Shown: in pieces, positions 1-64,000 of the stretch
Position numbering within the stretch: the stretch's first letter is position 1
Layout of the letters: each line of letters starts with the position of its first letter
Assembly (NCBI RefSeq): GCF_000943565.1
Contig: NZ_JTDW01000007.1
Coordinates: 1 to 64,000, forward strand
Source of the DNA: Neotamlana sedimentorum
GTDB lineage: Bacteria; Bacteroidota; Bacteroidia; Flavobacteriales; Flavobacteriaceae
Length of the DNA stretch: 64,000 bases
Direction: 5' to 3'
Translations under genes and position numbers: made by a program
Notes under the pieces: model-generated
What the model was told of the DNA's origin: nothing
Seen by the model: the letters and a program-made list of their open reading frames with translations, nothing else
Databases searched by the model: none

Positions 1-1934
1 GCACAAAAGGTGGCTGGCGTTGGTGTTCCTGCATTTGGTAATGGGTTAATTATAATGCTAACCGTTACGTCTATATCATCACAACTTCCGATAGTAGCCA
101 CATCATAAGTATAGTAATATGTGCCTGCGGTAAATCCTGATCCTGATGGATTAATAATGTTGTTTGCAGTTGCTCCTGAAGTATCAGAACCAACATACCA
201 AGTTCCTGTTTGATCTTCATTTTCTAATAAATCGAATAAATCGTAACTTGTTGGAGCTTCACCTTCACAAAATTCGGCCGGTGCATTTGCTGTACCAGAT
301 TCTGGAGCTTCTTCAACCGAAATAGTTATTGGTTCAGTATCTGAACAAGTACCATTATCTATTGTATAATTAAAAGTATAAGGGCTTCCTGCTACCGTTA
401 AGTTAGTTATATCTAAATTACTTGAAATTGTATTACCAGAAACGTCTGTCCATGTTCCAGAATCGTGATCTTGCGATCCATCCAAAGCATCAAATAAATT
501 AAATGGTGAATTGGTAGACAATTCATTTTCACAAAACACTTGATTAATTGCAACACCAGCATCTGGGTCTTCTAAAACGATTACCTGTACTGTTGTAGAC
601 TCTTGTGGACAAGGGTTTGGAGCCACATTTTGCCAATACGTAAAATTATAAGTGCCACTTGTATAACTAGACAAATCAATTGGAGTCAGTACAACAGGGT
701 CAGTAATTAACGTCCCTTGAGTCCAGCTACCTGCTAAATCATAATTTTCTAATAAGGTAAATAAATCGAAACTTGTTGGTAAATTGGATTCACAAAAAGA
801 TTCTGGATTTGTAGCTGATGCATTACCCGCAGAAAGTGTTTCGTTTACTGTAATTGTAACTGTTGCAGTTGAATCTGGACAATCATTATTACTTAAAACA
901 CTATATGTAAAAATATAATTTCCGGCAGTAGTTAAAGAACTAATGTCTACTGTACCTTGATAGCCGTTTGATGTAGTTAAAGGTCCAGACCATGTTCCTG
1001 TAGTTTCTGGTGTTCCGCCTAACTCGTCAAATAAATTAAAAGCCGATGGTAAATTATCATTACAATACTCTAAAGTACTAGATGAACCCGCATCTACAGG
1101 ATCATAAACTTCTACCATTACGCCTACTGCATCACTTGTACAAAAGAAACTATTAATTTGAATATAATATGTACTACCATCAACTAAAACTGTTGTATTA
1201 GAAAGCGCTGGTGGTATAGGTTCACCAGAACCATCAACATTAGCATACCAACTATAATTAGTTTCGGTAGTTCCAGGATTTAAATCGGCAATTGTAGGAT
1301 TTGTATCTGAACAAAATATTTGTGGGCTAGTTGGCGTGGGGTTTGCTGGGGCATCGAATACTCCCACTTGTCCAACTTCAATCTGACTTTTACAACCACT
1401 ATTATCTACAAAAACAATATAATAACTTTTTGCTCCATTTGGTAAATCATCTGATGGACTCACTAAATCGGTTAATGCCGAATCATTATAAAGTTCTATA
1501 CTTCCTCCTGTCGGTATTTCAGAATCTAAAACATCATCAATATAACTTTGAACAGTAGCATTTTCATTACTACAGTAAATTTGATCAAAATTTTCACCCG
1601 TTGCTCCTACTGCAAAATTTACGACTATAGATTGACGTATACCACATGTTCCAGAATTATCGTCGACATAATAAGTGCCTTCTTTAACTAATTCATTGTT
1701 GTTAATTAGACTTCCATCTGAAATAGCGTCATACCAGACGATACCATTTCCGCCATTGGTAACATAATCTGCACTTAAATTGGAAAAGGTATAACCTGAG
1801 GCATCACAAATAGGTGGTGGCGTAGGGTTTGTTACAATTGGACATTGGGCATTTAAAGAAAAAGCCGTCCAAAGAAACACCATAATAAAGGATCCAATAA
1901 ACCTTGGAAACCTAACAAGGGATTTTGTTTTCAT
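1..1934 (-). CDS. Large secreted Ig-like repeat protein, 5' part only (3' end outside window)
   Basis: About 644 residues are visible from an ATG at 1934 with no stop before the left edge, so the C-terminus is missing. It starts with a signal peptide (basic MKTKSLVRFPR, hydrophobic stretch, then SLNAQ). The remainder is a chain of Thr/Ser/Pro/Asn-rich beta-sandwich-like units. At least four share a motif of the form FCE..LPTSFDLF.LLEN.....GTW; their cysteines fall near 267, 532, 791 and 1062, a spacing of about 265 bp (88 residues). Such proteins in Bacteroidota usually end in a gliding-motility-associated or type IX sorting domain, and I infer surface or adhesive exposure. The C-terminal anchor cannot be checked here. 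It is a separate unit from the oxidase operon, since a terminator lies between them. Confidence 0.8.
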   Translation of the reverse strand, partial: MKTKSLVRFPRFIGSFIMVFLWTAFSLNAQCPIVTNPTPPPICDASGYTFSNLSADYVTNGGNGIVWYDAISDGSLINNNELVKEGTYYVDDNSGTCGIRQSIVVNFAVGATGENFDQIYCSNENATVQSYIDDVLDSEIPTGGSIELYNDSALTDLVSPSDDLPNGAKSYYIVFVDNSGCKSQIEVGQVGVFDAPANPTPTSPQIFCSDTNPTIADLNPGTTETNYSWYANVDGSGEPIPPALSNTTVLVDGSTYYIQINSFFCTSDAVGVMVEVYDPVDAGSSSTLEYCNDNLPSAFNLFDELGGTPETTGTWSGPLTTSNGYQGTVDISSLTTAGNYIFTYSVLSNNDCPDSTATVTITVNETLSAGNASATNPESFCESNLPTSFDLFTLLENYDLAGSWTQGTLITDPVVLTPIDLSSYTSGTYNFTYWQNVAPNPCPQESTTVQVIVLEDPDAGVAINQVFCENELSTNSPFNLFDALDGSQDHDSGTWTDVSGNTISSNLDITNLTVAGSPYTFNYTIDNGTCSDTEPITISVEEAPESGTANAPAEFCEGEAPTSYDLFDLLENEDQTGTWYVGSDTSGATANNIINPSGSGFTAGTYYYTYDVATIGSCDDIDVTVSIIINPLPNAGTPTPATFC

Positions 1935-2102
1935 AGATTCGGTTGATTTGTAATTGGTTAAAAGCTCAACAAATGTTAATTATGTTAAAAAAACACAGAT
2001 AAAATTTATCTCGCACGGCAATTTAACTGATTTATTTTACATTTCATCGATTTTTACGAAAAAAAATGTACTTCGTCCTAAAAAACACGCATTTAAACGA
2101 AA

Positions 2103-2126
2103 AAGCCCGCTATAAATAGCGGGCTT
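2103..2126 (-). terminator. Terminator of the act-cox operon
   Basis: Perfect inverted repeat AAGCCCGCTA/TAGCGGGCTT with a short loop, 20 bases after the ctaD stop. It is followed on the minus strand by a run of five T. It separates the respiratory operon from the Ig-repeat gene. Confidence 0.85.
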
Positions 2127-2146
2127 ATAAATAAGTAAGAATATTA

Positions 2147-3937
2147 TTAATGTTGTAGTTCTTCTTCTCCTTCTTTTAAAGGTATATGTTGTGGAACAAA
2201 GTCTACATCGTGACCTGGTTTACTATAATCGTAAGCCCAACGGTGTACTTCTGGAATAGCTCCTGGCCAATTTCCATGCACGTGTTCAACCGGTGTTGTC
2301 CATTCTAAAGTATTAGATTTCCATGGATTTTGTTCCGCTTTCTTTCCGAAGAAAATACTAGAGAAGAAGTTATAAAGAAATACTAACTGAAATGCTCCAC
2401 CAACAATTGCAAATATTGTAATTACCACATTTACATCAGCTAAATCATCAAATAAAGGGAAATTACTATTTGTGTAGTAACGACGAGGTAAACCTGCCAT
2501 TCCTATAAAGTGCATTGGGAAAAATACACCATAAGCACAAACTGCCGTTACCCAAAAGTGTAAATAACCTAAATTCTTGTTTAACATTCTACCAAACATT
2601 TTAGGATACCAATGATAAATACCAGCAAACATTCCATATAATGCCGATATACCCATTACTAAATGGAAGTGAGCTACTACAAAGTAGGTGTCATGTACGT
2701 TAATATCTAAAGCTGAATCACCTAAAATAATACCTGTTAAACCTCCTGTAATAAATGTAGAAACTAAACCGATAGAGAACAACATAGCAGGGTTCATTTG
2801 TAAATTACCTTTCCATAAAGTTGTTATATAGTTAAAGGCTTTTACCGCCGATGGAATTGCAATTAATAATGTTGTAAATGTAAATACAGAACCTAAAAAT
2901 GGATTCATTCCAGATACAAACATATGGTGACCCCAAACTATGGTGGATAAAAATGCGATAGCTAAAATTGAAGCAATCATAGCACGGTAACCAAAAATTG
3001 GTTTACGAGAATTAGTTGCAATAATTTCTGAAGTAATACCTAATGCAGGCAATAATACAATGTATACCTCAGGGTGCCCTAAGAACCAAAATAAGTGCTC
3101 AAATAAAACTGGTGAACCTCCTTGGTAATGTAAAACTTCACCTTGAATAAAAATATCTGATAAGAAGAAGGACGTGCCAAAACTTCTATCCATAATTAAT
3201 AATAAAGCCGCAGATAACAATACAGGGAATGAAATAATACCGATTACTGCTGTAATAAAGAATGCCCAAATAGTTAAGGGTAATCTTGTCATAGACATAC
3301 CTTTTGTACGTAAATTTAAAACCGTAACCACGTAATTAAGTGAGCCTAATAAAGAGGATGCAATAAAGATTGCCATAGATACTAACCAAAGTGTCATACC
3401 TGCGCCAGAACCACCTTGTGCCATAGGTAATGCACTTAATGGCGGATAGATAGTCCATCCAGCGGCTGCAGGTCCAGCTTCTACAAATAATGATAGTACC
3501 ATGATTACACTTGATAAAAAGAATAACCAATATGATACCATATTTAAGAAACCAGAAGCCATATCTCTAGCTCCTATTTGTAACGGAATTAACAAGTTAC
3601 TAAACGTACCACTTAAACCAGCTGTAAGTACAAAAAATACCATAATGGTACCATGGATGGTAACTAATGCTAAATAAATATCGGCATCCATTACACCATC
3701 TGGCGCCCATTTACCTAATAACGCTTCAAATAAAACATTAGGCTCTTCTGGCCATGCAATTTGCATACGGAACATTATTGACATCATAATACCAATAATA
3801 CCCATAATGGTACCAGTAATTAAATACTGTTTAGCAATCATTTTATGGTCTATACTAAAAATGTATTTAGTAATAAACGTTTCTTTATGATGATGTCCGT
3901 GGTCGTCGTGAGCGTGATTATCTTCGTGTGCTGACAT
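2147..3937 (-). CDS. ctaD: Cytochrome c oxidase subunit I
   Basis: This is the catalytic subunit of the aa3-type terminal oxidase: it reduces O2 to water at the heme a3/CuB centre and pumps protons across the inner membrane. The 596 residues contain about 12 membrane segments and the CuB/heme ligands of the family: HPEVY with the His-Tyr pair, the WGHHMF histidines and the HFHLVMG heme-ligand helix. The N-terminus is His/Asp-rich (HEDNHAHDDHGHHH), which is an addition to the core fold. It is last of eight genes, 27 bp after coxB, so it is translated from the same transcript as alternative complex III, with which it probably forms a supercomplex as known in Flavobacterium johnsoniae. Confidence 0.97.
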   Translation of the reverse strand: MSAHEDNHAHDDHGHHHKETFITKYIFSIDHKMIAKQYLITGTIMGIIGIMMSIMFRMQIAWPEEPNVLFEALLGKWAPDGVMDADIYLALVTIHGTIMVFFVLTAGLSGTFSNLLIPLQIGARDMASGFLNMVSYWLFFLSSVIMVLSLFVEAGPAAAGWTIYPPLSALPMAQGGSGAGMTLWLVSMAIFIASSLLGSLNYVVTVLNLRTKGMSMTRLPLTIWAFFITAVIGIISFPVLLSAALLLIMDRSFGTSFFLSDIFIQGEVLHYQGGSPVLFEHLFWFLGHPEVYIVLLPALGITSEIIATNSRKPIFGYRAMIASILAIAFLSTIVWGHHMFVSGMNPFLGSVFTFTTLLIAIPSAVKAFNYITTLWKGNLQMNPAMLFSIGLVSTFITGGLTGIILGDSALDINVHDTYFVVAHFHLVMGISALYGMFAGIYHWYPKMFGRMLNKNLGYLHFWVTAVCAYGVFFPMHFIGMAGLPRRYYTNSNFPLFDDLADVNVVITIFAIVGGAFQLVFLYNFFSSIFFGKKAEQNPWKSNTLEWTTPVEHVHGNWPGAIPEVHRWAYDYSKPGHDVDFVPQHIPLKEGEEELQH

Positions 3938-3964
3938 AATCTTATATCTTGTTAAATCTAGTTA

Positions 3965-5032
3965 TTAGTTAATTAGAGAGTTTTTAAATTCCTTTTGTTC
4001 TTTAATCCATGCGTCGTATTCTTCTTGAGTTTCAACAACTATTTTCATTTGCATATTGTAGTGCGATTTACCACAAATTTTGTTACAAAGTAATAAGTAA
4101 TCGAATTCATAACGCTCTAAAGCATCTTCTCCCTTAGCAATTAAAGCTTCACTTTTCTCAACTCTAATATCATTAATATGTTGAACTTTTTCAATCATTT
4201 CTGGGGTTTGTCTCATTTCTTCGGTAGTTACTGTTGGCGTAAAACCAAATTGAGTAATCATACCAGGGACACAGTTCATTTGCGCTCTAAAGTGAGGCAT
4301 GTAAGCTGAATGCAGTACATCTTGTGAACGCATTTTAAATAATACTGGCTTACCAACAGGTAAATGCAATTCCGTAGTAATAATATCATCTTGCGCATTA
4401 GGATCAGCTTCATCTAAACCTAGTATATTCGCTCTGTCGATATCAATTAAACGCACATTAGCTTTACCTAAAGTATTATCAGCACCAGCGTATCTAGCCT
4501 TCCAGTTAAATTGTTGCGCATATAATTCTACAACTATTGGATCATCACTTTCATCAACACCCATAATATTAATCCATGTATTTAATCCGTATATAATTAA
4601 ACCAGCTAAAACAATCACAGGTATAATAGTCCAAATAGCTTCTAATTTATTATTATCGGCAAAAAACAGTGCTGTTCTTCCTTTTTCACCTTTATACTTA
4701 AACGCGAAATAGTGTAATAAGAATTGTGTAATTATTTGAACCAAAAAAATAATAGCCAATGAAATAGCCATTAAATTATCGATTGTAGGACCGTGCTCTG
4801 ATGCAGAATTTGATAATAAGGGTAAATCACCCCATTTAACTACACATACTAAAGTAATGATATAAATAAAAGCTAAAAAGCCCATCATTAAATAACCGTT
4901 AAGCGTGTTGTCTTTATCGGTAGCGATTTGAGAATTTTCATTTTTAGCTTGAGCTAAATCGAAAATCTTTACCATTTGCCAAATGGCAATTAATATAAAT
5001 ACTAAAATTACAATTGTTAATAAAGCAGTCAT
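3965..5032 (-). CDS. coxB: Cytochrome c oxidase subunit II
   Basis: Carries the CuA centre that accepts electrons and passes them to subunit I. Four hydrophobic segments can be seen: two extra at the N-terminus (residues about 3-20 and 47-65) followed by the usual hairpin pair. The cupredoxin domain ends with the CuA loop CNKICGKSHYNM (about residues 316-327), giving ligands C316, C320, H324 and M327; an upstream His lies in DVLHSAYMPHF. At 355 residues it lacks any C-terminal CXXCH heme domain, so this is an aa3 rather than a caa3 arrangement. Electrons must therefore arrive from a separate heme, likely ActE or the ActA N-terminal domain. It sits between actF and ctaD. Confidence 0.95.
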   Translation of the reverse strand: MTALLTIVILVFILIAIWQMVKIFDLAQAKNENSQIATDKDNTLNGYLMMGFLAFIYIITLVCVVKWGDLPLLSNSASEHGPTIDNLMAISLAIIFLVQIITQFLLHYFAFKYKGEKGRTALFFADNNKLEAIWTIIPVIVLAGLIIYGLNTWINIMGVDESDDPIVVELYAQQFNWKARYAGADNTLGKANVRLIDIDRANILGLDEADPNAQDDIITTELHLPVGKPVLFKMRSQDVLHSAYMPHFRAQMNCVPGMITQFGFTPTVTTEEMRQTPEMIEKVQHINDIRVEKSEALIAKGEDALERYEFDYLLLCNKICGKSHYNMQMKIVVETQEEYDAWIKEQKEFKNSLIN

Positions 5033-5061
5033 TGTTTCGTTCGTCTTTATTTATATCTTAA

Positions 5062-6438
5062 TTAATAATGAAACTCTTCACTTTCTTTTATAAGTGGATA
5101 CCCTTTAGCAAGCAAAGGCGCTTTTGTTAATGCTGTAAATACTACATATATAAATAATCCAGCAAAAAGTAAAATAGCTCCAATTTCAGGAATTCCAATT
5201 GACCATCTATCTCCTACTGTAGCAGGCATAATCATATTGAAAATATCGATGTAGTGGCCAAATAAAATCACAATACCCGTCATAACCACAAACCAAGGCA
5301 TACGCTTATAATCTGCATTCATTAACATTAATATTGGGAATACAAAGTTTAATACTACCATACCTAAGAATGGTAATTGGTAATCGTTGAAACGTGAAAT
5401 AAAATAGGTCACCTCTTCTGGAATATTTGAATACCAAATAAGCATGAATTGAGAGAACCATAAATAGGTCCAGAAAATACTAATTGCAAACATAAACTTA
5501 GCAACATCATGTAAATGGTTTGCATTTACAAATTCTAAATATCCTCTAGATTTTAAGTATAAGGTTACTAAAGCAATGGCTGTAATACCACTTACAAACA
5601 TACTTGCAAATACGTACCATCCAAATAAGGTAGAAAACCAGTGCGGATCTACACTCATAATCCAATCCCAAGACATCATAGATTCTGTGTAAATGAAGAA
5701 CACTAAAAACCCAGCTGCAATACGGAATGATTTCTTAAAGTTACTTTTATCTTCGGCTGTATCTTGAGCAATTGAAAATTTACGCGCAAAATGACGATAT
5801 AAACTCCAACCTCCTATAAAAATTAAACCTCTAAAGATGAAGCCCCAAATATTTAACCATCCAGATTTCCCCTGGATTAGTTTATCGTGAGCTACAACTT
5901 CTGGATCCATCCAGATAAAAATATTGTTATGTCCAATAAAGTGCGACGCCGCTGCAATAAGTAAAACAATTAACGCACCAGGTAATAAATACGCCGTAAT
6001 GGCTTCCATAACTCTAAACAATACTGGCGACCAACCTGCTTGTGATGCAATTTGAATGGCATAAAAAGCTAAACAACCTAAGGCAATCATCATAAAGAAA
6101 AAGGCCGCAACATATAAAGCAGACCAAGGACGATTTGCTATTTGATGTTGCACGTGTTCGATATGTTTAGCATGCTCATCAACATGACCATGTTCAGCCT
6201 CGGCATGATGCTCATTATGTGCGTCACCATGAGCCGCTTCTTTAGCATGCGTATCGTGTGCAGGTGCATGATGTGCATCAGCTTCACCGTGCCCACCGTG
6301 GTGTGATTCTTCTGCAAGTAAGGTTTCAACTTCTTCAAAAGATTTATGAGACGTGGAAAAACCAATTCCAACACCTATCGCACCTAATATAATTAGAACG
6401 ATAGAAAATATCTTTAATTTACTTGAAAATGTGTACAT
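5062..6438 (-). CDS. actF: Alternative complex III membrane subunit ActF (quinol:cytochrome c oxidoreductase)
   Basis: Polytopic subunit of alternative complex III, related to the NrfD-like subunit ActC and thought to form part of the membrane domain. It has 458 residues and about ten hydrophobic helices. Between helix 1 and helix 2 is an unusual His/Ala/Glu-rich loop: residues 46-98 include 17 histidines. The rest (SWDWIMSVDPHWFSTLFGWY and similar) matches the family. The gene is 13 bp downstream of actE and 29 bp upstream of coxB, inside the operon. The His-rich loop could bind metal or simply be a tolerated charged linker; nothing in the sequence decides this. Confidence 0.92.
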   Translation of the reverse strand: MYTFSSKLKIFSIVLIILGAIGVGIGFSTSHKSFEEVETLLAEESHHGGHGEADAHHAPAHDTHAKEAAHGDAHNEHHAEAEHGHVDEHAKHIEHVQHQIANRPWSALYVAAFFFMMIALGCLAFYAIQIASQAGWSPVLFRVMEAITAYLLPGALIVLLIAAASHFIGHNNIFIWMDPEVVAHDKLIQGKSGWLNIWGFIFRGLIFIGGWSLYRHFARKFSIAQDTAEDKSNFKKSFRIAAGFLVFFIYTESMMSWDWIMSVDPHWFSTLFGWYVFASMFVSGITAIALVTLYLKSRGYLEFVNANHLHDVAKFMFAISIFWTYLWFSQFMLIWYSNIPEEVTYFISRFNDYQLPFLGMVVLNFVFPILMLMNADYKRMPWFVVMTGIVILFGHYIDIFNMIMPATVGDRWSIGIPEIGAILLFAGLFIYVVFTALTKAPLLAKGYPLIKESEEFHY

Positions 6439-6451
6439 ATCTAAACTTATC

Positions 6452-7003
6452 TTACTTTTCTAAATCTGATTTCAGTTTTAAAACGTAGCTAACAACTTGC
6501 CAACGCTCTTCTTCATTTAATTGGTTCGCATAAGACCCCATAGCATTTTTACCATAATAAATAGTGTGGTAAATACTACCCGCGTTAATAGCTCTACCCG
6601 CATCATCATAACTAGGAATACCAAGTATTTTTTCTCTCTTTACAAGGTTTCCTTGTCCGTCTCCTTTTGTACCATGGCAAATACCACAGTAAATGTTGTA
6701 TAATGCTTTCCCCCTTTCTAAATCAACTTCTGTTGAATCTAAAGGACTATTTAAAGTGGCTTTTGCTAAGTTGTAACCCTCTGTAGAATTTTCAATATCG
6801 AAAGGAACAAAACCTCTCGCTATAGAACCTTTGGCCGGTAATTGCGCTTCAACTCCGTTTTTAAAGGCAGCTTCACCATATGTTTCGTAACCAGCAGATT
6901 CATACATATTAGGCATAAACTGATAGTTAGGAGCAGAATCCTTTTTACATGACACAGCTACTAAAGCAACTGCTAATACTATTATTTTAATTAAGCTTTT
7001 CAT
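6452..7003 (-). CDS. actE: Alternative complex III monoheme cytochrome c subunit ActE
   Basis: Monoheme c-type cytochrome lipoprotein of 183 residues. The heme site is CGICHGTKG with a downstream Met in NAMGSYANQL as likely axial ligand. I chose the ATG at 7003, giving MKSLIKIIVLAVALVAVSC as a lipoprotein signal with the cysteine at residue 19. A longer frame from 7027 would overlap actD by 17 bp and add eight residues in front of an otherwise standard signal. With the shorter start, the gap to actD is 7 bp. Its role is to relay electrons within the complex or on to the oxidase. Confidence 0.93.
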   Translation of the reverse strand: MKSLIKIIVLAVALVAVSCKKDSAPNYQFMPNMYESAGYETYGEAAFKNGVEAQLPAKGSIARGFVPFDIENSTEGYNLAKATLNSPLDSTEVDLERGKALYNIYCGICHGTKGDGQGNLVKREKILGIPSYDDAGRAINAGSIYHTIYYGKNAMGSYANQLNEEERWQVVSYVLKLKSDLEK

Positions 7004-7010
7004 ATTTATA

Positions 7011-7541
7011 TTAATGGGCTTTATCAACTAATTTAATTTCTACAGCTCCAGTTTCTTTAAGTAAAGTTTCTAAAGCATCTTCATTCCCATGAACACCAAT
7101 TTCCATTAAAAAATGATCGTCAGTAGTTCTTGGATCAGGGTTTTCGGCTTTTTTAAACGGCCACATTCTACTACGTAAGTAAAAGGTAATTACCATTAAA
7201 TGCGCTGCAAAAAACACAGTAAGCTCGAACATAATTGGCACGAAAGCCGGCATATTTTCTATGTAGCTAAAACTTGGCTTACCACCTATATTTTGCGGCC
7301 AATCTTCAATCATGATAAAATTCATCATGGTAATTGCCACAGTTAAACCAACCAAGCCGTATAAAAATGCACAAATAGCAATTCTAGTACCTTCTAATCC
7401 CATAGCCTTATCTAGCCCATGAACAGGGAATGGTGTGTATATTTCTTCTATGTGATGTTTCTCTGCACGTACTTTTTTTACGGCAGACATTAATACATCG
7501 TCATCGTTATAAATAGCGTGAATAACTTTTGAAGCTTCCAT
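7011..7541 (-). CDS. actD: Alternative complex III subunit ActD (DUF3341)
   Basis: A 176-residue membrane subunit of the DUF3341 family. It has a soluble N-terminal part (EIYTPFPVHGLDKAMG, the family signature), two central hydrophobic helices around residues 55-80 and 100-122, and a soluble C-terminal tail. No cofactor site is visible. It probably has a structural role in the membrane part of the complex. It lies 9 bp after actC and 7 bp before the actE start chosen here. Confidence 0.93.
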   Translation of the reverse strand: MEASKVIHAIYNDDDVLMSAVKKVRAEKHHIEEIYTPFPVHGLDKAMGLEGTRIAICAFLYGLVGLTVAITMMNFIMIEDWPQNIGGKPSFSYIENMPAFVPIMFELTVFFAAHLMVITFYLRSRMWPFKKAENPDPRTTDDHFLMEIGVHGNEDALETLLKETGAVEIKLVDKAH

Positions 7542-7550
7542 TGACTATGT

Positions 7551-9287
7551 TTAGTTAATTAATTTTTTAGCTTGCCCTGACCAATCATCACGTTCTGCTC
7601 TTCCAGGGAAAGAACCTGTAATACTGTCTAACAAGTCATATTCATTTTTGGTCATTTTACTAACTTGAAGGAAGGTATAAATACCAATGCTATTTAAAAC
7701 CTCTTCCATTTTAGGTCCAACACCACTTATTTTCTTTAAATCATCCGGTGTTTGAGTTTCCGTATCGAAAGCACCAATAGTTCCTAAAAGACTAGTAACG
7801 CGTTCTGCTTTTTCTTCCTCAGAAACTTCAATCACTTCACTTTTAATCTCTAGACCATAAATACTGGATGTACGAGCATCGGCACCAGAACCCACTAAGG
7901 TTTTTCCAGATTCTCTTAAATTCTTATAGCGTTCTCCAGAAGATTTTAATATCGTTTTGACCTCTGCCTGGGCGATTACAGGGAATGTTCTTGAGTATAA
8001 TAAGAATAATACAAAGAAGAATCCTATTGTACCAATAAATATTCCTATATCTACAAACGTTGGCGAAAACATCGTCCAAGAAGATGGCAGATAATCGCGG
8101 TGTAATGATGTTACAATAATTACGAAACGCTCAAACCACATTCCAATATTTACCACAATTGAGATGATAAACGAGAACATAATACTTGTTCTTAATTTTT
8201 TAAACCACATAAACTGTGGAGAAAATACGTTACAAGACATCATCATCCAATATGCCCAAGCATAAGGACCTGTTGCTCTGTTTAAGAACGCATATTGTTC
8301 GTATTCTACACCAGAATACCAAGCAATAAATAACTCAGTAATATAAGCTACACCTACAATAGAACCTGTAATCATAATTACTAAGTTCATTAATTCGATA
8401 TGTTGTACAGTAATATAATCTTCTAGGTTACACACTTTTCTCATAATAATAAGAAGCGTGTTTACCATAGCGAAACCAGAGAATACCGCACCAGCAACGA
8501 AATAAGGTGGAAAAATTGTTGTATGCCATCCAGGTATAACCGATGTAGCAAAGTCAAACGATACAATTGTATGTACAGAAAGTACAAGCGGAGTTGCTAA
8601 ACCAGCAAGTACCAAAGATACTTCTTCAAAACGTTGCCAATCTTTAGCACGACCAGACCATCCAAAACTTAATAAAGCATATATTTTCTTTTGGAAAGGT
8701 TTAATTGCTCTATCACGTAACATAGCAAAATCAGGTAATAAACCAGTCCACCAGAATACTAATGATACCGATAAATAGGTAGAAATTGCAAATACATCCC
8801 AAAGTAATGGTGAGTTAAAGTTAACCCATAACGAACCAAATTGATTTGGAATAGGCAATACCCAATATCCTAACCACGGACGCCCCATGTGTATGATAGG
8901 GAATAAACCTGCTTGCACAACCGAGAAAATCGTCATTGCTTCTGCTGAACGGTTAATTGCCATTCTCCATTTTTGACGAAATAATAAAAGTACAGCAGAA
9001 ATAAGTGTTCCTGCGTGACCGATACCTACCCACCAAACGAAGTTTGTAATATCCCAGGCCCAACCCACGGTTTTATTTAAACCCCAAGTTCCAATACCTG
9101 TAGATACGGTATATAAAATACATCCAATTCCCCAAAGAAAAGCGGTAAGTGAAATTCCAAAAACAATCCACCATTGTTTATTTGCTCTTCCCTCAACAGG
9201 CTTCGCCACATCCACAGTTACGTCGTGGTATGATTTTTCGCCTGTTACTAGAGGTCTTCTAATAGGTGCTTCGTAATGAGACGCCAT
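7551..9287 (-). CDS. actC: Alternative complex III quinol-binding subunit ActC (NrfD/PsrC family) with C-terminal HhH domain
   Basis: Polytopic NrfD/PsrC-type subunit where quinol is thought to be oxidised, partnering the Fe-S subunit ActB. About ten membrane helices fill residues 40-440 (for example WVGIGHAGTLISAVLLLFR). The protein then has a soluble tail, and residues about 513-578 form a helix-hairpin-helix unit: DDLKKISGVGPKMEEVLNSI, then FPGRAERDDWSGQAKKL. This resembles the HhH domain of the COG3743 type found attached to other proteins, including some NADH dehydrogenase subunits. Total length 578 is longer than the roughly 450-480 of plain ActC proteins. The gene lies between actB and actD in the operon. 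Confidence 0.93.
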   Translation of the reverse strand: MASHYEAPIRRPLVTGEKSYHDVTVDVAKPVEGRANKQWWIVFGISLTAFLWGIGCILYTVSTGIGTWGLNKTVGWAWDITNFVWWVGIGHAGTLISAVLLLFRQKWRMAINRSAEAMTIFSVVQAGLFPIIHMGRPWLGYWVLPIPNQFGSLWVNFNSPLLWDVFAISTYLSVSLVFWWTGLLPDFAMLRDRAIKPFQKKIYALLSFGWSGRAKDWQRFEEVSLVLAGLATPLVLSVHTIVSFDFATSVIPGWHTTIFPPYFVAGAVFSGFAMVNTLLIIMRKVCNLEDYITVQHIELMNLVIMITGSIVGVAYITELFIAWYSGVEYEQYAFLNRATGPYAWAYWMMMSCNVFSPQFMWFKKLRTSIMFSFIISIVVNIGMWFERFVIIVTSLHRDYLPSSWTMFSPTFVDIGIFIGTIGFFFVLFLLYSRTFPVIAQAEVKTILKSSGERYKNLRESGKTLVGSGADARTSSIYGLEIKSEVIEVSEEEKAERVTSLLGTIGAFDTETQTPDDLKKISGVGPKMEEVLNSIGIYTFLQVSKMTKNEYDLLDSITGSFPGRAERDDWSGQAKKLIN

Positions 9288-9316
9288 AATTATATAATTG
9301 ATTCTTTAATTTAGAT

Positions 9317-12300
9317 TTATGCTTCCTTTGTATTTCTCACTTTTGTTTGATACTGAACATTTGGTTTGGTACCAACGTGTTCTAATAAGTGATACATACG
9401 ATTATCTTCTTTAAGTTTTGCAACTTTACTTTCCTTATCGTTAATATCTCCAAATACCATGGCTCCACTACTACAAGCCGCAGAACATGCGGTTTGGAAT
9501 TCACCATCTTTTATTGGGCGACCATCACGTTTAGCATCAAGAATTGTTTTTTGTGTCATTTGAATACACATTGAACATTTTTCCATAACACCACGAGAAC
9601 GTACAACAACATCTGGGTTTAATACCATTCGTCCTAAATCATCGTTCATATGATAATCGAACTCATCGTTACCATTGTACAAGAACCAGTTAAAACGACG
9701 CACTTTATACGGACAGTTGTTTGCACAATAACGGGTACCAACACAACGGTTATAAGCCATGTGGTTTTGTCCTTGACGACCATGTGAGGTTGCTGCAACA
9801 GGACAAACTGTTTCACAAGGTGCATGGTTACAATGCTGACACATTACAGGTTGGAAAGATACTTGAGGATTATCGGCAGGATGTTCCATCTCACCAAATC
9901 CACCTAACGATCCGTTATCTCCAAATAAACCAGAGAAACCATCTTTCTTTTCGTTATCACCTTCAAATGTATCATCTGAAGAGTAATATCTATCTATACG
10001 TAACCAATGCATATCACGGCTACGACGTACTTCTTCTTTACCTACTACAGGCACGTTGTTTTCGGCATGACAAGCGATAACACAAGCACCACAACCGGTA
10101 CAAGCATTTAAATCGATTGATAAATTAAAATGATGCCCAATGGAACGATCGAACTCATCCCATAAATCAACTTCTGGAGAGGTTACTGGAGTTTCTTCAT
10201 GGTTTAAAGAAACAACTGGAATTGGATTCCAATGCGATTTGTCTTTGGTGTTAAATATTTCAAGAGTTGTTTCTTTTAAAATATCACCACGACCCATTAA
10301 TGTATTATGTAACTGTACACAAGCAAATTCATGCATTCCAGATGTCGCTTTTACGGTAACCTCTTGTACAGTTTCAAATTTAGTGTAAAGCTCATAAGCA
10401 TTAACACCTGTTTTCATTTCGTCTTTAAGACCCAACTTTCGACCATAACCAAACGAAAGTCCTACAGAACCTTTAGCTTGACCTGGTTGAATTAAAACTG
10501 GTACATTTTTTAATGTGGTTCCGTTAACCGTTACATCGGCATAACTACCATCAAGAGCACCAGTGGCTACATGTACATTTTTCAATCCTAACTTTTCAGC
10601 ATCACTTTTCGAAACTGTTAAGTAGTTATCCCAAGACACACGTGAAATTGGATCTGGGAATTCTTGTAACCATGGGTTATTGGCTTGTTGCCCATCACCC
10701 ATACCGGTTTTAGAATACAATACCAATTCCAAGCCATTAGATTTAGCTGATGAAGCTAAAGCTTTAGCTGCGGCAACACCGCTTACAACATTTACTCCAT
10801 TTATTGCTACACTTCCGTTAGAAACTGTAGTTGTAGAGGTTGTAGTTATATATTCATCTTTATCTTCTTCTTTTAAACCAATTCCTACTGCAGCACCGTG
10901 TATAACACCACCAACCCAAGTTCTATCTTTTTTATCTTTTAAAGTAGATTCTGCACTGGTTACAGTTTTAGCTAAAGCCCCATTTGAAGCATATGCCGAA
11001 GCAATGTATACACCATCGTGTAATGCTTGGTTAAATGATGCACCACCTAGTACGCTACTATTCCAAGTTGATTTAATAAAATCGTGATAAGATCCTTCAG
11101 TTTCTGTCCACTTCAATAAAGTGTCCTGAAATTGTCTAGTATCAAATAATGGTCGAATTGTTGGCTGCATCAAGGCATAATGTCCTTTTTTAAGCTCAAC
11201 ATCACCCCAAGATTCTAAATAATGAGGCGCAGCACCAATAAAGTTAACTAAAGAAGATGTTTCGTCTTCTTTTAATGAAAAAGCAACAGAAAGTTCTGTT
11301 TTCTTTAAACCTTCAGCAAAATCTGAAGCATTTGGAAGGGTATAAATAGGATTTACACCACTCATTATAATAGCCGCAACTTTACCAGCCTTCATATCGG
11401 CTACTAATTCTGCTACCTGAGCATTACTACCTTGTCTTGTTTTAATTGGTGTACTCGGTTCAAATGCTTTACTACCTAACGTTTGGTTTATTTCTAAAAC
11501 CAAAGTTTGAGCATTCACATCTTGTAAACCGGTTACAACAACAGCTTTACCATCTGCAGACTTAAGTTCGGCAGCTGCATTTTTAACAGCAGCTTCAATA
11601 TGCTCTGGTAAATTTCCAGAAACTGAACCACCAACTATTAAGCTGTATAATTTAGCTAAAGCTAATTTTTGTTCGGTAGGTGTTGCAGGAATACGCTTAT
11701 CGGCATTAGCACCAGATAAAGACATATTAGCTTCGAATTGAATATGACGTGACATTTTACCATGATCTGGCACTCTGTTTTTAGCATACGCAGAATCAAA
11801 TCCACCACCTTGCCAATCACCTAAGAAATCTGCACCAACAGAAACTATAGTCATGGCTTTAGAGAAATCGTAATCGGCTAAACCGCGTTCTCCATATTTC
11901 GCTTGGTAAGCATCTAATGCAGCAGACTCCGAAATGGCATCGTAAACTACATGCGATACATTCCCATATTTTTCTTTAAATTTTGAAATTAACTTGTCTG
12001 TAGAAGGACTAGCATAAGTTTGTGTTAATAAAACAATTTTTTTGTTGGCCTTAGCTATATCTTTTAATTTCTTAGTTATTTCGGCATCAAATGTTCCCCA
12101 AGAAATAGCTTTATCACCTTGTTTAGGTGTTTGAACACGTAAACTATCGTATAAACCTAAAACTGAAGCGTTAACTCTTGCATTAGCATTTCCATTACTA
12201 CCAGCAAGTGCATTATTTTCAATTTTAATTGGACGACCTTCACGCGTTTTCACTAAAACACTCGCAAAATCAAATCCATCTGCAATAGTTGTTGCATAAT

Positions 12301-12583
12301 AGTTAGCAACACCGGGAATAATCTCCGTTGGTTGCACAACATAAGGAATAGATTTTTTAACCGGTCCTTCACACGCTGCCAATGAAGCTGCAGCCGTACT
12401 AAAACCAATATACTTTAAGAAATCGCGTCGTGTCGTAGAAGTTGCCTCTAATGTTTCTTTATCACCTAAAAATTCATCAGTAGGAATTTCTTCTACAAAC
12501 TCGTTTTGTTTTAGCGCCTCAACAATAGAGCTATTCTCGTTTAGCTCTTCAACACTTTTCCAGTATTTCTTGTTTGATGACAT
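9317..12583 (-). CDS. actB: Alternative complex III Fe-S/molybdopterin-like subunit ActB
   Basis: A 1088-residue fusion of a molybdopterin-oxidoreductase-like domain, which in ActB proteins does not bind the cofactor, and a ferredoxin-like domain with four Fe-S clusters. The Tat motif RRDFLK is at residues 52-57, after an unusually long cytoplasmic N-terminus, and is followed by a lipobox LAAC with C71; this is the Tat-variant arrangement typical of the family. The Fe-S cysteines are in CTGCGACVIAC, CQHCNHAPCETVC, CVGTRYCANNCP and CSMC...CSAACSSG in the last 250 residues. It carries electrons from the ActC quinol site to the ActA hemes on the periplasmic face. It is second in the operon, 28 bp after actA. 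Confidence 0.96.
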   Translation of the reverse strand: MSSNKKYWKSVEELNENSSIVEALKQNEFVEEIPTDEFLGDKETLEATSTTRRDFLKYIGFSTAAASLAACEGPVKKSIPYVVQPTEIIPGVANYYATTIADGFDFASVLVKTREGRPIKIENNALAGSNGNANARVNASVLGLYDSLRVQTPKQGDKAISWGTFDAEITKKLKDIAKANKKIVLLTQTYASPSTDKLISKFKEKYGNVSHVVYDAISESAALDAYQAKYGERGLADYDFSKAMTIVSVGADFLGDWQGGGFDSAYAKNRVPDHGKMSRHIQFEANMSLSGANADKRIPATPTEQKLALAKLYSLIVGGSVSGNLPEHIEAAVKNAAAELKSADGKAVVVTGLQDVNAQTLVLEINQTLGSKAFEPSTPIKTRQGSNAQVAELVADMKAGKVAAIIMSGVNPIYTLPNASDFAEGLKKTELSVAFSLKEDETSSLVNFIGAAPHYLESWGDVELKKGHYALMQPTIRPLFDTRQFQDTLLKWTETEGSYHDFIKSTWNSSVLGGASFNQALHDGVYIASAYASNGALAKTVTSAESTLKDKKDRTWVGGVIHGAAVGIGLKEEDKDEYITTTSTTTVSNGSVAINGVNVVSGVAAAKALASSAKSNGLELVLYSKTGMGDGQQANNPWLQEFPDPISRVSWDNYLTVSKSDAEKLGLKNVHVATGALDGSYADVTVNGTTLKNVPVLIQPGQAKGSVGLSFGYGRKLGLKDEMKTGVNAYELYTKFETVQEVTVKATSGMHEFACVQLHNTLMGRGDILKETTLEIFNTKDKSHWNPIPVVSLNHEETPVTSPEVDLWDEFDRSIGHHFNLSIDLNACTGCGACVIACHAENNVPVVGKEEVRRSRDMHWLRIDRYYSSDDTFEGDNEKKDGFSGLFGDNGSLGGFGEMEHPADNPQVSFQPVMCQHCNHAPCETVCPVAATSHGRQGQNHMAYNRCVGTRYCANNCPYKVRRFNWFLYNGNDEFDYHMNDDLGRMVLNPDVVVRSRGVMEKCSMCIQMTQKTILDAKRDGRPIKDGEFQTACSAACSSGAMVFGDINDKESKVAKLKEDNRMYHLLEHVGTKPNVQYQTKVRNTKEA

Positions 12584-12611
12584 ATTATATAATTGAATTA
12601 CTTCTTGTTAA

Positions 12612-13907
12612 TTAATAATGGCACTTACCACACTCTAAACCACCCATTTGAGCCGCTGTTAACTCGTCGACACCGTACTTTTTCGATAATTCTTCATGAA
12701 TTTTCTCGTAATAAGCATTATCTTTTACCGAAACATTCGTTTCACGGTGACAGTTTATACACCATCCCATTGTTAATGGCGCGTGTTGATACACAACTTC
12801 CATTTCTTCAACTGGACCATGACAAGTTTGACACTCTACACCAGCCACTGTTACGTGTTGCGAGTGGTTAAAGTAAGCAAAGTCCGGCAAATTATGAATA
12901 CGAACCCATTTTACTGGTTTAGATTCTCCTGTATATTTTTGATCGGCATCACTCCATCCTGCAGCAGCATAAAGCTTTTGAATTTCACCGTCGTAGAATT
13001 CTTTAGAATACTCCGGAGAAGTTTCACCGTTATATTCATAAATTGACTTATGACAGTTCATACAAACATTTAAAGAAGGGATACCTGAAGTTTTACTAAC
13101 ACGAGCTGAAGAGTGACAATATTTACAATCGATACCATTATCTCCGGCATGTATTTTATGCGAAAAGTGAATAGGCTGCACTGGCTGATATCCTTGGTCG
13201 ACACCTACCTGAGATAAATATCCATACACAAAATATGCACTAGAAAGCAAAAAGAATATAGCAACAACAATCATTAAAAATTGATTTTGCACAAATGCTT
13301 TCCAAAGCGGAGTTCTTTTTGCAGTTTCAGGCAACTCAATATCTTGAGCAACCGCAAAACGTCGTAATGTTTTATTAACTAAATAAAGCCCTAAAGCAAG
13401 TAATATAAACAATACCGCCAACGCCCCTAATATAATTTCATTAGACACACCGCTAGACGAACCACTACCTGAATTAGCAGTAACAGCAACAGCCGCATTT
13501 TGAGCTGGCGCCGATTTTTCCTCGGCAGTGTAAGCTAAAATATTATTAATATCCTCATCTGACAACTGTGGAAAAGCAGTCATTGCAGCTCCTCCATATT
13601 CATTGTAAACCTTATTCGCATATGCGTCTCCAGATTTAATTACCCCAGAACTGTTACGAACCCAAGCATGAATCCAATCGCGATCTAAGCCTTCATCGTT
13701 AGACAAACGCTGCTCGACATTACGAAGTGCAGGACCTGTCATTTTTTTATCAAGTTGATGACAAGCTGCACAATTGGCATTAAATAATGATTTTCCTTTT
13801 GCTGGATCTCCTTCTTGAGCAGAAAGAACAGTTGTAAACGCTAATAAAATAATTAAGCTAGAACGAAGAAAGTTTTTACTTAATTTTCGGTGAATCACCT
13901 GTTTCAT
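12612..13907 (-). CDS. actA: Alternative complex III multiheme cytochrome c subunit ActA
   Basis: First gene of the operon, 431 residues. Six CXXCH sites are present: one in an N-terminal cytochrome c domain (CAACHQLD, after signal peptide ending LSAQ) and five in a C-terminal cytochrome c3-like domain (CKYCH, CMNCH, CQTCH, CINCH, CGKCH). The two parts are separated by a Ser/Gly/Ala-rich linker and two hydrophobic helices (about residues 155-180 and 207-235). So this subunit should carry six hemes rather than the five of the basic ActA. It is likely to pass electrons from the Fe-S subunit to ActE or CuA. The final cysteine-histidine site is only one residue from the C-terminus (CGKCHY). Confidence 0.95.
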   Translation of the reverse strand: MKQVIHRKLSKNFLRSSLIILLAFTTVLSAQEGDPAKGKSLFNANCAACHQLDKKMTGPALRNVEQRLSNDEGLDRDWIHAWVRNSSGVIKSGDAYANKVYNEYGGAAMTAFPQLSDEDINNILAYTAEEKSAPAQNAAVAVTANSGSGSSSGVSNEIILGALAVLFILLALGLYLVNKTLRRFAVAQDIELPETAKRTPLWKAFVQNQFLMIVVAIFFLLSSAYFVYGYLSQVGVDQGYQPVQPIHFSHKIHAGDNGIDCKYCHSSARVSKTSGIPSLNVCMNCHKSIYEYNGETSPEYSKEFYDGEIQKLYAAAGWSDADQKYTGESKPVKWVRIHNLPDFAYFNHSQHVTVAGVECQTCHGPVEEMEVVYQHAPLTMGWCINCHRETNVSVKDNAYYEKIHEELSKKYGVDELTAAQMGGLECGKCHY

Positions 13908-13987
13908 ATTATTGGTTGAATTAACTTCTAAACTTTGGTATGATTTTTTCTTATGGTTAAAAAGAATAAATCAATTAAAATCTCTCG

Positions 13988-13995
13988 CAAAAGTA
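13988..13995 (-). promoter_or_regulatory. Candidate -7 element for the act-cox operon
   Basis: TACTTTTG on the minus strand fits the Bacteroidota -7 consensus TAnnTTTG, about 80 bases upstream of actA. I do not see a well-spaced TTG at -33, so the assignment rests on the -7 match and on its place at the head of the operon. Confidence 0.45.
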
Positions 13996-14092
13996 ACATT
14001 TAAAGTCGATTTTAGAAATGTTCATTATGTGTTAATTATTAATTTAGAGAGAGTCTAAATAAAATATAATCCGCAATTTAATTTATAACGTA

Positions 14093-14100
14093 TACATTTG
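14093..14100 (+). promoter_or_regulatory. Candidate -7 element for the SPOR gene
   Basis: TACATTTG fits TAnnTTTG and ends 17 bases before the ATG at 14118, giving a short leader. No clear -33 TTG. Confidence 0.4.
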
Positions 14101-14117
14101 TATAAACCTATCTAGTA

Positions 14118-14510
14118 ATGAAAGTATTAAACTCAAAAGCCATTTTATTCACTGTTAGCATCTTAGCTTTTAGTAACAGTAATTTATTCGCTCAAGATGG
14201 TACAGTTACCATAAATGAAGACCCAAAAATTAAAGAACTATTAGCATTAAAAAAAGAAATTAACAGTAATGAAACCGATTCGGAACGCTATAAAATACAG
14301 GTGTATTCTGGAAACCGAAATGGTGCGCAAACCGCGCAAAAGGAATTTAGTGAGGTTTACAGGTCTTGGCATCCAACATTACAATTTGAAGCACCTAATT
14401 TTAAGGTTTGGGCTGGAAATTTTAGAACAAGATTGGAAGCCGACCGCGCTTTAAAATCGATTAAAAAAACCTTTCCTAGTGCTTTTATTTTTAAACCGAA
14501 GAAAAGTTAA
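14118..14510 (+). CDS. Small SPOR-domain exported protein
   Basis: A 130-residue protein with a signal peptide (hydrophobic stretch ending NLFAQ). After a short linker (residues 27-52) it has a SPOR-type domain from YKIQVYSGNRNGAQ to the C-terminus, with the paired beta-strand pattern and the FKVWAGNFRTRLEADRAL segment usual for this fold. SPOR domains bind peptidoglycan stripped of stem peptides. A role in the cell envelope or division is therefore likely, but the substrate is not shown. It is transcribed alone, divergent from the act operon, and closed by its own terminator. Confidence 0.85.
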   Translation: MKVLNSKAILFTVSILAFSNSNLFAQDGTVTINEDPKIKELLALKKEINSNETDSERYKIQVYSGNRNGAQTAQKEFSEVYRSWHPTLQFEAPNFKVWAGNFRTRLEADRALKSIKKTFPSAFIFKPKKS

Positions 14511-14541
14511 AATTACGCATAACCGTTTATCGAAAATTATA

Positions 14542-14576
14542 AAGCAATCGAGATTTTATCAAGATTGCTTTTTTTT
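14542..14576 (+). terminator. Terminator of the SPOR gene
   Basis: AAGCAATC and GATTGCTT form an 8-bp stem about 30 bases after the stop, followed by a run of T. Confidence 0.8.
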
Positions 14577-15026
14577 GGTTTAAGTTCTAACGACACCTTA
14601 TGTTGCTCTTACTTTTTATACATACGTGATTTTTATTTAATATTGTTAAATACCAGAAACTAATTCCATGATTATGACACATCCCTTACTCCCCTCTTTT
14701 TAGAGGGGAAACTACCATGGTTATTAATTAGGCATTAATATCGGGTTATATGTCATTAGTATTGTATATGGCCATGTAAAACATAACAAATTATTTTATT
14801 TGCTATTTTAAAACCACCCTTCTCACATTTAATAACGCGCCTTTAATTAATTCTTGATTTGGATGTATTTGAAATTTCAATAAGGCTGTTTAAAACTCAT
14901 TTGAAGGTTAGGAAAAACCTAAAAGTATAAACTTTATTTCTAAAATTTACACACCCCTAACTCCCCTCTTGTTAGAGGGTACACTCTTGCTCTTTAATAG
15001 TGAAAAGCATTTTTTAAAACTTACAT
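14577..15026 (+). other. Non-coding stretch with two related G-rich hairpins
   Basis: About 450 bases with no credible coding frame. The only structure I see is a pair of direct copies of a short element: 14691-14708 (CCCCTCT, TTTT, AGAGGGG) and 14964-14979 (CCCTCT, TGTT, AGAGGG), both preceded by a CCC(C)T(A)ACT stretch and about 270 bp apart. The rest is AT-rich and featureless. It may be the decayed remains of a small repeat element. Confidence 0.6.
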
Positions 15027-15060
15027 ACAAAAAAAGGCCGGAATATGCTTCCGACCTTTG
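15027..15060 (-). terminator. Terminator of the rimP-nusA-infB operon
   Basis: On the minus strand AAAGGTCGGAA and TTCCGGCCTTT pair through 11 positions with one G-U, followed by seven T. It lies about 50 bases after the infB stop. Confidence 0.85.
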
Positions 15061-15108
15061 TAAAACCAAAATAATTGGTTTTTTATTTTTATACAAACTG
15101 TGAAAAGA

Positions 15109-17865
15109 TTACAATTTCTTTTTAACTTCAACTTCGTGGAAAGCTTCAATAATGTCGCCTTCTTTAATATCGTTGTAACCTTTAATTTGCATACCACAAT
15201 CATAACCTTTTGACACCTCTTTCACATCATCTTTAAAACGTTTCAAAGAAGCTAATTCTCCTGTATAAACAACTACACCATCACGTATTAAACGTACACC
15301 AGAGCTTCTAAGTATTTTACCATTTGTAACCATACAACCTGCAATACTACCAATTTTAGACACTTTGAAAATTTCTCTAATTTCTGCCGTACCTGTAACT
15401 TCTTCCTTAAGTTCTGGAGAAAGCATACCTTCCATAGCATCTTTAAGATCGTTTATAGCATCATAAATAATGGAGTATGTTCTGATATCAATTTCTTCCT
15501 TATCTGCAATACTTCTTGCATTTCCAACAGGACGCACATTAAATCCGATAATAATAGCATCTGAAGCTGTTGCAAGCAAAACATCACTTTCTGTAATTGC
15601 ACCTACTCCTTTATGTATAATATTTACATGTATTTCTTCGGTAGATAATTTTTGGAAAGAATCTGTTAATGCTTCAACAGAACCATCCACATCACCTTTA
15701 AGTATGATATTAAGCTCCTGGAAATCTCCTAATGCAATACGACGTCCAATTTCATCAAGTGTAATATGGCGTTGTGTTCTAACCGATTGCTCACGTTGTA
15801 ACTGCGCACGTTTAGTTGCAATTTGCTTCGCTTCACGTTCGTCTTCAAATACATTAAACTTATCACCTGCTTGTGGCGCGCCATCTAAACCAAGTATAGA
15901 AACTGGAGTTGATGGACCTGCTTCTGCAACATCGTGTCCGCGTTCATCATGCATAGCTTTTACTTTACCGCTATGTTGACCAGCCAACACATAATCTCCT
16001 ATTCGTAAAGTACCGGCTTGTACTAATATAGTAGATACATAACCACGACCTTTATCTAAATATGCTTCAACAACAGTACCTGTAGCAGCTTTATTCGGAT
16101 TTGCTTTTAGCTCCAATAGTTCGGCTTCAAGTAATACTTTTTCAAGTAGTTCGTTAACACCTGTACCAAATTTAGCCGAAATATCATGTGATTGAATTTT
16201 ACCTCCCCAATCTTCAACTAATAAGTTCATATTAGCTAAGCCTTCTTTAATTTTATCTGGATTAGCATCAGGCTTATCAATTTTATTAATTGCAAAAACA
16301 ATTGGTACTCCTGCAGCTTGAGCATGAGAAATAGCCTCTTTTGTTTGTGGCATAATATCATCATCTGCAGCAGCAACAATAATAGCAATATCTGTTACTT
16401 GAGCACCACGTGCACGCATTGCTGTAAAGGCCTCGTGACCAGGTGTATCAAGGAATGCTATTTTTTGTCCGCTTTCTAACTGAACACCATAAGCACCGAT
16501 ATGCTGTGTGATTCCACCAGATTCGCCTGCAATTACATTTTCTTCACGAATGTAATCTAAAAGTGATGTTTTACCATGATCGACATGACCCATTACAGTT
16601 ACAATTGGCGCACGCGATTTTAAATCTTCTGGTTTATCTTCAACCTCTTCGATTGCTTCTTCGATATCGGCAGTTACAAATTCTACTTTATAACCAAACT
16701 CTTCTGCAACTATAGATAAGGTTTCAGCATCTAAACGTTGGTTCATAGTAACCATCATTCCTAACGACATACATGCCGAAATAATTTGAGTTACCCCAAC
16801 ATCCATCATGGTTGCTACCTCACTAGCTGTAACAAACTCTGTAACTTTAAGTATTTTACTTTCTGCTGCTTCTGCTTGTAATTCTCTTTCGGTTTGATCT
16901 CTGTGTTGATCACGTTTATCTCTACGATATTTTGCACCACGACCTTTATTAGATTTCCCTTGGAGTTTTTCAAGCGTTTCGCGTACTTGTTTTTTAACAT
17001 CTTCTTCGCTAGGCTCTTCTTTAACCACAGTTCTGCCTCTTCCTTTACCTTTAAAGCGATCGTTTCTGTTATTATTATTTCCGCCTCTATTATCGTTTGG
17101 CGTACCGCCACCAGTTTTACTAATTCTGCGGCGTTTTCTTTTATTTTGAGCTCCGGCACCATCTTTGGCATCGGTTTTCTTATCGTCTTTTTTCTTCTTT
17201 GGCTTATTAAATTGCGATAAATCAATTTTATCTCCTGCAATTTTAGGACCCGTAAGTTTTTGGTACTGCGTTTTTACACGGCCTCCTGAAACAGCAATAT
17301 CTGTTTTAGGCGCTTCTGCTTTTGGAGCTTCGGCTTCTTTAGGCTTTGCAGGTGCTTCAGCTTTAACCTCTGGTTTAACTTCTTTTGCAACCTCAACTTT
17401 AGGAGTTTCTGGTGCTTTTTTAGCGGTTTCCTCTGGTTTTGGCGCTTCTGGTTCAGGTTTTTTATCAACCTTTTTAGGCTCTAAATCTATTTTACCAACT
17501 TGCTTTGGTCCAGTAAGCGTTTTTGCTGCTTTAACAACCTCATTCTTTTGCGCTTCTTGACGCGCTTTTTCTTGAGCTTCGCGGGCTTCATCTTGGGCTT
17601 TTTGCTTAGCTTCGAGTTCTTTTTCACGTTTAATACGTAAATCTTCCTTCTCTTTTAGCTTTGCTTCACTTACTTCTTGCGACTTTACTTTTTTGCTAGC
17701 GTCGGTCTCAAACTCATCGGAAAGAATCTTATATGTTTCTTCCGAAATTTTTGTAGTGGGACGCTTCTCAATATCGACACCTTTGGAATCTAAAAACTCC
17801 ACAGCACGATCTAGAGAAATGTTAAGTTCGCGTAATACTTTATTTAATCTTATTGTTTCAGCCAT
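15109..17865 (-). CDS. infB: Translation initiation factor IF-2
   Basis: GTPase that delivers initiator fMet-tRNA to the 30S subunit and promotes subunit joining. The 918 residues contain an N-terminal IF2-N fold (about 1-55), a long low-complexity Lys/Glu/Ala/Pro-rich linker (about 60-330), a second IF2-N-like unit, and then the G domain with [26 protein letters not shown] and NKID. The usual domains II, III and the C-terminal tRNA-binding domain follow. It is the last gene of rimP-nusA-infB, 31 bp after nusA. The Lys/Glu-rich linker explains the several spurious open frames on the opposite strand. Confidence 0.98.
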
Positions 17866-17896
17866 AAATTGCCTTTAAAATACTCAAATATATATG

Positions 17897-19129
17897 TTAT
17901 TCTTCGAATTCTTCTCTTAAAATTCTAATAACGTCGATAATAGTTTCTTCTTCTAAATCTGTTCGCTTCACTAAATCGTTTACCTCTTGCTCTAAAATGC
18001 TTTTTGCGGTATCTAATCCAGCTTTACTAAACTCTTCAATAATCCATCCTTCAATTTCATCTGAAAACTCGGATAATTCTACGTCTTCTTCAGCACCTTC
18101 TCTAAACACATCAATTTCGAAACCAGTTAATTGACCAGCCAAACGGATGTTATGTCCACCACGACCAATAGCTTTACTTACTTCTTCTGGCTTTAAAATT
18201 ACCTCGGCACGTTTGTTATCTTCATCTAATTTAATAGATGTTACACGTGCAGGACTTAAAGCTCTGGTAATAAATAATTGTAGGTTATTGGTGTAATTAA
18301 TTACATCGATATTTTCGTTTCCTAACTCACGAACAATACCATGAATACGTGACCCTTTCATACCAACACAAGCTCCTACAGGATCGATTCTATCATCATA
18401 AGAATCTACTGCTACTTTTGCTTTTTCTCCTGGAATTCTTACCACATTTTTAATTGTAATTAAACCATCGAAAACTTCTGGTATTTCTTGCTCGAACAAT
18501 TTCTCCAAAAATAACGGCGATGTTCTAGACATAATAATTGCTGGTTTTGCACCTTTAAGCTCTACAGCTTCAATTACACCTCTTACGTTATCTCCTTTTC
18601 TAAAGAAATCTGATGGAATTTGTTTATCTTTTGGAAGTACAATTTCGTTACCTTCATCGTCTAACAAAATTACTGCTCTGTGACGAATGTGGTGTACTTC
18701 TGCTGTATAAATTTCTCCTATTAAATCTTTAAATTGCTTATAGATAATAGTGTTATCGTGTTCGTGAATTTTAGAAATTAAGTTTTGACGTAATGCTAAA
18801 ATAGCACGACGACCTAAATCGATTAACTTTACTTCTTCAGACACATCTTCACCAACTTCAAAATCTGGTTCAATTTTACGAGCTTCGGTTAATGATATTT
18901 CTTGATTTTCGTCTTCAACTTCACCATCGGCTACCACAATTCTGTTTCTCCAAATTTCTAAATCGCCTTTATCTGGGTTTACAATGATATCGAAATTATC
19001 ATCGTCTCCATATTTCTTTTTAAGGGCGCTTCTAAACACGTCCTCTAAAATTGCCATTAACGTAACTCTGTCAATTAGCTTATCATCTTTAAATTCTGAA
19101 AAAGATTCTATTAACGCGACATTCTCCAT
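17897..19129 (-). CDS. nusA: Transcription termination/antitermination factor NusA
   Basis: RNA polymerase-binding elongation factor that influences pausing, termination and antitermination. The 410 residues comprise the N-terminal RNAP-binding domain, an S1 domain (around GEIYTAEVHHIRHRAVIL), two KH domains (VGACVGMKGSRIHGIVRELG and SKAIGRGGHNIRLAGQL) and an acidic C-terminal tail. It is shorter than the 495-residue E. coli protein because the C-terminal acidic repeats are absent, as is usual outside proteobacteria. It lies 7 bp after rimP. Because NusA acts on terminators, the hairpin in the leader of this operon is of interest. Confidence 0.98.
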   Translation of the reverse strand: MENVALIESFSEFKDDKLIDRVTLMAILEDVFRSALKKKYGDDDNFDIIVNPDKGDLEIWRNRIVVADGEVEDENQEISLTEARKIEPDFEVGEDVSEEVKLIDLGRRAILALRQNLISKIHEHDNTIIYKQFKDLIGEIYTAEVHHIRHRAVILLDDEGNEIVLPKDKQIPSDFFRKGDNVRGVIEAVELKGAKPAIIMSRTSPLFLEKLFEQEIPEVFDGLITIKNVVRIPGEKAKVAVDSYDDRIDPVGACVGMKGSRIHGIVRELGNENIDVINYTNNLQLFITRALSPARVTSIKLDEDNKRAEVILKPEEVSKAIGRGGHNIRLAGQLTGFEIDVFREGAEEDVELSEFSDEIEGWIIEEFSKAGLDTAKSILEQEVNDLVKRTDLEEETIIDVIRILREEFEE

Positions 19130-19136
19130 AACTCAA

Positions 19137-19598
19137 TTAAAATTTTATCATAACTTTTGCTTCTTTAATATCTTGATAAGGAATTTTTGCTTCCTTTTTT
19201 ACTGTCACTTTACCTTTACCTACTGGTTTTGGCTCACGCACTTTCCAGTTTAGGCTTATTTCGGTATCGTTAGCTTCGGTAAGTTCGCCTTCAATTTCGG
19301 TTGAAGCCGTTTTTACTTTTAGCGTTCGGCCTAAATTTTTTTTATACTGGCGGTTATGCACTAACGGTGCTGTGGCACCTGCCGACATAACTTCGAGCGA
19401 AAAATCTTCTTCTTCGCGATCTAAATTATGCTCAATGGCTCTGCTTACAAAAATACAATCTTCTACTAAAACACCGTTATCTCCATCGATAATCACTTTT
19501 ATATGATTTTCGGTATTTATAGTAAAATCAATTAAAAATAAATCGGTACGTTCTAACAACGCGCCTTCTAGTAGTTCTAAAGCTTTTGTTCGCAACAT
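19137..19598 (-). CDS. rimP: Ribosome maturation factor RimP
   Basis: Small 153-residue protein needed for 30S subunit maturation. It shows the family features: LLEGALLERTDLFLIDFTIN, the region IKVIIDGDNGVLVEDCIFVS, and LEVMSAGATAPL (the usual signature has SPG), followed by a C-terminal SH3-like domain ending in IKEAKVMIKF. It is the first gene of rimP-nusA-infB. The ATG at 19598 lies only 10 bases after the T run of a strong hairpin. Confidence 0.95.
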   Translation of the reverse strand: MLRTKALELLEGALLERTDLFLIDFTINTENHIKVIIDGDNGVLVEDCIFVSRAIEHNLDREEEDFSLEVMSAGATAPLVHNRQYKKNLGRTLKVKTASTEIEGELTEANDTEISLNWKVREPKPVGKGKVTVKKEAKIPYQDIKEAKVMIKF

Positions 19599-19608
19599 TT
19601 TTTAGTAT

Positions 19609-19634
19609 AAAAAGAGGGGACTTTCCGTCCCCTC
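19609..19634 (-). terminator. Terminator-like hairpin between the phytase-like gene and rimP
   Basis: On the minus strand GAGGGGAC, loop, GTCCCCTC (perfect 8-bp G+C-rich stem, 5-base loop) is followed by TTTTT. The phytase-like gene ends upstream at 19717... on the same strand it would be read before this hairpin only from genes at higher coordinates that end at 19717, so it can serve as that gene's terminator. It also lies just in front of the rimP start codon. Confidence 0.8.
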
Positions 19635-19661
19635 ATTTAGTTTTTTCGCCTTTCAACGCTG

Positions 19662-19669
19662 CAAATATA
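19662..19669 (-). promoter_or_regulatory. Candidate -7 element upstream of the rimP hairpin
   Basis: TATATTTG on the minus strand fits TAnnTTTG exactly. Transcription from it would start near 19655 and pass through the hairpin at 19609-19634 before reaching rimP. No well-spaced TTG at -33 was found. Confidence 0.4.
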
Positions 19670-19716
19670 TAATATTTTATTGATTTTTAAAGCATCTAGA
19701 CAAAATATGTTATGTG

Positions 19717-22700
19717 CTAAAGTTTTACAAAACGCTTAACCCCGTAGTTTTTGGTTTTAATAATATATACTCCAGAAGTTAATTGCTCTACATTTAAAAC
19801 CGATTTTCCATTAAATGCTTGCACTTCTTGCCCATTTAAATTATAAATAGATCCAGACAATGTTTTATTAAAGTTTAAAGCTGAATTAACCACCGGATTT
19901 GGATACATTTTAAACTTATTCTTAGCTACAACTTCGCTTACACTTAAAGCCGCTTCATCTATTTGAATAATTGCTAACGAACCACTAACCTCATACCCTA
20001 CTAAAAGTAAATTTTTAGAGTTAGGGCTTTTAGCTGCTGGAATAAACTTAATGATTTCTGGAGCTACATCGCCCGAAGTTCTGTTGTATTTGTAATAAGT
20101 TATAAATTCAACATTTTTAGGATCGGTAACATCGAACATTAAAATAGAACTTTGTCTTTCTAAACCAACAAAAGCATACGTTTTACCATCGATTGTGCCT
20201 AATGCGATAGCTTCTGGCTCACCTCCTTTATCGTCTGAGCGACCATCAAATTCTTCTTCATCTTCGTTAAATAATGACGCTTCTTCTGTTGCTATGGTTT
20301 GCCCGAATTGGTCACCGCTATCGAAAACTATATTTCCATACTGATCGAAAATTGAAAAAGAACGTGCACCATACGAATATATTTGCTCGTAAGTACCATC
20401 GTTGTTATAATCACCATCGGCATAAGTCATTTTTAACCTTCCTAAATTTTCATCTTCTTGAAGCGTTGCAGCATCTGGATAATAACCAGCAGCAGTGTTT
20501 AAAGTTAAATCTTTTACACGGTCTTCTTCCGAATACCCATCGTAATCTCTAGAATCGCCTTCGTTTGCCGTTACGATATAATTTGTACCAGCAACGTTAT
20601 AAGACGCAATAGCATCGGGCATGTAAATTCCTAAAGTTGGATGCGCTTTAATATCGATTTTTCCATCTTCGTTTGAAGCATCGAAACCGTAATCGTTAGC
20701 GAAAGAAATAATACCTAAAACACTGCTATCTGTAATTCCAGCTCCAGCTAAACCAAAATCGTTATCATTAATAACAGCAATTTCATTATTTGGTAATAAC
20801 GCAATACCTTCTGGTTTATCTGAAGATTTATAACCAATTGAAGGTAAATTCACTACTTTATTTTTATGAGACACTAAAATACCTTCGGCTAAAATCTCAT
20901 CGGCACTCATTTCTTCCAATTCTTTTGATCCAGAAAGCGCATAGTTTAAAACGTTTGTAGCGTAATTAATATCGATTTCGAAAACATATTTTTTACCGTA
21001 CTCAGCATCTGGACCTTCGGAATCTCTTTCAAGAACCAAAAATTTACCGTTACCTGTGTAAACGGCATCACCAATTTTATCGACTCTAGAAGCTGCGTAA
21101 CCGGCATCTTTATTTCTTTCTAAAAGGTAAACATATTCTGAAACTGGTTCTCCGGTATTGGCGTTAATACCTAAAATTCGAATTACATCAGAATTATTTC
21201 TAACCGCATTCGAAGGATTTTCGATAGGCGATTGAATAAAGGCATAAATAATATGATTTGCCTCGTCGTAAGCAATGGCTTCAAAACCACGATTAGCACG
21301 ACGTAGCGAATACACGTCTGGCAATGTTTCGGCACCGTAAGTTCCTACAGCTTGTGGCGAATCTCCAAGTAACGATGTTCCCGAAGGCACGTAACGCTCT
21401 ACTAAAGTTCCGTTAGCCTGAAATTTATAAATGGCTGGTCTGTACTCGTCGCACATCCAGAAATATCCGTCTTTATCAATTAAAATACCTTCAAAATCTC
21501 CACCGTATTCGTCGTAAGGCAAAGCATGATACTCTTCGGTATCTGCACCTATATAATCGGCATTTGCATAGGCAGTTGCAGCATCGGTATACGTTACAGG
21601 AACCTCATCGAATCCTGGTATATTTCCTTTACCAGTAATTGGTGTTGTCCCGTCTTTTCTGGTTAATAAAATTTGGTTATCTAAAGTGATATCTCCAGTC
21701 GTTTTATTTATAGTGAATTTGGCAATTCTACCTTGATAATTTGGCAATTTAAACGGACGTAAATTTTGAGACGTAGCCGGCGTTACAGAAGCTCCACTTG
21801 TTGTAGCATCGTTAGGACCTCTATCTGGTATGGCATAAAACACGTAATCTGTTGCTGTTGAATTTGCTTCATCGAAAAACAATCCGGAAAAACCACCTAA
21901 CATTACCGTAGGCTGTCCTCCATCGTAAACTGGAGTTCCTAAAGCAGGCCAGTTTTCTTCTAATTCGTTTACCACATAACTTTTTACTGTTGGAGTACCA
22001 AGCATGTGATTTTTATATCCTAACGGAAGAATATCTAAAATAGCATTTGTTGTTAAGTCAATTACCACAAGCGCATTGTTTTCTTGACAACTCACGTAGG
22101 CTTTTGTGCCATCTTCTAATACGGTGATATATTCTGGCTCTAAATCTTGAGAAACCGAAGCGGCACCATCATTTCCAAAAATACGAATGCCTTTATTTCT
22201 TAAAGACTCTTTTTTGTCGTCATAACTATTAAAACTAATTGTAGTTGCAGAGGCAGACATAACACCCGAACTTAAATCGATTACCGTTATAGACCCTTCT
22301 GGATCGGTTACATAATCGTCTGACGGCTCTCCTTCGTTCGCGACAATTACTTTTGTTCCATCGGGAGTAAAGGTTAACATATCTGGTAAAGCACCAGCAG
22401 TTATTTGGTTTTGGTAGGTTCCGTTTAAATCGAAAAACACAACTTTACCGTTATTTTGCTTTACAGCATCTTCAACAGCTAAGGCGACAACACTTCCATA
22501 AATAGCGATTGAGTTTGGTCCTGCTCCGTAAGGTGATAAATCGACCGTTTTAACTAAAACTGGTGACGATGGTGTACTAATATCTACAATAGTAAATGAG
22601 TTTGTAGACGAATTTGTAAAAAATGCTTGCTGATTTGTAGCATCGTGAGCAACAGTTTCGGCAGACCCTTCGGTATTTGTAGCGTAACTTGCTAAATGCT

Positions 22701-22773
22701 GAAGCGGGTTTTGACTAAAACATGTTGTGGATATAGCTAGAATAACTCCAGCTAAAAGAGTAGTTTTTTTCAT
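19717..22773 (-). CDS. Secreted choice-of-anchor/esterase-like phytase-family protein with type IX sorting domain
   Basis: A 1018-residue exported protein. It starts with a signal peptide ending in TCFSQ. A beta-propeller-like N-terminal part (residues about 25-260, repeated TVAHD, DMLTFTPDGTKVIVANEGEP type strands) matches the choice-of-anchor I style of protein. The middle (about 290-680, YVFYAIPDRGPNDATT, GFEAIAYDEANHIIYAF) resembles the esterase-like-activity-of-phytase domain. The C-terminal 75 residues (FKMYPNPVVNSALNF ... NLNGQEVQAF ... GVYIIKTKNYG) are a type IX secretion sorting domain. So it is likely surface-attached or released. Substrate unknown; phosphate esters are a guess from family naming only. 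It is a single-gene unit. Confidence 0.85.
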   Translation of the reverse strand: MKKTTLLAGVILAISTTCFSQNPLQHLASYATNTEGSAETVAHDATNQQAFFTNSSTNSFTIVDISTPSSPVLVKTVDLSPYGAGPNSIAIYGSVVALAVEDAVKQNNGKVVFFDLNGTYQNQITAGALPDMLTFTPDGTKVIVANEGEPSDDYVTDPEGSITVIDLSSGVMSASATTISFNSYDDKKESLRNKGIRIFGNDGAASVSQDLEPEYITVLEDGTKAYVSCQENNALVVIDLTTNAILDILPLGYKNHMLGTPTVKSYVVNELEENWPALGTPVYDGGQPTVMLGGFSGLFFDEANSTATDYVFYAIPDRGPNDATTSGASVTPATSQNLRPFKLPNYQGRIAKFTINKTTGDITLDNQILLTRKDGTTPITGKGNIPGFDEVPVTYTDAATAYANADYIGADTEEYHALPYDEYGGDFEGILIDKDGYFWMCDEYRPAIYKFQANGTLVERYVPSGTSLLGDSPQAVGTYGAETLPDVYSLRRANRGFEAIAYDEANHIIYAFIQSPIENPSNAVRNNSDVIRILGINANTGEPVSEYVYLLERNKDAGYAASRVDKIGDAVYTGNGKFLVLERDSEGPDAEYGKKYVFEIDINYATNVLNYALSGSKELEEMSADEILAEGILVSHKNKVVNLPSIGYKSSDKPEGIALLPNNEIAVINDNDFGLAGAGITDSSVLGIISFANDYGFDASNEDGKIDIKAHPTLGIYMPDAIASYNVAGTNYIVTANEGDSRDYDGYSEEDRVKDLTLNTAAGYYPDAATLQEDENLGRLKMTYADGDYNNDGTYEQIYSYGARSFSIFDQYGNIVFDSGDQFGQTIATEEASLFNEDEEEFDGRSDDKGGEPEAIALGTIDGKTYAFVGLERQSSILMFDVTDPKNVEFITYYKYNRTSGDVAPEIIKFIPAAKSPNSKNLLLVGYEVSGSLAIIQIDEAALSVSEVVAKNKFKMYPNPVVNSALNFNKTLSGSIYNLNGQEVQAFNGKSVLNVEQLTSGVYIIKTKNYGVKRFVKL

Positions 22774-22929
22774 TTGTTTAAAAGTTGGATTAATTACCCG
22801 TAAAATAAACTAAATCAAAACTTTAACAGATTAAACCTACATTAGCATAATGTTAATTAAACCATAACAAATAAGATGAATTAAGATGAGAGATTAACTA
22901 AGTGTTACCAATTAATTAAAAAACAAAAA

Positions 22930-22954
22930 ACCTTAACTATTTTAATAGTTAAGG
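22930..22954 (-). terminator. Terminator after tRNA-Gln
   Basis: CCTTAACTA and TAGTTAAGG pair through nine positions just downstream of the tRNA; T-rich run follows on the minus strand. Confidence 0.75.
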
Positions 22955-22965
22955 TTTAATTTCTG

Positions 22966-23038
22966 TTGGCCCACTAGGGCTCGAACCTAGACTCTTTGGT
23001 ACCAAAAACCAACGTGTTGCCAGTTACACCATAGGCCA
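22966..23038 (-). tRNA. tRNA-Gln (anticodon TTG)
   Basis: The minus strand folds as a full cloverleaf: acceptor TGGCCTA pairing with TGGGCCA (one G-U), discriminator A at 22966, anticodon stem TTGGT/ACCAA with a seven-base loop holding TTG (23003-23005), and T-loop TTCGAGC. The U1-A72 acceptor pair is typical of bacterial tRNA-Gln. CCA is not encoded. It is transcribed alone from its own promoter and ends at a hairpin. Confidence 0.97.
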
Positions 23039-23055
23039 TTCGTGTATTGAGGGTG

Positions 23056-23085
23056 CAAATTTAAAACAAAGTTTTATTTTCGCAA
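23056..23085 (-). promoter_or_regulatory. Promoter of tRNA-Gln
   Basis: On the minus strand TTG (23083-23085), a 19-base spacer, then TAAATTTG (23056-23063): a full match to the Bacteroidota TTG/TAnnTTTG promoter. The tRNA 5' end is 18 bases downstream of the -7 element. Confidence 0.8.
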
Positions 23086-23187
23086 GCTTTTTTTTAAAAA
23101 ATAATAGTTAAAACTTAACGTTTACTTAAAAATATTTGCTGTAACGTATTTATTGTTAAATTCGCCAAAGCAATTAAACACATAAAA

Positions 23188-26100
23188 ATGGCACAATTCA
23201 ACTTTAAAAAATGGAACACAATTTTAGGCTGGTTCTCTTTTTTAATCGCTTTAATAACATACAGTTTAACCGTTGAACCTACGGTAAGTTTTTGGGATGC
23301 TGGCGAGTATATTTTAACATCCTCGAAACTTCAGGTTGGCCACCCGCCAGGAGCACCACTTTTTCAAATGATGGGTGCTTTTTTCTCAATATTTACTTTT
23401 GGTAATAACGAACTTGTAGGTTGGATGATGAATATGATGAGTGCCGTATCGAGTGCATTCACCATTCTTTTTATGTTTTGGACCATTACTTTATTGCTAA
23501 AAAAACTAGTTGGAGCCAACACCGAAATTACCCAACCTAAAGCCATCGCAATTTTAGGAAGCGGTTTGGTAGGTAGTTTAGCTTTTACTTTTACCGATTC
23601 GTTTTGGTTTAACGCTGTTGAAACCGAAGTTTACGCTATGGCAACTCTAATTATGTCGGCGTTATTTTGGCTAGGGCTCCGCTGGGAACAAGACATGGAT
23701 AACCCTCGTGGCAATCGTTGGTTAGTTTTAATTGCTTTTATTATTGGATTATCGTTTGGTGTGCATTTTATGGGACTACTAACCATTCCTGCTATCGGGC
23801 TTATTTATTACTTTAAAAATTACAAAACCGTTACTATAAAAAACTTTATTATTGCCAATGTAGCTTCTGTTGCTGTTTTATTATTCATTTTTAAACTCTT
23901 AGCGCCAAATATTCTTAAAATATTCTCTGCTTCAGAAATATTTTTTGTTAACAGTATAGGCTTACCATTCAACTCAGGATCTATAATTGCATTAATTGTT
24001 TTAATAGCTCTTATAAACTATGGGTTGCGTTTTACCAGAAAAAAAGGCTATATACACTTAAACACTGGTATTCTATGTATCACTTTTGTTATTATAGGTT
24101 TTTCAACTTGGCTTATGTTACCTATTCGTGCTAATGCCAATGTTGTTATTAATGAAAACAATCCATCAAGCGCCAGAGAACTTTTAGCATATTACAATCT
24201 AGAACAATACCCAGAAACTCATTTGTTTTACGGACCTCAATTTACAGATCAATATGCTTATTTAGATGATAACAACCCGTATATAGATGATAAACCTAAA
24301 TACGAAAAAGATGAAGAAAAGGGTAAATATGTTATTGTAAACGATTACAAAAACGACAAACAAAATTACAACTCGAAGCATGCATCTATACTCCCACGTA
24401 TGTGGAGCCCGGAACATGCCGAAAATTACATGATGTTTTCTGGATTTTTAAATTTTAAAGTAAAACCTGGATTGCAAAACGATTATTATAGATCAGCTAT
24501 AAATGCTGGTTTTCCTGAAGACCAAGCCAATGCTTACGCCTTAAACCAAATTACACAATATAAATCGCAAATTTCGGAGTTTAAAAATCAAGTTGCTCAA
24601 GGAAATGTTGATTATGAAGACTACAACAACTTTTTAAAAAGCGAAAAAAATAATATTGAAATTGAAAAACCATCTTTAGCTAGTAATATCGCTTATTTAT
24701 TCGAATATCAATTAGGTTATATGTATTGGCGTTATTTTATGTGGAACTTCTCTGGAAGGCAAGATGATATTCAAGGCAAATACGATAACCACGGTAACTG
24801 GATTACTGGAATTAAATTTATTGATGAATGGCACTTAGGCTACTCGCAAGACAATTTACCGAGCGATGTAAAAAATAATAAAGCCAGAAACACCTATTAT
24901 TTACTACCTTTAATTTTAGGTTTAATTGGGTTTTTCTTCCTGTTTAACAAAGACAGAAAACAATTTTGGGTAATGCTTGTGTTTTTCCTATTTACAGGAA
25001 TTGCTATTCAAGTATACACCAATGTTCGCCCATTCGAGCCTAGAGAACGTGATTACTCGGTAGTTGGTTCATTTTATGTATTTGCTCTATGGATTGGTTT
25101 TGGAGTTTATGCCATTTTTGATGCTTTAAAAGCTAAAGTAAACTCAAAATTACTAGCCCCAGCCATTAGTGTGGCATGTTTGGTTTTAGTACCAACCATT
25201 ATGGCAGCAAACAACTGGGACGACCATGACAGATCGGAGAAATATACCGCCAATGCCATGGCTAAAATGTACCTAGATTCTTGTGCAGAAAATGCCATAT
25301 TATTTACCATTGGCGATAACGATACGTTTGCCCTTTGGTATGCTCAAGAAATTGAAGGTTACCGTACCGATGTGCGTGTTGTAAATACAAGCTTATTCCA
25401 AACCGATTGGTATATAGACCAAATGAAAAGAAAGGCTTACGAAAGCGACCCAATACCATCGCAACTAGAACATAAAAACTACCAATACGGCACCAACGAT
25501 TATATTGTAATTGAAAATGTGATTAAGGATACTTTAGACATTAATAAATTTTTAGACTTCGTACAAAGCGACAACCCGCGAACAAAATATAAATACGTTT
25601 TAGAGCAAAAAGGATATGATGTTACAGACATAAGAAGTCAAGATCTTACAGCTACTTACATGCCAACACCACATTTACGCATTCCTGTTAATAAAATAAA
25701 TGCTTTAAAATCTGGTATTGTAAAAGCAAAAGATGCCGAAGCTATTGTACCTTATATTGATATTGAGGTAACAGGCGGTGCTCTTTACAAAAACCGTTTG
25801 CTTATGTTAGACATTGTTGCCAATAACGAATGGAACCGCCCTATTTATTTCACAGGAGGAAGTTTTGGTGACGACGATTATCTATGGATGAAAGACTACC
25901 TTCAACTAGATGGTATGTGCTACAAATTAGTACCTATTAAAACTGAAGTTGATAGAAATAACCCTTTCGACATGGGACGTGTTGATGCCGATTTAATGTA
26001 CGAAAAAGTAAAAAAATGGGATTGGGGTAACAGCGGAAGCCCAGACATTTATCACGACCCAGAAACACGTAAAAACTCCATTACCTATCGCGGTAATTTA

Positions 26101-26574
26101 GCTCGTTTGGTAGAGCAACTTATTAACGAAAACAAACTCAAAAAGGCAGAAGAAATAGCGGATATTGCTATGGAAAACATGCCCGTTAATTATTTTGGTT
26201 ATTATACCTTATTAGAGCCCTACATTAGCGCCTATTACGAGGTTGGAAACCAGGAAAAAGCTAGAAATTTATACAAACAAGTTGCCTTAAAATATCAAGA
26301 AAACTTAAACTATTATAGTGGTTTAAAAATTGACATGCAAGAGCGTTTGTTTGAAGAGATTTATACCGATATACAACGCTACAAATCTTTATTAGATGTA
26401 TTAGTTGCAAACGATTTGGAGTTTGCCGAAAAAGAAGGCGAAGTTTTTAACAACCATTTAAGAGCATTTAAATATTTTTATGGTGATGAAGACATCTCTG
26501 AAGACGAAATACAAACCGAATTAGATTTGCCTTTAGACTCAACGAATAGCCTGCCTATAGATACAACAAACTAA
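23188..26574 (+). CDS. DUF2723 / glycosyltransferase 117-type membrane protein
   Basis: A 1128-residue membrane protein of the DUF2723 family, related to GT-C glycosyltransferases. The first loop has the typical acidic motif (TVSFWDAGEYILTSSKLQVG, then HPPGAP). About 10-12 hydrophobic helices occupy residues 10-330 and 570-680. A large soluble domain follows, with ARDG-like segments (FTIGDNDTFALWYAQEIEGY) and a TPR-like C-terminal stretch (NENKLKKAEEIADIAMENMP). It is probably a lipid-linked sugar transferase acting on the periplasmic face; acceptor not known. The next gene, a polysaccharide deacetylase, starts 6 bp later, suggesting a joint envelope glycan role. Confidence 0.88.
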   Translation: MAQFNFKKWNTILGWFSFLIALITYSLTVEPTVSFWDAGEYILTSSKLQVGHPPGAPLFQMMGAFFSIFTFGNNELVGWMMNMMSAVSSAFTILFMFWTITLLLKKLVGANTEITQPKAIAILGSGLVGSLAFTFTDSFWFNAVETEVYAMATLIMSALFWLGLRWEQDMDNPRGNRWLVLIAFIIGLSFGVHFMGLLTIPAIGLIYYFKNYKTVTIKNFIIANVASVAVLLFIFKLLAPNILKIFSASEIFFVNSIGLPFNSGSIIALIVLIALINYGLRFTRKKGYIHLNTGILCITFVIIGFSTWLMLPIRANANVVINENNPSSARELLAYYNLEQYPETHLFYGPQFTDQYAYLDDNNPYIDDKPKYEKDEEKGKYVIVNDYKNDKQNYNSKHASILPRMWSPEHAENYMMFSGFLNFKVKPGLQNDYYRSAINAGFPEDQANAYALNQITQYKSQISEFKNQVAQGNVDYEDYNNFLKSEKNNIEIEKPSLASNIAYLFEYQLGYMYWRYFMWNFSGRQDDIQGKYDNHGNWITGIKFIDEWHLGYSQDNLPSDVKNNKARNTYYLLPLILGLIGFFFLFNKDRKQFWVMLVFFLFTGIAIQVYTNVRPFEPRERDYSVVGSFYVFALWIGFGVYAIFDALKAKVNSKLLAPAISVACLVLVPTIMAANNWDDHDRSEKYTANAMAKMYLDSCAENAILFTIGDNDTFALWYAQEIEGYRTDVRVVNTSLFQTDWYIDQMKRKAYESDPIPSQLEHKNYQYGTNDYIVIENVIKDTLDINKFLDFVQSDNPRTKYKYVLEQKGYDVTDIRSQDLTATYMPTPHLRIPVNKINALKSGIVKAKDAEAIVPYIDIEVTGGALYKNRLLMLDIVANNEWNRPIYFTGGSFGDDDYLWMKDYLQLDGMCYKLVPIKTEVDRNNPFDMGRVDADLMYEKVKKWDWGNSGSPDIYHDPETRKNSITYRGNLARLVEQLINENKLKKAEEIADIAMENMPVNYFGYYTLLEPYISAYYEVGNQEKARNLYKQVALKYQENLNYYSGLKIDMQERLFEEIYTDIQRYKSLLDVLVANDLEFAEKEGEVFNNHLRAFKYFYGDEDISEDEIQTELDLPLDSTNSLPIDTTN

Positions 26575-26580
26575 ATAGGC

Positions 26581-27228
26581 ATGAACATAATACCTGTTAA
26601 AACCCCTTTGGTTGTAAAAAAAATGTTCCCCAAATATATTTGGGACATACCTACAACTAAAAGGGTTTTATATTTAACTTTTGATGATGGTCCAACACCA
26701 GAAATAACCCATTGGGTTCTCAAAACATTAAAACAATACCAAGCCAAAGCTACCTTTTTTTGTATTGGTGATAATGTTAAAAAACATCCCGAAATTTTAA
26801 AAGATGTACTTGCCGAAGGCCACACCGTAGGCAACCATACACAAAACCATTTAAAAGGTTGGAAAACCTCAACAAAAAGATACTTAGAAAATACACTTGA
26901 AGCTAAAAAAACTATTAGCTCAGTTATTGATACTTCTATGCAAACATGTAATTTGTTTAGGCCGCCTTATGGTAAAATAACTAACAAACAGGGCAAAAAG
27001 TTACTAGCCTTAGGTTATAAAATAATTATGTGGGATGTTATTTCCTTTGATTGGGATAAAAACATCAGTAACGAAGCGTGCTTAAATAATGTAATTACAA
27101 AAGTAAAAAGAGGTAGTATTGTTGTATTTCACGATAGTGTAAAAGCACAAAAAAACATGCAATTTGCACTACCAAAAGTATTAGAACATTTTTATAAACT
27201 TGGGTTTACTTTTGAAGCTATTGTGTAA
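26581..27228 (+). CDS. Polysaccharide deacetylase (NodB homology)
   Basis: A 215-residue NodB-domain protein. The catalytic motifs are complete: LTFDDGPTPE (Asp pair), GNHTQNH (metal His pair), RPPYGK and VVFHDS. No signal peptide is evident at the start chosen, though the N-terminus (residues 1-20) is moderately hydrophobic. The family removes N- or O-acetyl groups from sugar polymers such as peptidoglycan or exopolysaccharide. It begins 6 bp after the DUF2723 gene, so the two are almost certainly co-transcribed. Substrate cannot be read from the sequence. Confidence 0.92.
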   Translation: MNIIPVKTPLVVKKMFPKYIWDIPTTKRVLYLTFDDGPTPEITHWVLKTLKQYQAKATFFCIGDNVKKHPEILKDVLAEGHTVGNHTQNHLKGWKTSTKRYLENTLEAKKTISSVIDTSMQTCNLFRPPYGKITNKQGKKLLALGYKIIMWDVISFDWDKNISNEACLNNVITKVKRGSIVVFHDSVKAQKNMQFALPKVLEHFYKLGFTFEAIV

Positions 27229-27246
27229 ATACCTAAAACCACGTTA

Positions 27247-27326
27247 AGGATTGAAGTGGAAAGCCCGGAGCTTGCGAGGACTTGTAACGTAAAGCCTGAC
27301 GCCGACCTTAGGAGGTGTAACGCCCT
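27247..27326. repeat. G+C-rich structured intergenic block
   Basis: About 80 bases between two convergent genes, roughly 56% G+C by hand count, in a window near one third G+C. It contains small hairpins (AAGC/GCTT near 27261, ACCT/AGGT near 27306) and a repeated GTAACG element (27285 and 27317). It has no coding frame and no tRNA fold. It looks like a member of a dispersed extragenic element, but only one copy occurs here. Confidence 0.45.
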
Positions 27327-27333
27327 AAAAACT

Positions 27334-27633
27334 TTAAATATATTCTTCTATTTTACTAATTATTGCGCTGGTTTGTTGCTCGCCACTTTGGCGCCATTTC
27401 ATTTCACCTTGTTTATAAATTATTAGTGTAGGTAATGTTTTAACTCGAAGCGCTTCAACTAAATCTTTGTTTTTATTTATATCAATTTTTATAACTTTTA
27501 CTTTGTTGCCCATAGTTGCAGCCACATCATTTAAATTTTGATGCTGGGTTATGTTTTTGTCGTTATCCGTTTGTGTATAAAACGCAAGTAGCACCGGAAT
27601 TTCAACATCTATAAGTTCTCCAAATTTCGACAT
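27334..27633 (-). CDS. Thioredoxin-fold protein lacking the CXXC site
   Basis: A 99-residue protein with the thioredoxin fold: beta strand PVLLAFYT, KVKVIKIDINKNKDLVEALR, then TLPTLIIYKQGE with the cis-Pro at P68. Where WCXXC is expected the sequence reads TQTDNDKN, so there are no cysteines and no redox activity is possible. It is not truncated and the frame is intact. It may act as a chaperone or binding module. A -7 element at 27654-27661 suggests its own promoter downstream of the phosphoesterase gene. Confidence 0.85.
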   Translation of the reverse strand: MSKFGELIDVEIPVLLAFYTQTDNDKNITQHQNLNDVAATMGNKVKVIKIDINKNKDLVEALRVKTLPTLIIYKQGEMKWRQSGEQQTSAIISKIEEYI

Positions 27634-27653
27634 AAATTAACACTTTTGTTAAA

Positions 27654-27661
27654 CAAATATA
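27654..27661 (-). promoter_or_regulatory. Candidate -7 element for the thioredoxin-fold gene
   Basis: TATATTTG on the minus strand, 21 bases upstream of the ATG at 27633. No good -33 at correct spacing. Confidence 0.4.
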
Positions 27662-27677
27662 ACGATTTATAACACAA

Positions 27678-28904
27678 TTAAGCGGGTTTTGTACCGCGTT
27701 TTAATTCTATTACAGTTACTTCTGGCCAAATACCAACGCGACCTGGATAACCCAAATAACCAAACCCTCGATTTACGTTTATGTATTGTCCCATTTGCTC
27801 GTATATACCAGCCCAATATTTGTAACGCCATTTTGCAGGGCTCCATTTTATCCAACCTGGAATTTCTATACCAAATTGCATACCGTGCGTGTGCCCACTT
27901 AGGGTTAAGTGATAATGATAATCGGCATCTATTACTTCTTCTTCCCAGTGTGTTGGGTCGTGACTCATTAATATTTTAAAATCGTTTGCTTGCACCTTTT
28001 GTACGGCTTTATTTAAATCACCAACTTTTTTAAAGCCTTTACCCCAATTTTCTACACCAATTAAAGCTATGCGTTCTCTATTTTTTTCTAAAAACTTGGT
28101 TTCGTTTAATAATAAGTTAAAACCCATGTTTTTTTGAAGTTGTTTTAATTCTTCTAGGTTTTGTGCTTTTTCTTCTTTTGTTTTCCAGTTTACATAATCG
28201 CCATAATCGTGATTTCCTAACACCGAAAAAACACCATCTTTAGCCTTTAATGTAGAGAATAAATCTTGCCATGGCTCCATTTCACTAGCTTTATTATTCA
28301 CCATATCTCCAGTGAATAGAATAACATCAGAATTTTGTTCGTTAATTAAATTAACGCCATATTCTATTTTCTCTCTGTTATCGAAACTTCCGGAATGAAT
28401 ATCGCTTATTTGAGTTATTTTATAACCATTGAAGGCTTCTGGCAAATCTTCGAAATACAGTGTGTAATTTAATACGCGAAAACGATATTTACCACGATAC
28501 ATACCGTATAAAATAGAAGCTAGTGGAATAGCTGCTAAACCCAAAGCTATCTGGCTTATAAATTTACGTCTAGATGGTAAATTAAAATTGCTTTTGGTTG
28601 CAAACAATTTGTCGTAAATACCAATAACAAACCTAATTATATCTTCGCCAAACATAATAGGAATTATTATAAGGTTAAACGCTAAATAGGCAAGTAAAAA
28701 ACCAAAAGCATAACTTTTTGCTGGTGTCAAAACACGACCTTCTGAAGCTGATAAAAACTGATATAAAAAATTACCTAAAACCAATAACGCTACTGCAAAA
28801 AACGCATAGTAAATCCAGTTATTTTTTACTACGGTTTTAAAGGCTTGAAAACCGTAAATGGTTACTAGTATATATAGAATTAAAAATATAATCCAACGTG
28901 TCAT
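27678..28904 (-). CDS. Membrane-anchored calcineurin-like metallophosphoesterase
   Basis: A 408-residue protein. The N-terminal third has three or four membrane helices, then SRRKFI (residues 111-116) followed by a hydrophobic stretch ALGLAAIPLASIL, a Tat-like signal in mid-protein. The catalytic domain then shows the complete dinuclear metal set: ISDIHSG, TGDMVN, GNHDYG, SHDP and GHTHGMQF. Related YkuE-type enzymes are Tat-exported phosphoesterases. I started at the ATG at 28904; the longer frame begins with TTG at 28922, inside a good -7 element (28920-28927). Substrate unknown; location probably the outer face of the membrane. Confidence 0.9.
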   Translation of the reverse strand: MTRWIIFLILYILVTIYGFQAFKTVVKNNWIYYAFFAVALLVLGNFLYQFLSASEGRVLTPAKSYAFGFLLAYLAFNLIIIPIMFGEDIIRFVIGIYDKLFATKSNFNLPSRRKFISQIALGLAAIPLASILYGMYRGKYRFRVLNYTLYFEDLPEAFNGYKITQISDIHSGSFDNREKIEYGVNLINEQNSDVILFTGDMVNNKASEMEPWQDLFSTLKAKDGVFSVLGNHDYGDYVNWKTKEEKAQNLEELKQLQKNMGFNLLLNETKFLEKNRERIALIGVENWGKGFKKVGDLNKAVQKVQANDFKILMSHDPTHWEEEVIDADYHYHLTLSGHTHGMQFGIEIPGWIKWSPAKWRYKYWAGIYEQMGQYINVNRGFGYLGYPGRVGIWPEVTVIELKRGTKPA

Positions 28905-28919
28905 GCTTAATTTTTTTAG

Positions 28920-28927
28920 CAAAGATA
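28920..28927 (-). promoter_or_regulatory. Candidate -7 element for the metallophosphoesterase
   Basis: TATCTTTG on the minus strand. It leaves a leader of about 9 bases to the ATG at 28904 and argues against the upstream TTG start. Confidence 0.45.
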
Positions 28928-28985
28928 ACGGTAATAAAACCTAATACAGAAAGCTGTATTTCTATTTAACTAAATGTTAAGGGTT

Positions 28986-30386
28986 TTAAAGCCATTTTAT
29001 AGTAAAGTCTACTACTTTTTGCTTAAAGTTTGTGTATGGTGGAAATAATACTTTTAATGGTGCCGACCAATAACTTTTTAAAACAGCGCGCTCGTTAGAG
29101 AAGGCTTTAAACCCAAAATAACTATGCGATTTACCTATTCCGCTATTGTTAATACCACCAAACGGCAATTCATGATTTGTAAAATGTATTTCGGTACTAT
29201 TTATACAAGTACCACCAGATCGTGTATTTTTAATAACATAGTTGGTGTTTTTTTTACTTTTGCTATACATGTAAAGCGCTAAAGGACGCGCTTTTGAATT
29301 GATATAACTAACAACTTCATTTAAATTTTTATAGGTTTTTATGGGAAGTATTGGTCCAAAAATCTCTTCGTTCAGTAACGGGTTCCTTTCTGGTATTTTT
29401 GAGATTAGTGTGGGTTCAATATAATTATCGTTAGCATTATAGTTTCCGCCTTTGTGTATTATAGCTTTGTCTTCTTTTGCTGCCTCAATATAACTGGTTA
29501 ATCGTTTAAAATGTTTCTCGTTTACAACGCGCCCAAAAGATTTAGATTTTTCAGGTTTTTTTGAGTAATAATTATCCATTGTCATTTTAAAAGCTTCAAT
29601 AAAAGCCTCTTTTTTACTTTCGTGTACCAAAACATAATCTGGAGCTATACAAGTTTGCCCAGTATTTAGGTATTTACCCCAAACTATGCTTTTAACAGCG
29701 GTTTGCACATTAGCTGTTTCATCTACTACTGTAGGCGATTTACCTCCCAGTTCTAAAGTTACCGAAGCTAAATGTTTTGATGCCGCTTCCATAATAATTT
29801 TACCAACAGCAGGCGAACCTGTAAAGAAAATATGATTAAAGGGCAATTTTAATAAATGCTTAGAAACCTCAACATCGCCTTCAACCAAAGCAATTTCGTT
29901 TTCATTAAATACATCTTTTACAATTTTTGCCATAACACGTGAGGTATTTGGCGTCATTTCAGAAGGTTTTAAAATAACCGTATTTCCTGCCGCAATTGCA
30001 GAAACTAAAGGACAAAATGTTAAATTAACCGGATAATTCCATGGCGAAATAATTAAACAAACACCTTTAGGCTCGTATTTAATCCATGAGGTTGTACCTA
30101 ACAAAGCTAATGGCGTACCTACATGTTTATTACGCATCCAAGATTTTAGATTTGAAATAGCAACTTTTATTTCTTTAATAACAAGATATAGCTCTGTTAA
30201 ATCGGTTTCTATATATGGCTTTTTAAAATCGGCGTAAAGCGCTTCTCTAATATCTTGTTTATAGGTTTTCTCAAGGGCAACCTTTAATGTTTTTAGTTTT
30301 TTTATTCGTTGCTTATAATTGCTGTTTCCTATGTTAAATTGATTTTCCTTTTGTGAATTAAAAAGTTGTAAATAGGGGTTTTTCAA
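28986..30386 (-). CDS. Aldehyde dehydrogenase (class 3-like)
   Basis: NAD(P)-dependent aldehyde oxidation; 466 residues, the usual length for the class 3 family with a hydrophobic C-terminal tail (FTIKWL). Key residues are in place: the catalytic Cys in NTGQTCIAPDY, the Glu in TLELGGKSPTV, the SPWNYP cofactor region and the EIFGP motif. The frame starts at a TTG (30386); the first in-frame ATG lies about 80 residues later, beyond conserved N-terminal sequence, so TTG must be the start. The gene is transcribed alone, divergent from polA. Confidence 0.93.
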   Translation of the reverse strand: MKNPYLQLFNSQKENQFNIGNSNYKQRIKKLKTLKVALEKTYKQDIREALYADFKKPYIETDLTELYLVIKEIKVAISNLKSWMRNKHVGTPLALLGTTSWIKYEPKGVCLIISPWNYPVNLTFCPLVSAIAAGNTVILKPSEMTPNTSRVMAKIVKDVFNENEIALVEGDVEVSKHLLKLPFNHIFFTGSPAVGKIIMEAASKHLASVTLELGGKSPTVVDETANVQTAVKSIVWGKYLNTGQTCIAPDYVLVHESKKEAFIEAFKMTMDNYYSKKPEKSKSFGRVVNEKHFKRLTSYIEAAKEDKAIIHKGGNYNANDNYIEPTLISKIPERNPLLNEEIFGPILPIKTYKNLNEVVSYINSKARPLALYMYSKSKKNTNYVIKNTRSGGTCINSTEIHFTNHELPFGGINNSGIGKSHSYFGFKAFSNERAVLKSYWSAPLKVLFPPYTNFKQKVVDFTIKWL

Positions 30387-30487
30387 AGCTTATAGATTTT
30401 ATTTATCTTAAAAATACAAATTGCAATTCAATTAATTTATAATCTTTACTAGATTTCGTAGTTTTACGTACTTTCAAATTCAAATAA

Positions 30488-33334
30488 ATGTCAGATAAAA
30501 AACGCCTTTTTTTAGTAGATGCTTACGCTTTAATTTTCCGTGGGTATTATGCCTTTATAAAAAATCCTAGAATTAATTCGCAAGGTATAGATACTTCTGC
30601 CATTATGGGTTTTATGAACTCGCTTTTAGATGTTATTAAACGTGAGCGCCCAGACCATTTAGCAGTATGTTTTGATAAAGGCGGAAGTGCCGACAGAGTT
30701 GAAATGTTCGAGGCTTACAAAGCTAATCGTGATGAAACACCAGAAGCTATAAAAGTGGCTGTGCCGTATATTCAAAACATTTTAAAAGCCATGCATATTC
30801 CAATAATGGTTAAAGAAGGTTTTGAAGCCGACGACGTTATTGGAACGCTAAGTAAAAAAGCCGAAAAACAAGGTTATACAACCTTTATGGTTACACCCGA
30901 TAAGGATTTTGCTCAATTAGTTTCAGAAAATATTTTTATGTATCGCCCAAAATCGTTTGGTGGTGGTTACGAAACTTGGGGCATTCCTGAAGTACAAAAA
31001 AAGTTTGAGGTTGAAAACCCATTACAGGTCATTGATTATTTAGGAATGATGGGCGATGCCAGTGATAATATTCCAGGATTACCAGGTGTTGGCGATAAAA
31101 CAGCTAAAAAATTTATTAAAGCCTATGGCAGTATGGAAGGTTTGTTTGAAAACATTCATGAGCTTAAAGGCAAAATGAAGGAAAAAGTTGAAGCCAACCA
31201 AGAATTGGGGTTACTTTCAAAAAAACTAGCCACCATTATGCTTGATGTTCCGGTGGAATTTGATGAAAAAGATTTTGAAATGTGTGATCCAGATATTGAA
31301 GCTGTGAAAGCCATTTTTCAAGAATTAGAGTTTAGACGCTTAACCGATAACTTTGTAAAAACCTTTGCTTCTGAAGCTGATAACGGTTCCGCGGAAGCGA
31401 AAAAAACAGAAACTGAGGTTAAACCCAAAACAACCTCAACTGCAGGAGCTGGTCAATTTTCCTTATTTGGTGGCGATGTTAATAGTACTGATACTGAAAC
31501 GAGTTCGGAATCTCACACCCGAAAAACTGCCGAAAACACAAGTCATTTTTACCAAAGCGTAGCTTCTGGAATGGCAACAAAACTGTTTATTAAAAATTTA
31601 ATGAACCAAACCTCGGTGTGTTTCGATACGGAAACTACGGGTTTAAATCCGTTAACTGCCCAATTGGTTGGTATTGCATTTTCATGGGAAGTTGGTAAAG
31701 GCTTTTACTTACCTTTTCCAAAAGATAAAACCGAAACACAAGAACTTATTGAACAGTTACGTCCGTTTTTTGAAAGTGAAACCATCGAAAAAATTGGTCA
31801 GAATTTAAAATATGATATTAAAGTTTTAGCCAAATACAACATATCTGTAAAAGGCAAATTGTTCGATACCATGTTAGCGCATTACTTAATTAACCCAGAT
31901 ATGCGCCATAACATGGATGTATTGGCAGAAACCTATTTGAATTATACACCAATTTCTATAACAGAGCTTATTGGTAAAAAAGGGAAAAATCAGTTATCCA
32001 TGCGCGATGTTCCTTTAGAAAAACAAACAGAATATGCTGTTGAAGATGCCGACATTACCCTGCAACTAAAAGAACATTTTCAAAACGAATTAGGAGAAGC
32101 CAACACACAAACGTTGTTCGATGATATTGAAATTCCGCTATTGCGTGTTTTAGCAGCTATGGAATTGGAAGGTATTAATTTAGATAAAGACTTTTTAGCA
32201 TCATTAGCCGAACAACTTAACAACGATATCGCTTCACTTGAAAAAAGCATTTACGAAGCAGCTGGAGAAGAATTCAACATTGCTTCACCAAAACAATTAG
32301 GCATTATTTTATTTGAAAAAATGAAATTGGTTGACAAGCCTAAAAAAACCAAAACGGGTCAATATTCTACAGCCGAAGATGTATTAAGTTATTTGGCCAA
32401 AGACCACGAAATTATTAGAAAAATCATCGATTTTAGAGGTTTAAGCAAGCTAAAAAGCACTTATGTTGATGCTTTACCACTACAAGTTGAAGAAGCTACA
32501 GGTCGCGTACATACCGATTATATGCAAACCGTTGCAGCTACCGGACGTTTAAGTAGTAACAACCCCAACTTACAAAATATTCCTATTCGTACCGAACGCG
32601 GTCGCCAAGTAAGAAAGGCTTTTATTCCGCGAAGCGAAGACTACACGCTTCTTGCTGCCGATTATAGCCAAATAGAATTACGCATTATTGCCGCTTTAAG
32701 CGAAGAAGAAACCATGATTGAAGCTTTTAAAAATGGTGAAGATATTCACGCTTCAACGGCTGCAAAAGTGTTTAATGTTGCTATTGATGATGTTACTCGC
32801 GAACAACGTAGCAACGCAAAAACCGTAAATTTTGGTATTATTTATGGCGTTTCAGCTTTTGGTTTAAGTAACCAAACCGATTTATCGCGTAGCGAAGCCA
32901 AAGAATTAATTGACACCTATTACGAAACCTACCCAAAGTTAAAAAACTACATAAGCAAACAGGTAGATTTTGCCAGAGATCATGGTTATGTACAAACCGT
33001 TTTAGGTCGTCGCCGCTATTTAAAAGATATTAATTCCAGAAACGGTGTGGTTCGTGGCGCTGCAGAGCGTAATGCTGTTAACGCACCAATACAAGGTAGT
33101 GCCGCCGACATTATTAAACTAGCTATGATTGCCATTTATAATAAATTAGAAGCTGGTAACTATAAAACTAAAATGTTATTACAAGTACACGATGAATTGG
33201 TTTTCGACGTTTATAAACCAGAACTAGAAGAAGTTTCAAACCTAATAAAAACCGAAATGGAAAACGCTTATAAATTAACTGTTCCTTTAGACGTTGAATT
33301 AGATACTGGAAACAACTGGTTAGAGGCTCACTAA
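30488..33334 (+). CDS. polA: DNA polymerase I
   Basis: Repair and Okazaki-fragment-processing polymerase, 948 residues. It has all three activities by motif: 5' nuclease (residues 1-290, LFLVDAYALIFRGYYAF, DKGGSADR, EADDVIG, GDASDNIPG), 3'-5' exonuclease (FDTETTGLNP, NLKYDIKVL, YAVEDAD) and family A polymerase (ADYSQIELRI, RSNAKTVNFGIIYG, QVHDELVFD). A Ser/Thr/Lys-rich linker lies between the nuclease and exonuclease parts (about 300-350). It heads a run of genes on the plus strand, with the DUF4421 gene 14 bp later. Confidence 0.98.
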   Translation: MSDKKRLFLVDAYALIFRGYYAFIKNPRINSQGIDTSAIMGFMNSLLDVIKRERPDHLAVCFDKGGSADRVEMFEAYKANRDETPEAIKVAVPYIQNILKAMHIPIMVKEGFEADDVIGTLSKKAEKQGYTTFMVTPDKDFAQLVSENIFMYRPKSFGGGYETWGIPEVQKKFEVENPLQVIDYLGMMGDASDNIPGLPGVGDKTAKKFIKAYGSMEGLFENIHELKGKMKEKVEANQELGLLSKKLATIMLDVPVEFDEKDFEMCDPDIEAVKAIFQELEFRRLTDNFVKTFASEADNGSAEAKKTETEVKPKTTSTAGAGQFSLFGGDVNSTDTETSSESHTRKTAENTSHFYQSVASGMATKLFIKNLMNQTSVCFDTETTGLNPLTAQLVGIAFSWEVGKGFYLPFPKDKTETQELIEQLRPFFESETIEKIGQNLKYDIKVLAKYNISVKGKLFDTMLAHYLINPDMRHNMDVLAETYLNYTPISITELIGKKGKNQLSMRDVPLEKQTEYAVEDADITLQLKEHFQNELGEANTQTLFDDIEIPLLRVLAAMELEGINLDKDFLASLAEQLNNDIASLEKSIYEAAGEEFNIASPKQLGIILFEKMKLVDKPKKTKTGQYSTAEDVLSYLAKDHEIIRKIIDFRGLSKLKSTYVDALPLQVEEATGRVHTDYMQTVAATGRLSSNNPNLQNIPIRTERGRQVRKAFIPRSEDYTLLAADYSQIELRIIAALSEEETMIEAFKNGEDIHASTAAKVFNVAIDDVTREQRSNAKTVNFGIIYGVSAFGLSNQTDLSRSEAKELIDTYYETYPKLKNYISKQVDFARDHGYVQTVLGRRRYLKDINSRNGVVRGAAERNAVNAPIQGSAADIIKLAMIAIYNKLEAGNYKTKMLLQVHDELVFDVYKPELEEVSNLIKTEMENAYKLTVPLDVELDTGNNWLEAH

Positions 33335-33348
33335 ACATAAAACCATTT

Positions 33349-34272
33349 ATGAAAACCTACAGCGCTTGTTTTATAATGTCTTTGTTTTTTTTAACTAATG
33401 CCAACGCCCAAGATATTGTAAAATTAAACAACTATTTAATTACCAAAGTTTCTATAAACCGCCAAACAGAAATTCTATCGGTAAATGAAGACATAAATAA
33501 CGAGCGCTACACCATTGAAGCTACCAACGATTTAAGAACAAAACTTGCGGCAAATTATAAATTTTTGGGTTTCGGTTTTGGGTTTTCGCCACCACAAAGC
33601 GATAGGAAATCTAAGTTTCTGGAGGCTAAACTCAATGTGTTTTTAAGTAAATGGATTTTTGGTGCAAATTTTAGCAGAATTAAAGGCTTCTACGAACAAA
33701 ATATTAATTTAGAAAACCTCGACCGAGACTTTCCAGATCTTAAATCTACAAGCTATAGATTTTCTGCTGGCTATTTATTAAACGACCGTTTTTCGTATAA
33801 ACATTTGTTTCAGCTTAATGAATGGCAACGTGAAAGTTCAGGTAGTTTTATTCCAAGTTTTACTTACAGATACAATCGTATTTCAGATTTTATTGATGGC
33901 GATAAAGTGGTTCAGCATAATTCCGATTTCACCATATCGCCCGCCTATTATTACACTTGGTGTGTAGACCAAAATTGGTTTGTAACACCTGCTATTAGTC
34001 CTAAATTTGGTATGCGATTCTCGAAAGACGATACCAATAAAGAAACCTATTTTACCCGCGGATTTAATTTTAGATTACAATTTGGGTTTACCAACGAGCG
34101 TGTTGCTGCTGGTGCTACTTTTACTTTTGAGAGCAACAACATAAACTACCGCTCTACAAGAAGTACGATTAACGATAGAAACCATGCACAACTCTATTTT
34201 GCTTATCGATTTAATGCTCCGAAATTTTTACAACGCACCGTAGAATCTATTGAGCGTGAGTTTAGGTTGTAA
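33349..34272 (+). CDS. DUF4421-type outer membrane barrel protein
   Basis: A 307-residue exported protein with a signal peptide ending in ANAQ. The body alternates short amphipathic strands (for example YKFLGFGFGFSPP, SYRFSAGYLLNDRFSY, GFNFRLQFGFTNERVAAG) and ends in an aromatic strand, fitting an outer membrane barrel of the DUF4421 family. No function is known to me. It begins 14 bp after polA, so it is likely on the same transcript, but nothing connects its role to replication. Confidence 0.8.
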   Translation: MKTYSACFIMSLFFLTNANAQDIVKLNNYLITKVSINRQTEILSVNEDINNERYTIEATNDLRTKLAANYKFLGFGFGFSPPQSDRKSKFLEAKLNVFLSKWIFGANFSRIKGFYEQNINLENLDRDFPDLKSTSYRFSAGYLLNDRFSYKHLFQLNEWQRESSGSFIPSFTYRYNRISDFIDGDKVVQHNSDFTISPAYYYTWCVDQNWFVTPAISPKFGMRFSKDDTNKETYFTRGFNFRLQFGFTNERVAAGATFTFESNNINYRSTRSTINDRNHAQLYFAYRFNAPKFLQRTVESIEREFRL

Positions 34273-34284
34273 ATTAAGATGTAA

Positions 34285-34671
34285 ATGAAAACTATTTTAG
34301 TTACTTGCGCTATCATTTTAAAAGATGACAAAGTTTTTGCTTTTCAAAGAAGTGAAAAAATGAAGCTACCATTAAAATGGGAATTTGCAGGTGGAAAAAT
34401 AGAACCTAACGAATCAGAAATTGATTGTATTAAACGCGAAATTAAAGAAGAGCTTAATATTGAAATACATGTTAAACAGCGATTAACACCGGTAACACAT
34501 CAATACCCCGATTTTAAAATTAAATTAATTCCTTTTGTAGCTAATTATGTAAATGGAAATTTAATTTTAAGAGAACACGCCTACTTTGTTTTAGCAAAAA
34601 AAGAAGAATTACTAGATTTGGATTGGGCTGAAGCAGATATCCCAATTTTAAAAGAATTTTTATCATTATGA
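34285..34671 (+). CDS. MutT-like Nudix hydrolase
   Basis: A 128-residue Nudix protein of the nucleoside triphosphate pyrophosphohydrolase type. The Nudix box is intact: GGKIEPNES, seven residues, then REIKEELNI, giving the Glu set for Mg2+. The N-terminus VTCAIILKDDKVFAFQRSEK and the WEFAGG segment resemble MutT/CTP-pyrophosphohydrolase relatives. It likely hydrolyses an oxidised or unusual (d)NTP. Its stop overlaps the start of the helicase gene (ATGA at 34668-34671), implying translational coupling. It begins 12 bp after the DUF4421 gene. Confidence 0.92.
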   Translation: MKTILVTCAIILKDDKVFAFQRSEKMKLPLKWEFAGGKIEPNESEIDCIKREIKEELNIEIHVKQRLTPVTHQYPDFKIKLIPFVANYVNGNLILREHAYFVLAKKEELLDLDWAEADIPILKEFLSL

Positions 34672-37600
34672 ATCAAGGAATTTACGAAGCATTAATAACA
34701 CAACTTATAAATGAAAAATTAAATCTTCTTGATGATGAAAAATTTTATATAAAAAAAAATAAAATTGATAAAGAAGAAGCTTCTAGAGTTCTTTCGACAC
34801 ATTTAGCAATAGCTTTCAACAATGCTTTCCAGCTCATTAAAGGTAAGCCTGAATTACAAATTGAGATTTCCAATAAAATTTTAAAACTATTAAAAGAAGA
34901 AATAAACAAGCAAGATTTCGATTGCGATTTAATTGATGCAGAAGGCGAAATTCTGAAAGCTGTATTCAGTAAAGTAGATTCAAGTTACACTGATTTAGAT
35001 TTAAGACTAAAAGAAATAACACCCTACACAAGACTAACACATAGCGAGTTATTTACTGGTGGGAATTCTGGTTTATCCTTAGAAAGTGAACTAAAAAAAG
35101 AAATTTTATCCGCAGATCAAATTAACCTATTAGTTTCATTTATAAAATTTAAAGGAATCATAATTCTTGAAAAAGAACTTCGAGAATTTACAGAACGAGG
35201 GGGAAAACTCAAGGTCATAACCACAACGTATGTTGGCGCAACTGATTATAAGGCGGTGCAGTTATTATCAAAACTTCCCAATACTGAAGTAAAAATATCG
35301 TACAATACAAGTAACGAAAGGTTACATGCTAAAGCTTACCTGTTTTATCGAAACTCAGAGTTTCATACTGCATATATTGGATCTTCAAATTTTTCCCGAT
35401 CTGCATTAACAGATGGACTAGAATGGAACTTAAAAATTACAACTAAAGAAGTAAACCACGTTATTAATAAATTCCAAAAAACATTTGATGCCTATTGGCA
35501 CAGTGAAGATTTTGAAATTTTTGATGATGCTATACATAAAGAAAAACTACAAAGTGCACTTAAGTATAGTAAGTTTAGTAAACCGCAAGAAATAAATACA
35601 ACATTTTTTGACATAAAACCTTTTCCTTATCAAAACGAAATTTTAGAAAAACTAGAAGTTGAAAGAGAAACACACAATCACTATAGAAACTTGGTTGTGG
35701 CCGCAACAGGCACAGGTAAAACAGTTATTTCAGCATTCGACTACAAACGTTTTAGACAAAACAATTCTTCTGCAAAGTTGTTATTTCTGGCACATAGAAA
35801 AGAAATAATACAAAAATCATTATCTACTTTTCAAAGTATCTTAAAGAATAATAATATTGGCGAATTATGGGTTGATGGTTTAGTTCCAGATAATTTTGAA
35901 ATCGTATTTGCATCCGTACAATCTGTAAAAAATCAATATAAAAACTACAACCTAAATCCGGATTTTTACGATTTCATTATCATAGATGAATGTCACCATC
36001 AAAAAGCGAATAGTTACCGAAAATTAATAGACTATTTTCAACCGAAAATTTTACTTGGTCTTACAGCAACACCTGAAAGAATGGATGGGGAAAATATCCT
36101 TGAAGATTTTGATAATAGGATTGCCGCAGAAATAAGATTACCAGAAGCAATGAATAGAAAGTTACTCTGCCCATTTCAATATTTTGGAATAACCGACAGT
36201 GTTGACTTAACGAATATTACATGGGCTAGAGGAAAATATGTTGCTAGTGAATTAACAAATTTATACACTGAAAACGATAGAAGAGTTAGTGAAGTAATTA
36301 ACGCACTCGAAAAATATACTAAAGACAGCCGTGAAGTAAGAGCATTAGGTTATTGTGTTTCCATGGAACACGCTAAATATATGGCAGAAAAATTTTCACT
36401 AGCAGGATTTAAAGCCGATTATTTAACCAGCAACAATAGCAAAGACAGAGATTTAATTAGAATAAAGTTAGAAAAAAGAGAAATCAACTATCTGTTTGTT
36501 ATTGATATGTTTAACGAAGGAATTGACATTCCTGAAATTGACACTTTACTTTTTTTAAGACCAACAGAAAGTTTAACTATATTTTTACAACAACTTGGTA
36601 GAGGATTGAGACTTCATGAAGAGAAAGACTGTTTAACCGTTTTAGATTTTGTCGGTAATTCTAAACCAGAATATAATTTTGAGCACAAGTTTAGAGCATT
36701 AATTGGTAAAACAAATACTACTGTAAAAAAAGAAGTTGAAGACGATTTTCCTCATCTTCCTTTAGGCTGCTCTATCATTTTAGAAAAAAAGACAAAAGAA
36801 ACAATTCTTAAAAATATATCAGCTGTAACATCATTAAACAAAACCAAACTAATTCAAAGAATACAACAATTTCAAAACGAAACACATTTACCATTAACAA
36901 TAGGAAACTTTAGCACATTTTATAATATTCCAATTCAATATATTTATAAAAGAGGAAGTTGGAAACGTTTATGTCAGTTAGCAGGAAAAATAGAAAATTT
37001 TAATTCGATAAACGAAAAAGATATTGTTTCAGCCATTTTAAACAAATGGATGTCTACAAATTCATTAAGTTATTTCTCTTTCATTTTAAAAATTGCAAAA
37101 CAGAATTTTATGGTAAATATTTCAAATTTAAATGACAATGAAAAAACCATGCTTTTAATGTTGCATTATGATATTTGGCAGAAAGAAGGTGGTTTTGATT
37201 CTTTAGAAAAAAGCATACATCAAATAGGAACTAACCCCATTTTAGTTGAAGAAATAAAGGAAGTTTTAGAGTTTTTAATAAATAAAATAGACTTTAAAGA
37301 GCTACCAATTAAACTTCCTTACAAACAACCTTTAAAATTACATAATCGCTACACAAGAGACCAAATTTTAGCTGCATTTAAATTTAGTAGTTTTAGCAAA
37401 AAATCATCTAATCGAGAAGGAACTGCATTGAATAAAGACTTAAATACTGAATTACTTTTTATCAACCTTATAAAATCTGACGAAAACTTTTCACCAACTA
37501 CGATGTATGATGATTATGCAGTAAATGAATTACTATTTCATTGGCAAACGCAAAACTCTGCAAGACCCGATAAAGGAAAAGGACTGTCCTATATAAAACA

Positions 37601-37802
37601 CCAAGAAGAAAATAAACGAATCTTACTTTTTGTTCGTGAAAAAGCAAAAGATGAATTTGGCAACACAAAAGGTTACGTTTTCATCGGTGAAGGAAATTTA
37701 AAAGACTATTATGGTTCAAAACCCATGAGTATAAATTGGGAATTAAACGAACCTATGCCAAACTATCTTTGGAAAGATGCTGCAAAACTTTCTGTAGGAT
37801 AG
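34668..37802 (+). CDS. PLD-nuclease/DEAD-box helicase/DUF3427 protein
   Basis: A 1044-residue multidomain protein. Residues 1-115 are an unassigned N-terminal part. Residues about 120-285 are a phospholipase D-like nuclease domain with one HKD-type site (H220, K222, then GSSNFS 238-243). Residues about 315-690 are a superfamily 2 helicase: Walker A AATGTGKT (345-352), DECHH (440-444), LTATPER, FNEGID and QQLGRGLR (641-648). The C-terminal 150 residues have the DUF3427 pattern (LLFVREKAKDEFG, YVFIGEGNL, PMSINWELNEPMP). Single HKD sites in PLD nucleases usually need dimerisation. It is coupled to the Nudix gene by a 4-bp overlap. It reads more A-rich than its neighbours, suggestive of transfer. 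Confidence 0.92.
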   Translation: MNQGIYEALITQLINEKLNLLDDEKFYIKKNKIDKEEASRVLSTHLAIAFNNAFQLIKGKPELQIEISNKILKLLKEEINKQDFDCDLIDAEGEILKAVFSKVDSSYTDLDLRLKEITPYTRLTHSELFTGGNSGLSLESELKKEILSADQINLLVSFIKFKGIIILEKELREFTERGGKLKVITTTYVGATDYKAVQLLSKLPNTEVKISYNTSNERLHAKAYLFYRNSEFHTAYIGSSNFSRSALTDGLEWNLKITTKEVNHVINKFQKTFDAYWHSEDFEIFDDAIHKEKLQSALKYSKFSKPQEINTTFFDIKPFPYQNEILEKLEVERETHNHYRNLVVAATGTGKTVISAFDYKRFRQNNSSAKLLFLAHRKEIIQKSLSTFQSILKNNNIGELWVDGLVPDNFEIVFASVQSVKNQYKNYNLNPDFYDFIIIDECHHQKANSYRKLIDYFQPKILLGLTATPERMDGENILEDFDNRIAAEIRLPEAMNRKLLCPFQYFGITDSVDLTNITWARGKYVASELTNLYTENDRRVSEVINALEKYTKDSREVRALGYCVSMEHAKYMAEKFSLAGFKADYLTSNNSKDRDLIRIKLEKREINYLFVIDMFNEGIDIPEIDTLLFLRPTESLTIFLQQLGRGLRLHEEKDCLTVLDFVGNSKPEYNFEHKFRALIGKTNTTVKKEVEDDFPHLPLGCSIILEKKTKETILKNISAVTSLNKTKLIQRIQQFQNETHLPLTIGNFSTFYNIPIQYIYKRGSWKRLCQLAGKIENFNSINEKDIVSAILNKWMSTNSLSYFSFILKIAKQNFMVNISNLNDNEKTMLLMLHYDIWQKEGGFDSLEKSIHQIGTNPILVEEIKEVLEFLINKIDFKELPIKLPYKQPLKLHNRYTRDQILAAFKFSSFSKKSSNREGTALNKDLNTELLFINLIKSDENFSPTTMYDDYAVNELLFHWQTQNSARPDKGKGLSYIKHQEENKRILLFVREKAKDEFGNTKGYVFIGEGNLKDYYGSKPMSINWELNEPMPNYLWKDAAKLSVG

Positions 37803-37871
37803 TGCAAATAAATTCAAAAAACACCAGATTAATTAATCATTCAAAAGCATATATTTATAAAAACATTCATC

Positions 37872-38732
37872 TTGAAACACAAAACTTCTATAACAGGTTA
37901 TTACATCCAAAAGTCAATTTTCTTATTAATAACATTAGCACTTTTACTCGTTTTAAGCTGCTCCGAAAACATATATCAAGAATCTAAAAAAGCATATAAA
38001 AAGCAAGTCAAAACTTTAGGTAAAAGCTTAAGAAATATTCAGCCAGATTCTATAAACAATCAAGCTTTTAATGTTATAGAATCGCAAAACTTTAGTTTAC
38101 GCAAGCCTAATTTCATTATAATTCATCACACCGACCAAGAAAGCTGCGAACAAACCTACCGAACCTTTGCTTTACAACGCACCCAAGTTAGTTCGCATTA
38201 TGTAATTTGTGATGATGGCACCATTACCCAAATGCTTAACGATTTACTTCGCGGTTGGCATGCCGGAAATTCTACCTGGGGCAATGTAACCGATGTAAAC
38301 AGTGTTTCTATTGGCATTGAGCTCGATAACGATGGCGAAGAACCATTTTCGTACGCCCAAATAAACAATTTAACTTGGCTATTAAAAAACCTAACCGAAA
38401 AGTATAAAATACCAAAACAAAACATAATTGGTCATGCCGATATTGCTCCAGGACGAAAAGTAGACCCAAGCGCTTTATTCCCTTGGAAAACCCTTGCCAA
38501 AAGTGGTTATGGTATTTGGTACGACGAAACCAAACTAGATTCAGTAGTTATCGATAGTGCCTTCAACCCTAAAAAAGCATTAAAATTTATTGGCTACAAC
38601 ATTAGTAATCTTGAAAATGTTATTTATTCGTTTAAGCTTCATTTTAACCCGAGTGATGTATCGAAAACACTTTCCGAGAAGGATAAAAAAATATTGATTT
38701 TACTTGAAGATGAAATTTTAAAACTTAAATAA
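37872..38732 (+). CDS. N-acetylmuramoyl-L-alanine amidase, lipoprotein
   Basis: A 286-residue lipoprotein with an Amidase_2 (AmiD-like) domain. The zinc set is visible: IIHHTD near residue 80 and GHADIAPGRKVDPS later, with the active centre HAG in between. It cleaves the amide bond between muramic acid and L-Ala of peptidoglycan. The frame begins with TTG at 37872; an in-frame stop lies upstream and no ATG precedes the domain. TTG gives a clean lipoprotein signal (KHKTSITGYYIQK, hydrophobic run, LVLSC). It lies 69 bp after the helicase gene. Confidence 0.9.
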   Translation: MKHKTSITGYYIQKSIFLLITLALLLVLSCSENIYQESKKAYKKQVKTLGKSLRNIQPDSINNQAFNVIESQNFSLRKPNFIIIHHTDQESCEQTYRTFALQRTQVSSHYVICDDGTITQMLNDLLRGWHAGNSTWGNVTDVNSVSIGIELDNDGEEPFSYAQINNLTWLLKNLTEKYKIPKQNIIGHADIAPGRKVDPSALFPWKTLAKSGYGIWYDETKLDSVVIDSAFNPKKALKFIGYNISNLENVIYSFKLHFNPSDVSKTLSEKDKKILILLEDEILKLK

Positions 38733-38816
38733 ATATTAAATTAAAGCTCATTTAATTAAAATAATTATTGCTTTGTGCTTACTTTAATTAAGAACATAAA
38801 CTGATGCTTAATTTTT

Positions 38817-39770
38817 ATGAATTTTAAGATTGATAAATTTGTTGTTGCCATAATAATTGTGGTTTTATTTGCTTATTTATTTCCCAATGCAGCAGGAGAT
38901 TTGCCATTAAACACTATTGGAAGCATAGGTGTTTCGTTAATTTTCTTTTTTTACGGACTTAAATTGAGTCCAGAAAAAATAAAGGCAGGTTTAAAAAACT
39001 GGAAATTGCATGTTTTAGTTCAAGCTACAACATTTTTAATTTTCCCTTTAATTGTTTTGTGTTTTTACCCTTGGGTTAATGAAACCAACAAAACATTGTG
39101 GTTAGGCTTTTTATTTTTAGCTGCTTTACCATCAACCGTTTCTTCGTCTGTAGTTATGGTTTCTATAGCCAAAGGCAATATAACCGCTGCTATTTTTAAC
39201 GCCAGTATTTCCGGTTTAATTGGGGTTTTAGTTACACCCATTTGGATGGGATTATTTTTAAACTCTAATACCGCTGATTACAGTTTAGCTACTATTTATA
39301 AAAACTTATTTTTAGAAATTTTAGCTCCGGTAATTTTAGGCTTATTACTACACAGGTTTTTAGGAAGCTTTGCCATAAAACACAAAAACTACTTAACACT
39401 GTTTGACAAAAGCGTTATACTACTTATTATCTATAAAAGTTTTTCAAAATCCTTTTCCGATGGTATTTTTAATGGTTTAGGCTTACCAATGTTGGCTGGT
39501 GTATTTATAGTAGCTGTTCTACTATTTTTTACAATTTACTTCTTAATTGGTTTTATTAGCAAGCAACTTCAATTTAATGAAGAAGATAAAATTACTGCCC
39601 AATTTTGCGGAACAAAAAAATCTTTAGTTCACGGTACCGTGTTCTCTAAAATACTGTTTCAAAATGCATCGTTTTTAGGCATTATTTTGCTTCCCGTAAT
39701 GCTATTTCACGCTTTTCAAATTTTAACCATAAGCGTTATTGCCGCCAAAAAAGCAAAACATAAAATATAA
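38817..39770 (+). CDS. Bile acid:sodium symporter-like (SBF_like) transporter
   Basis: A 317-residue integral membrane protein with nine or ten helices and the SBF_like family features (YGLKLSPEKIKAGLKNWKLH near the start; ALPSTVSSSVVMVSIAKGN as the crossing motif; FCGTKKSLVHGT near the end). Members resemble YfeH-type carriers; substrates are not established. It ends at a perfect terminator shared with the convergent PfpI-type gene. No partner genes indicate substrate. Confidence 0.88.
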   Translation: MNFKIDKFVVAIIIVVLFAYLFPNAAGDLPLNTIGSIGVSLIFFFYGLKLSPEKIKAGLKNWKLHVLVQATTFLIFPLIVLCFYPWVNETNKTLWLGFLFLAALPSTVSSSVVMVSIAKGNITAAIFNASISGLIGVLVTPIWMGLFLNSNTADYSLATIYKNLFLEILAPVILGLLLHRFLGSFAIKHKNYLTLFDKSVILLIIYKSFSKSFSDGIFNGLGLPMLAGVFIVAVLLFFTIYFLIGFISKQLQFNEEDKITAQFCGTKKSLVHGTVFSKILFQNASFLGIILLPVMLFHAFQILTISVIAAKKAKHKI

Positions 39771-39800
39771 AAAAAGCAGGAACTAAGTTCCTGCTTTTTT
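39771..39800. terminator. Bidirectional terminator between convergent genes
   Basis: Perfect inverted repeat AAAAAGCAGGAAC / GTTCCTGCTTTTT with a 3-base loop, with T runs on both strands. It serves the symporter gene (plus) and the PfpI-type gene (minus). Confidence 0.88.
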
Positions 39801-39820
39801 ATTTGAGTGTTTAATTAATA

Positions 39821-40387
39821 TTATGCAGTTTGCATTTTGTGCTTACCTTCGTAAACCTCTTCTACTAATTTTTTATTAAATGCTGGTAAATCTTCAGGAG
39901 AACGACTGGTTACTAAACCTTCGTCTACAACTACTTCTTGATTTACCCATTGGGCACCTGCGTTTTCGATATCTGTTTTAATAGAACTAAACGAGGTTAC
40001 TTTACGACCTTTTAAAACATCGGCTTCAGCCAACAACCATGGCGCATGACAAATTGCTGCAACTGGTTTTTTATTTTCAAAAAACGATTTTACAAAACCA
40101 ATGGCTTTATCGTTTCGTCTTAATAAATCAGGATTAATAAGTCCGCCTGGTAACATTAAAGCATTGTAGTTGCTTTGCGAAACTTCATCTAAAGTTTTAT
40201 CTACTTTATAGGAATTACTCCAATTACCATTTTTCCAACCTTTAATTTCGCCAGATTCTAAAGACACGATATGCACATCGGCACCGGCTTCTTCAAGGGC
40301 TTTTTTAGGTTCGCTTAATTCACTTTCTTCAAATCCGTTGGTTGCTAAAATTGCAACGGTTTTTTTCTCTAAATTTTCCATTTTCAT
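39821..40387 (-). CDS. PfpI/DJ-1 family stress protein
   Basis: A 188-residue class I glutamine amidotransferase-like protein of the PfpI/DJ-1/YhbO group. The nucleophile elbow is AAICHAPWLL, with the Glu in FEESEL near the N-terminus and LPGGLINPD preceding. Family members are general stress proteins reported as glyoxalase, deglycase or protease. It lies downstream of the WYL regulator gene on the same strand with a 133-bp gap, and has a possible promoter of its own (40446-40453). Confidence 0.92.
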   Translation of the reverse strand: MKMENLEKKTVAILATNGFEESELSEPKKALEEAGADVHIVSLESGEIKGWKNGNWSNSYKVDKTLDEVSQSNYNALMLPGGLINPDLLRRNDKAIGFVKSFFENKKPVAAICHAPWLLAEADVLKGRKVTSFSSIKTDIENAGAQWVNQEVVVDEGLVTSRSPEDLPAFNKKLVEEVYEGKHKMQTA

Positions 40388-40445
40388 TTGTGATTTTTTG
40401 GGTTAATATTTCTCCATTCAAACTAATGGATATATTCACCGAAAC

Positions 40446-40453
40446 CAAATATA
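40446..40453 (-). promoter_or_regulatory. Candidate -7 element for the PfpI gene
   Basis: TATATTTG on the minus strand, 58 bases before the start codon. No clear -33. Confidence 0.4.
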
Positions 40454-40520
40454 ACGAACGGATTAACCTAGACTTAACAGGTTTTGTTAATGAAAAATTA
40501 AAAGCCCCAAATATCAATTC

Positions 40521-41480
40521 TTATTCTAAATTAGAAATAGCTTTCTCAAAAACATCTTTTAATTTAGCCTTTAAATTTTTGGGTTCTATAATTTTAGCAT
40601 AATCGGAAAACACCACAAACCAACGTAAAAAGCTATGTTCTACATAAGGGGTTAAAAATGTCATTTCAACAAAATTTCCTTTTACTTTTTCCGACACAAA
40701 ACCATGTTGCCATTTACTGTTATTTATAAACCGCACCACCTTTTTATCCACTTGAATAACCACTTTTGTTTTTTCTACATTATCCGATTTACTGCGATAG
40801 TCATCTAAAGAAATATGTTCTCTTGTAAAACTTTGTTGTGTGGCTTTAATGGCTTGCATTCTATCGGTTCGAAATTGTCGGTAATCATTTCGAAGATGAC
40901 AAAACGCTAAAACATACCAGAACCCGCTTTCTTGATAAATTCCAACTGCTTCAACATGACGTTCGGTTGGCGTTTCATTATTTAAAGCCTGATATTTTAA
41001 ATAGACTTGACGTTTTTCTGCAATACTTTCAAATAAAACCTCTAGTGCATTTGGTAAATCGTCATTAAATAATTTATGTGTAGGATCGACCAGAATTTGA
41101 GACTCTAAAGCTGAAATCCAATCTTTTTCTCGACCTCGAAGCACCGATTTTAATTTAAACATCGCTGATTCGTAATAATTACCTAACGATTTATCGACAT
41201 ACTTTTGCATTAGCTTTTCGGCCGCAACAAAGCTTCCTGCTTCCTCACGTGTAAACATAACTGGCGGTAAACGGTAACCTTCCATTATTGAATATCCTAC
41301 ACCTGCTTCGCTAATTATTGGTACTCCCGAGGCGTCAAGCGTACGAATATCGCGATAAATAGTGCGTAAACTTACCTGAAACCTATCGGCCAATTCTTGT
41401 GCTTTTACAACACGTTTGGATTGTAATTGAATAAGTATGGCCACAATTCTATCAAAACGTTTTACCGTGTCTAAACTCAT
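40521..41480 (-). CDS. HTH-WYL transcriptional regulator (YafY type)
   Basis: A 319-residue regulator with an N-terminal winged helix (VKRFDRIVAILIQLQSKRVV, LADRFQVSLRTIYRDIRTLD) and a WYL domain (HVEAVGIYQESGFWYVLAFC, RQFRTDRMQAI) plus a WCX C-terminal extension. WYL domains sense nucleic acid or nucleotide ligands in characterised relatives, several linked to DNA damage or phage defence. I use the ATG at 41480; an upstream frame to 41549 would add 23 residues that run through the candidate promoter (41500-41507). It faces a DinB-like gene across a region with two palindromic sites. Confidence 0.93.
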   Translation of the reverse strand: MSLDTVKRFDRIVAILIQLQSKRVVKAQELADRFQVSLRTIYRDIRTLDASGVPIISEAGVGYSIMEGYRLPPVMFTREEAGSFVAAEKLMQKYVDKSLGNYYESAMFKLKSVLRGREKDWISALESQILVDPTHKLFNDDLPNALEVLFESIAEKRQVYLKYQALNNETPTERHVEAVGIYQESGFWYVLAFCHLRNDYRQFRTDRMQAIKATQQSFTREHISLDDYRSKSDNVEKTKVVIQVDKKVVRFINNSKWQHGFVSEKVKGNFVEMTFLTPYVEHSFLRWFVVFSDYAKIIEPKNLKAKLKDVFEKAISNLE

Positions 41481-41499
41481 AATGTTGTAACATATATCC

Positions 41500-41507
41500 C
41501 AAAGATA
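41500..41507 (-). promoter_or_regulatory. Candidate -7 element for the WYL regulator gene
   Basis: TATCTTTG on the minus strand, 19 bases before the ATG at 41480. It supports that start over the longer frame. Confidence 0.45.
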
Positions 41508-41585
41508 GGATTTAAGGTTGAAGTTTGTATTTAATTTACGCTTCAACATAATCTATTGATTTTTAATAGGACTCAAAACTACTAC

Positions 41586-41661
41586 TGAGGCATGACAAAG
41601 GATTGTCAGTAGAAAAAAGTGAAAATTATTTTTTTACTACTGACATAAAGCTGTCACCTCA
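41586..41661. promoter_or_regulatory. Two inverted copies of a palindromic operator-like site
   Basis: Left copy 41586-41612 and right copy 41637-41661 are reverse complements: both contain TGAGG, TGACA, a 6-base centre, and TGTCAGTAG (the left copy has two extra bases after TGAGG). Within each copy TGACA and TGTCA form an inverted repeat. A 24-base A/T stretch separates them. The right copy covers the expected -33 region of the dinB-like promoter. Likely binding site of the adjacent WYL regulator (inference). Confidence 0.7.
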
Positions 41662-41667
41662 CCCGGC

Positions 41668-41675
41668 TAATTTTG
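41668..41675 (+). promoter_or_regulatory. Candidate -7 element for the DinB-like gene
   Basis: TAATTTTG fits TAnnTTTG, 34 bases before the ATG at 41710. The -33 zone overlaps the right operator copy and lacks a good TTG, as would suit a promoter that needs or is blocked by a regulator. Confidence 0.5.
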
Positions 41676-41709
41676 ATTTCAAATAACAATAACATTAAAA
41701 TTAAAAATC

Positions 41710-42201
41710 ATGGAAACAACTTTTAACACCACTGTATCGCCAATTATTAAACCTTCACAATTATTAGAGCACTGGCAAGGACACCGCAGTTTAACACGTC
41801 GCGTAATTGAAGCTTTTCCAGAAGATGCATTTTTTAATTATTCTATAGGAGGCATGCGTACGTTTGCCGATATGGTTATGGAACTGTTAGGTATTGCAGC
41901 ACCAGGGACTAAAGAAATTGCCACAGGAAAAACCGTCCAATTAATTGAAAAAATTAACCATAATAATCAAAAAGCTAAAATTTTAGAATTATGGGATAAG
42001 TCCACCTACGATATTAATACTTATTGGGCTCAAATTAAACCAGAACAATTTCAAGATAGCATTAAAAGTTTTGGGCAATTTGAAGGCACTGTTTGGTCGG
42101 CCATATTTTATTTTATTGACAATGAAATTCATCATCGCGGACAAGCCTATGTTTATTTACGCGCTTTAAATATTGAACCACCTTTCTTTTACGAACGCTA
42201 A
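41710..42201 (+). CDS. DinB-like four-helix metal-binding protein
   Basis: A 163-residue protein of the DinB/YfiT superfamily (not the Y-family polymerase of the same name). It has the four-helix layout, an N-terminal LLEHWQGHRSLTRRVIEAFP helix with a histidine, and the C-terminal metal motif NEIHHRGQAYVYLR. Relatives use the His triad for thiol transfer or unknown chemistry and are often stress-induced. It shares an operon with the 72-residue gene that follows and is probably regulated by the divergent WYL protein. Confidence 0.9.
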   Translation: METTFNTTVSPIIKPSQLLEHWQGHRSLTRRVIEAFPEDAFFNYSIGGMRTFADMVMELLGIAAPGTKEIATGKTVQLIEKINHNNQKAKILELWDKSTYDINTYWAQIKPEQFQDSIKSFGQFEGTVWSAIFYFIDNEIHHRGQAYVYLRALNIEPPFFYER

Positions 42202-42211
42202 AATTTATTTT

Positions 42212-42430
42212 ATGAATTCTGTTTTGGTTTTTAAAACATCTATTACATCACAAGGTGAAATTAAACAGTTAAAACCTGTTTTAAACACTTTAATAGCTAA
42301 AAATGATTACTGGAATTTCGACTTGGAAGATTGTGACAACATTTTTCGAGTTGAAACCAAAACTATTGAACCGCGCACTATTTTGCAAGTTTTTAAAGGA
42401 TTTGGGTTTTATTGTGAGGAATTGGTTTGA
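42212..42430 (+). CDS. Small protein of unknown function
   Basis: A 72-residue protein with the ATG at 42212, 10 bp after the DinB-like gene (a longer frame from 42173 would overlap that gene by 29 bp). The pattern beta-alpha-beta (SVLVFKTSI, EIKQLKPVLNTLIAK, WNFDLED) recalls a small ferredoxin-like fold similar to HMA domains, but there is no CXXC. Followed by a strong terminator. Function not recognised; co-transcription with the DinB-like gene is the only clue. Confidence 0.75.
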   Translation: MNSVLVFKTSITSQGEIKQLKPVLNTLIAKNDYWNFDLEDCDNIFRVETKTIEPRTILQVFKGFGFYCEELV

Positions 42431-42450
42431 TTTATAAATCAAATAATTCA

Positions 42451-42496
42451 AAAGGAACAGTTTTATTTACATAAAAAAACTGTTCCTTTCGTTTTT
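42451..42496 (+). terminator. Terminator of the DinB-like operon
   Basis: 14-bp perfect stem AAAGGAACAGTTTT / AAAACTGTTCCTTT with an 11-base loop, then a T run. Confidence 0.85.
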
Positions 42497-42545
42497 TATA
42501 TAATATCAAGTTTAAATTTAAGAATTAGATTATTATTTCAATATT

Positions 42546-43073
42546 TTATCCATTCCCCAATTTTTCAAAAATAAAATTTGCATCACCATCAATTGGTAAA
42601 ATAGTTGCCAGCGGCAAATCTTCTAAAATCATTGAACCAGACTCAAATTTTATTGTAATAGAAACAGTTTCGTCCTCTGAATTTGTAATAATGAGTTGGT
42701 CATCCTGTAAATCCCATGTACCAGTAAATATGTCGATCTTACTGCAATCTGCAACATACTCTACCTCCTCCACAGTAGGATTATAATCAGTTACATTGTA
42801 TTGTTCTAATATTAGAGATTTATCTGGTTTAAATTCAAAAGACATCAATTCGCACCCTTCGTTAATTATTACTTCTAAAAAACCTATGATGTCTTGAGAA
42901 AGTTCAACAGGAACTGTATTACCATCTAGATTAATATCGGTTATATCTCTTAACTCCCAAACACCTTCAAAAGCGACTTCTTGATCTTTTATTTCTTCTT
43001 CATTTAAAGATTTTGAACAGGATAGTGTAAACAATAATGTTACTAAAGCGGTAAAAATTTTAATAGTTTTCAT
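42546..43073 (-). CDS. Lipocalin-like lipoprotein
   Basis: A 175-residue lipoprotein (MKTIKIFTALVTLLFTLSC, Cys at 19). The mature part has the strands and the GVWELRDI and FTGTWDLQDDQLIIT segments of Bacteroidota lipocalin-like lipoproteins. Acidic (many Glu/Asp). Three other cysteines (one in NEGCELM, one in VADCSK, plus the lipobox) could include a disulfide. Function unknown. The TonB-receptor gene ends on the same strand 128 bp upstream. Confidence 0.8.
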   Translation of the reverse strand: MKTIKIFTALVTLLFTLSCSKSLNEEEIKDQEVAFEGVWELRDITDINLDGNTVPVELSQDIIGFLEVIINEGCELMSFEFKPDKSLILEQYNVTDYNPTVEEVEYVADCSKIDIFTGTWDLQDDQLIITNSEDETVSITIKFESGSMILEDLPLATILPIDGDANFIFEKLGNG

Positions 43074-43201
43074 ATGAATTAATTTATGTATTTAATTACA
43101 CATCGACACATGAAACTTTTGTCATCACAAAAAAGAAAAAACTATCTAGTTAATAAATAGAAAATAAATAACTGGTAAATATTAGTTGTAATCGAATGGG
43201 C

Positions 43202-45610
43202 TTACTGAAACTTAAAGTTATAAGTTAACGAAAAAACAGGACTGTTTGTAACTAATAATTCATAAGACCCCAAAGGGTTGTTTGAGAAAACTTCGTTAAA
43301 TTCTCCGTTACGTTGCGCGTAGTATTTATTAAACGGATTTTTTCGGCCGTAAACATTATAAATAGTAAAAGTCCAGTCGCTTATTAGGCGTCTATTTTTA
43401 TTTTTACTTACATTAATGTTCCATGCAAAATCTAAACGATGATATGTTGGTAATCGTGAATTATTTCGCTCTAAATAAATAGGAACGGTTATATCTTGAA
43501 TATCAAAATTACCGTTAGCAATAGTATACGGTCTACCAGACTGTCCGGTAAAATTAAAACGTAAGGTATTGTATTTATCACTTTTAAAATTAAGGGTTGC
43601 ATTAAAAACATGAGGTCTATCGAAATCTGAATTATACCATTGATTATTATTTACTCTATCCCCGAGGTCATTATTTTCGGTTCGTAATAAACTTTTAGAC
43701 CATGTGTAGTTTATCCAACCGTTAAGCTTTCCTTTAGCTTTTTTTAAACTTAGCTCAACACCATAAGCTTTTCCTTTACCCTGAACTACAAATTGCTCTA
43801 GGTTTTTCTCAAGAAAAAAATCGGCTCCTGGTTTATAAGTTAAATGGTTATTTGTAGCTCTATAATAACCTTCAATACTCATTTCTATTTTATTGTTATC
43901 AAAGTTTTTATAAACACCTAAACTATAGGCATTACTACTTTGTGGTTTAACATAAGGGTCTGAAGCCTTCCATCTCGATGTTGGTATTGGCGTTGTACTA
44001 TTATAAATATTTTGCAAATATTGATGTACGCTTGAGTAACTTGCTTTAATAGATATATTGTCATTTAACTTTAAATTAAGTCCTAATCTAGGTTCTAGAT
44101 TATTATAATCGTTAACTTTTTCTCCTTTGCCAAAAAACTCTGTTTCAATTATTTCTTCGGCATCATCGTAGGTATTTAAAGTATAAGGTCCTTGAAAACA
44201 GAAATAATTATATCTTAATCCTGCAGATAATGTTAAATTAGAAAATGGTTTAAGATTAGCATTTGCATATCCTGAAAAGTCGTAACTCGTTTCGGTTGGA
44301 AGCAAAATTGGCAATACAGTATTGGAGCTTCCAACATTTAACTTTCCAGGAGATATCTTGTATTGGTTAGACTGAATCCCTGCATAATAATCGAATGTAT
44401 TCGACACTTTTTTAGTAAATTCTGTAACCAAGCTTAAATAGTTAATTTTAGATTCGAATTCAATTTCATTCGTACTATCTATCTCAGGAAAAATATTTCT
44501 TGGCCTGTAATTACTACTTACTAAAATGGTTCTAAGATTCGTACTATTATTGAATGTATGCAACCAATTTAAAGTACCATTTAAAGTTTTAAAATCGTAT
44601 TGATTGGTCTCTGCAACAATATTTTCAACACTAGAAATTAAATCTAATTGATAAAAATCTTTGCTATAAAACGAAGTAATTGCAATTTGATCCTTGTCGG
44701 TTGGAAGATATAATAATTTTATTGTGCCGTCGTAAAAACGTGCTTTTGTGTTATTTAATCGCTTAGAAAAAATTGGCAATAAAAAATCTGTAAGACCAGC
44801 TCTACCACCAGCAATTAACATTAGCTTATCTTTTATTATTGGTGTTTCAAGAGCTAATCTGCTGGACACCAACCCAACGCCTCCACTTAATTTAAATTGG
44901 CTTACATATGGGTTTTTAACCTTTACACCTAAAACAGAACTTGTTCTACCTCCATAACGAGCAGGAATATTAGCCCTATATAAATCTACGTTCGAAATAA
45001 CGTCTGGTGTAAACACCGAGAATAAACCAAATAAATGCGTGGGGTTAAAAATTGGAGCATGATCATAGAGAATTAAATTTTGATCTAAAGAGCTTCCTCT
45101 TACCGATAATCCGTTACTAATTTCTCCTGAATTATTTACACCAGCTAATAAAGTTACTCCTCTAAGTATATCGAACTCGCCAGCAGCTGCTGGTATTTTA
45201 TTCAAATCTTCAGCTTTTAATTGTATTGTCCCCATTTGCGGCGACTCTAAATTATCGTTAACTCTTTTTGCATTTACTATTACTTCTGATAATTGCTCAT
45301 CATTACCTATTAGCTTTACATCCAATTTCATGTTCTTATCTAATTGAACATGCTTTATTTTATCTTTAAAACCAATATAAGTGAGCACTACTTGGTAGTT
45401 GTTATTTTTGGGTAAATTTATAGAAAACTCTCCTCTCGAATTTGTTACACCTCCACATGAGCATGGCTCAATAAAAATGTTTACATTCTCCATTGGAGTT
45501 CCTGTTTTTTGGTTTAAAACCTGCAACGATAATTGATATTCTTGGTTTTGCCCATAACCAATACCAAAAAAACAAATAAATTGTAAAACAAATAAGTAAA
45601 ACGTCTTCAT
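43202..45610 (-). CDS. TonB-dependent receptor with carboxypeptidase-like regulatory domain
   Basis: An 802-residue outer membrane receptor. A signal peptide (ending GIGYGQ) is followed by a CarboxypepD_reg-like domain (residues about 25-105, YQLSLQVLNQKTGTPMENVN), then a plug (about 110-240, RGSSLDQNLILYDHAPIFNP) and a barrel ending in an aromatic Phe-Lys-Phe-Gln strand. It is shorter than SusC proteins. It follows the DUF4249 lipoprotein gene by 12 bp, a common pairing, so the two probably form an uptake or surface complex. Substrate not indicated. Confidence 0.92.
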   Translation of the reverse strand: MKTFYLFVLQFICFFGIGYGQNQEYQLSLQVLNQKTGTPMENVNIFIEPCSCGGVTNSRGEFSINLPKNNNYQVVLTYIGFKDKIKHVQLDKNMKLDVKLIGNDEQLSEVIVNAKRVNDNLESPQMGTIQLKAEDLNKIPAAAGEFDILRGVTLLAGVNNSGEISNGLSVRGSSLDQNLILYDHAPIFNPTHLFGLFSVFTPDVISNVDLYRANIPARYGGRTSSVLGVKVKNPYVSQFKLSGGVGLVSSRLALETPIIKDKLMLIAGGRAGLTDFLLPIFSKRLNNTKARFYDGTIKLLYLPTDKDQIAITSFYSKDFYQLDLISSVENIVAETNQYDFKTLNGTLNWLHTFNNSTNLRTILVSSNYRPRNIFPEIDSTNEIEFESKINYLSLVTEFTKKVSNTFDYYAGIQSNQYKISPGKLNVGSSNTVLPILLPTETSYDFSGYANANLKPFSNLTLSAGLRYNYFCFQGPYTLNTYDDAEEIIETEFFGKGEKVNDYNNLEPRLGLNLKLNDNISIKASYSSVHQYLQNIYNSTTPIPTSRWKASDPYVKPQSSNAYSLGVYKNFDNNKIEMSIEGYYRATNNHLTYKPGADFFLEKNLEQFVVQGKGKAYGVELSLKKAKGKLNGWINYTWSKSLLRTENNDLGDRVNNNQWYNSDFDRPHVFNATLNFKSDKYNTLRFNFTGQSGRPYTIANGNFDIQDITVPIYLERNNSRLPTYHRLDFAWNINVSKNKNRRLISDWTFTIYNVYGRKNPFNKYYAQRNGEFNEVFSNNPLGSYELLVTNSPVFSLTYNFKFQ

Positions 45611-45622
45611 TAGATAAAAGTG

Positions 45623-46786
45623 CTAATTTGGCCAATCTTCTGGTTTAATGGATGTAGAATAAAACCCCTCTCTACAGGGTGCGTAAAGCACTTCAGGAGT
45701 ACCAGGTGGTGTCGGATTATTTTCACTTTCAGGAAAAAGCACTTCGAGAGCATCAATAGCTCCTTGTAAACTTTCCCGGTCTAAAAAAATAGTTGCTTTT
45801 GAGGTAGCGGCGGCAGTAAATCTTCCTAAAACATACTCGTCTTCTTGGTTAGGATTATACATATTACCAACTAAGGCTGCTGGCGGTGGTGCGTTAAAAC
45901 CACTATTATTTTCTGTTAGGTCTTTAAGTACTTTATAATAGTTATACGCTGGTTTTGATAATGAAAACTGTCTTATTTCAACCAAAATATCTTTTACATT
46001 ATGTAATAAAATGTTGGCTATTGGTAATTGAGAAATTGCAGAGCCATTGGTAAATTCATCATCTAAAATCTCAATTTTTTGATTGTATCGTATGCGCCAA
46101 CAATCTGGCTCGCATAAATAGGTAACGTAAAAAGGTTCTGCAGCTCTTGGATAATACCCATCAAAATTATCACAAATACCATTTCTGTAATAGGAATCAA
46201 CGCAAGTCAAGCAAATTACTTTTGTTTCAAAAGACCTAAAGCTCCAATAATAATAATTTTTTTCGTCTACAGGATCATTAAAACTTACCTTAATGCTGTG
46301 TCCAGGAACATAGCCTTCTTTTTCTATTGAATACTCTAATTCTTGCTTAAATTCAGCTTCAATACTCCCAATTGCTACAGGTTGTTTTATGGTTTCTGGC
46401 AAAGACTTATATTCTCGCCCATCGGCTAGCTTTATCTCCAATACCCAAGTATCACCTAAAGATGCTTCAAAATCATTTGGAGGTAAATATACTTCAGATT
46501 CAACATCTTCAATTAAATTAACAACTTCTGTGGTGTTTGTATTAACAAAAGTTATACTTGCATTATTTACTGGAACATTTACGTATTTACCAAATACGGC
46601 TTCTATTTCAGACTCTTTAATTTTAACAAAAGACCCACCTGTTTCATTGGAAATTATAGCTTTAATAGTTATTAAACCGGTAATATAATTAAACTCTGGT
46701 TCTACTGGTTCTATACAATTCATTTGTATAATAAATTGAGACAGTACAAAAAATTTAATTAAGGGCCACTTGCATCTTTTACACAT
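45623..46786 (-). CDS. DUF4249 lipoprotein-like partner of the TonB receptor
   Basis: A 387-residue protein of the DUF4249 family, which nearly always sits beside a TonB-dependent receptor. The N-terminus has a hydrophobic stretch ending at C24 (IIQMNC), a loose lipobox. Residues about 195-245 hold a cluster of cysteines (VICLTCVDS, NGICDNFDG, YLCEPDCW), likely disulfides in the extracellular fold. It is the first gene of a two-gene unit. Exact role unknown. Confidence 0.88.
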   Translation of the reverse strand: MCKRCKWPLIKFFVLSQFIIQMNCIEPVEPEFNYITGLITIKAIISNETGGSFVKIKESEIEAVFGKYVNVPVNNASITFVNTNTTEVVNLIEDVESEVYLPPNDFEASLGDTWVLEIKLADGREYKSLPETIKQPVAIGSIEAEFKQELEYSIEKEGYVPGHSIKVSFNDPVDEKNYYYWSFRSFETKVICLTCVDSYYRNGICDNFDGYYPRAAEPFYVTYLCEPDCWRIRYNQKIEILDDEFTNGSAISQLPIANILLHNVKDILVEIRQFSLSKPAYNYYKVLKDLTENNSGFNAPPPAALVGNMYNPNQEDEYVLGRFTAAATSKATIFLDRESLQGAIDALEVLFPESENNPTPPGTPEVLYAPCREGFYSTSIKPEDWPN

Positions 46787-47142
46787 TTATACATTAATTA
46801 ATGTATCCAAAACGGGGTAATTTTCACGTTTTTGAAAACGGATTTAGGTGTAAATATAAATTAAGTTAAAAACCTAATATGTAACCCATTACCCTAAGTC
46901 TATAAAATAAACTCCATTTTTCAATGAATGTTTATTTCACAGTTTTCCATTTAGTATTTTTCAAGCGAATGTTAAAATAAAATGATCCTACTTTGAGATT
47001 AAGATTTAAAGCACCAATATTTAAAAGAATAGCATAATTATTAATTTATCAATACTTAACTGATGAAACTAATATTATATATTAAACTAGTGTAAAAAAA
47101 TGAGCATTTCAAAGATTACCTATACTCATATTATCCACAATA
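46787..47142. other. Non-coding AT-rich stretch
   Basis: 356 bases between the DUF4249 gene start and the ygiQ stop, both on the minus strand. I see no coding frame, no good TAnnTTTG on the minus strand, no tRNA fold and no long inverted repeat. It probably contains the DUF4249 promoter in a form I cannot recognise. Confidence 0.6.
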
Positions 47143-49092
47143 TTATCGTCTTTTCTTACTTTTAAACTTCGCCTTATTTTTTCGCTGATTAAAAGGTACA
47201 GCATCATTAAAGGTATTTTTTGTTTTACCTGGCTTGTTTTTACGCCATTTTTCTTCCTTTTTAGGTAGTAAAACATCAAGTAAATCTTGGCGCCCTAGTT
47301 TATTAAGTGTGTTTTTTATCCACGCCTTGTTTTCATCTTTATACCAAAAGAAAAAACGATGTTGCTCATCTTTTTCTTTTCTGGTTTTTGGGGTATTTAC
47401 TTTTTTAAGTGTGTACGGGTGGTAGCCACTGTAGTAAATTACCGTAGCAACCGTCATTGGTGTTGGTGTAAACCCTTGTACTTGCTCAAGCTGAAAACCC
47501 ATATCTTTAGTTTCAGCAGCAAGATTGGCCATATCTTCTACTTCGCAAGCTGGATGATTTGAGATGAAATACGGTATTAACTGTAAGTTCAGTTTATTTT
47601 TAGTATTGATTTTATCGAAACGCTCCTTAAACTTATGGAAGTAACTAAAGGACGGTTTACGCATTAATTTTAAAACAGGATCGCTGGTGTGTTCTGGTGC
47701 AACTTTAAGTCGTCCAGAAACGTGCTTCGTCATCACTTCTTCGGTATAATCGTCTAATTCTTTTGGGTCGGCGTTTTTATTGAATTCTGGCACCAACATA
47801 TCATGACGGATACCAGAGCCTATAAATGATTTTTTTACTTTTGGATGACTATCAACCGCTTGATATAATTCGGTTAACGGTTTATGCGATGTATCTAAGT
47901 TGCTACAAATTACTGGCGAAATACAACTCGGCGCGACACATTTATCGCAGATAGATTGCACTTTACCTTTCATTTGGTACATATTTGCACTTGGCCCACC
48001 AATGTCTGATAAATACCCTTTAAAATCGGGCATGTTAGCCACTTTATCAACTTCCTTTAAAATAGATTCTTTACTTCGACTCGCTATAAATTTTCCTTGA
48101 TGTGCCGAAATGGTACAAAAACTACATCCACCAAAACAACCACGATGTATATTTATAGACGTTTTTATCATCTCGTAAGCAGGAATTGGCCCGCGCTTAT
48201 TATATTTTGGGTGTGGTAAACGCGTGTACGGTAAATCGAAAGACGCATCAATTTCGGCCTCTGTCATTGTAGGATACGGTGGATTTATCATCAGCATCTT
48301 ATCTCCTACCTTTTGAAAAATACGTCTTGCAGCTAGTTTATTCGACTCTTGCTCTATAACCTTAAAGTTAGATGCGTAAGCCTTTTTATCTTTTAAACAG
48401 GTTTCGTGTGAAGCGATTTCAACATCTTCCCAATTTTTATTTTTAGGAATATCGTTTTCATTATTAATAAGAATCGCTGTCTGGTTTACGGTATTTATAC
48501 TACTAAACGGAACACCACGCTCTAATAATCGCACAATCTCGCGTAATGGTTGCTCACCCATACCATAAACCAACATATCTGCTTTTGAAGTTTGTAAAAT
48601 AGTTGGCATGAGTTTATCACTCCAATAATCGTAATGTGTAACTCTTCGCAAAGAACCTTCAATTCCTCCAATTAAAACTGGAGTATCGGGCCATTTTTCT
48701 TTTAAAATTTTACTGTAAACGGTTGATGCATAATCTGGTCTAAACCCAATTTCACCATTTGGTGTGTACGCATCTTTATCGCGTCGCTTTTTATTAGCAT
48801 TGTAATTACTAATCATGGGGTCCATACACCCGCCAGTTACACCAAAAAACAAACGTGGTTTACCCAACTTAACAAAATCTTGAAGATTATCGTTAACATT
48901 AGGCTGCGGCACAATGGCCACTTTAAGCCCAAAACTTTCTAGCAAACGCCCAATTACGGCCGGCCCAAAGGTTGGGTGGTCTACATAAGCATCGCCGCTA
49001 AACAGGATAACATCAAGTTCTTCCCATCCGCGTATTTTCACCTCTTTATTTGTGGTAGGTAACCAACTAGAAAGTTTTAATTCTTCTTGCAT
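47143..49092 (-). CDS. YgiQ family radical SAM protein
   Basis: A 649-residue radical SAM protein of the UPF0313/YgiQ family. Radical SAM cluster motif CFGGCSFC (after NIHRG), N-terminal B12-binding-like region DVILFSGDAYVDHPTFG, and the C-terminal Lys/Arg-rich tail (RKNKAKFKSKKRR). Function in the family is not established to my knowledge. It is a single-gene unit; a minus-strand TAATTTTG at 49100-49107 would place transcription start almost at the ATG. Confidence 0.93.
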   Translation of the reverse strand: MQEELKLSSWLPTTNKEVKIRGWEELDVILFSGDAYVDHPTFGPAVIGRLLESFGLKVAIVPQPNVNDNLQDFVKLGKPRLFFGVTGGCMDPMISNYNANKKRRDKDAYTPNGEIGFRPDYASTVYSKILKEKWPDTPVLIGGIEGSLRRVTHYDYWSDKLMPTILQTSKADMLVYGMGEQPLREIVRLLERGVPFSSINTVNQTAILINNENDIPKNKNWEDVEIASHETCLKDKKAYASNFKVIEQESNKLAARRIFQKVGDKMLMINPPYPTMTEAEIDASFDLPYTRLPHPKYNKRGPIPAYEMIKTSINIHRGCFGGCSFCTISAHQGKFIASRSKESILKEVDKVANMPDFKGYLSDIGGPSANMYQMKGKVQSICDKCVAPSCISPVICSNLDTSHKPLTELYQAVDSHPKVKKSFIGSGIRHDMLVPEFNKNADPKELDDYTEEVMTKHVSGRLKVAPEHTSDPVLKLMRKPSFSYFHKFKERFDKINTKNKLNLQLIPYFISNHPACEVEDMANLAAETKDMGFQLEQVQGFTPTPMTVATVIYYSGYHPYTLKKVNTPKTRKEKDEQHRFFFWYKDENKAWIKNTLNKLGRQDLLDVLLPKKEEKWRKNKPGKTKNTFNDAVPFNQRKNKAKFKSKKRR

Positions 49093-49099
49093 AACGCTG

Positions 49100-49107
49100 C
49101 AAAATTA
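49100..49107 (-). promoter_or_regulatory. Candidate -7 element for ygiQ
   Basis: TAATTTTG on the minus strand, only 7 bases from the start codon. If used, the transcript would be almost leaderless. Confidence 0.3.
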
Positions 49108-49240
49108 ATCAAAAATTAAATGCTTGAGAGGTTTATAACTGTTATAATTAAAGATTACAAAAATTAAAACCTATTAAAACCTTAAGAAAATCAAATAATT
49201 AAAGCCAAATTTAGACCCTGAAAATAACTTTACATACTAT

Positions 49241-49270
49241 TTGGTAATCAAATAATTAATCGTAAATTTG
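49241..49270 (+). promoter_or_regulatory. Promoter of rplM-rpsI
   Basis: TTG (49241-49243), 19-base spacer, TAAATTTG (49263-49270): full Bacteroidota consensus. Leader to the GTG start is about 40 bases. Confidence 0.8.
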
Positions 49271-49318
49271 CAAACTCTTTTTGAGAGAGGAATGTTTAAT
49301 AATTAAAAATCAATTAGT

Positions 49319-49774
49319 GTGGATACATTAAGCTACAAAACGATTTCAGCCAACAAAGCTACTGTAAATAAAGAGTGGGTTTTAGTTGATGCTGAAGGAC
49401 AGCCGCTTGGTCGTTTAGCTTCTAAAGTAGCGAAGCTATTAAGAGGTAAGCACAAGCCAAACTTCACACCTCATGTTGATTGCGGAGATAATGTTATTAT
49501 TATCAATGCAGAAAAAATCACGTTATCTGGTAACAAATGGAACGACAAAACGTACATTCGTCATACTGGATATCCAGGAGGTCAAAGAAGTTTAACAGCT
49601 ACAGAGTTGTATGGTAAAAACCCAACTCGTGTTGTTGAAAAATCAGTAAAAGGAATGTTACCTAAAAACAAATTAGGCGCAAATTTATTCCGTAATTTAA
49701 CAGTTGTTGTTGGTAAAGAGCACAAACACGAAGCTCAAAAGCCAAAAACAATTAACTTAAACGAATTTATTTAA
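49319..49774 (+). CDS. rplM: 50S ribosomal protein L13
   Basis: A 151-residue ribosomal protein of the large subunit, clearly L13 ([42 protein letters not shown]). The start is a GTG at 49319, giving [15 protein letters not shown], the expected flavobacterial N-terminus. It heads the translation cluster and overlaps the rpsI start by one base (TAATG). Confidence 0.98.
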
Positions 49775-50160
49775 TGGAAGTAATTCACAAAATCGGCCGT
49801 AGAAAGACGGCTGTTGCTCGTGTATATGTTGCTGCTGGTAGCGGAAACATAACGATTAACAAAAAAGACTTAACTAATTACTTTACTACGGCTCCTTTGC
49901 AGTACAAAGTAAAGCAACCTTTAGTTTTGACTAACAATGATGGCAACTTTGATATTACAGTAAATGTATATGGAGGTGGTATTACTGGACAAGCAGAAGC
50001 TGTTCGTTTAGCAATTTCTCGCGCAATGTGCGAATTAGATGCTGAAAACAGATTAACGCTTAAACCAGAAGGATTATTAACTAGAGACCCAAGAATGGTT
50101 GAACGTAAGAAATTCGGTCAGAAAAAAGCACGTAAGAAATTCCAATTCTCTAAACGTTAA
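49774..50160 (+). CDS. rpsI: 30S ribosomal protein S9
   Basis: A 128-residue small-subunit protein with the typical IGRRKTAVARVY start, a central GGGITGQAEAVRLAISRA segment and a basic C-terminal tail ending in FSKR that reaches the P-site tRNA. Its ATG shares one base with the rplM stop, so translation is coupled, as in most bacteria. Confidence 0.98.
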   Translation: MEVIHKIGRRKTAVARVYVAAGSGNITINKKDLTNYFTTAPLQYKVKQPLVLTNNDGNFDITVNVYGGGITGQAEAVRLAISRAMCELDAENRLTLKPEGLLTRDPRMVERKKFGQKKARKKFQFSKR

Positions 50161-50385
50161 TATTACCCTGAACTTGTTACAGTGCCTGTTTACCAGTTAC
50201 TCCAACATTTTCAAAACATTAAAACACATAAATTCTTAAGTTTTGAAGTTTATCTTCAAAACTTAAGATTAATTAAAAACAGTTATTGTTGTTACCTAGC
50301 TTGAAAAGCAGGTTTAGTTTAGCATCTAAATGAAGCCAATAATATTGGAACATTGCTAATCAACAGAACGTAAACTATTACAAAC
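50161..50385 (+). promoter_or_regulatory. rpsI-rpsB intergenic leader with long perfect hairpin
   Basis: 225 non-coding bases. They contain a perfect 14-bp inverted repeat (50235-50248 and 50254-50267: CTTAAGTTTTGAAG and its complement) with a 5-base loop and no T run after it, and a smaller palindrome CCAATAATATTGG (50336-50348) 38 bases before rpsB. The first could end the rplM-rpsI message or be a processing site; the second lies where an S2 leader element would be. No clear promoter seen. Confidence 0.5.
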
Positions 50386-51165
50386 ATGGCAGTAGAAGTA
50401 AAAGAATTACTTGAAGCAGGTGTACATTTTGGACACCTTACACGTAAGTGGGATCCTAACATGGCTCCTTACGTTTATATGGAGCGTAACGGCATCCATA
50501 TTATAAACCTTTACAAAACAGCGGCTAAAATTGATGAAGCCGGAGCAGCTCTTGCTAAAATTGCAGCTTCTGGACGTAAAATTTTATTCGTTGCAACTAA
50601 AAAGCAAGCAAAAGATGTTGTTGCTGAAAAAGCTGGCGGAATTAACATGCCTTACATTACTGAGCGTTGGCCAGGTGGTATGTTAACTAACTTCGTTACT
50701 ATTAGAAAAGCTGTTAAAAAAATGGCTTCTATTGATAGAATGAAGAAAGACGGTACTTTCATGACACTTTCTAAAAAAGAACGTTTACAAGTAGATCGTT
50801 TAAGAGCTAAGTTAGAGAAAAACTTAGGTTCTATTAGCGACATGACTCGTTTACCAGGTGCGCTTTTTGTTGTAGATATTAAACGTGAGCACATCGCGAT
50901 TAAAGAAGCTCAAAAATTAAACATTCCAATCTTTGCAATGGTTGATACAAACTCAGATCCACGTCAAGTAGATTACGTTATCCCTGCAAACGATGATGCT
51001 TCTAAATCTATCGATAAAATTTTAACTTACGTTTCGTCTGCAATTGCAGAAGGTTTAGCAGAACGTAAAGCTGAAAAAGAAGCTTCTGCAGCAGCAAAAG
51101 CCGACGGTGCAAAACCTAAAGCTGAAGCTAAAAAAGCAGTTGCTGCTAACGAAGAAGAAGAATAA
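50386..51165 (+). CDS. rpsB: 30S ribosomal protein S2
   Basis: A 259-residue small-subunit protein (LLEAGVHFGHLTRKWDPNM, ATKKQAKDVVAEKA, ERWPGGMLTNF). The last 30 residues are a low-complexity Ala/Lys/Glu tail. It is followed by a terminator-like hairpin and then tsf, the usual partner. Confidence 0.98.
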   Translation: MAVEVKELLEAGVHFGHLTRKWDPNMAPYVYMERNGIHIINLYKTAAKIDEAGAALAKIAASGRKILFVATKKQAKDVVAEKAGGINMPYITERWPGGMLTNFVTIRKAVKKMASIDRMKKDGTFMTLSKKERLQVDRLRAKLEKNLGSISDMTRLPGALFVVDIKREHIAIKEAQKLNIPIFAMVDTNSDPRQVDYVIPANDDASKSIDKILTYVSSAIAEGLAERKAEKEASAAAKADGAKPKAEAKKAVAANEEEE

Positions 51166-51186
51166 TAACATTAACAAAACATAAAT

Positions 51187-51233
51187 AAGTCGTTTAGTTC
51201 TTTTCTTTGTGAAATAAATTGAACGACTTTTTT
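51187..51233 (+). terminator. Terminator-like hairpin between rpsB and tsf
   Basis: AAGTCGTT (51187-51194) and AACGACTT (51222-51229) form an 8-bp stem with a 27-base loop, followed by six T, only 14 bases before the tsf ATG. It may reduce transcription into tsf relative to rpsB. Confidence 0.65.
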
Positions 51234-51247
51234 AAATTATAACTACT

Positions 51248-52222
51248 ATGAGTACTACAGTAAAAGTTACAGCCGCTGAAGTAAATAAATTAAGACAAGC
51301 AACTGGCGCAGGTATGATGGACTGCAAAAAAGCCTTAGTTGAAGCCGGAGGAGATTTCGATAAAGCTATCGAAGTGTTACGTAAAAAAGGTCAAAAAGTA
51401 GCAGAAAAAAGAGCCGACAGAGATTCGTCTGAAGGTGCTGCTGTTGCTAAAGTTAACGACGACCAAACTGCCGGTGTTGCAATTGTTCTAGGTTGTGAAA
51501 CTGACTTTGTTGGTAAAAACGAAAATTTCTTAGCATTAGCTAATCAATTAGGTGATATCGCTTTAAACACCGCTACTAAAGAAGAATTTTTAGCTGCAGA
51601 TTTCGATGGTATGACTGTTGCCGACAAATTAGTTGAGCAAACTGGTGTAATTGGTGAGAAATTAGACATCACATCTTTCGAAAAGTTAGAAGCCGCTTAT
51701 GTTGGTTCTTACGTTCACATTAACAAAATTGCTGCTTTAGTTGGTTTAACTGCAAAAGTTGATAACGCCAATGTTTTAGTAAAAGACGTAGCTATGCAAG
51801 TCGCTTCAATGGGTGCAACTTCTTTATCTTACAAAGATTTCGATCCTGCATATGTAGCTAGCGAAACTGAAGCTAGAATTGCTGTAATTGAAAAAGATAA
51901 TGAAGAGTTAGCGCGTTTAGGGAAAACTTTAAAAAATGTTCCTAAATACATCTCTATGGCTCAATTAACTCCAGAAGTTTTAGCTCAAGCTGAAGAAGAT
52001 GCAAAAGCTGAATTACAAGCAGAAGGTAAACCAGAAAAAATCTGGGATAGAATATTACCAGGTAAAATGGAGCGTTTTATCTCTGATAATACAACTTTAG
52101 ATCAAGAACAATGTTTATTAGATCAAAAATTTATTAAAGACGAAAAGAAAACTGTAGCAGAGTATGTTTCATCTTATGGTGAAGTTGCTATTGCAGGTTT
52201 TAAACGTGCATCAGTAGGTTAA
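51248..52222 (+). CDS. tsf: Elongation factor Ts
   Basis: Nucleotide-exchange factor for EF-Tu, 324 residues (E. coli has 283), with the N-terminal UBA-like domain (VNKLRQATGAGMMDCKKALV) and the conserved GCETDFVGKNENF contact region. The extra length is in the C-terminal half, as usual for the phylum. It ends before a strong terminator at 52264-52298. Confidence 0.98.
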   Translation: MSTTVKVTAAEVNKLRQATGAGMMDCKKALVEAGGDFDKAIEVLRKKGQKVAEKRADRDSSEGAAVAKVNDDQTAGVAIVLGCETDFVGKNENFLALANQLGDIALNTATKEEFLAADFDGMTVADKLVEQTGVIGEKLDITSFEKLEAAYVGSYVHINKIAALVGLTAKVDNANVLVKDVAMQVASMGATSLSYKDFDPAYVASETEARIAVIEKDNEELARLGKTLKNVPKYISMAQLTPEVLAQAEEDAKAELQAEGKPEKIWDRILPGKMERFISDNTTLDQEQCLLDQKFIKDEKKTVAEYVSSYGEVAIAGFKRASVG

Positions 52223-52263
52223 TACTTTTGTTTCTAGAATTCTAGAAATTAAAAATCTAATAT

Positions 52264-52298
52264 AAACCACTACTTATTTTTTAGGTAGTGGTTTTTTT
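52264..52298 (+). terminator. Terminator after tsf
   Basis: AAACCACTAC and GTAGTGGTTT form a 10-bp stem with an 11-base loop, then a T run. The pyrH -33 TTG begins inside the tail. Confidence 0.85.
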
Positions 52299-52329
52299 GT
52301 ACAAAAAATAAAAATTTTATGTAGTTTTG
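52297..52329 (+). promoter_or_regulatory. Promoter of pyrH
   Basis: TTG (52297-52299), 22-base spacer, TAGTTTTG (52322-52329). Leader about 15 bases to the ATG at 52351; it shows that the TTG at 52327 is not the start codon. Confidence 0.65.
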
Positions 52330-52350
52330 CTCAACCTTCATAACGTACAC

Positions 52351-53058
52351 ATGAAATACAAAAGAATACTTCTAAAACTATCTGGCGAAGCCTTAATGGG
52401 AAATCGCCAATACGGTATTGATCCAGACCGTTTAGCCGAATATGCAAATGACATTAAAACAATAACCGACAAAGGTGTTGAAGTTGCCATAGTTATTGGT
52501 GGCGGTAATATTTTTAGAGGTGTTGCCGGAGCAAGCAATGGTATGGACCGTGTACAAGGCGATCATATGGGCATGCTAGCAACCGTAATTAATGGTTTAG
52601 CCTTGCAAAGTGCGCTAGAAGACACTGGTATACCAACACGCTTACAGTCGGCAATTAAAATTAATGAAGTGGCAGAACCTTTTATTCGTAGAAAAGCCAT
52701 GCGACACCTTGAAAAAGGCCGCGTTGTGATTTTTGGAGGAGGAACCGGAAACCCTTATTTTACAACAGACTCTGCCGCAGTACTTCGTGCTATAGAAATT
52801 GAAGCCAATGTTATTTTAAAAGGTACTCGTGTAGATGGAATTTACAATGCCGACCCGGAAAAAGATAAAAAAGCTGTAAAATTCAACAATATTTCTTTTG
52901 ATGATGTTCTACGAAAAGGCCTAAAAGTAATGGATACCACCGCATTCACTTTAAGTCAAGAAAATAAATTACCAATAATTGTTTTCGATATGAACAAAAA
53001 AGGCAATTTACTAAAAGTAGTATCTGGCGAAAAAGTAGGAACAGAAGTAAACTTATAA
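52351..53058 (+). CDS. pyrH: UMP kinase
   Basis: Phosphorylates UMP to UDP in pyrimidine synthesis. 235 residues from the ATG at 52351 (a frame from TTG 52327 would add eight residues and run over the -7 element). Family motifs: [33 protein letters not shown] and [12 protein letters not shown]. It is followed after 58 bp by frr, a conserved pair. Confidence 0.97.
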
Positions 53059-53116
53059 TTTTGGCTTAATTTTTGCGAAAGCATAATTTATTTTAACGTA
53101 ATATAAGCGCAAAGCT

Positions 53117-53674
53117 ATGAACGAAGACATTCAATTTATACTAGATTCGACTAAAGAAGCAATGGATAATGCTGTAAAGCATTTAGAAAAGCAATTTGTA
53201 AATATAAGAGCCGGTAAAGCATCTCCAGCCATGTTAGGAAGTGTTATGGTAGAGTACTATGGTTCGCAAACACCACTAGGCCAAGTGGCCAATGTTAACA
53301 CACCAGATGGCCGAACCATTACGGTACAACCTTGGGAAAAAGGCATGCTTCAAGAAATTGAGAAAGGAATTATGTATGCCAATCTTGGGTTTAACCCAAT
53401 GAATAACGGCGAAACCATTATAATTAATGTACCGCCTTTAACTGAAGAAAGACGTAAAGATTTAGCAAAACAAGCAAAAGCTGAAGCTGAAGATGCTAAA
53501 GTTAGTATTCGTTCGGCCAGAAAAGAGGCCAATAACGATATTAAAAAAACCGAAGATGTATCGGAAGATGCAAAAAGTAATGCCGAAATTGATGTACAAC
53601 AAATGACAGATAATTTCGTTAAAAAGGTTGATGAACTTTTCGTTATTAAAGAAAAGGAAATTATGACCGTATAA
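53117..53674 (+). CDS. frr: Ribosome recycling factor
   Basis: A 185-residue factor that splits the post-termination ribosome with EF-G. It has the three-helix bundle pattern (KHLEKQFVNIRAGKASPAML, ALGFNPMNNG-type central domain, EERRKDLAKQAKAEAEDAKV). Ends in the usual short C-terminal helix. It is followed by a large nested hairpin. Confidence 0.98.
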   Translation: MNEDIQFILDSTKEAMDNAVKHLEKQFVNIRAGKASPAMLGSVMVEYYGSQTPLGQVANVNTPDGRTITVQPWEKGMLQEIEKGIMYANLGFNPMNNGETIIINVPPLTEERRKDLAKQAKAEAEDAKVSIRSARKEANNDIKKTEDVSEDAKSNAEIDVQQMTDNFVKKVDELFVIKEKEIMTV

Positions 53675-53684
53675 AAACTTTAAG

Positions 53685-53773
53685 AAAGCTGTTTTAAAAA
53701 GATTATCCCGTAAATTAATTTCGGGTGCTTGGTATAATTAATATATAAAGCCTCTTTTAAAACAGCTTTTTTT
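53685..53773 (+). terminator. Long nested-hairpin terminator after frr
   Basis: Outer arms AAAGCTGTTTTAAAA (53685-53699) and TTTTAAAACAGCTTT (53755-53769) pair through 15 bp, followed by more T. Inside is a second hairpin CCCG...CGGG around 53707-53725. Larger than a normal terminator. Confidence 0.75.
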
Positions 53774-53788
53774 GTTTCTTAATAACAC

Positions 53789-55060
53789 ATGTTGAATCGT
53801 TGTATTTTATTAATCTGCTTTTTTTGTTTTTACTTCTCTCAAGCTCAATATAATCTTGAAAGTGGTTCAAAAATCCAACAGGATTCTCTAAAACGCAAAG
53901 AGTTTATTCAGCATTTAGGACAAGGCTTCTTTCCTACCCGATTTCTCGATTTAGATTTACGTTACCTTATTAAATTTAATCAATATGAAGGCATTCGTAC
54001 TGGTTTGGGATTTGTAACGAATAACAAATTTTCTGAGCGCTATCGCATAAACAGTTACTTAGTTTATGGTTTTCGCGACCACCGCTTTAAATACAGTATT
54101 GGGGGCGGTTTTCGGCTTTCAAAAAGCACGAACACTTGGATAAATCTTGCATACACAGACGATTTACAAGAAACCGGAAGCACCAAATTTATTACCGATG
54201 GAAGGTTTTTTCAATTTTTTGAACCTCGCTTGTTAAATATAGATTTATTTCATAAGCATATTACTAAAAAAATATCCTTAGAACATGAATTACATAATAC
54301 ACTTATTTTTGAATCGGAATTTGCGACGAGCAAAATAGAGCCTACTTACGCTTATACCTTCAACATAAACGAAGACAGTTTTACGAATTTCGATATTAGT
54401 TATACTAAATTAGCTTTAAACTGGAATCCTTTCAACAAAATTATAAACCAATCCAACAATAAATCAACAATAAAACAAGGTTATCCAAAAATCACATTAC
54501 AATACACCAAAAGTTTTAAAGATGTTTTAAAAAGTGACTTTAACTTTTCCAAAATAGATTTTAAAAGCATATTTAGGCTCGGTAAAACATCCAAATCTTT
54601 TTCAGAAATAACATTGGTTTCTGGCATTGCAAACGGCGAAACACCACTAACGCATTTGTATCATGCCTACCCCAATAATATTACCAAAGAAACTATTTTA
54701 CAACGGTTTTCGGTTGCTGGGTTAACTAGTTTTGAAACTATGTACTTTAACGAATTTTTTTCAGACAAGTTTATCACTCTTCAATTTAAGTATTTTTTAA
54801 AACCATTCGAAATAAGTCAGCACTTTAAACCTCAAGTAGTTTTAATTTCAAGGTACGCCATTGGTGACATGCAACACCCAGAACAGCACGAATATATTAA
54901 TTTTGACACTTTAAATAGAGGTTACACCGAATCTGGTTTCGAGTTAAATAAATTGTTTTTTGGTTTTGGTTTAAGCTTCACCTACCGCTACGGCGCTTAC
55001 CATTTACCAAACATAAGCGATAATGTGGCCTTAAAATTCACATTTAACGTCTCGTTATGA
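53789..55060 (+). CDS. Outer membrane barrel protein (DUF5686-like C-terminal half)
   Basis: A 423-residue exported protein, signal peptide ending YFSQAQ. The body is beta-rich, with segments like the C-terminal part of DUF5686 proteins (LALNWNPFNKII, YPKITLQYTKSFKDVL, FETMYFNEFFSDKFITL). The N-terminal carboxypeptidase-like domain and long middle region found in most DUF5686 proteins are missing; the signal peptide leads directly into the barrel. The MMPL exporter begins 47 bp later with its own -7 element. Function unknown. Confidence 0.72.
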   Translation: MLNRCILLICFFCFYFSQAQYNLESGSKIQQDSLKRKEFIQHLGQGFFPTRFLDLDLRYLIKFNQYEGIRTGLGFVTNNKFSERYRINSYLVYGFRDHRFKYSIGGGFRLSKSTNTWINLAYTDDLQETGSTKFITDGRFFQFFEPRLLNIDLFHKHITKKISLEHELHNTLIFESEFATSKIEPTYAYTFNINEDSFTNFDISYTKLALNWNPFNKIINQSNNKSTIKQGYPKITLQYTKSFKDVLKSDFNFSKIDFKSIFRLGKTSKSFSEITLVSGIANGETPLTHLYHAYPNNITKETILQRFSVAGLTSFETMYFNEFFSDKFITLQFKYFLKPFEISQHFKPQVVLISRYAIGDMQHPEQHEYINFDTLNRGYTESGFELNKLFFGFGLSFTYRYGAYHLPNISDNVALKFTFNVSL

Positions 55061-55080
55061 GGTAATCTGTCTCTTTTTTC

Positions 55081-55088
55081 TACCTTTG
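55081..55088 (+). promoter_or_regulatory. Candidate -7 element for the MMPL exporter
   Basis: TACCTTTG fits TAnnTTTG, 19 bases before the ATG at 55108. The -33 is not clear. Confidence 0.45.
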
Positions 55089-55107
55089 CGCAGCTTATAA
55101 TTTTAGC

Positions 55108-57495
55108 ATGTTAAAACTTTTTACTACCGATTTCTGGGACGTTATTGCAAGATTAATTTTACGCAACAAAATTATAATTCTTGTGAGCATCGTTATTGTT
55201 ACATTTTTGTTTAGTACAAAATGGAAGAATATGCGTTTTAGCAATACAGAGGCCAATTTATTACCGGATGAACACGCTGTAAACATTACTTACAATAATT
55301 TTTTAAAAATCTTTGGAGAAGAAGGCAACCTAATAATTTTAGGTGTTAAGGATAGTTCTCTTTTTACAGTTGAAAAAATAAATGCTTGGAATAAACTCGC
55401 CGAAACTTTTAAAAAGTATGACGAAGTGGAAACTGTGGTTGCTATAAAAGATCTTCAAAAGCTTATAAAAGATTCAGAAAACCAAAAATTTAAACTACAA
55501 CCCTTTATAAATGACTCTATTGTTTCGTTAGCTCAAATTGAAACATTACAAGAGGAGTTGTTTAAAAAATATCCTTTTTACGATAATTTTTTATTTAATA
55601 GCGAATCTAAAACGGTCAGAACAGCTATTTATTTAAAAAAAGAAATAGTAAACACTTCGGCAAGAAAAAACTTTGTACTTAATGAGCTTGTAAATAAAAT
55701 TGCAGCTTTTGAAACTGCTAACAACCTCGATATTCGTGTTTCTGGCATGCCTTATATACGCTCGTTAAACGCTCAAAACATTGTAGATGAAATTGGTAAA
55801 TTCGTTGGGGCTGCTTTATTAGTTACATCGCTTATTTTCTTTTTATTTTTTAGATCTTTACGAGCTACTTTTATTTCGTTAATAGTTGTATCTATAGGAG
55901 TTATGTGGACTCTTGGAATTATTGGAGCAATGAATTATGAAATCACCGTTTTAACAGCTTTAATACCACCTTTAATTATTGTTATTGGCATACCCAATTG
56001 TATTTTCTTAATCAATAAATATCAACACGAAGTACAATTACATGGTAATAAGGTTAAATCGTTACAACGTGTAATTACTAAAATTGGTAATGCCACCTTA
56101 ATGACCAATGTAACTACAGCTTCCGGTTTTGCCACGTTTATTTTAACCGAAAGTAAATTATTAAAAGAATTCGGCATTGTTGCATCATTAAGTATCCTAG
56201 CTATTTTTATTCTGTGTTTACTCATTATTCCTATTATTTATACCTTTTTACCATTCCCTAAAGAGCGGCATTTAGAACATTTAAATAAACGATGGATTGG
56301 TGGTTTTGTAAATTGGATGGAGCGCATGGTAAAACAACGCCGCATTACTATTTACTTCACAGCCATTGTACTTTTAATTGTGAGCATGATTGGAATTTAC
56401 CAAATTAGAATTTCTGGAAGCTTAATTGAAGACATGCCTCAAGGGTCGGAATTTGTAAACGATATCCGTTTTTTCGAAAAAGAATTTAATGGCATTATGC
56501 CTTTAGAGTTTGTTATAGACACCAAGCGCAAAAAAGGTGTTATGAAGTTGTCTACTTTAAAGCGCATGGATGAACTTGAGAATTTAATAGTTGAAATTCC
56601 GGAACTTTCAAAACCTATTTCAGTGGTGAGTTTAGTAAAATATAGTAAGCAAGCCTATTACAATGGTAATCCTAAATTTTATCAATTACCAACCTCTCAA
56701 GAAAATAGTTTTATTTTATCGTATGCTAAAAATTCGACTTCTAATGTAAATTTATTACAGAATTTTGTAGATAGCACTGGGCAATATGCAAGAATTACTA
56801 CCTTTATGAAAGATATCGGCACCGATAAAATGGAGCGCATAGAAGAGGATATTCAAGCCAAAGTAAACAAAGTTTTCCCTAAAGATCGTTACAATGTAAC
56901 CATGACCGGTAAAGCCTTAGTATTTCAAAAAGGGACAAAATATTTGGTGAAAAATTTAGCTATTTCACTCTCTCTAGCGATAGTGCTTATTGCTCTTTTT
57001 ATGGCATACATGTTCCGTTCAGGCCGCATGATAATAGTATCATTAATTCCAAACTTACTCCCCCTACTTGTTACCGCAGGGTTAATGGGTTATTTGGGAG
57101 TACCCATAAAGCCATCAACCATTTTGGTTTTTAGTATAGCCTTTGGCATTTCAGTTGATGACACTATTCACTTTTTGGCAAAATATCGTCAAGAATTACA
57201 AGCCAATCACTGGAAGATAAAAGTTTCTGTTTACGGTGCTTTGCGGGAAACCGGCGTAAGTATGTTTTACACCTCGATTGTATTATTTTTTGGTTTTTCG
57301 GTATTTACTATTTCAAATTTTGGTGGCACCGTAGCATTAGGGGCATTAGTGTCTGCTACCTTACTTTTTGCTATGTTATCTAACTTACTACTATTACCGT
57401 CGTTACTACTTTCATTGGAACGAAATATTGCAAACAAAGAAGTATTGCGAGAACCATCAATAAATATCATACCAAAAGAAGATGAAGAAGCTTAA
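55108..57495 (+). CDS. RND/MMPL family exporter
   Basis: A 795-residue inner membrane protein of the hydrophobe exporter type. It has two halves, each with one N-terminal helix, a periplasmic loop and five more helices. The signature of the second half is FGISVDDTIHFLAKYRQEL; the first has GIPNCIFLINKYQHE. Relatives export lipids or hydrophobic compounds. No membrane-fusion or outer membrane partner lies beside it, so it is likely a stand-alone lipid transporter. Substrate unknown. Confidence 0.9.
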   Translation: MLKLFTTDFWDVIARLILRNKIIILVSIVIVTFLFSTKWKNMRFSNTEANLLPDEHAVNITYNNFLKIFGEEGNLIILGVKDSSLFTVEKINAWNKLAETFKKYDEVETVVAIKDLQKLIKDSENQKFKLQPFINDSIVSLAQIETLQEELFKKYPFYDNFLFNSESKTVRTAIYLKKEIVNTSARKNFVLNELVNKIAAFETANNLDIRVSGMPYIRSLNAQNIVDEIGKFVGAALLVTSLIFFLFFRSLRATFISLIVVSIGVMWTLGIIGAMNYEITVLTALIPPLIIVIGIPNCIFLINKYQHEVQLHGNKVKSLQRVITKIGNATLMTNVTTASGFATFILTESKLLKEFGIVASLSILAIFILCLLIIPIIYTFLPFPKERHLEHLNKRWIGGFVNWMERMVKQRRITIYFTAIVLLIVSMIGIYQIRISGSLIEDMPQGSEFVNDIRFFEKEFNGIMPLEFVIDTKRKKGVMKLSTLKRMDELENLIVEIPELSKPISVVSLVKYSKQAYYNGNPKFYQLPTSQENSFILSYAKNSTSNVNLLQNFVDSTGQYARITTFMKDIGTDKMERIEEDIQAKVNKVFPKDRYNVTMTGKALVFQKGTKYLVKNLAISLSLAIVLIALFMAYMFRSGRMIIVSLIPNLLPLLVTAGLMGYLGVPIKPSTILVFSIAFGISVDDTIHFLAKYRQELQANHWKIKVSVYGALRETGVSMFYTSIVLFFGFSVFTISNFGGTVALGALVSATLLFAMLSNLLLLPSLLLSLERNIANKEVLREPSINIIPKEDEEA

Positions 57496-57498
57496 ATC

Positions 57499-57531
57499 TT
57501 GGTTATAAAATCAGGCTTTTTTTTATCTTTA
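57499..57531 (+). promoter_or_regulatory. Possible promoter of asnS
   Basis: TTG (57499-57501), 22-base spacer, TATCTTTA (57524-57531), a near match with A in place of the final G. Confidence 0.4.
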
Positions 57532-57549
57532 CATTATAAATTTAACCAT

Positions 57550-58983
57550 ATGCAATCAAAAACCGTTTCAGATTTACTAAACCAAGACATTTTATTACAA
57601 GAAGTAGAAGTAAAAGGATGGGTTCGCACATTTAGAGCCAATCGTTTTATTGCTTTAAACGATGGATCGACCATTAATAACATACAATGTGTAGTAGATT
57701 TCGAAAATTTTGATGAAGGCCTTTTAAAGCGTGTAACTACGGGTGCTGCTATACATATAAAAGGTGATTTAGTGGAAAGTCAGGGTAAAGGTCAGACCGT
57801 AGAAATACAGGTTAAGCAGCTCGATGTTTTAGGAGATTCTGATGTAGAAACCTATCCTATTCAACCAAAAAAACATTCTTTCGAGTTTTTACGCGAAAAT
57901 GCGCATTTACGTACAAGAACTAACACCTTTAGTGCAGTAATGCGTTTGCGTTCAGCGTTATCGTTTGCCATTCATAAATATTTTAACGAGAATGGATTTT
58001 ATTACATGCATGCCCCTATAATCACTGGAAGTGATGCTGAAGGTGCTGGCGAAATGTTTCAAGTAACCAATTTAAATATTGAAAACACACCTAAAACAGA
58101 AGATGGTAAGGTAGATTACTCTCAAGATTTTTTTGGTAAAGAAACCAACCTTACCGTGTCTGGGCAATTGGAAGCCGAAACTTATGCCATGTCCTTAGGA
58201 AAAGTATATACTTTTGGACCAACTTTTAGAGCTGAAAACTCGAACACATCTCGACATTTAGCCGAATTTTGGATGATTGAACCTGAAGTTGCCTTCATGG
58301 ATTTGGCCGGTAATATGGATTTAGCTGAAGACTTTATGAAATCGGTTATAAACTACGTGCTTGTCAATAATAAAGAAGATTTAGAATTTCTTGATAAACG
58401 GTTGGAAGACGAAGACAAAAAGAAGCCACAAGCAGAACGCAGCCCAATGGGGTTAATTGAAAAGCTAAATTTTGTTACCGAAAACAATTTTAAACGAGTT
58501 AGTTACACTGAAGCTATTGATATTTTAAGAAACTCAAAGCCCAATAAAAAGAAAAAATTTAAATATCTAATTGACGAATGGGGTGCCGATTTACAAAGTG
58601 AACATGAACGCTTCTTAGTTGAAAAACACTTTAAATGTCCTGTAATTTTATTTGATTATCCAGCAAATATAAAGGCATTTTATATGCGTTTAAATGATGA
58701 TGGAAAAACCGTTCGTGCAATGGATATTTTATTCCCAGGCATTGGTGAAATTGTTGGTGGCGCACAGCGTGAAGAACGTTTAGAGGTTTTAAAAGAAAAA
58801 ATGGCAGCCATCGATATTCCCGAAGAAGACCTTTGGTGGTATCTTGATTTACGTAAATTCGGTACCGCAGTACATTCTGGTTTCGGTTTAGGTTTCGAGC
58901 GCTTAGTTATGTTTGCTACAGGAATGAGCAATATTCGCGATGTTATACCGTTTCCAAGAACACCACAAAATGCCGAGTTTTAA
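57550..58983 (+). CDS. asnS: Asparaginyl-tRNA synthetase
   Basis: Class II synthetase that charges tRNA-Asn. 477 residues from the ATG at 57550; an upstream frame from 57499 would add 17 residues across the likely promoter. N-terminal OB-fold ([20 protein letters not shown]), motif 2 [20 protein letters not shown], and motif 3 [15 protein letters not shown]. The AsnRS identity is supported by the [15 protein letters not shown] region. Confidence 0.97.
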
Positions 58984-58998
58984 CCCATGTACAATACT

Positions 58999-59029
58999 TT
59001 GTTAAGCTTAATCCTTTTTTATATATTTG
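58999..59029 (+). promoter_or_regulatory. Promoter of rpoN
   Basis: TTG (58999-59001), 20-base spacer, TATATTTG (59022-59029): full consensus, about 22 bases before the ATG at 59052. Confidence 0.75.
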
Positions 59030-59051
59030 AGTAATCTCCTTAAATCGAAAC

Positions 59052-60509
59052 ATGCTTAAACAACATTTACAATTTAAATTATCGCAAAAGCTATCGCCGC
59101 AGCAAATTCAGTTAATGAAATTGATACAATTGCCTACACAAGCTTTTGAGCAACGTTTAAAGCAAGAACTAGAAGAAAATCCAGCTCTAGAAGGGGGTAA
59201 AGACAAAAACGACGATTTAGATTCTGATTTTGATAATTCTGATGATGAATACAACGATAGTGAAACTATTGGAAATGACGAAATAAACGTTGATGACTAT
59301 TTAAGCGACGACGAAATTCCAGATTATCGTACACAAGCCAATAATTACAGTAGTGATGACGACGATAAAACCATGCCATATGCGGCCGGAACATCGTTTA
59401 CACAGCATTTAAAAAATCAACTTAACACCTATCGTTTAAATGATGAAGAGCGCGATATAGCTGAGTTTTTGGTAGGAAGTGTAGATGAAAGCGGATACAT
59501 ACGTCGAGAGTTAAGCGATATTATGGACGATTTGGCATTTACCCAAAATGTTTATACCACGGAAGAAAATATAGAAAAGGTTTTAAAAATAGTACATCAA
59601 TTAGACCCAGCAGGTGTTGGTGCTCGCAATTTACAAGAGTGCTTAAGTATTCAACTACAGCGAAAAACTAAAACCGCCAACATTGAAATGGCAATAGCTA
59701 TAATTGAAAGTGCTTTCGAGCAATTTACAAAAAAACACTATAAAAAATTACTTCAAAAATTTAGTATAACTGAAGAACAACTGAAACATGCTATTTCTGA
59801 AATAGAACATTTAAACCCAAAACCGGGAGGGGCCTATGCCGGAAACAACAAAATTGTAGAGCATATTGTACCCGATTTCGCCATTAAAATTGTTGATGGT
59901 GAATTAGAACTGACCCTTAATGGAAGAAATGCGCCAGAACTACATGTATCGCGCGAATATAACAACATGCTTAAGGGCTATAAAGACTCTAAAGACAAAT
60001 CGAAATCACAAAAAGATGCCATAGTATTTATAAAACAAAAATTAGATGCAGCGAAGTGGTTTATTGAAGCTATAAAACAACGTCAGCAAACGCTATTTGT
60101 AACCATGAGTGCCATAATGCACTACCAGAAAGATTACTTTTTATCGGGAGACGAGCGTAATTTAAAACCCATGATTTTAAAGGATGTTGCAGATAAAATA
60201 AACATGGATGTTTCAACGGTTTCTCGTGTAGCCAACAGTAAATATGTCGATACTCCATATGGTACAAAATTGATAAAAGAATTCTTTTCAGAATCTATGA
60301 AAAATGATCAAGGAGAAGATGTTTCGACACGAGAAATAAAAAAAATACTAGAAACTGTAATTGAAGAAGAAGATAAAAAGAAACCCTTAACCGATGAAAC
60401 TTTGGCTTCAATTTTAAAAGAAAAAGGTTATCCCATCGCTAGGCGTACCGTTGCAAAATACCGTGAGCAACTCGATATTCCGGTAGCCAGACTTCGTAAA
60501 AAAATTTAA
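59052..60509 (+). CDS. rpoN: RNA polymerase sigma-54 factor
   Basis: A 485-residue sigma-54. Region I is Gln/Leu-rich (KLSPQQIQLMKLIQLPTQAF), followed by a strongly acidic region II (about residues 50-110), the core-binding domain, a helix-turn-helix (KDVADKINMDVSTVSRVANS) and the RpoN box ARRTVAKYRE (463-472). Sigma-54 needs AAA+ activators, none of which lies in this window. The PAP2-like gene starts on the last base of its stop codon. Confidence 0.97.
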   Translation: MLKQHLQFKLSQKLSPQQIQLMKLIQLPTQAFEQRLKQELEENPALEGGKDKNDDLDSDFDNSDDEYNDSETIGNDEINVDDYLSDDEIPDYRTQANNYSSDDDDKTMPYAAGTSFTQHLKNQLNTYRLNDEERDIAEFLVGSVDESGYIRRELSDIMDDLAFTQNVYTTEENIEKVLKIVHQLDPAGVGARNLQECLSIQLQRKTKTANIEMAIAIIESAFEQFTKKHYKKLLQKFSITEEQLKHAISEIEHLNPKPGGAYAGNNKIVEHIVPDFAIKIVDGELELTLNGRNAPELHVSREYNNMLKGYKDSKDKSKSQKDAIVFIKQKLDAAKWFIEAIKQRQQTLFVTMSAIMHYQKDYFLSGDERNLKPMILKDVADKINMDVSTVSRVANSKYVDTPYGTKLIKEFFSESMKNDQGEDVSTREIKKILETVIEEEDKKKPLTDETLASILKEKGYPIARRTVAKYREQLDIPVARLRKKI

Positions 60510-61114
60510 TGGATAGGCTATTAAAAAGCATCTCATATATTTTTCACCCTTTGTTTATGCCAATTGCTGGGGTTATTTTTTATTTTTCAAAAACACCTCG
60601 GTTTATTCAATATGATGTTATAAAAGGTAAATTAATAGCCATTTTTATACTTACCGTATTACTACCCATATTGCTATATTTCCTTTTAAAAACCTTAAAT
60701 AAAGTCAACTCTATTAAATTAGAGAATGCTCGCGAACGAATTTATCCACTAATTTTAAACGGTGTAATAACTTTAATGGTCTTGAAGCGTATCTTATCTC
60801 CTTCACAAGATATTGAGCTCTATTTTTTCTTTTTAGGTATTTTAATCTCGACCATGGCAAGTTTAATATTAGCCATTTTTAGGTTTAAAGCCAGTTTACA
60901 CATGATGGCTATTGCAGGATTATCTATGTTTTTTATTTCCCTAAGCATTCATTTTAGCATAAATATTAACAACACGTTGGCTGCAATGTTTTTACTAATT
61001 GGAGCAATTGCTACCTCACGTATTCATTTAAAAGCACATTCACCTATAGAGCTTATAATTGGTGTATTTATAGGCTTTATACCACAACTCATTTTAATTA
61101 ACCATTGGTTATAA
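60509..61114 (+). CDS. PAP2-like integral membrane protein
   Basis: A 201-residue protein with six membrane helices. Motifs weakly resemble the PAP2 phosphatase set: KLENARERIYP in place of KX6RP, ASLHMM in place of PSGH, and SRIHLKAHSPIELIIG fitting SRX5HX3(D/E). The weak second motif leaves activity in doubt. It overlaps the rpoN stop by one base, so it is translated with rpoN. Ends overlapping the convergent PorT-like gene by 6 bp. Confidence 0.72.
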   Translation: MDRLLKSISYIFHPLFMPIAGVIFYFSKTPRFIQYDVIKGKLIAIFILTVLLPILLYFLLKTLNKVNSIKLENARERIYPLILNGVITLMVLKRILSPSQDIELYFFFLGILISTMASLILAIFRFKASLHMMAIAGLSMFFISLSIHFSININNTLAAMFLLIGAIATSRIHLKAHSPIELIIGVFIGFIPQLILINHWL

Positions 61115-61798
61115 TATATAGAAAATTAAACCGAGTTTAATATCGGTCATATTAACCGCAGTACCATCACTTAAAGCCGCATTTTTTAAAATAGGATTTA
61201 GACCGTAATAAGTATAAAAATTCCAAGTATTATAACCTGCACTTAAAGTTAACCCATATTGAAACTTGTTAAATTCACTAATATTAGAAAATTTAATACT
61301 ACCTAAATCACCTTTATACTTAGTGTTATTTAAAAACATATACCTCAATTTTAAACCAGCATAAATGCGCCAAAAATTATAATCAGTTGCAGTAGAAGTT
61401 CGCCACCTAAATTCAACTGGTAATTCAACGAAATGATTTGAAAATTTATTTTTAGAAAAATCGTCTTCATCAACAATGGCATAATTAAAACTATTATCAA
61501 CTTCCTTATTAATTAATAAATTTTGATTAAATGAATTAGTAGAATATCCTAAACCAATACCAATTGCAAAATTTCGTCTTATATTCAAAGGTATGTCTTT
61601 AATATGCCCCAAATGGAAGCCTAAAGAAAAGCCTGTTTGTGACAACTTATCAGGCACCTGGTGCAACACGTTATAAGTTATTGCTGCGTAAAACTGATCT
61701 TCTTTATAACGTGAACTAACAACTTTAGCCGTGTTTTGCTCCTGCGAAAATCCCACACAAAAATTAAAACCTAATAAAAATATCAAAAAATGTTTCAT
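61109..61798 (-). CDS. PorT-like outer membrane protein (type IX secretion)
   Basis: A 229-residue exported beta-barrel, signal peptide ending VGFSQ from the ATG at 61798 (a frame from TTG 61822 would add eight residues). Segments such as KNKFSNHFVELPVEFRWRTS and YGLTLSAGYNTWNFYTYYGL match the PorT/SprT proteins of the type IX secretion system; a general barrel of the porin family is the alternative. It would support export of proteins such as the one at 19717-22773. It is transcribed alone. Confidence 0.72.
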   Translation of the reverse strand: MKHFLIFLLGFNFCVGFSQEQNTAKVVSSRYKEDQFYAAITYNVLHQVPDKLSQTGFSLGFHLGHIKDIPLNIRRNFAIGIGLGYSTNSFNQNLLINKEVDNSFNYAIVDEDDFSKNKFSNHFVELPVEFRWRTSTATDYNFWRIYAGLKLRYMFLNNTKYKGDLGSIKFSNISEFNKFQYGLTLSAGYNTWNFYTYYGLNPILKNAALSDGTAVNMTDIKLGLIFYIL

Positions 61799-61877
61799 TA
61801 TACCTAGTTCCTGTTTGATCAAGAATTAAATTTAAAAATAACGATAAAAAAGTTAAAATTTTAAGCCCTAAAACATT

Positions 61878-61911
61878 AAAAGGCGTTTTGAAATAAATCA
61901 AAACGCCTTTT
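61878..61911 (-). terminator. Terminator of the exbB-exbD operon
   Basis: Perfect 14-bp inverted repeat AAAAGGCGTTTTGA / TCAAAACGCCTTTT with a 6-base loop, 23 bases after the last exbD stop and upstream of the PorT-like gene. Confidence 0.85.
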
Positions 61912-61933
61912 AAATAAAATTAAGAATGTAAAA

Positions 61934-62407
61934 TTATTGGTTAATTACACTACCTTTTTTCGTAGTATAGTTAATTTTTAACGCATTAACTTTACGTAGT
62001 TCTTGTTTAATATCGCCAACAATACCCATATTAGTTTCACCATCAACTTTTAATGCAGTGGTTAAAAACGGAACCAACTCTTCACGTTTCGATGCGCGCT
62101 CTGCTGCAATAAACGATGCAATGTCACTAACATTAGCAAAATCATCATTTAACTGAATTCTTGCCTGTGTACCATATTGTTTGTAGTTTTCACTTGGTTT
62201 ACCAGCGTAAATATACATTACCAAATCCTTTTTATCTAGCTTCTCAACTTGATCTGCAAAAGGCAGATTGTTTTCAATCTTTAGGGTGTTTTGCCTCATT
62301 ACTGTTGCCACCATAAAGAAAAATAAAAGCATGAATACAATATCTGGTAACGCTGCAGTATTTACTGCAGGTATTCCTCCCTCTTTTTTCTTTTTAAATT
62401 TAGACAT
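61934..62407 (-). CDS. ExbD/TolR family protein (second copy)
   Basis: A 157-residue ExbD-type protein: cytoplasmic Lys-rich N-terminus (SKFKKKKEGG), one membrane helix with the proton-carrying Asp (D22, in LPDIVFMLLFFFMVAT), and a periplasmic domain. It energises TonB or Tol-type outer membrane work with ExbB. It lies 21 bp after the first exbD. Confidence 0.92.
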   Translation of the reverse strand: MSKFKKKKEGGIPAVNTAALPDIVFMLLFFFMVATVMRQNTLKIENNLPFADQVEKLDKKDLVMYIYAGKPSENYKQYGTQARIQLNDDFANVSDIASFIAAERASKREELVPFLTTALKVDGETNMGIVGDIKQELRKVNALKINYTTKKGSVINQ

Positions 62408-62428
62408 AGTTTATGTTAAATTTTAATG

Positions 62429-63013
62429 TTATTGTACTTCAGAAAGTTTTTGAGGATAGTCGAGTTTGATTTTCTCAATTTGATCCTTTAATCTTTCTTT
62501 GTTTCCAGGCCAGTTTACATCGTTAGCGTTAGCTTCCATTTCTGTAAACGTTTTCCCGTATAGTGCTTCTGCTCTTTTATTTCTTAAAACATTATAGGCC
62601 GCTACTAATTCATTTTGAACAGCAATATACTGCTTATACGATGTTTCACGTTCATTTTTTAAAGAAATAATGGCTTTCGCAGGATTATCAGACGATTCAG
62701 GATCTTTCTTCCCTTTACAGTAATCACATGAACCGTCTCCGCCATTATCTAAAAATGCTATGGCCGCTTCTCTTAAATCCTTAACCTCCATAATTTCATC
62801 TTCAACAAGTAATTGATCATTACCATTTAAAAGTACAGTAAAGATGTTTTTTTGTTTGATGATTGGTGGTTCTGTTTCTTCAATTGGAGGTAACTTTCTG
62901 TTTAAACCAGAGTCAACTTCAATAGTTGTTGTAACTAAGAAGAAAATTAATAATAAGAAAGCAATATCGGCCATAGAGCCTGCATTTACTTCTGGTGCTG
63001 CTCTTTTTGACAT
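62429..63013 (-). CDS. ExbD/TolR family protein (first copy, with cysteine pair)
   Basis: A 194-residue ExbD-type protein. Membrane helix with the key Asp (D16, in SMADIAFLLLIFFLV) and a periplasmic domain that is longer than usual, with an insertion holding C96 and C99 (GDGSCDYCKGKKDP) and an extra C-terminal coiled-coil-like helix (about 120-190). The CXXC could be a disulfide or metal site in the periplasm. It is 3 bp after the unknown membrane protein gene. Confidence 0.9.
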   Translation of the reverse strand: MSKRAAPEVNAGSMADIAFLLLIFFLVTTTIEVDSGLNRKLPPIEETEPPIIKQKNIFTVLLNGNDQLLVEDEIMEVKDLREAAIAFLDNGGDGSCDYCKGKKDPESSDNPAKAIISLKNERETSYKQYIAVQNELVAAYNVLRNKRAEALYGKTFTEMEANANDVNWPGNKERLKDQIEKIKLDYPQKLSEVQ

Positions 63014-63016
63014 AAT

Positions 63017-63448
63017 CTATTTATTTAATATTTTTTTAGCTCCACCAACTAACATTGAACCAATAGCTAAAACGGCTAAAATGTAGAAAGCTATTAAGCC
63101 TGCTCCAACAGTTTTAGATGTAGATTCTGTTACGTCAGAACCTTTTTGGATAAATGGTTGTAAGTCTAAATCTGAACCAGACGACACTCCAAAAGAGATC
63201 GCAATAATTACTAAAAATGCGCCAACCGTTAATAAAGTCTTTTTAATATCGCCAGAAAATAGTCCTTTAATTACAAAGACTACAACAAGCGCAATTACTA
63301 TTGCTAATACGGCATAAGCTACATATAGTATATTCCCGCTAAGGCCTTGTGCTGCTTCCTCCTCTGAACCCATAATCATCAATGCGAAGATAGCACCAAT
63401 AATGGCTAGAGCGAAAGCTACTATTTTTAATACTTTATGTAAATTCAT
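63017..63448 (-). CDS. Membrane protein of unknown function in exbB-exbD operon
   Basis: A 143-residue protein with four hydrophobic helices (about residues 5-25, 40-62, 70-90 and 113-134) and a short periplasmic-type loop rich in Ser/Asp/Thr. I do not recognise the family. It lies between exbB (26 bp) and the first exbD (3 bp), in an order seen often in flavobacteria, so it is likely an accessory part of the proton channel. Confidence 0.82.
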   Translation of the reverse strand: MNLHKVLKIVAFALAIIGAIFALMIMGSEEEAAQGLSGNILYVAYAVLAIVIALVVVFVIKGLFSGDIKKTLLTVGAFLVIIAISFGVSSGSDLDLQPFIQKGSDVTESTSKTVGAGLIAFYILAVLAIGSMLVGGAKKILNK

Positions 63449-63474
63449 AATTTGTTTTCGTTTTAATTATATTA

Positions 63475-64000
63475 TTATTTTTTGTGTCTAATTAATAGAT
63501 CCATTAACGTGATAGAAGCATCTTCCATATCGTTAACAATACTATCAATCTTAGCAATAATATAATTGTAGAAAATTTGAAGAATAATAGCCACAACAAG
63601 ACCAAATACTGTTGTTAAAAGTGCTACTTTAATACCACCTGCTACTAAAGAAGGTTGCATATCTCCAGCTGCTTCAATTTTATCGAATGCTTGAATCATA
63701 CCAATTACCGTACCCATGAAACCAAGCATTGGTGCAAGAGCGATAAATAATGAAATCCATGATACGTTTTTCTCTAGTTGTCCCATTTGAACACCACCGT
63801 AAGCTACAACCGCTTTTTCGGCAGCTTCGATACCTTCGTCTGTTCTATCTAAACCTTGGTAGTAAATAGAAGCGATAGGCCCTTTTGTGTTTCTACAAAC
63901 TTCTTTCGCTGCTTCTACACCACCAGATGCTAAAGCGTCTTCAACTTTTTGAGTTAATTTTTTAGTGTTTGTTGTAGAAAGGTTTAAAAAGATAATTCTT
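63475..64000 (-). CDS. MotA/TolQ/ExbB proton channel protein, 5' end outside window
   Basis: The visible 174 residues (frame open to the right edge) carry the ExbB core: a cytoplasmic part (EGIEAAEKAVVAYGGVQ) and then two helices with APMLGFMGTVIGMIQAFDKI and LLTTVFGLVVAIILQIFYNY, the family signature. It drives ExbD/TonB-type complexes with the proton gradient. The start codon lies beyond 64000; the internal ATG at 63786 is not the start because conserved sequence precedes it. Confidence 0.92.
   Translation of the reverse strand, partial: RIIFLNLSTTNTKKLTQKVEDALASGGVEAAKEVCRNTKGPIASIYYQGLDRTDEGIEAAEKAVVAYGGVQMGQLEKNVSWISLFIALAPMLGFMGTVIGMIQAFDKIEAAGDMQPSLVAGGIKVALLTTVFGLVVAIILQIFYNYIIAKIDSIVNDMEDASITLMDLLIRHKK

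What the first reader, a model, noticed from the sequence alone, without database searches (positions are those of the whole stretch)
34285..37802. Coupled Nudix hydrolase and PLD-nuclease/SF2-helicase/DUF3427 pair
Seen: a MutT-like Nudix gene overlaps by ATGA the start of a 1044-residue protein with a single-HKD PLD nuclease domain, an SF2 helicase and a C-terminal DUF3427 domain. The pair sits between unrelated housekeeping genes, on a more A-rich segment than its neighbours. Known: PLD nucleases plus SF2 helicases recur in restriction-like defence, and Nudix enzymes remove damaged or signalling nucleotides. Inferred: a two-gene nucleic acid defence or repair unit in which the Nudix enzyme clears a modified nucleotide or a signal and the helicase-nuclease acts on DNA. 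This is the best candidate here for an undescribed system, though related pairs may already be catalogued.
Basis: partly seen in the sequence, partly recalled or inferred. Interest (0 to 1): 0.7.

Follow-up and report, generated by a model that had tools for sequence, protein, structure and literature searches.

The report
Restriction enzyme with nucleotide-cleaning partner
This bacterium carries an enzyme that most likely shreds foreign DNA bearing modified cytosines, made together with a small enzyme whose relatives destroy the free modified-cytosine building blocks, which may keep the cell's own DNA from becoming a target.

Summary
In detail: a 128-aa Nudix gene overlaps by ATGA a 1044-aa PLD-nuclease/SF2-ATPase/DUF3427 protein. 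The large protein is a SauUSI-like type IV restriction enzyme: best PDB match SauUSI, catalytic residues intact, predicted C-terminal SRA fold, the fold that reads 5-methyl- and 5-hydroxymethylcytosine. That half is known. The Nudix link is the interesting part: 51 distinct pairs, 49 within 18 bp, both gene orders, correlated divergence, no such link for HsdR. S. aureus SauUSI has a related Nudix one base upstream. Related Nudix genes also precede, and once are fused to, unrelated HNH nucleases of modification-dependent type. [quoted passage not shown] Best explanation: the Nudix clears modified dCTP from the pool, so the host does not write the nuclease's target into its own DNA; this role is inferred. 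The pair is not obligatory: 0 of 20 gammaproteobacterial homologues examined have it, and in this genus the Nudix persists where the nuclease is broken, absent or replaced. The one mention of the adjacency that I found in print is a figure legend. New variant of a known kind.

The parts
34285..34671 (+). Nudix hydrolase, PDC-S07 / NudG-like; Nudix box GKIEPNESEIDCIKREIKEELNI
34668..34671 (+). 4-bp ATGA overlap of the Nudix stop and the nuclease start
   Evidence: same 4-bp overlap in 22 of 51 pairs
34668..37802 (+). SauUSI-like type IV restriction enzyme, called type A here (1044 aa)
35169..35498 (+). PLD nuclease domain (aa 168-277); HxK at aa 220-222 = 35325-35333
35613..36614 (+). SF2 ATPase (aa 316-649): Walker A GTGKT 348, DECH 440, TATPER 466, QQLGRGLR 641
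37002..37778 (+). DUF3427 match (aa 779-1037): by comparison with SauUSI, rear part of the helical coupler plus target recognition domain
   Evidence: domain layout of SauUSI from PMC7913695 passages
37305..37799 (+). C-terminal SRA-like target recognition domain (aa 880-1044); D949 and W959 match SauUSI D858 and W868, T919 stands for Y831
34670..37955 (.). stretch between the flanks shared with sister genomes: here the nuclease, missing in G002, another gene in G003

Best explanation
A two-gene type IV restriction unit. (1) The large protein is a SauUSI-like nuclease. Its SRA-type C-terminal domain most likely flips out and binds a 5-substituted cytosine in incoming DNA, its SF2 motor translocates, and a PLD active site formed by two subunits cuts the DNA to pieces. 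[quoted passage not shown] Such nucleotides can arise when methylated DNA is broken down and salvaged, or are made by some phages. Without the Nudix, the polymerase would put them into the host chromosome and so write the nuclease's own target there. The Nudix would therefore be an immunity factor that acts on the DNA precursors, whereas an ordinary methylase acts on the DNA. Shown here: domain architecture, intact catalytic residues, predicted SRA fold, recurrent tight pairing, correlated divergence, pairing with a second unrelated nuclease family and one fusion. Shown in papers for relatives, not for these proteins: m5C/hm5C-dependent cutting by SauUSI; 5-Me-dCTP and 5-hydroxymethyl-dCTP hydrolysis by 3GWY. 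Inferred: the substrate of this Nudix and its self-protection role.
For: Nuclease: mREase_IV 745.9 bits; SauUSI 7clg E 6.9e-80 by sequence and first by fold, E 3.8e-42; the C-terminal domain alone (pLDDT 88.6) finds SauUSI, SUVH6, AbaSI, SUVH5, MspJI, KRYPTONITE, PvuRts1I, ScoMcrA, TagI and UHRF1 as ranks 1-19, the first five at E<=0.001. Nuclease and ATPase residues invariant in 51 of 51 pairs; D949 in 50, W959 in 49. Pairing: 19 of 44 genomes, a 20th (G098) below the Nudix cut-off; 51 distinct pairs, 49 with gap <=18 bp, 22 with the same 4-bp overlap, 44 Nudix-first and 7 nuclease-first; distances correlate (Spearman 0.54, 0 of 2000 permutations as high). S. aureus: one base lies between the Nudix and SauUSI ORFs. 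Second nuclease: Nudix directly before an HNH nuclease with a weak SRA match in 14 of 16 viral loci, mostly near-copies, before it on two Priestia plasmids, fused on a Paenibacillus plasmid. Chemistry: 3GWY kcat/Km 4.8e6 (5-Me-dCTP), 4.4e6 (5-hydroxymethyl-dCTP) M-1 s-1 (PMC5158307 passages); SauUSI cuts m5C and hm5C, not m4C (PMC3874153 passages); [quoted passage not shown] 5-Me-dCTP is incorporated by a DNA polymerase like dCTP (PMC10742078 passages).
Against: The pairing is far from universal: 25 of 44 Bacteroidota genomes (24 with G098 added; some matches end at contig edges, so absence is not proven for all) and 20 of 20 gammaproteobacterial loci have the nuclease without an adjacent Nudix. 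In the genus the Nudix is kept without a working nuclease, so it has a use, or little cost, on its own. Window-type enzymes have V, A or T where SauUSI has methyl-contacting Y831, so their target may differ. C5-methylase genes are not depleted in carriers: 17 of 44 against 152 of 351, p 0.63. The window Nudix is 37% identical to the 3GWY segment and fails NCBIfam's NudG equivalog cut-off (86.8 of 156 bits). It is not adjacent to McrBC, another m5C-dependent enzyme (0 of 5 rows). Ten of 13 opened plasmid regions with the HNH nuclease lack the Nudix.
Confidence: 0.55

Rival explanations
1. Offensive pool poisoning: the Nudix destroys hydroxymethyl- or methyl-dCTP made by phages with modified genomes, so that new phage DNA is starved or unmodified, while the nuclease cuts what is already modified.
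For: 3GWY accepts 5-hydroxymethyl-dCTP as well as 5-Me-dCTP (PMC5158307 passages); the pair is carried on plasmids and on records filed as phage, some of which may be host DNA.
Against: Taking the modification away would hide the phage from a nuclease that needs it. Nudix genes of this kind also sit at housekeeping-like places away from the nuclease.
Confidence: 0.18
2. Plain housekeeping: a NudG-type mutation-avoidance enzyme that happens to be a neighbour; the linkage reflects shared mobility or convenient expression.
For: NudG-like genes lie away from the nuclease in many Bacteroidota; the Nudix survives loss of the nuclease in this genus; it is this genome's only match of that kind at E<=1e-18.
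Against: 51 tight pairs in both orders, link to two unrelated nuclease classes, one fusion; 0 of 74 HsdR rows linked; the unpaired genus copies are nested among paired ones.
Confidence: 0.15
3. The Nudix is a regulatory or structural subunit of the nuclease, or senses a nucleotide that signals infection.
For: Translational coupling and a fusion suggest matched amounts and closeness.
Against: The catalytic Nudix box is intact in 51 of 51 pairs; SauUSI is active alone in vitro and in E. coli (PMC3874153 passages). No complex was predicted here.
Confidence: 0.07
4. It clears another oxidised or signalling nucleotide, such as 8-oxo-dGTP or ADP-ribose, to help recovery after DNA cutting.
For: The family is sometimes annotated MutT, for example on a Priestia plasmid.
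Against: Below the MutT equivalog cut-off (64.6 of 97.9 bits); the two top PDB relatives are 5x1x, by eye the SauUSI-linked S. aureus Nudix, and the 5-substituted-dCTP enzyme 3GWY.
Confidence: 0.05

Closest known systems
SauUSI (type IV restriction enzyme of Staphylococcus aureus, PDB 7clg)
   Same: PLD nuclease, SF2 ATPase, coupler, SRA-type recognition domain; D858 and W868 kept; the S. aureus gene also has a Nudix directly upstream
   Different: 91 aa longer than the 953-residue chain, most of it an extra N-terminal part (the profile match starts at 130 here, 30 in SauUSI); Y831 replaced by T (V, T or A across type A); the window matches PADLOC model PDLC03659 best, type B protein L007 matches PDLC03658 best
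Q5LBB1_BACFN / PDB 3GWY, 5-Me-(d)CTP and 5-hydroxymethyl-dCTP pyrophosphatase
   Same: Same Nudix subfamily; its nearest relatives among the loci held (50-53%) are Nudix genes next to type B nucleases, plus L124 next to a type A one
   Different: 37% identical to the window Nudix; the genomic neighbour of 3GWY itself could not be checked
E. coli NudG (Orf135)
   Same: 5-Me-dCTP hydrolase with the Nudix box, 38% identity to the window Nudix
   Different: The window Nudix scores far below the NudG equivalog cut-off; the E. coli neighbourhood was not examined here
TagI / SRA-HNH modification-dependent nucleases
   Same: TagI reads m5C and hm5C through an SRA domain (PMC6212794 passages); HNH proteins that match this kind carry the same Nudix as neighbour or fusion
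   Different: Unrelated nuclease, no ATPase; not in this window
PADLOC PDC-S07
   Same: The window Nudix matches it, 157 bits
   Different: The model carries no description; that it is a single-gene candidate is recalled

Membership tests
SauUSI-like type IV restriction enzymes | PLD nuclease with HxK motif | tested here: met
   PLDc_2 46 bits; H220, K222 in 51 of 51
SauUSI-like type IV restriction enzymes | SF2 ATPase with Walker A, DExH and motif VI | tested here: met
SauUSI-like type IV restriction enzymes | SRA-fold target recognition domain at the C-terminus | tested here: met
   predicted model, pLDDT 88.6; ranks 1-19 are SRA-bearing proteins, best E 7.7e-05
SauUSI-like type IV restriction enzymes | cytosine-reading Asp and stacking Trp (D858, W868) | tested here: met
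   D949, W959 by profile alignment; 50 and 49 of 51
SauUSI-like type IV restriction enzymes | methyl-contacting Tyr-831 (a specificity residue; I do not count it as defining the family) | tested here: not met
   T919 in the window; Y in 13 of 51, the 13 type B pairs
SauUSI-like type IV restriction enzymes | cleaves m5C/hm5C DNA with ATP | not testable with these tools
   needs biochemistry
NudG equivalog (NF007834, PRK10546) | score above the curated cut-off of 156 bits | tested here: not met
   86.8 bits; so not filed as NudG, only as working like it
MutT equivalog (TIGR00586) | score above the curated cut-off of 97.9 bits | tested here: not met
   64.6 bits
5-substituted-dCTP Nudix pyrophosphatases | intact Nudix box | tested here: met
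   51 of 51 pairs
5-substituted-dCTP Nudix pyrophosphatases | hydrolysis of 5-Me-dCTP / 5-hydroxymethyl-dCTP | not testable with these tools
   published only for relatives
RadD repair helicase (NF053632) | score above the curated cut-off of 720 bits | tested here: not met
   120 bits
Type I HsdR, EcoAI type (NF046051) | score above the curated cut-off of 550 bits | tested here: not met
   115.3 bits

The most novel reading that the evidence does not exclude
Many type IV restriction enzymes, including the textbook SauUSI, are not single-protein systems but nuclease-plus-pool-sanitiser modules. A 5-methyl/5-hydroxymethyl-dCTP pyrophosphatase acts as an antitoxin on the precursor pool and stops the cell from building the nuclease's own target into its chromosome. 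The same solution arose more than once (SauUSI-like types A and B, HNH nucleases, a fusion, possibly a MazG-type enzyme with a DUF2075 helicase).
Probability: 0.4. Interest if true: 0.8.

Novelty: new variant of a known kind. Interest (0 to 1): 0.62.

Why it matters
Type IV restriction enzymes attack modified DNA and have no methylase partner, so self-attack through modified nucleotides in the precursor pool is a possible hazard. If the Nudix is their guard, it would explain why a relative of a 5-methyl-dCTPase is encoded beside so many SauUSI-like enzymes, give PDC-S07 a function, predict toxicity when it is removed, and suggest co-expression when these enzymes are used as tools. The idea can be tested with purified proteins and E. 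coli K-12.

Tried and rejected
Rejected: an undescribed helicase-nuclease. RadD or HsdR identity (below cut-offs). A signalling system in the sense of PMC7159879: in the passages seen, its Nudix text concerns NAD/ADPr effectors and its DUF3427 text a helicase of another system. Avoidance of C5-methylases by carriers: not seen, 17 of 44 against 152 of 351 (the 17 matched by eye); a contrast within the window's family, noticed after the fact (type A carriers 1 of 6), was not followed and is not used. The obligate two-gene unit: rejected by unpaired homologues and the genus-mates. PDC-S41 as a regular Nudix partner: 1 of 22 genomes, the G168 fusion (coordinates compared by eye; neighbours of the loci).

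Led nowhere: finding the genomic neighbour of 3GWY itself (best identity 52-53% among 8 and 86 genomes). A viral scan with a type B protein (none). The viral scan with A1 returned 34 loci, of which I examined two: L296 has the Nudix, L297 does not. Not tested: defence-island enrichment, complex prediction.

Counting rules: adjacency used at most 600 bp between match ends. In one search I kept nuclease ORFs of at least 850 aa and gaps <=350 bp, and dropped only loci whose nuclease ORF was identical over residues 201-400, so some pairs are close relatives; the broken-frame pair of G001 is among the 51. In one search, L118, which has only a partial Nudix match upstream, is not among the 28; L173 is, at 2.2 kb. 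Of 46 plasmid records with an HNH match I opened 13: three have the Nudix (two adjacent, one fused); L331 was judged by annotation alone. Of 20 plasmid records with the nuclease I opened 7: four have the Nudix; one of these (L264) was opened because of its Nudix hit, and the S. aureus 'plasmid' (L268) looks chromosomal. The type A/B split is mine. The Nudix tree rests on 130 columns and many forks are unresolved.
Full report
What is there. The window is G000:C50:1-64000 of a 3.96-Mb genome in 51 contigs. The Nudix matches PF00293 and PF14815, PADLOC PDC-S07 at 157 bits and, below its cut-off, the NudG model (86.8 of 156 bits). The large protein has PLDc_2, ResIII, Helicase_C and DUF3427 and matches PADLOC mREase_IV at 745.9 bits. 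Both genes have lower GC and more A than the four neighbours measured.

The nuclease is SauUSI-like. The closest solved sequence is SauUSI, 7clg (E 6.9e-80 for the protein; 1.3e-138 for the profile A1), and 7clg is also the best fold match of the full model (E 3.8e-42; the whole superposes poorly, rmsd 16). From passages of PMC7913695, SauUSI is nuclease, ATPase, helical coupler and SRA recognition domain. The last 165 residues of the window protein, predicted alone (pLDDT 88.6), have only SRA-bearing proteins in ranks 1-19, including SauUSI, SUVH6 with methylated DNA, AbaSI, MspJI, PvuRts1I, ScoMcrA, TagI and UHRF1; five of these matches have E<=0.001, and ranks 15-19 lie at E 0.03-0.1. In the alignment the paper's pocket residues D858, W868 and F841 fall on D949, W959 and F931 (counted by hand). 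In 51 aligned pairs these are D in 50, W in 49, F in 46; the methyl-contacting Y831 is Y in 13, the type B pairs, and V, A or T in 37, including the window's T919. So reading of a flipped cytosine is likely, but window-type enzymes may accept another or a bulkier 5-substituent.

Site history. At the same place in three genus-mates the Nudix is always present, the nuclease not. G001 aligns at 94.7% over 12.4 kb but its nuclease frame is broken near codon 30. In G002 the alignment breaks at the Nudix stop codon and resumes at 37956, with no nuclease. In G003 the slot holds a convergent 654-aa SLFN-g3-type helicase, PADLOC PDC-S41. In the Nudix tree the solo copies of G002 and G003 lie inside a clade of paired copies, that of G002 with G001 (100/90), so the nuclease was probably lost or replaced there. 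Among 21 other family members searched only G005 has a strong match, of a divergent type.

The pairing. In 395 Bacteroidota genomes 44 carry mREase_IV at E<=1e-40 and 64 a close Nudix at E<=1e-18; 24 carry both (Fisher p 2.9e-10, relatedness not corrected), and in 19 the Nudix lies directly upstream on the same strand. G098, just below the Nudix cut-off, also has it. The 8 genomes of that sample whose near full-length nuclease I class as type B all do; shorter rows I did not class. As a control, HsdR has 0 of 74 rows within 600 bp of the Nudix, nearest 1496 bp (a fragment in G144), and McrBC 0 of 5, nearest 5270 bp. In 80 named loci from genome contigs, the best 80 of 583, the Nudix is the most frequent neighbour, 28 of 80, the next cluster 8 of 80; it stands upstream in 21, downstream within 272 bp in 6, and 2.2 kb away in one. 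None of the 20 gammaproteobacterial loci has it adjacent. Over the loci held there are 51 distinct pairs: 31 type A Nudix-first, 7 type A nuclease-first, 13 type B Nudix-first; 49 have gaps of 18 bp or less and 22 the same 4-bp overlap; pairwise distances correlate (Spearman 0.54 overall, 0.62 type A, 0.91 type B; 0 of 2000 permutations as high; shared ancestry of the genomes is not removed). The Nudix tree needs 13 changes of the type A label, at least 9 forced by well-supported branches.

The prototype has it too. In a Staphylococcus aureus record one base lies between the Nudix ORF and the SauUSI ORF, which is itself broken further on in that record. By eye against the protein is SauUSI, and by eye against the Nudix is PDB 5x1x, the best PDB match of the window Nudix. 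In the phages collection, 6 of 8 records with the Nudix also carry the nuclease; some may be host DNA. Plasmids of Hymenobacter, Lactiplantibacillus and Latilactobacillus carry the pair; opened plasmids of Peptoclostridium, Neotabrizicola and Spiroplasma carry the nuclease alone.

A second, unrelated nuclease. A viral-contig scan with the 3GWY segment gave 13 loci. In 12 the Nudix is followed by an HNH gene of about 272 aa, whose frame looks broken in L262; L256 is cut by the contig end. The product has a clear HNH domain, a weak SAD_SRA match below Pfam's cut-off (21.3 of 30.7 bits), a PADLOC mREase_IV match over the HNH part, and PDB matches to 5-methylcytosine-specific McrA, ScoMcrA and TagI over the HNH part. 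Searching from the nuclease side gave 16 loci, 14 with the Nudix directly upstream; most are near-copies on the contigs already seen. Two Priestia plasmids have the Nudix overlapping this nuclease by 4 bp. A Paenibacillus polymyxa plasmid encodes one 487-aa protein with HNH 303-353 and NUDIX 361-477, its front part matching the same nuclease at 31%. Ten further opened plasmid regions with the HNH nuclease show no Nudix.

Chemistry of relatives. In passages of PMC5158307, Q5LBB1 of Bacteroides fragilis (3GWY) has kcat/Km 6.7e6 for 5-Me-CTP, 4.8e6 for 5-Me-dCTP, 4.4e6 for 5-hydroxymethyl-dCTP and 8.5e4 M-1 s-1 for 5-OH-dCTP, with much lower activity on canonical NTPs. 3GWY is the second PDB match of the window Nudix (E 1.9e-20), and its nearest relatives among the loci held, 50-53% identical, are Nudix genes next to type B nucleases plus L124 next to a type A one; the viral HNH-linked Nudix genes found later are 46-51% identical to it. 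E. coli NudG prefers 5-Me-dCTP to CTP (passages). In passages of PMC3874153 SauUSI cuts m5C and hm5C DNA but not m4C. So the modifications destroyed in the pool by the Nudix subfamily are those cut in DNA by the nuclease family. [quoted passage not shown] In passages of PMC10742078, 5-Me-dCTP is incorporated like dCTP by a polymerase and may come from degraded methylated DNA.

How it most likely works. The nuclease needs a 5-modified cytosine and has no methylase. Any 5-Me-dCTP or 5-hydroxymethyl-dCTP in the pool would be built into host DNA at random and make it cleavable. The Nudix, translated with the nuclease, removes it. This explains the tight coupling, the pairing with two kinds of modification-dependent nuclease, the fusion, and the substrate match. 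It does not by itself explain the many unpaired homologues; these may rely on an unlinked NudG-like gene, have different targets, or not need it. I put about 0.9 on type IV restriction, 0.75 on the substrate class, and 0.55 on the whole.

Literature. Searches of the open-licence library: DUF3427, SauUSI (52 papers, 40 listed), Nudix with type IV restriction, PDC-S07 (6 papers, passages of one seen), NudG or 5-methyl-dCTP, 5-methyl with MutT2, a six-term mix (31 papers, 15 listed), 5-methyl-dCTP with McrBC and SauUSI with MutT. Most listed papers I saw only as listings. In what I opened there is one mention of the adjacency: the legend of Fig. 9 in PMC7641849, for Streptococcus, with no function in the passages seen. 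The main text of the 2021 SauUSI paper does not contain the words nudix or MutT. The 2011 SauUSI paper is not held. So the adjacency is in print; the functional proposal and the link to two nuclease classes I did not find. Most subscription papers and bioRxiv preprints are outside that library.

Noticed in passing
L070:6803-8767 (+); L209:4128-6497 (-): A SLFN-g3 (PDC-S41) helicase fills the nuclease slot beside the Nudix in genus-mate G003; in G168 a Nudix domain is fused to the N-terminal side of a SLFN-g3 helicase (790 aa). Only 1 of 22 PDC-S41 genomes in the 395 shows such a link.
   Followed up: partly
L332:6727-8807; L337:4501-6554: A small 'nucleotide pyrophosphohydrolase' (MazG type by my reading) lies directly next to a DNA/RNA or DUF2075 helicase on two Lactobacillaceae plasmids, in one behind a Nudix-SauUSI pair; two other opened plasmids lack it. 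Possible second pool-cleaning partner.
   Followed up: partly
L007:118-3447 (-): A type B SauUSI-like protein carries a C-terminal Peptidase_S24 match after DUF3427; role unknown.
   Followed up: no
L068 / L006 (G001): The nuclease frame of the sister genome is broken near codon 30 while the Nudix is intact.
   Followed up: partly
L186:9122-9958 (+): The Nudix ORF downstream of a SauUSI-like gene is 278 aa; its second half reads like a GNAT acetyltransferase (by eye from the DNA).
   Followed up: no
L265:6998-10499; L338:310-2905: Nudix genes of this subfamily lie 0.4-1.3 kb from DUF262/GmrSD-type genes on Selenomonas and Lactobacillus plasmids.
   Followed up: no
L117, L123, L130, L134-L136, L164, L189: An HNH_2 endonuclease gene cluster (Pfam tested on L117 only) is the second most frequent neighbour of the nuclease, 8 of 80 loci.
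   Followed up: no
window 34285-37802 in G000: The host genome has no C5-methylase at E<=1e-25, no HsdR_N or McrBC at E<=1e-10, and only one Nudix match of this kind at E<=1e-18.
   Followed up: no
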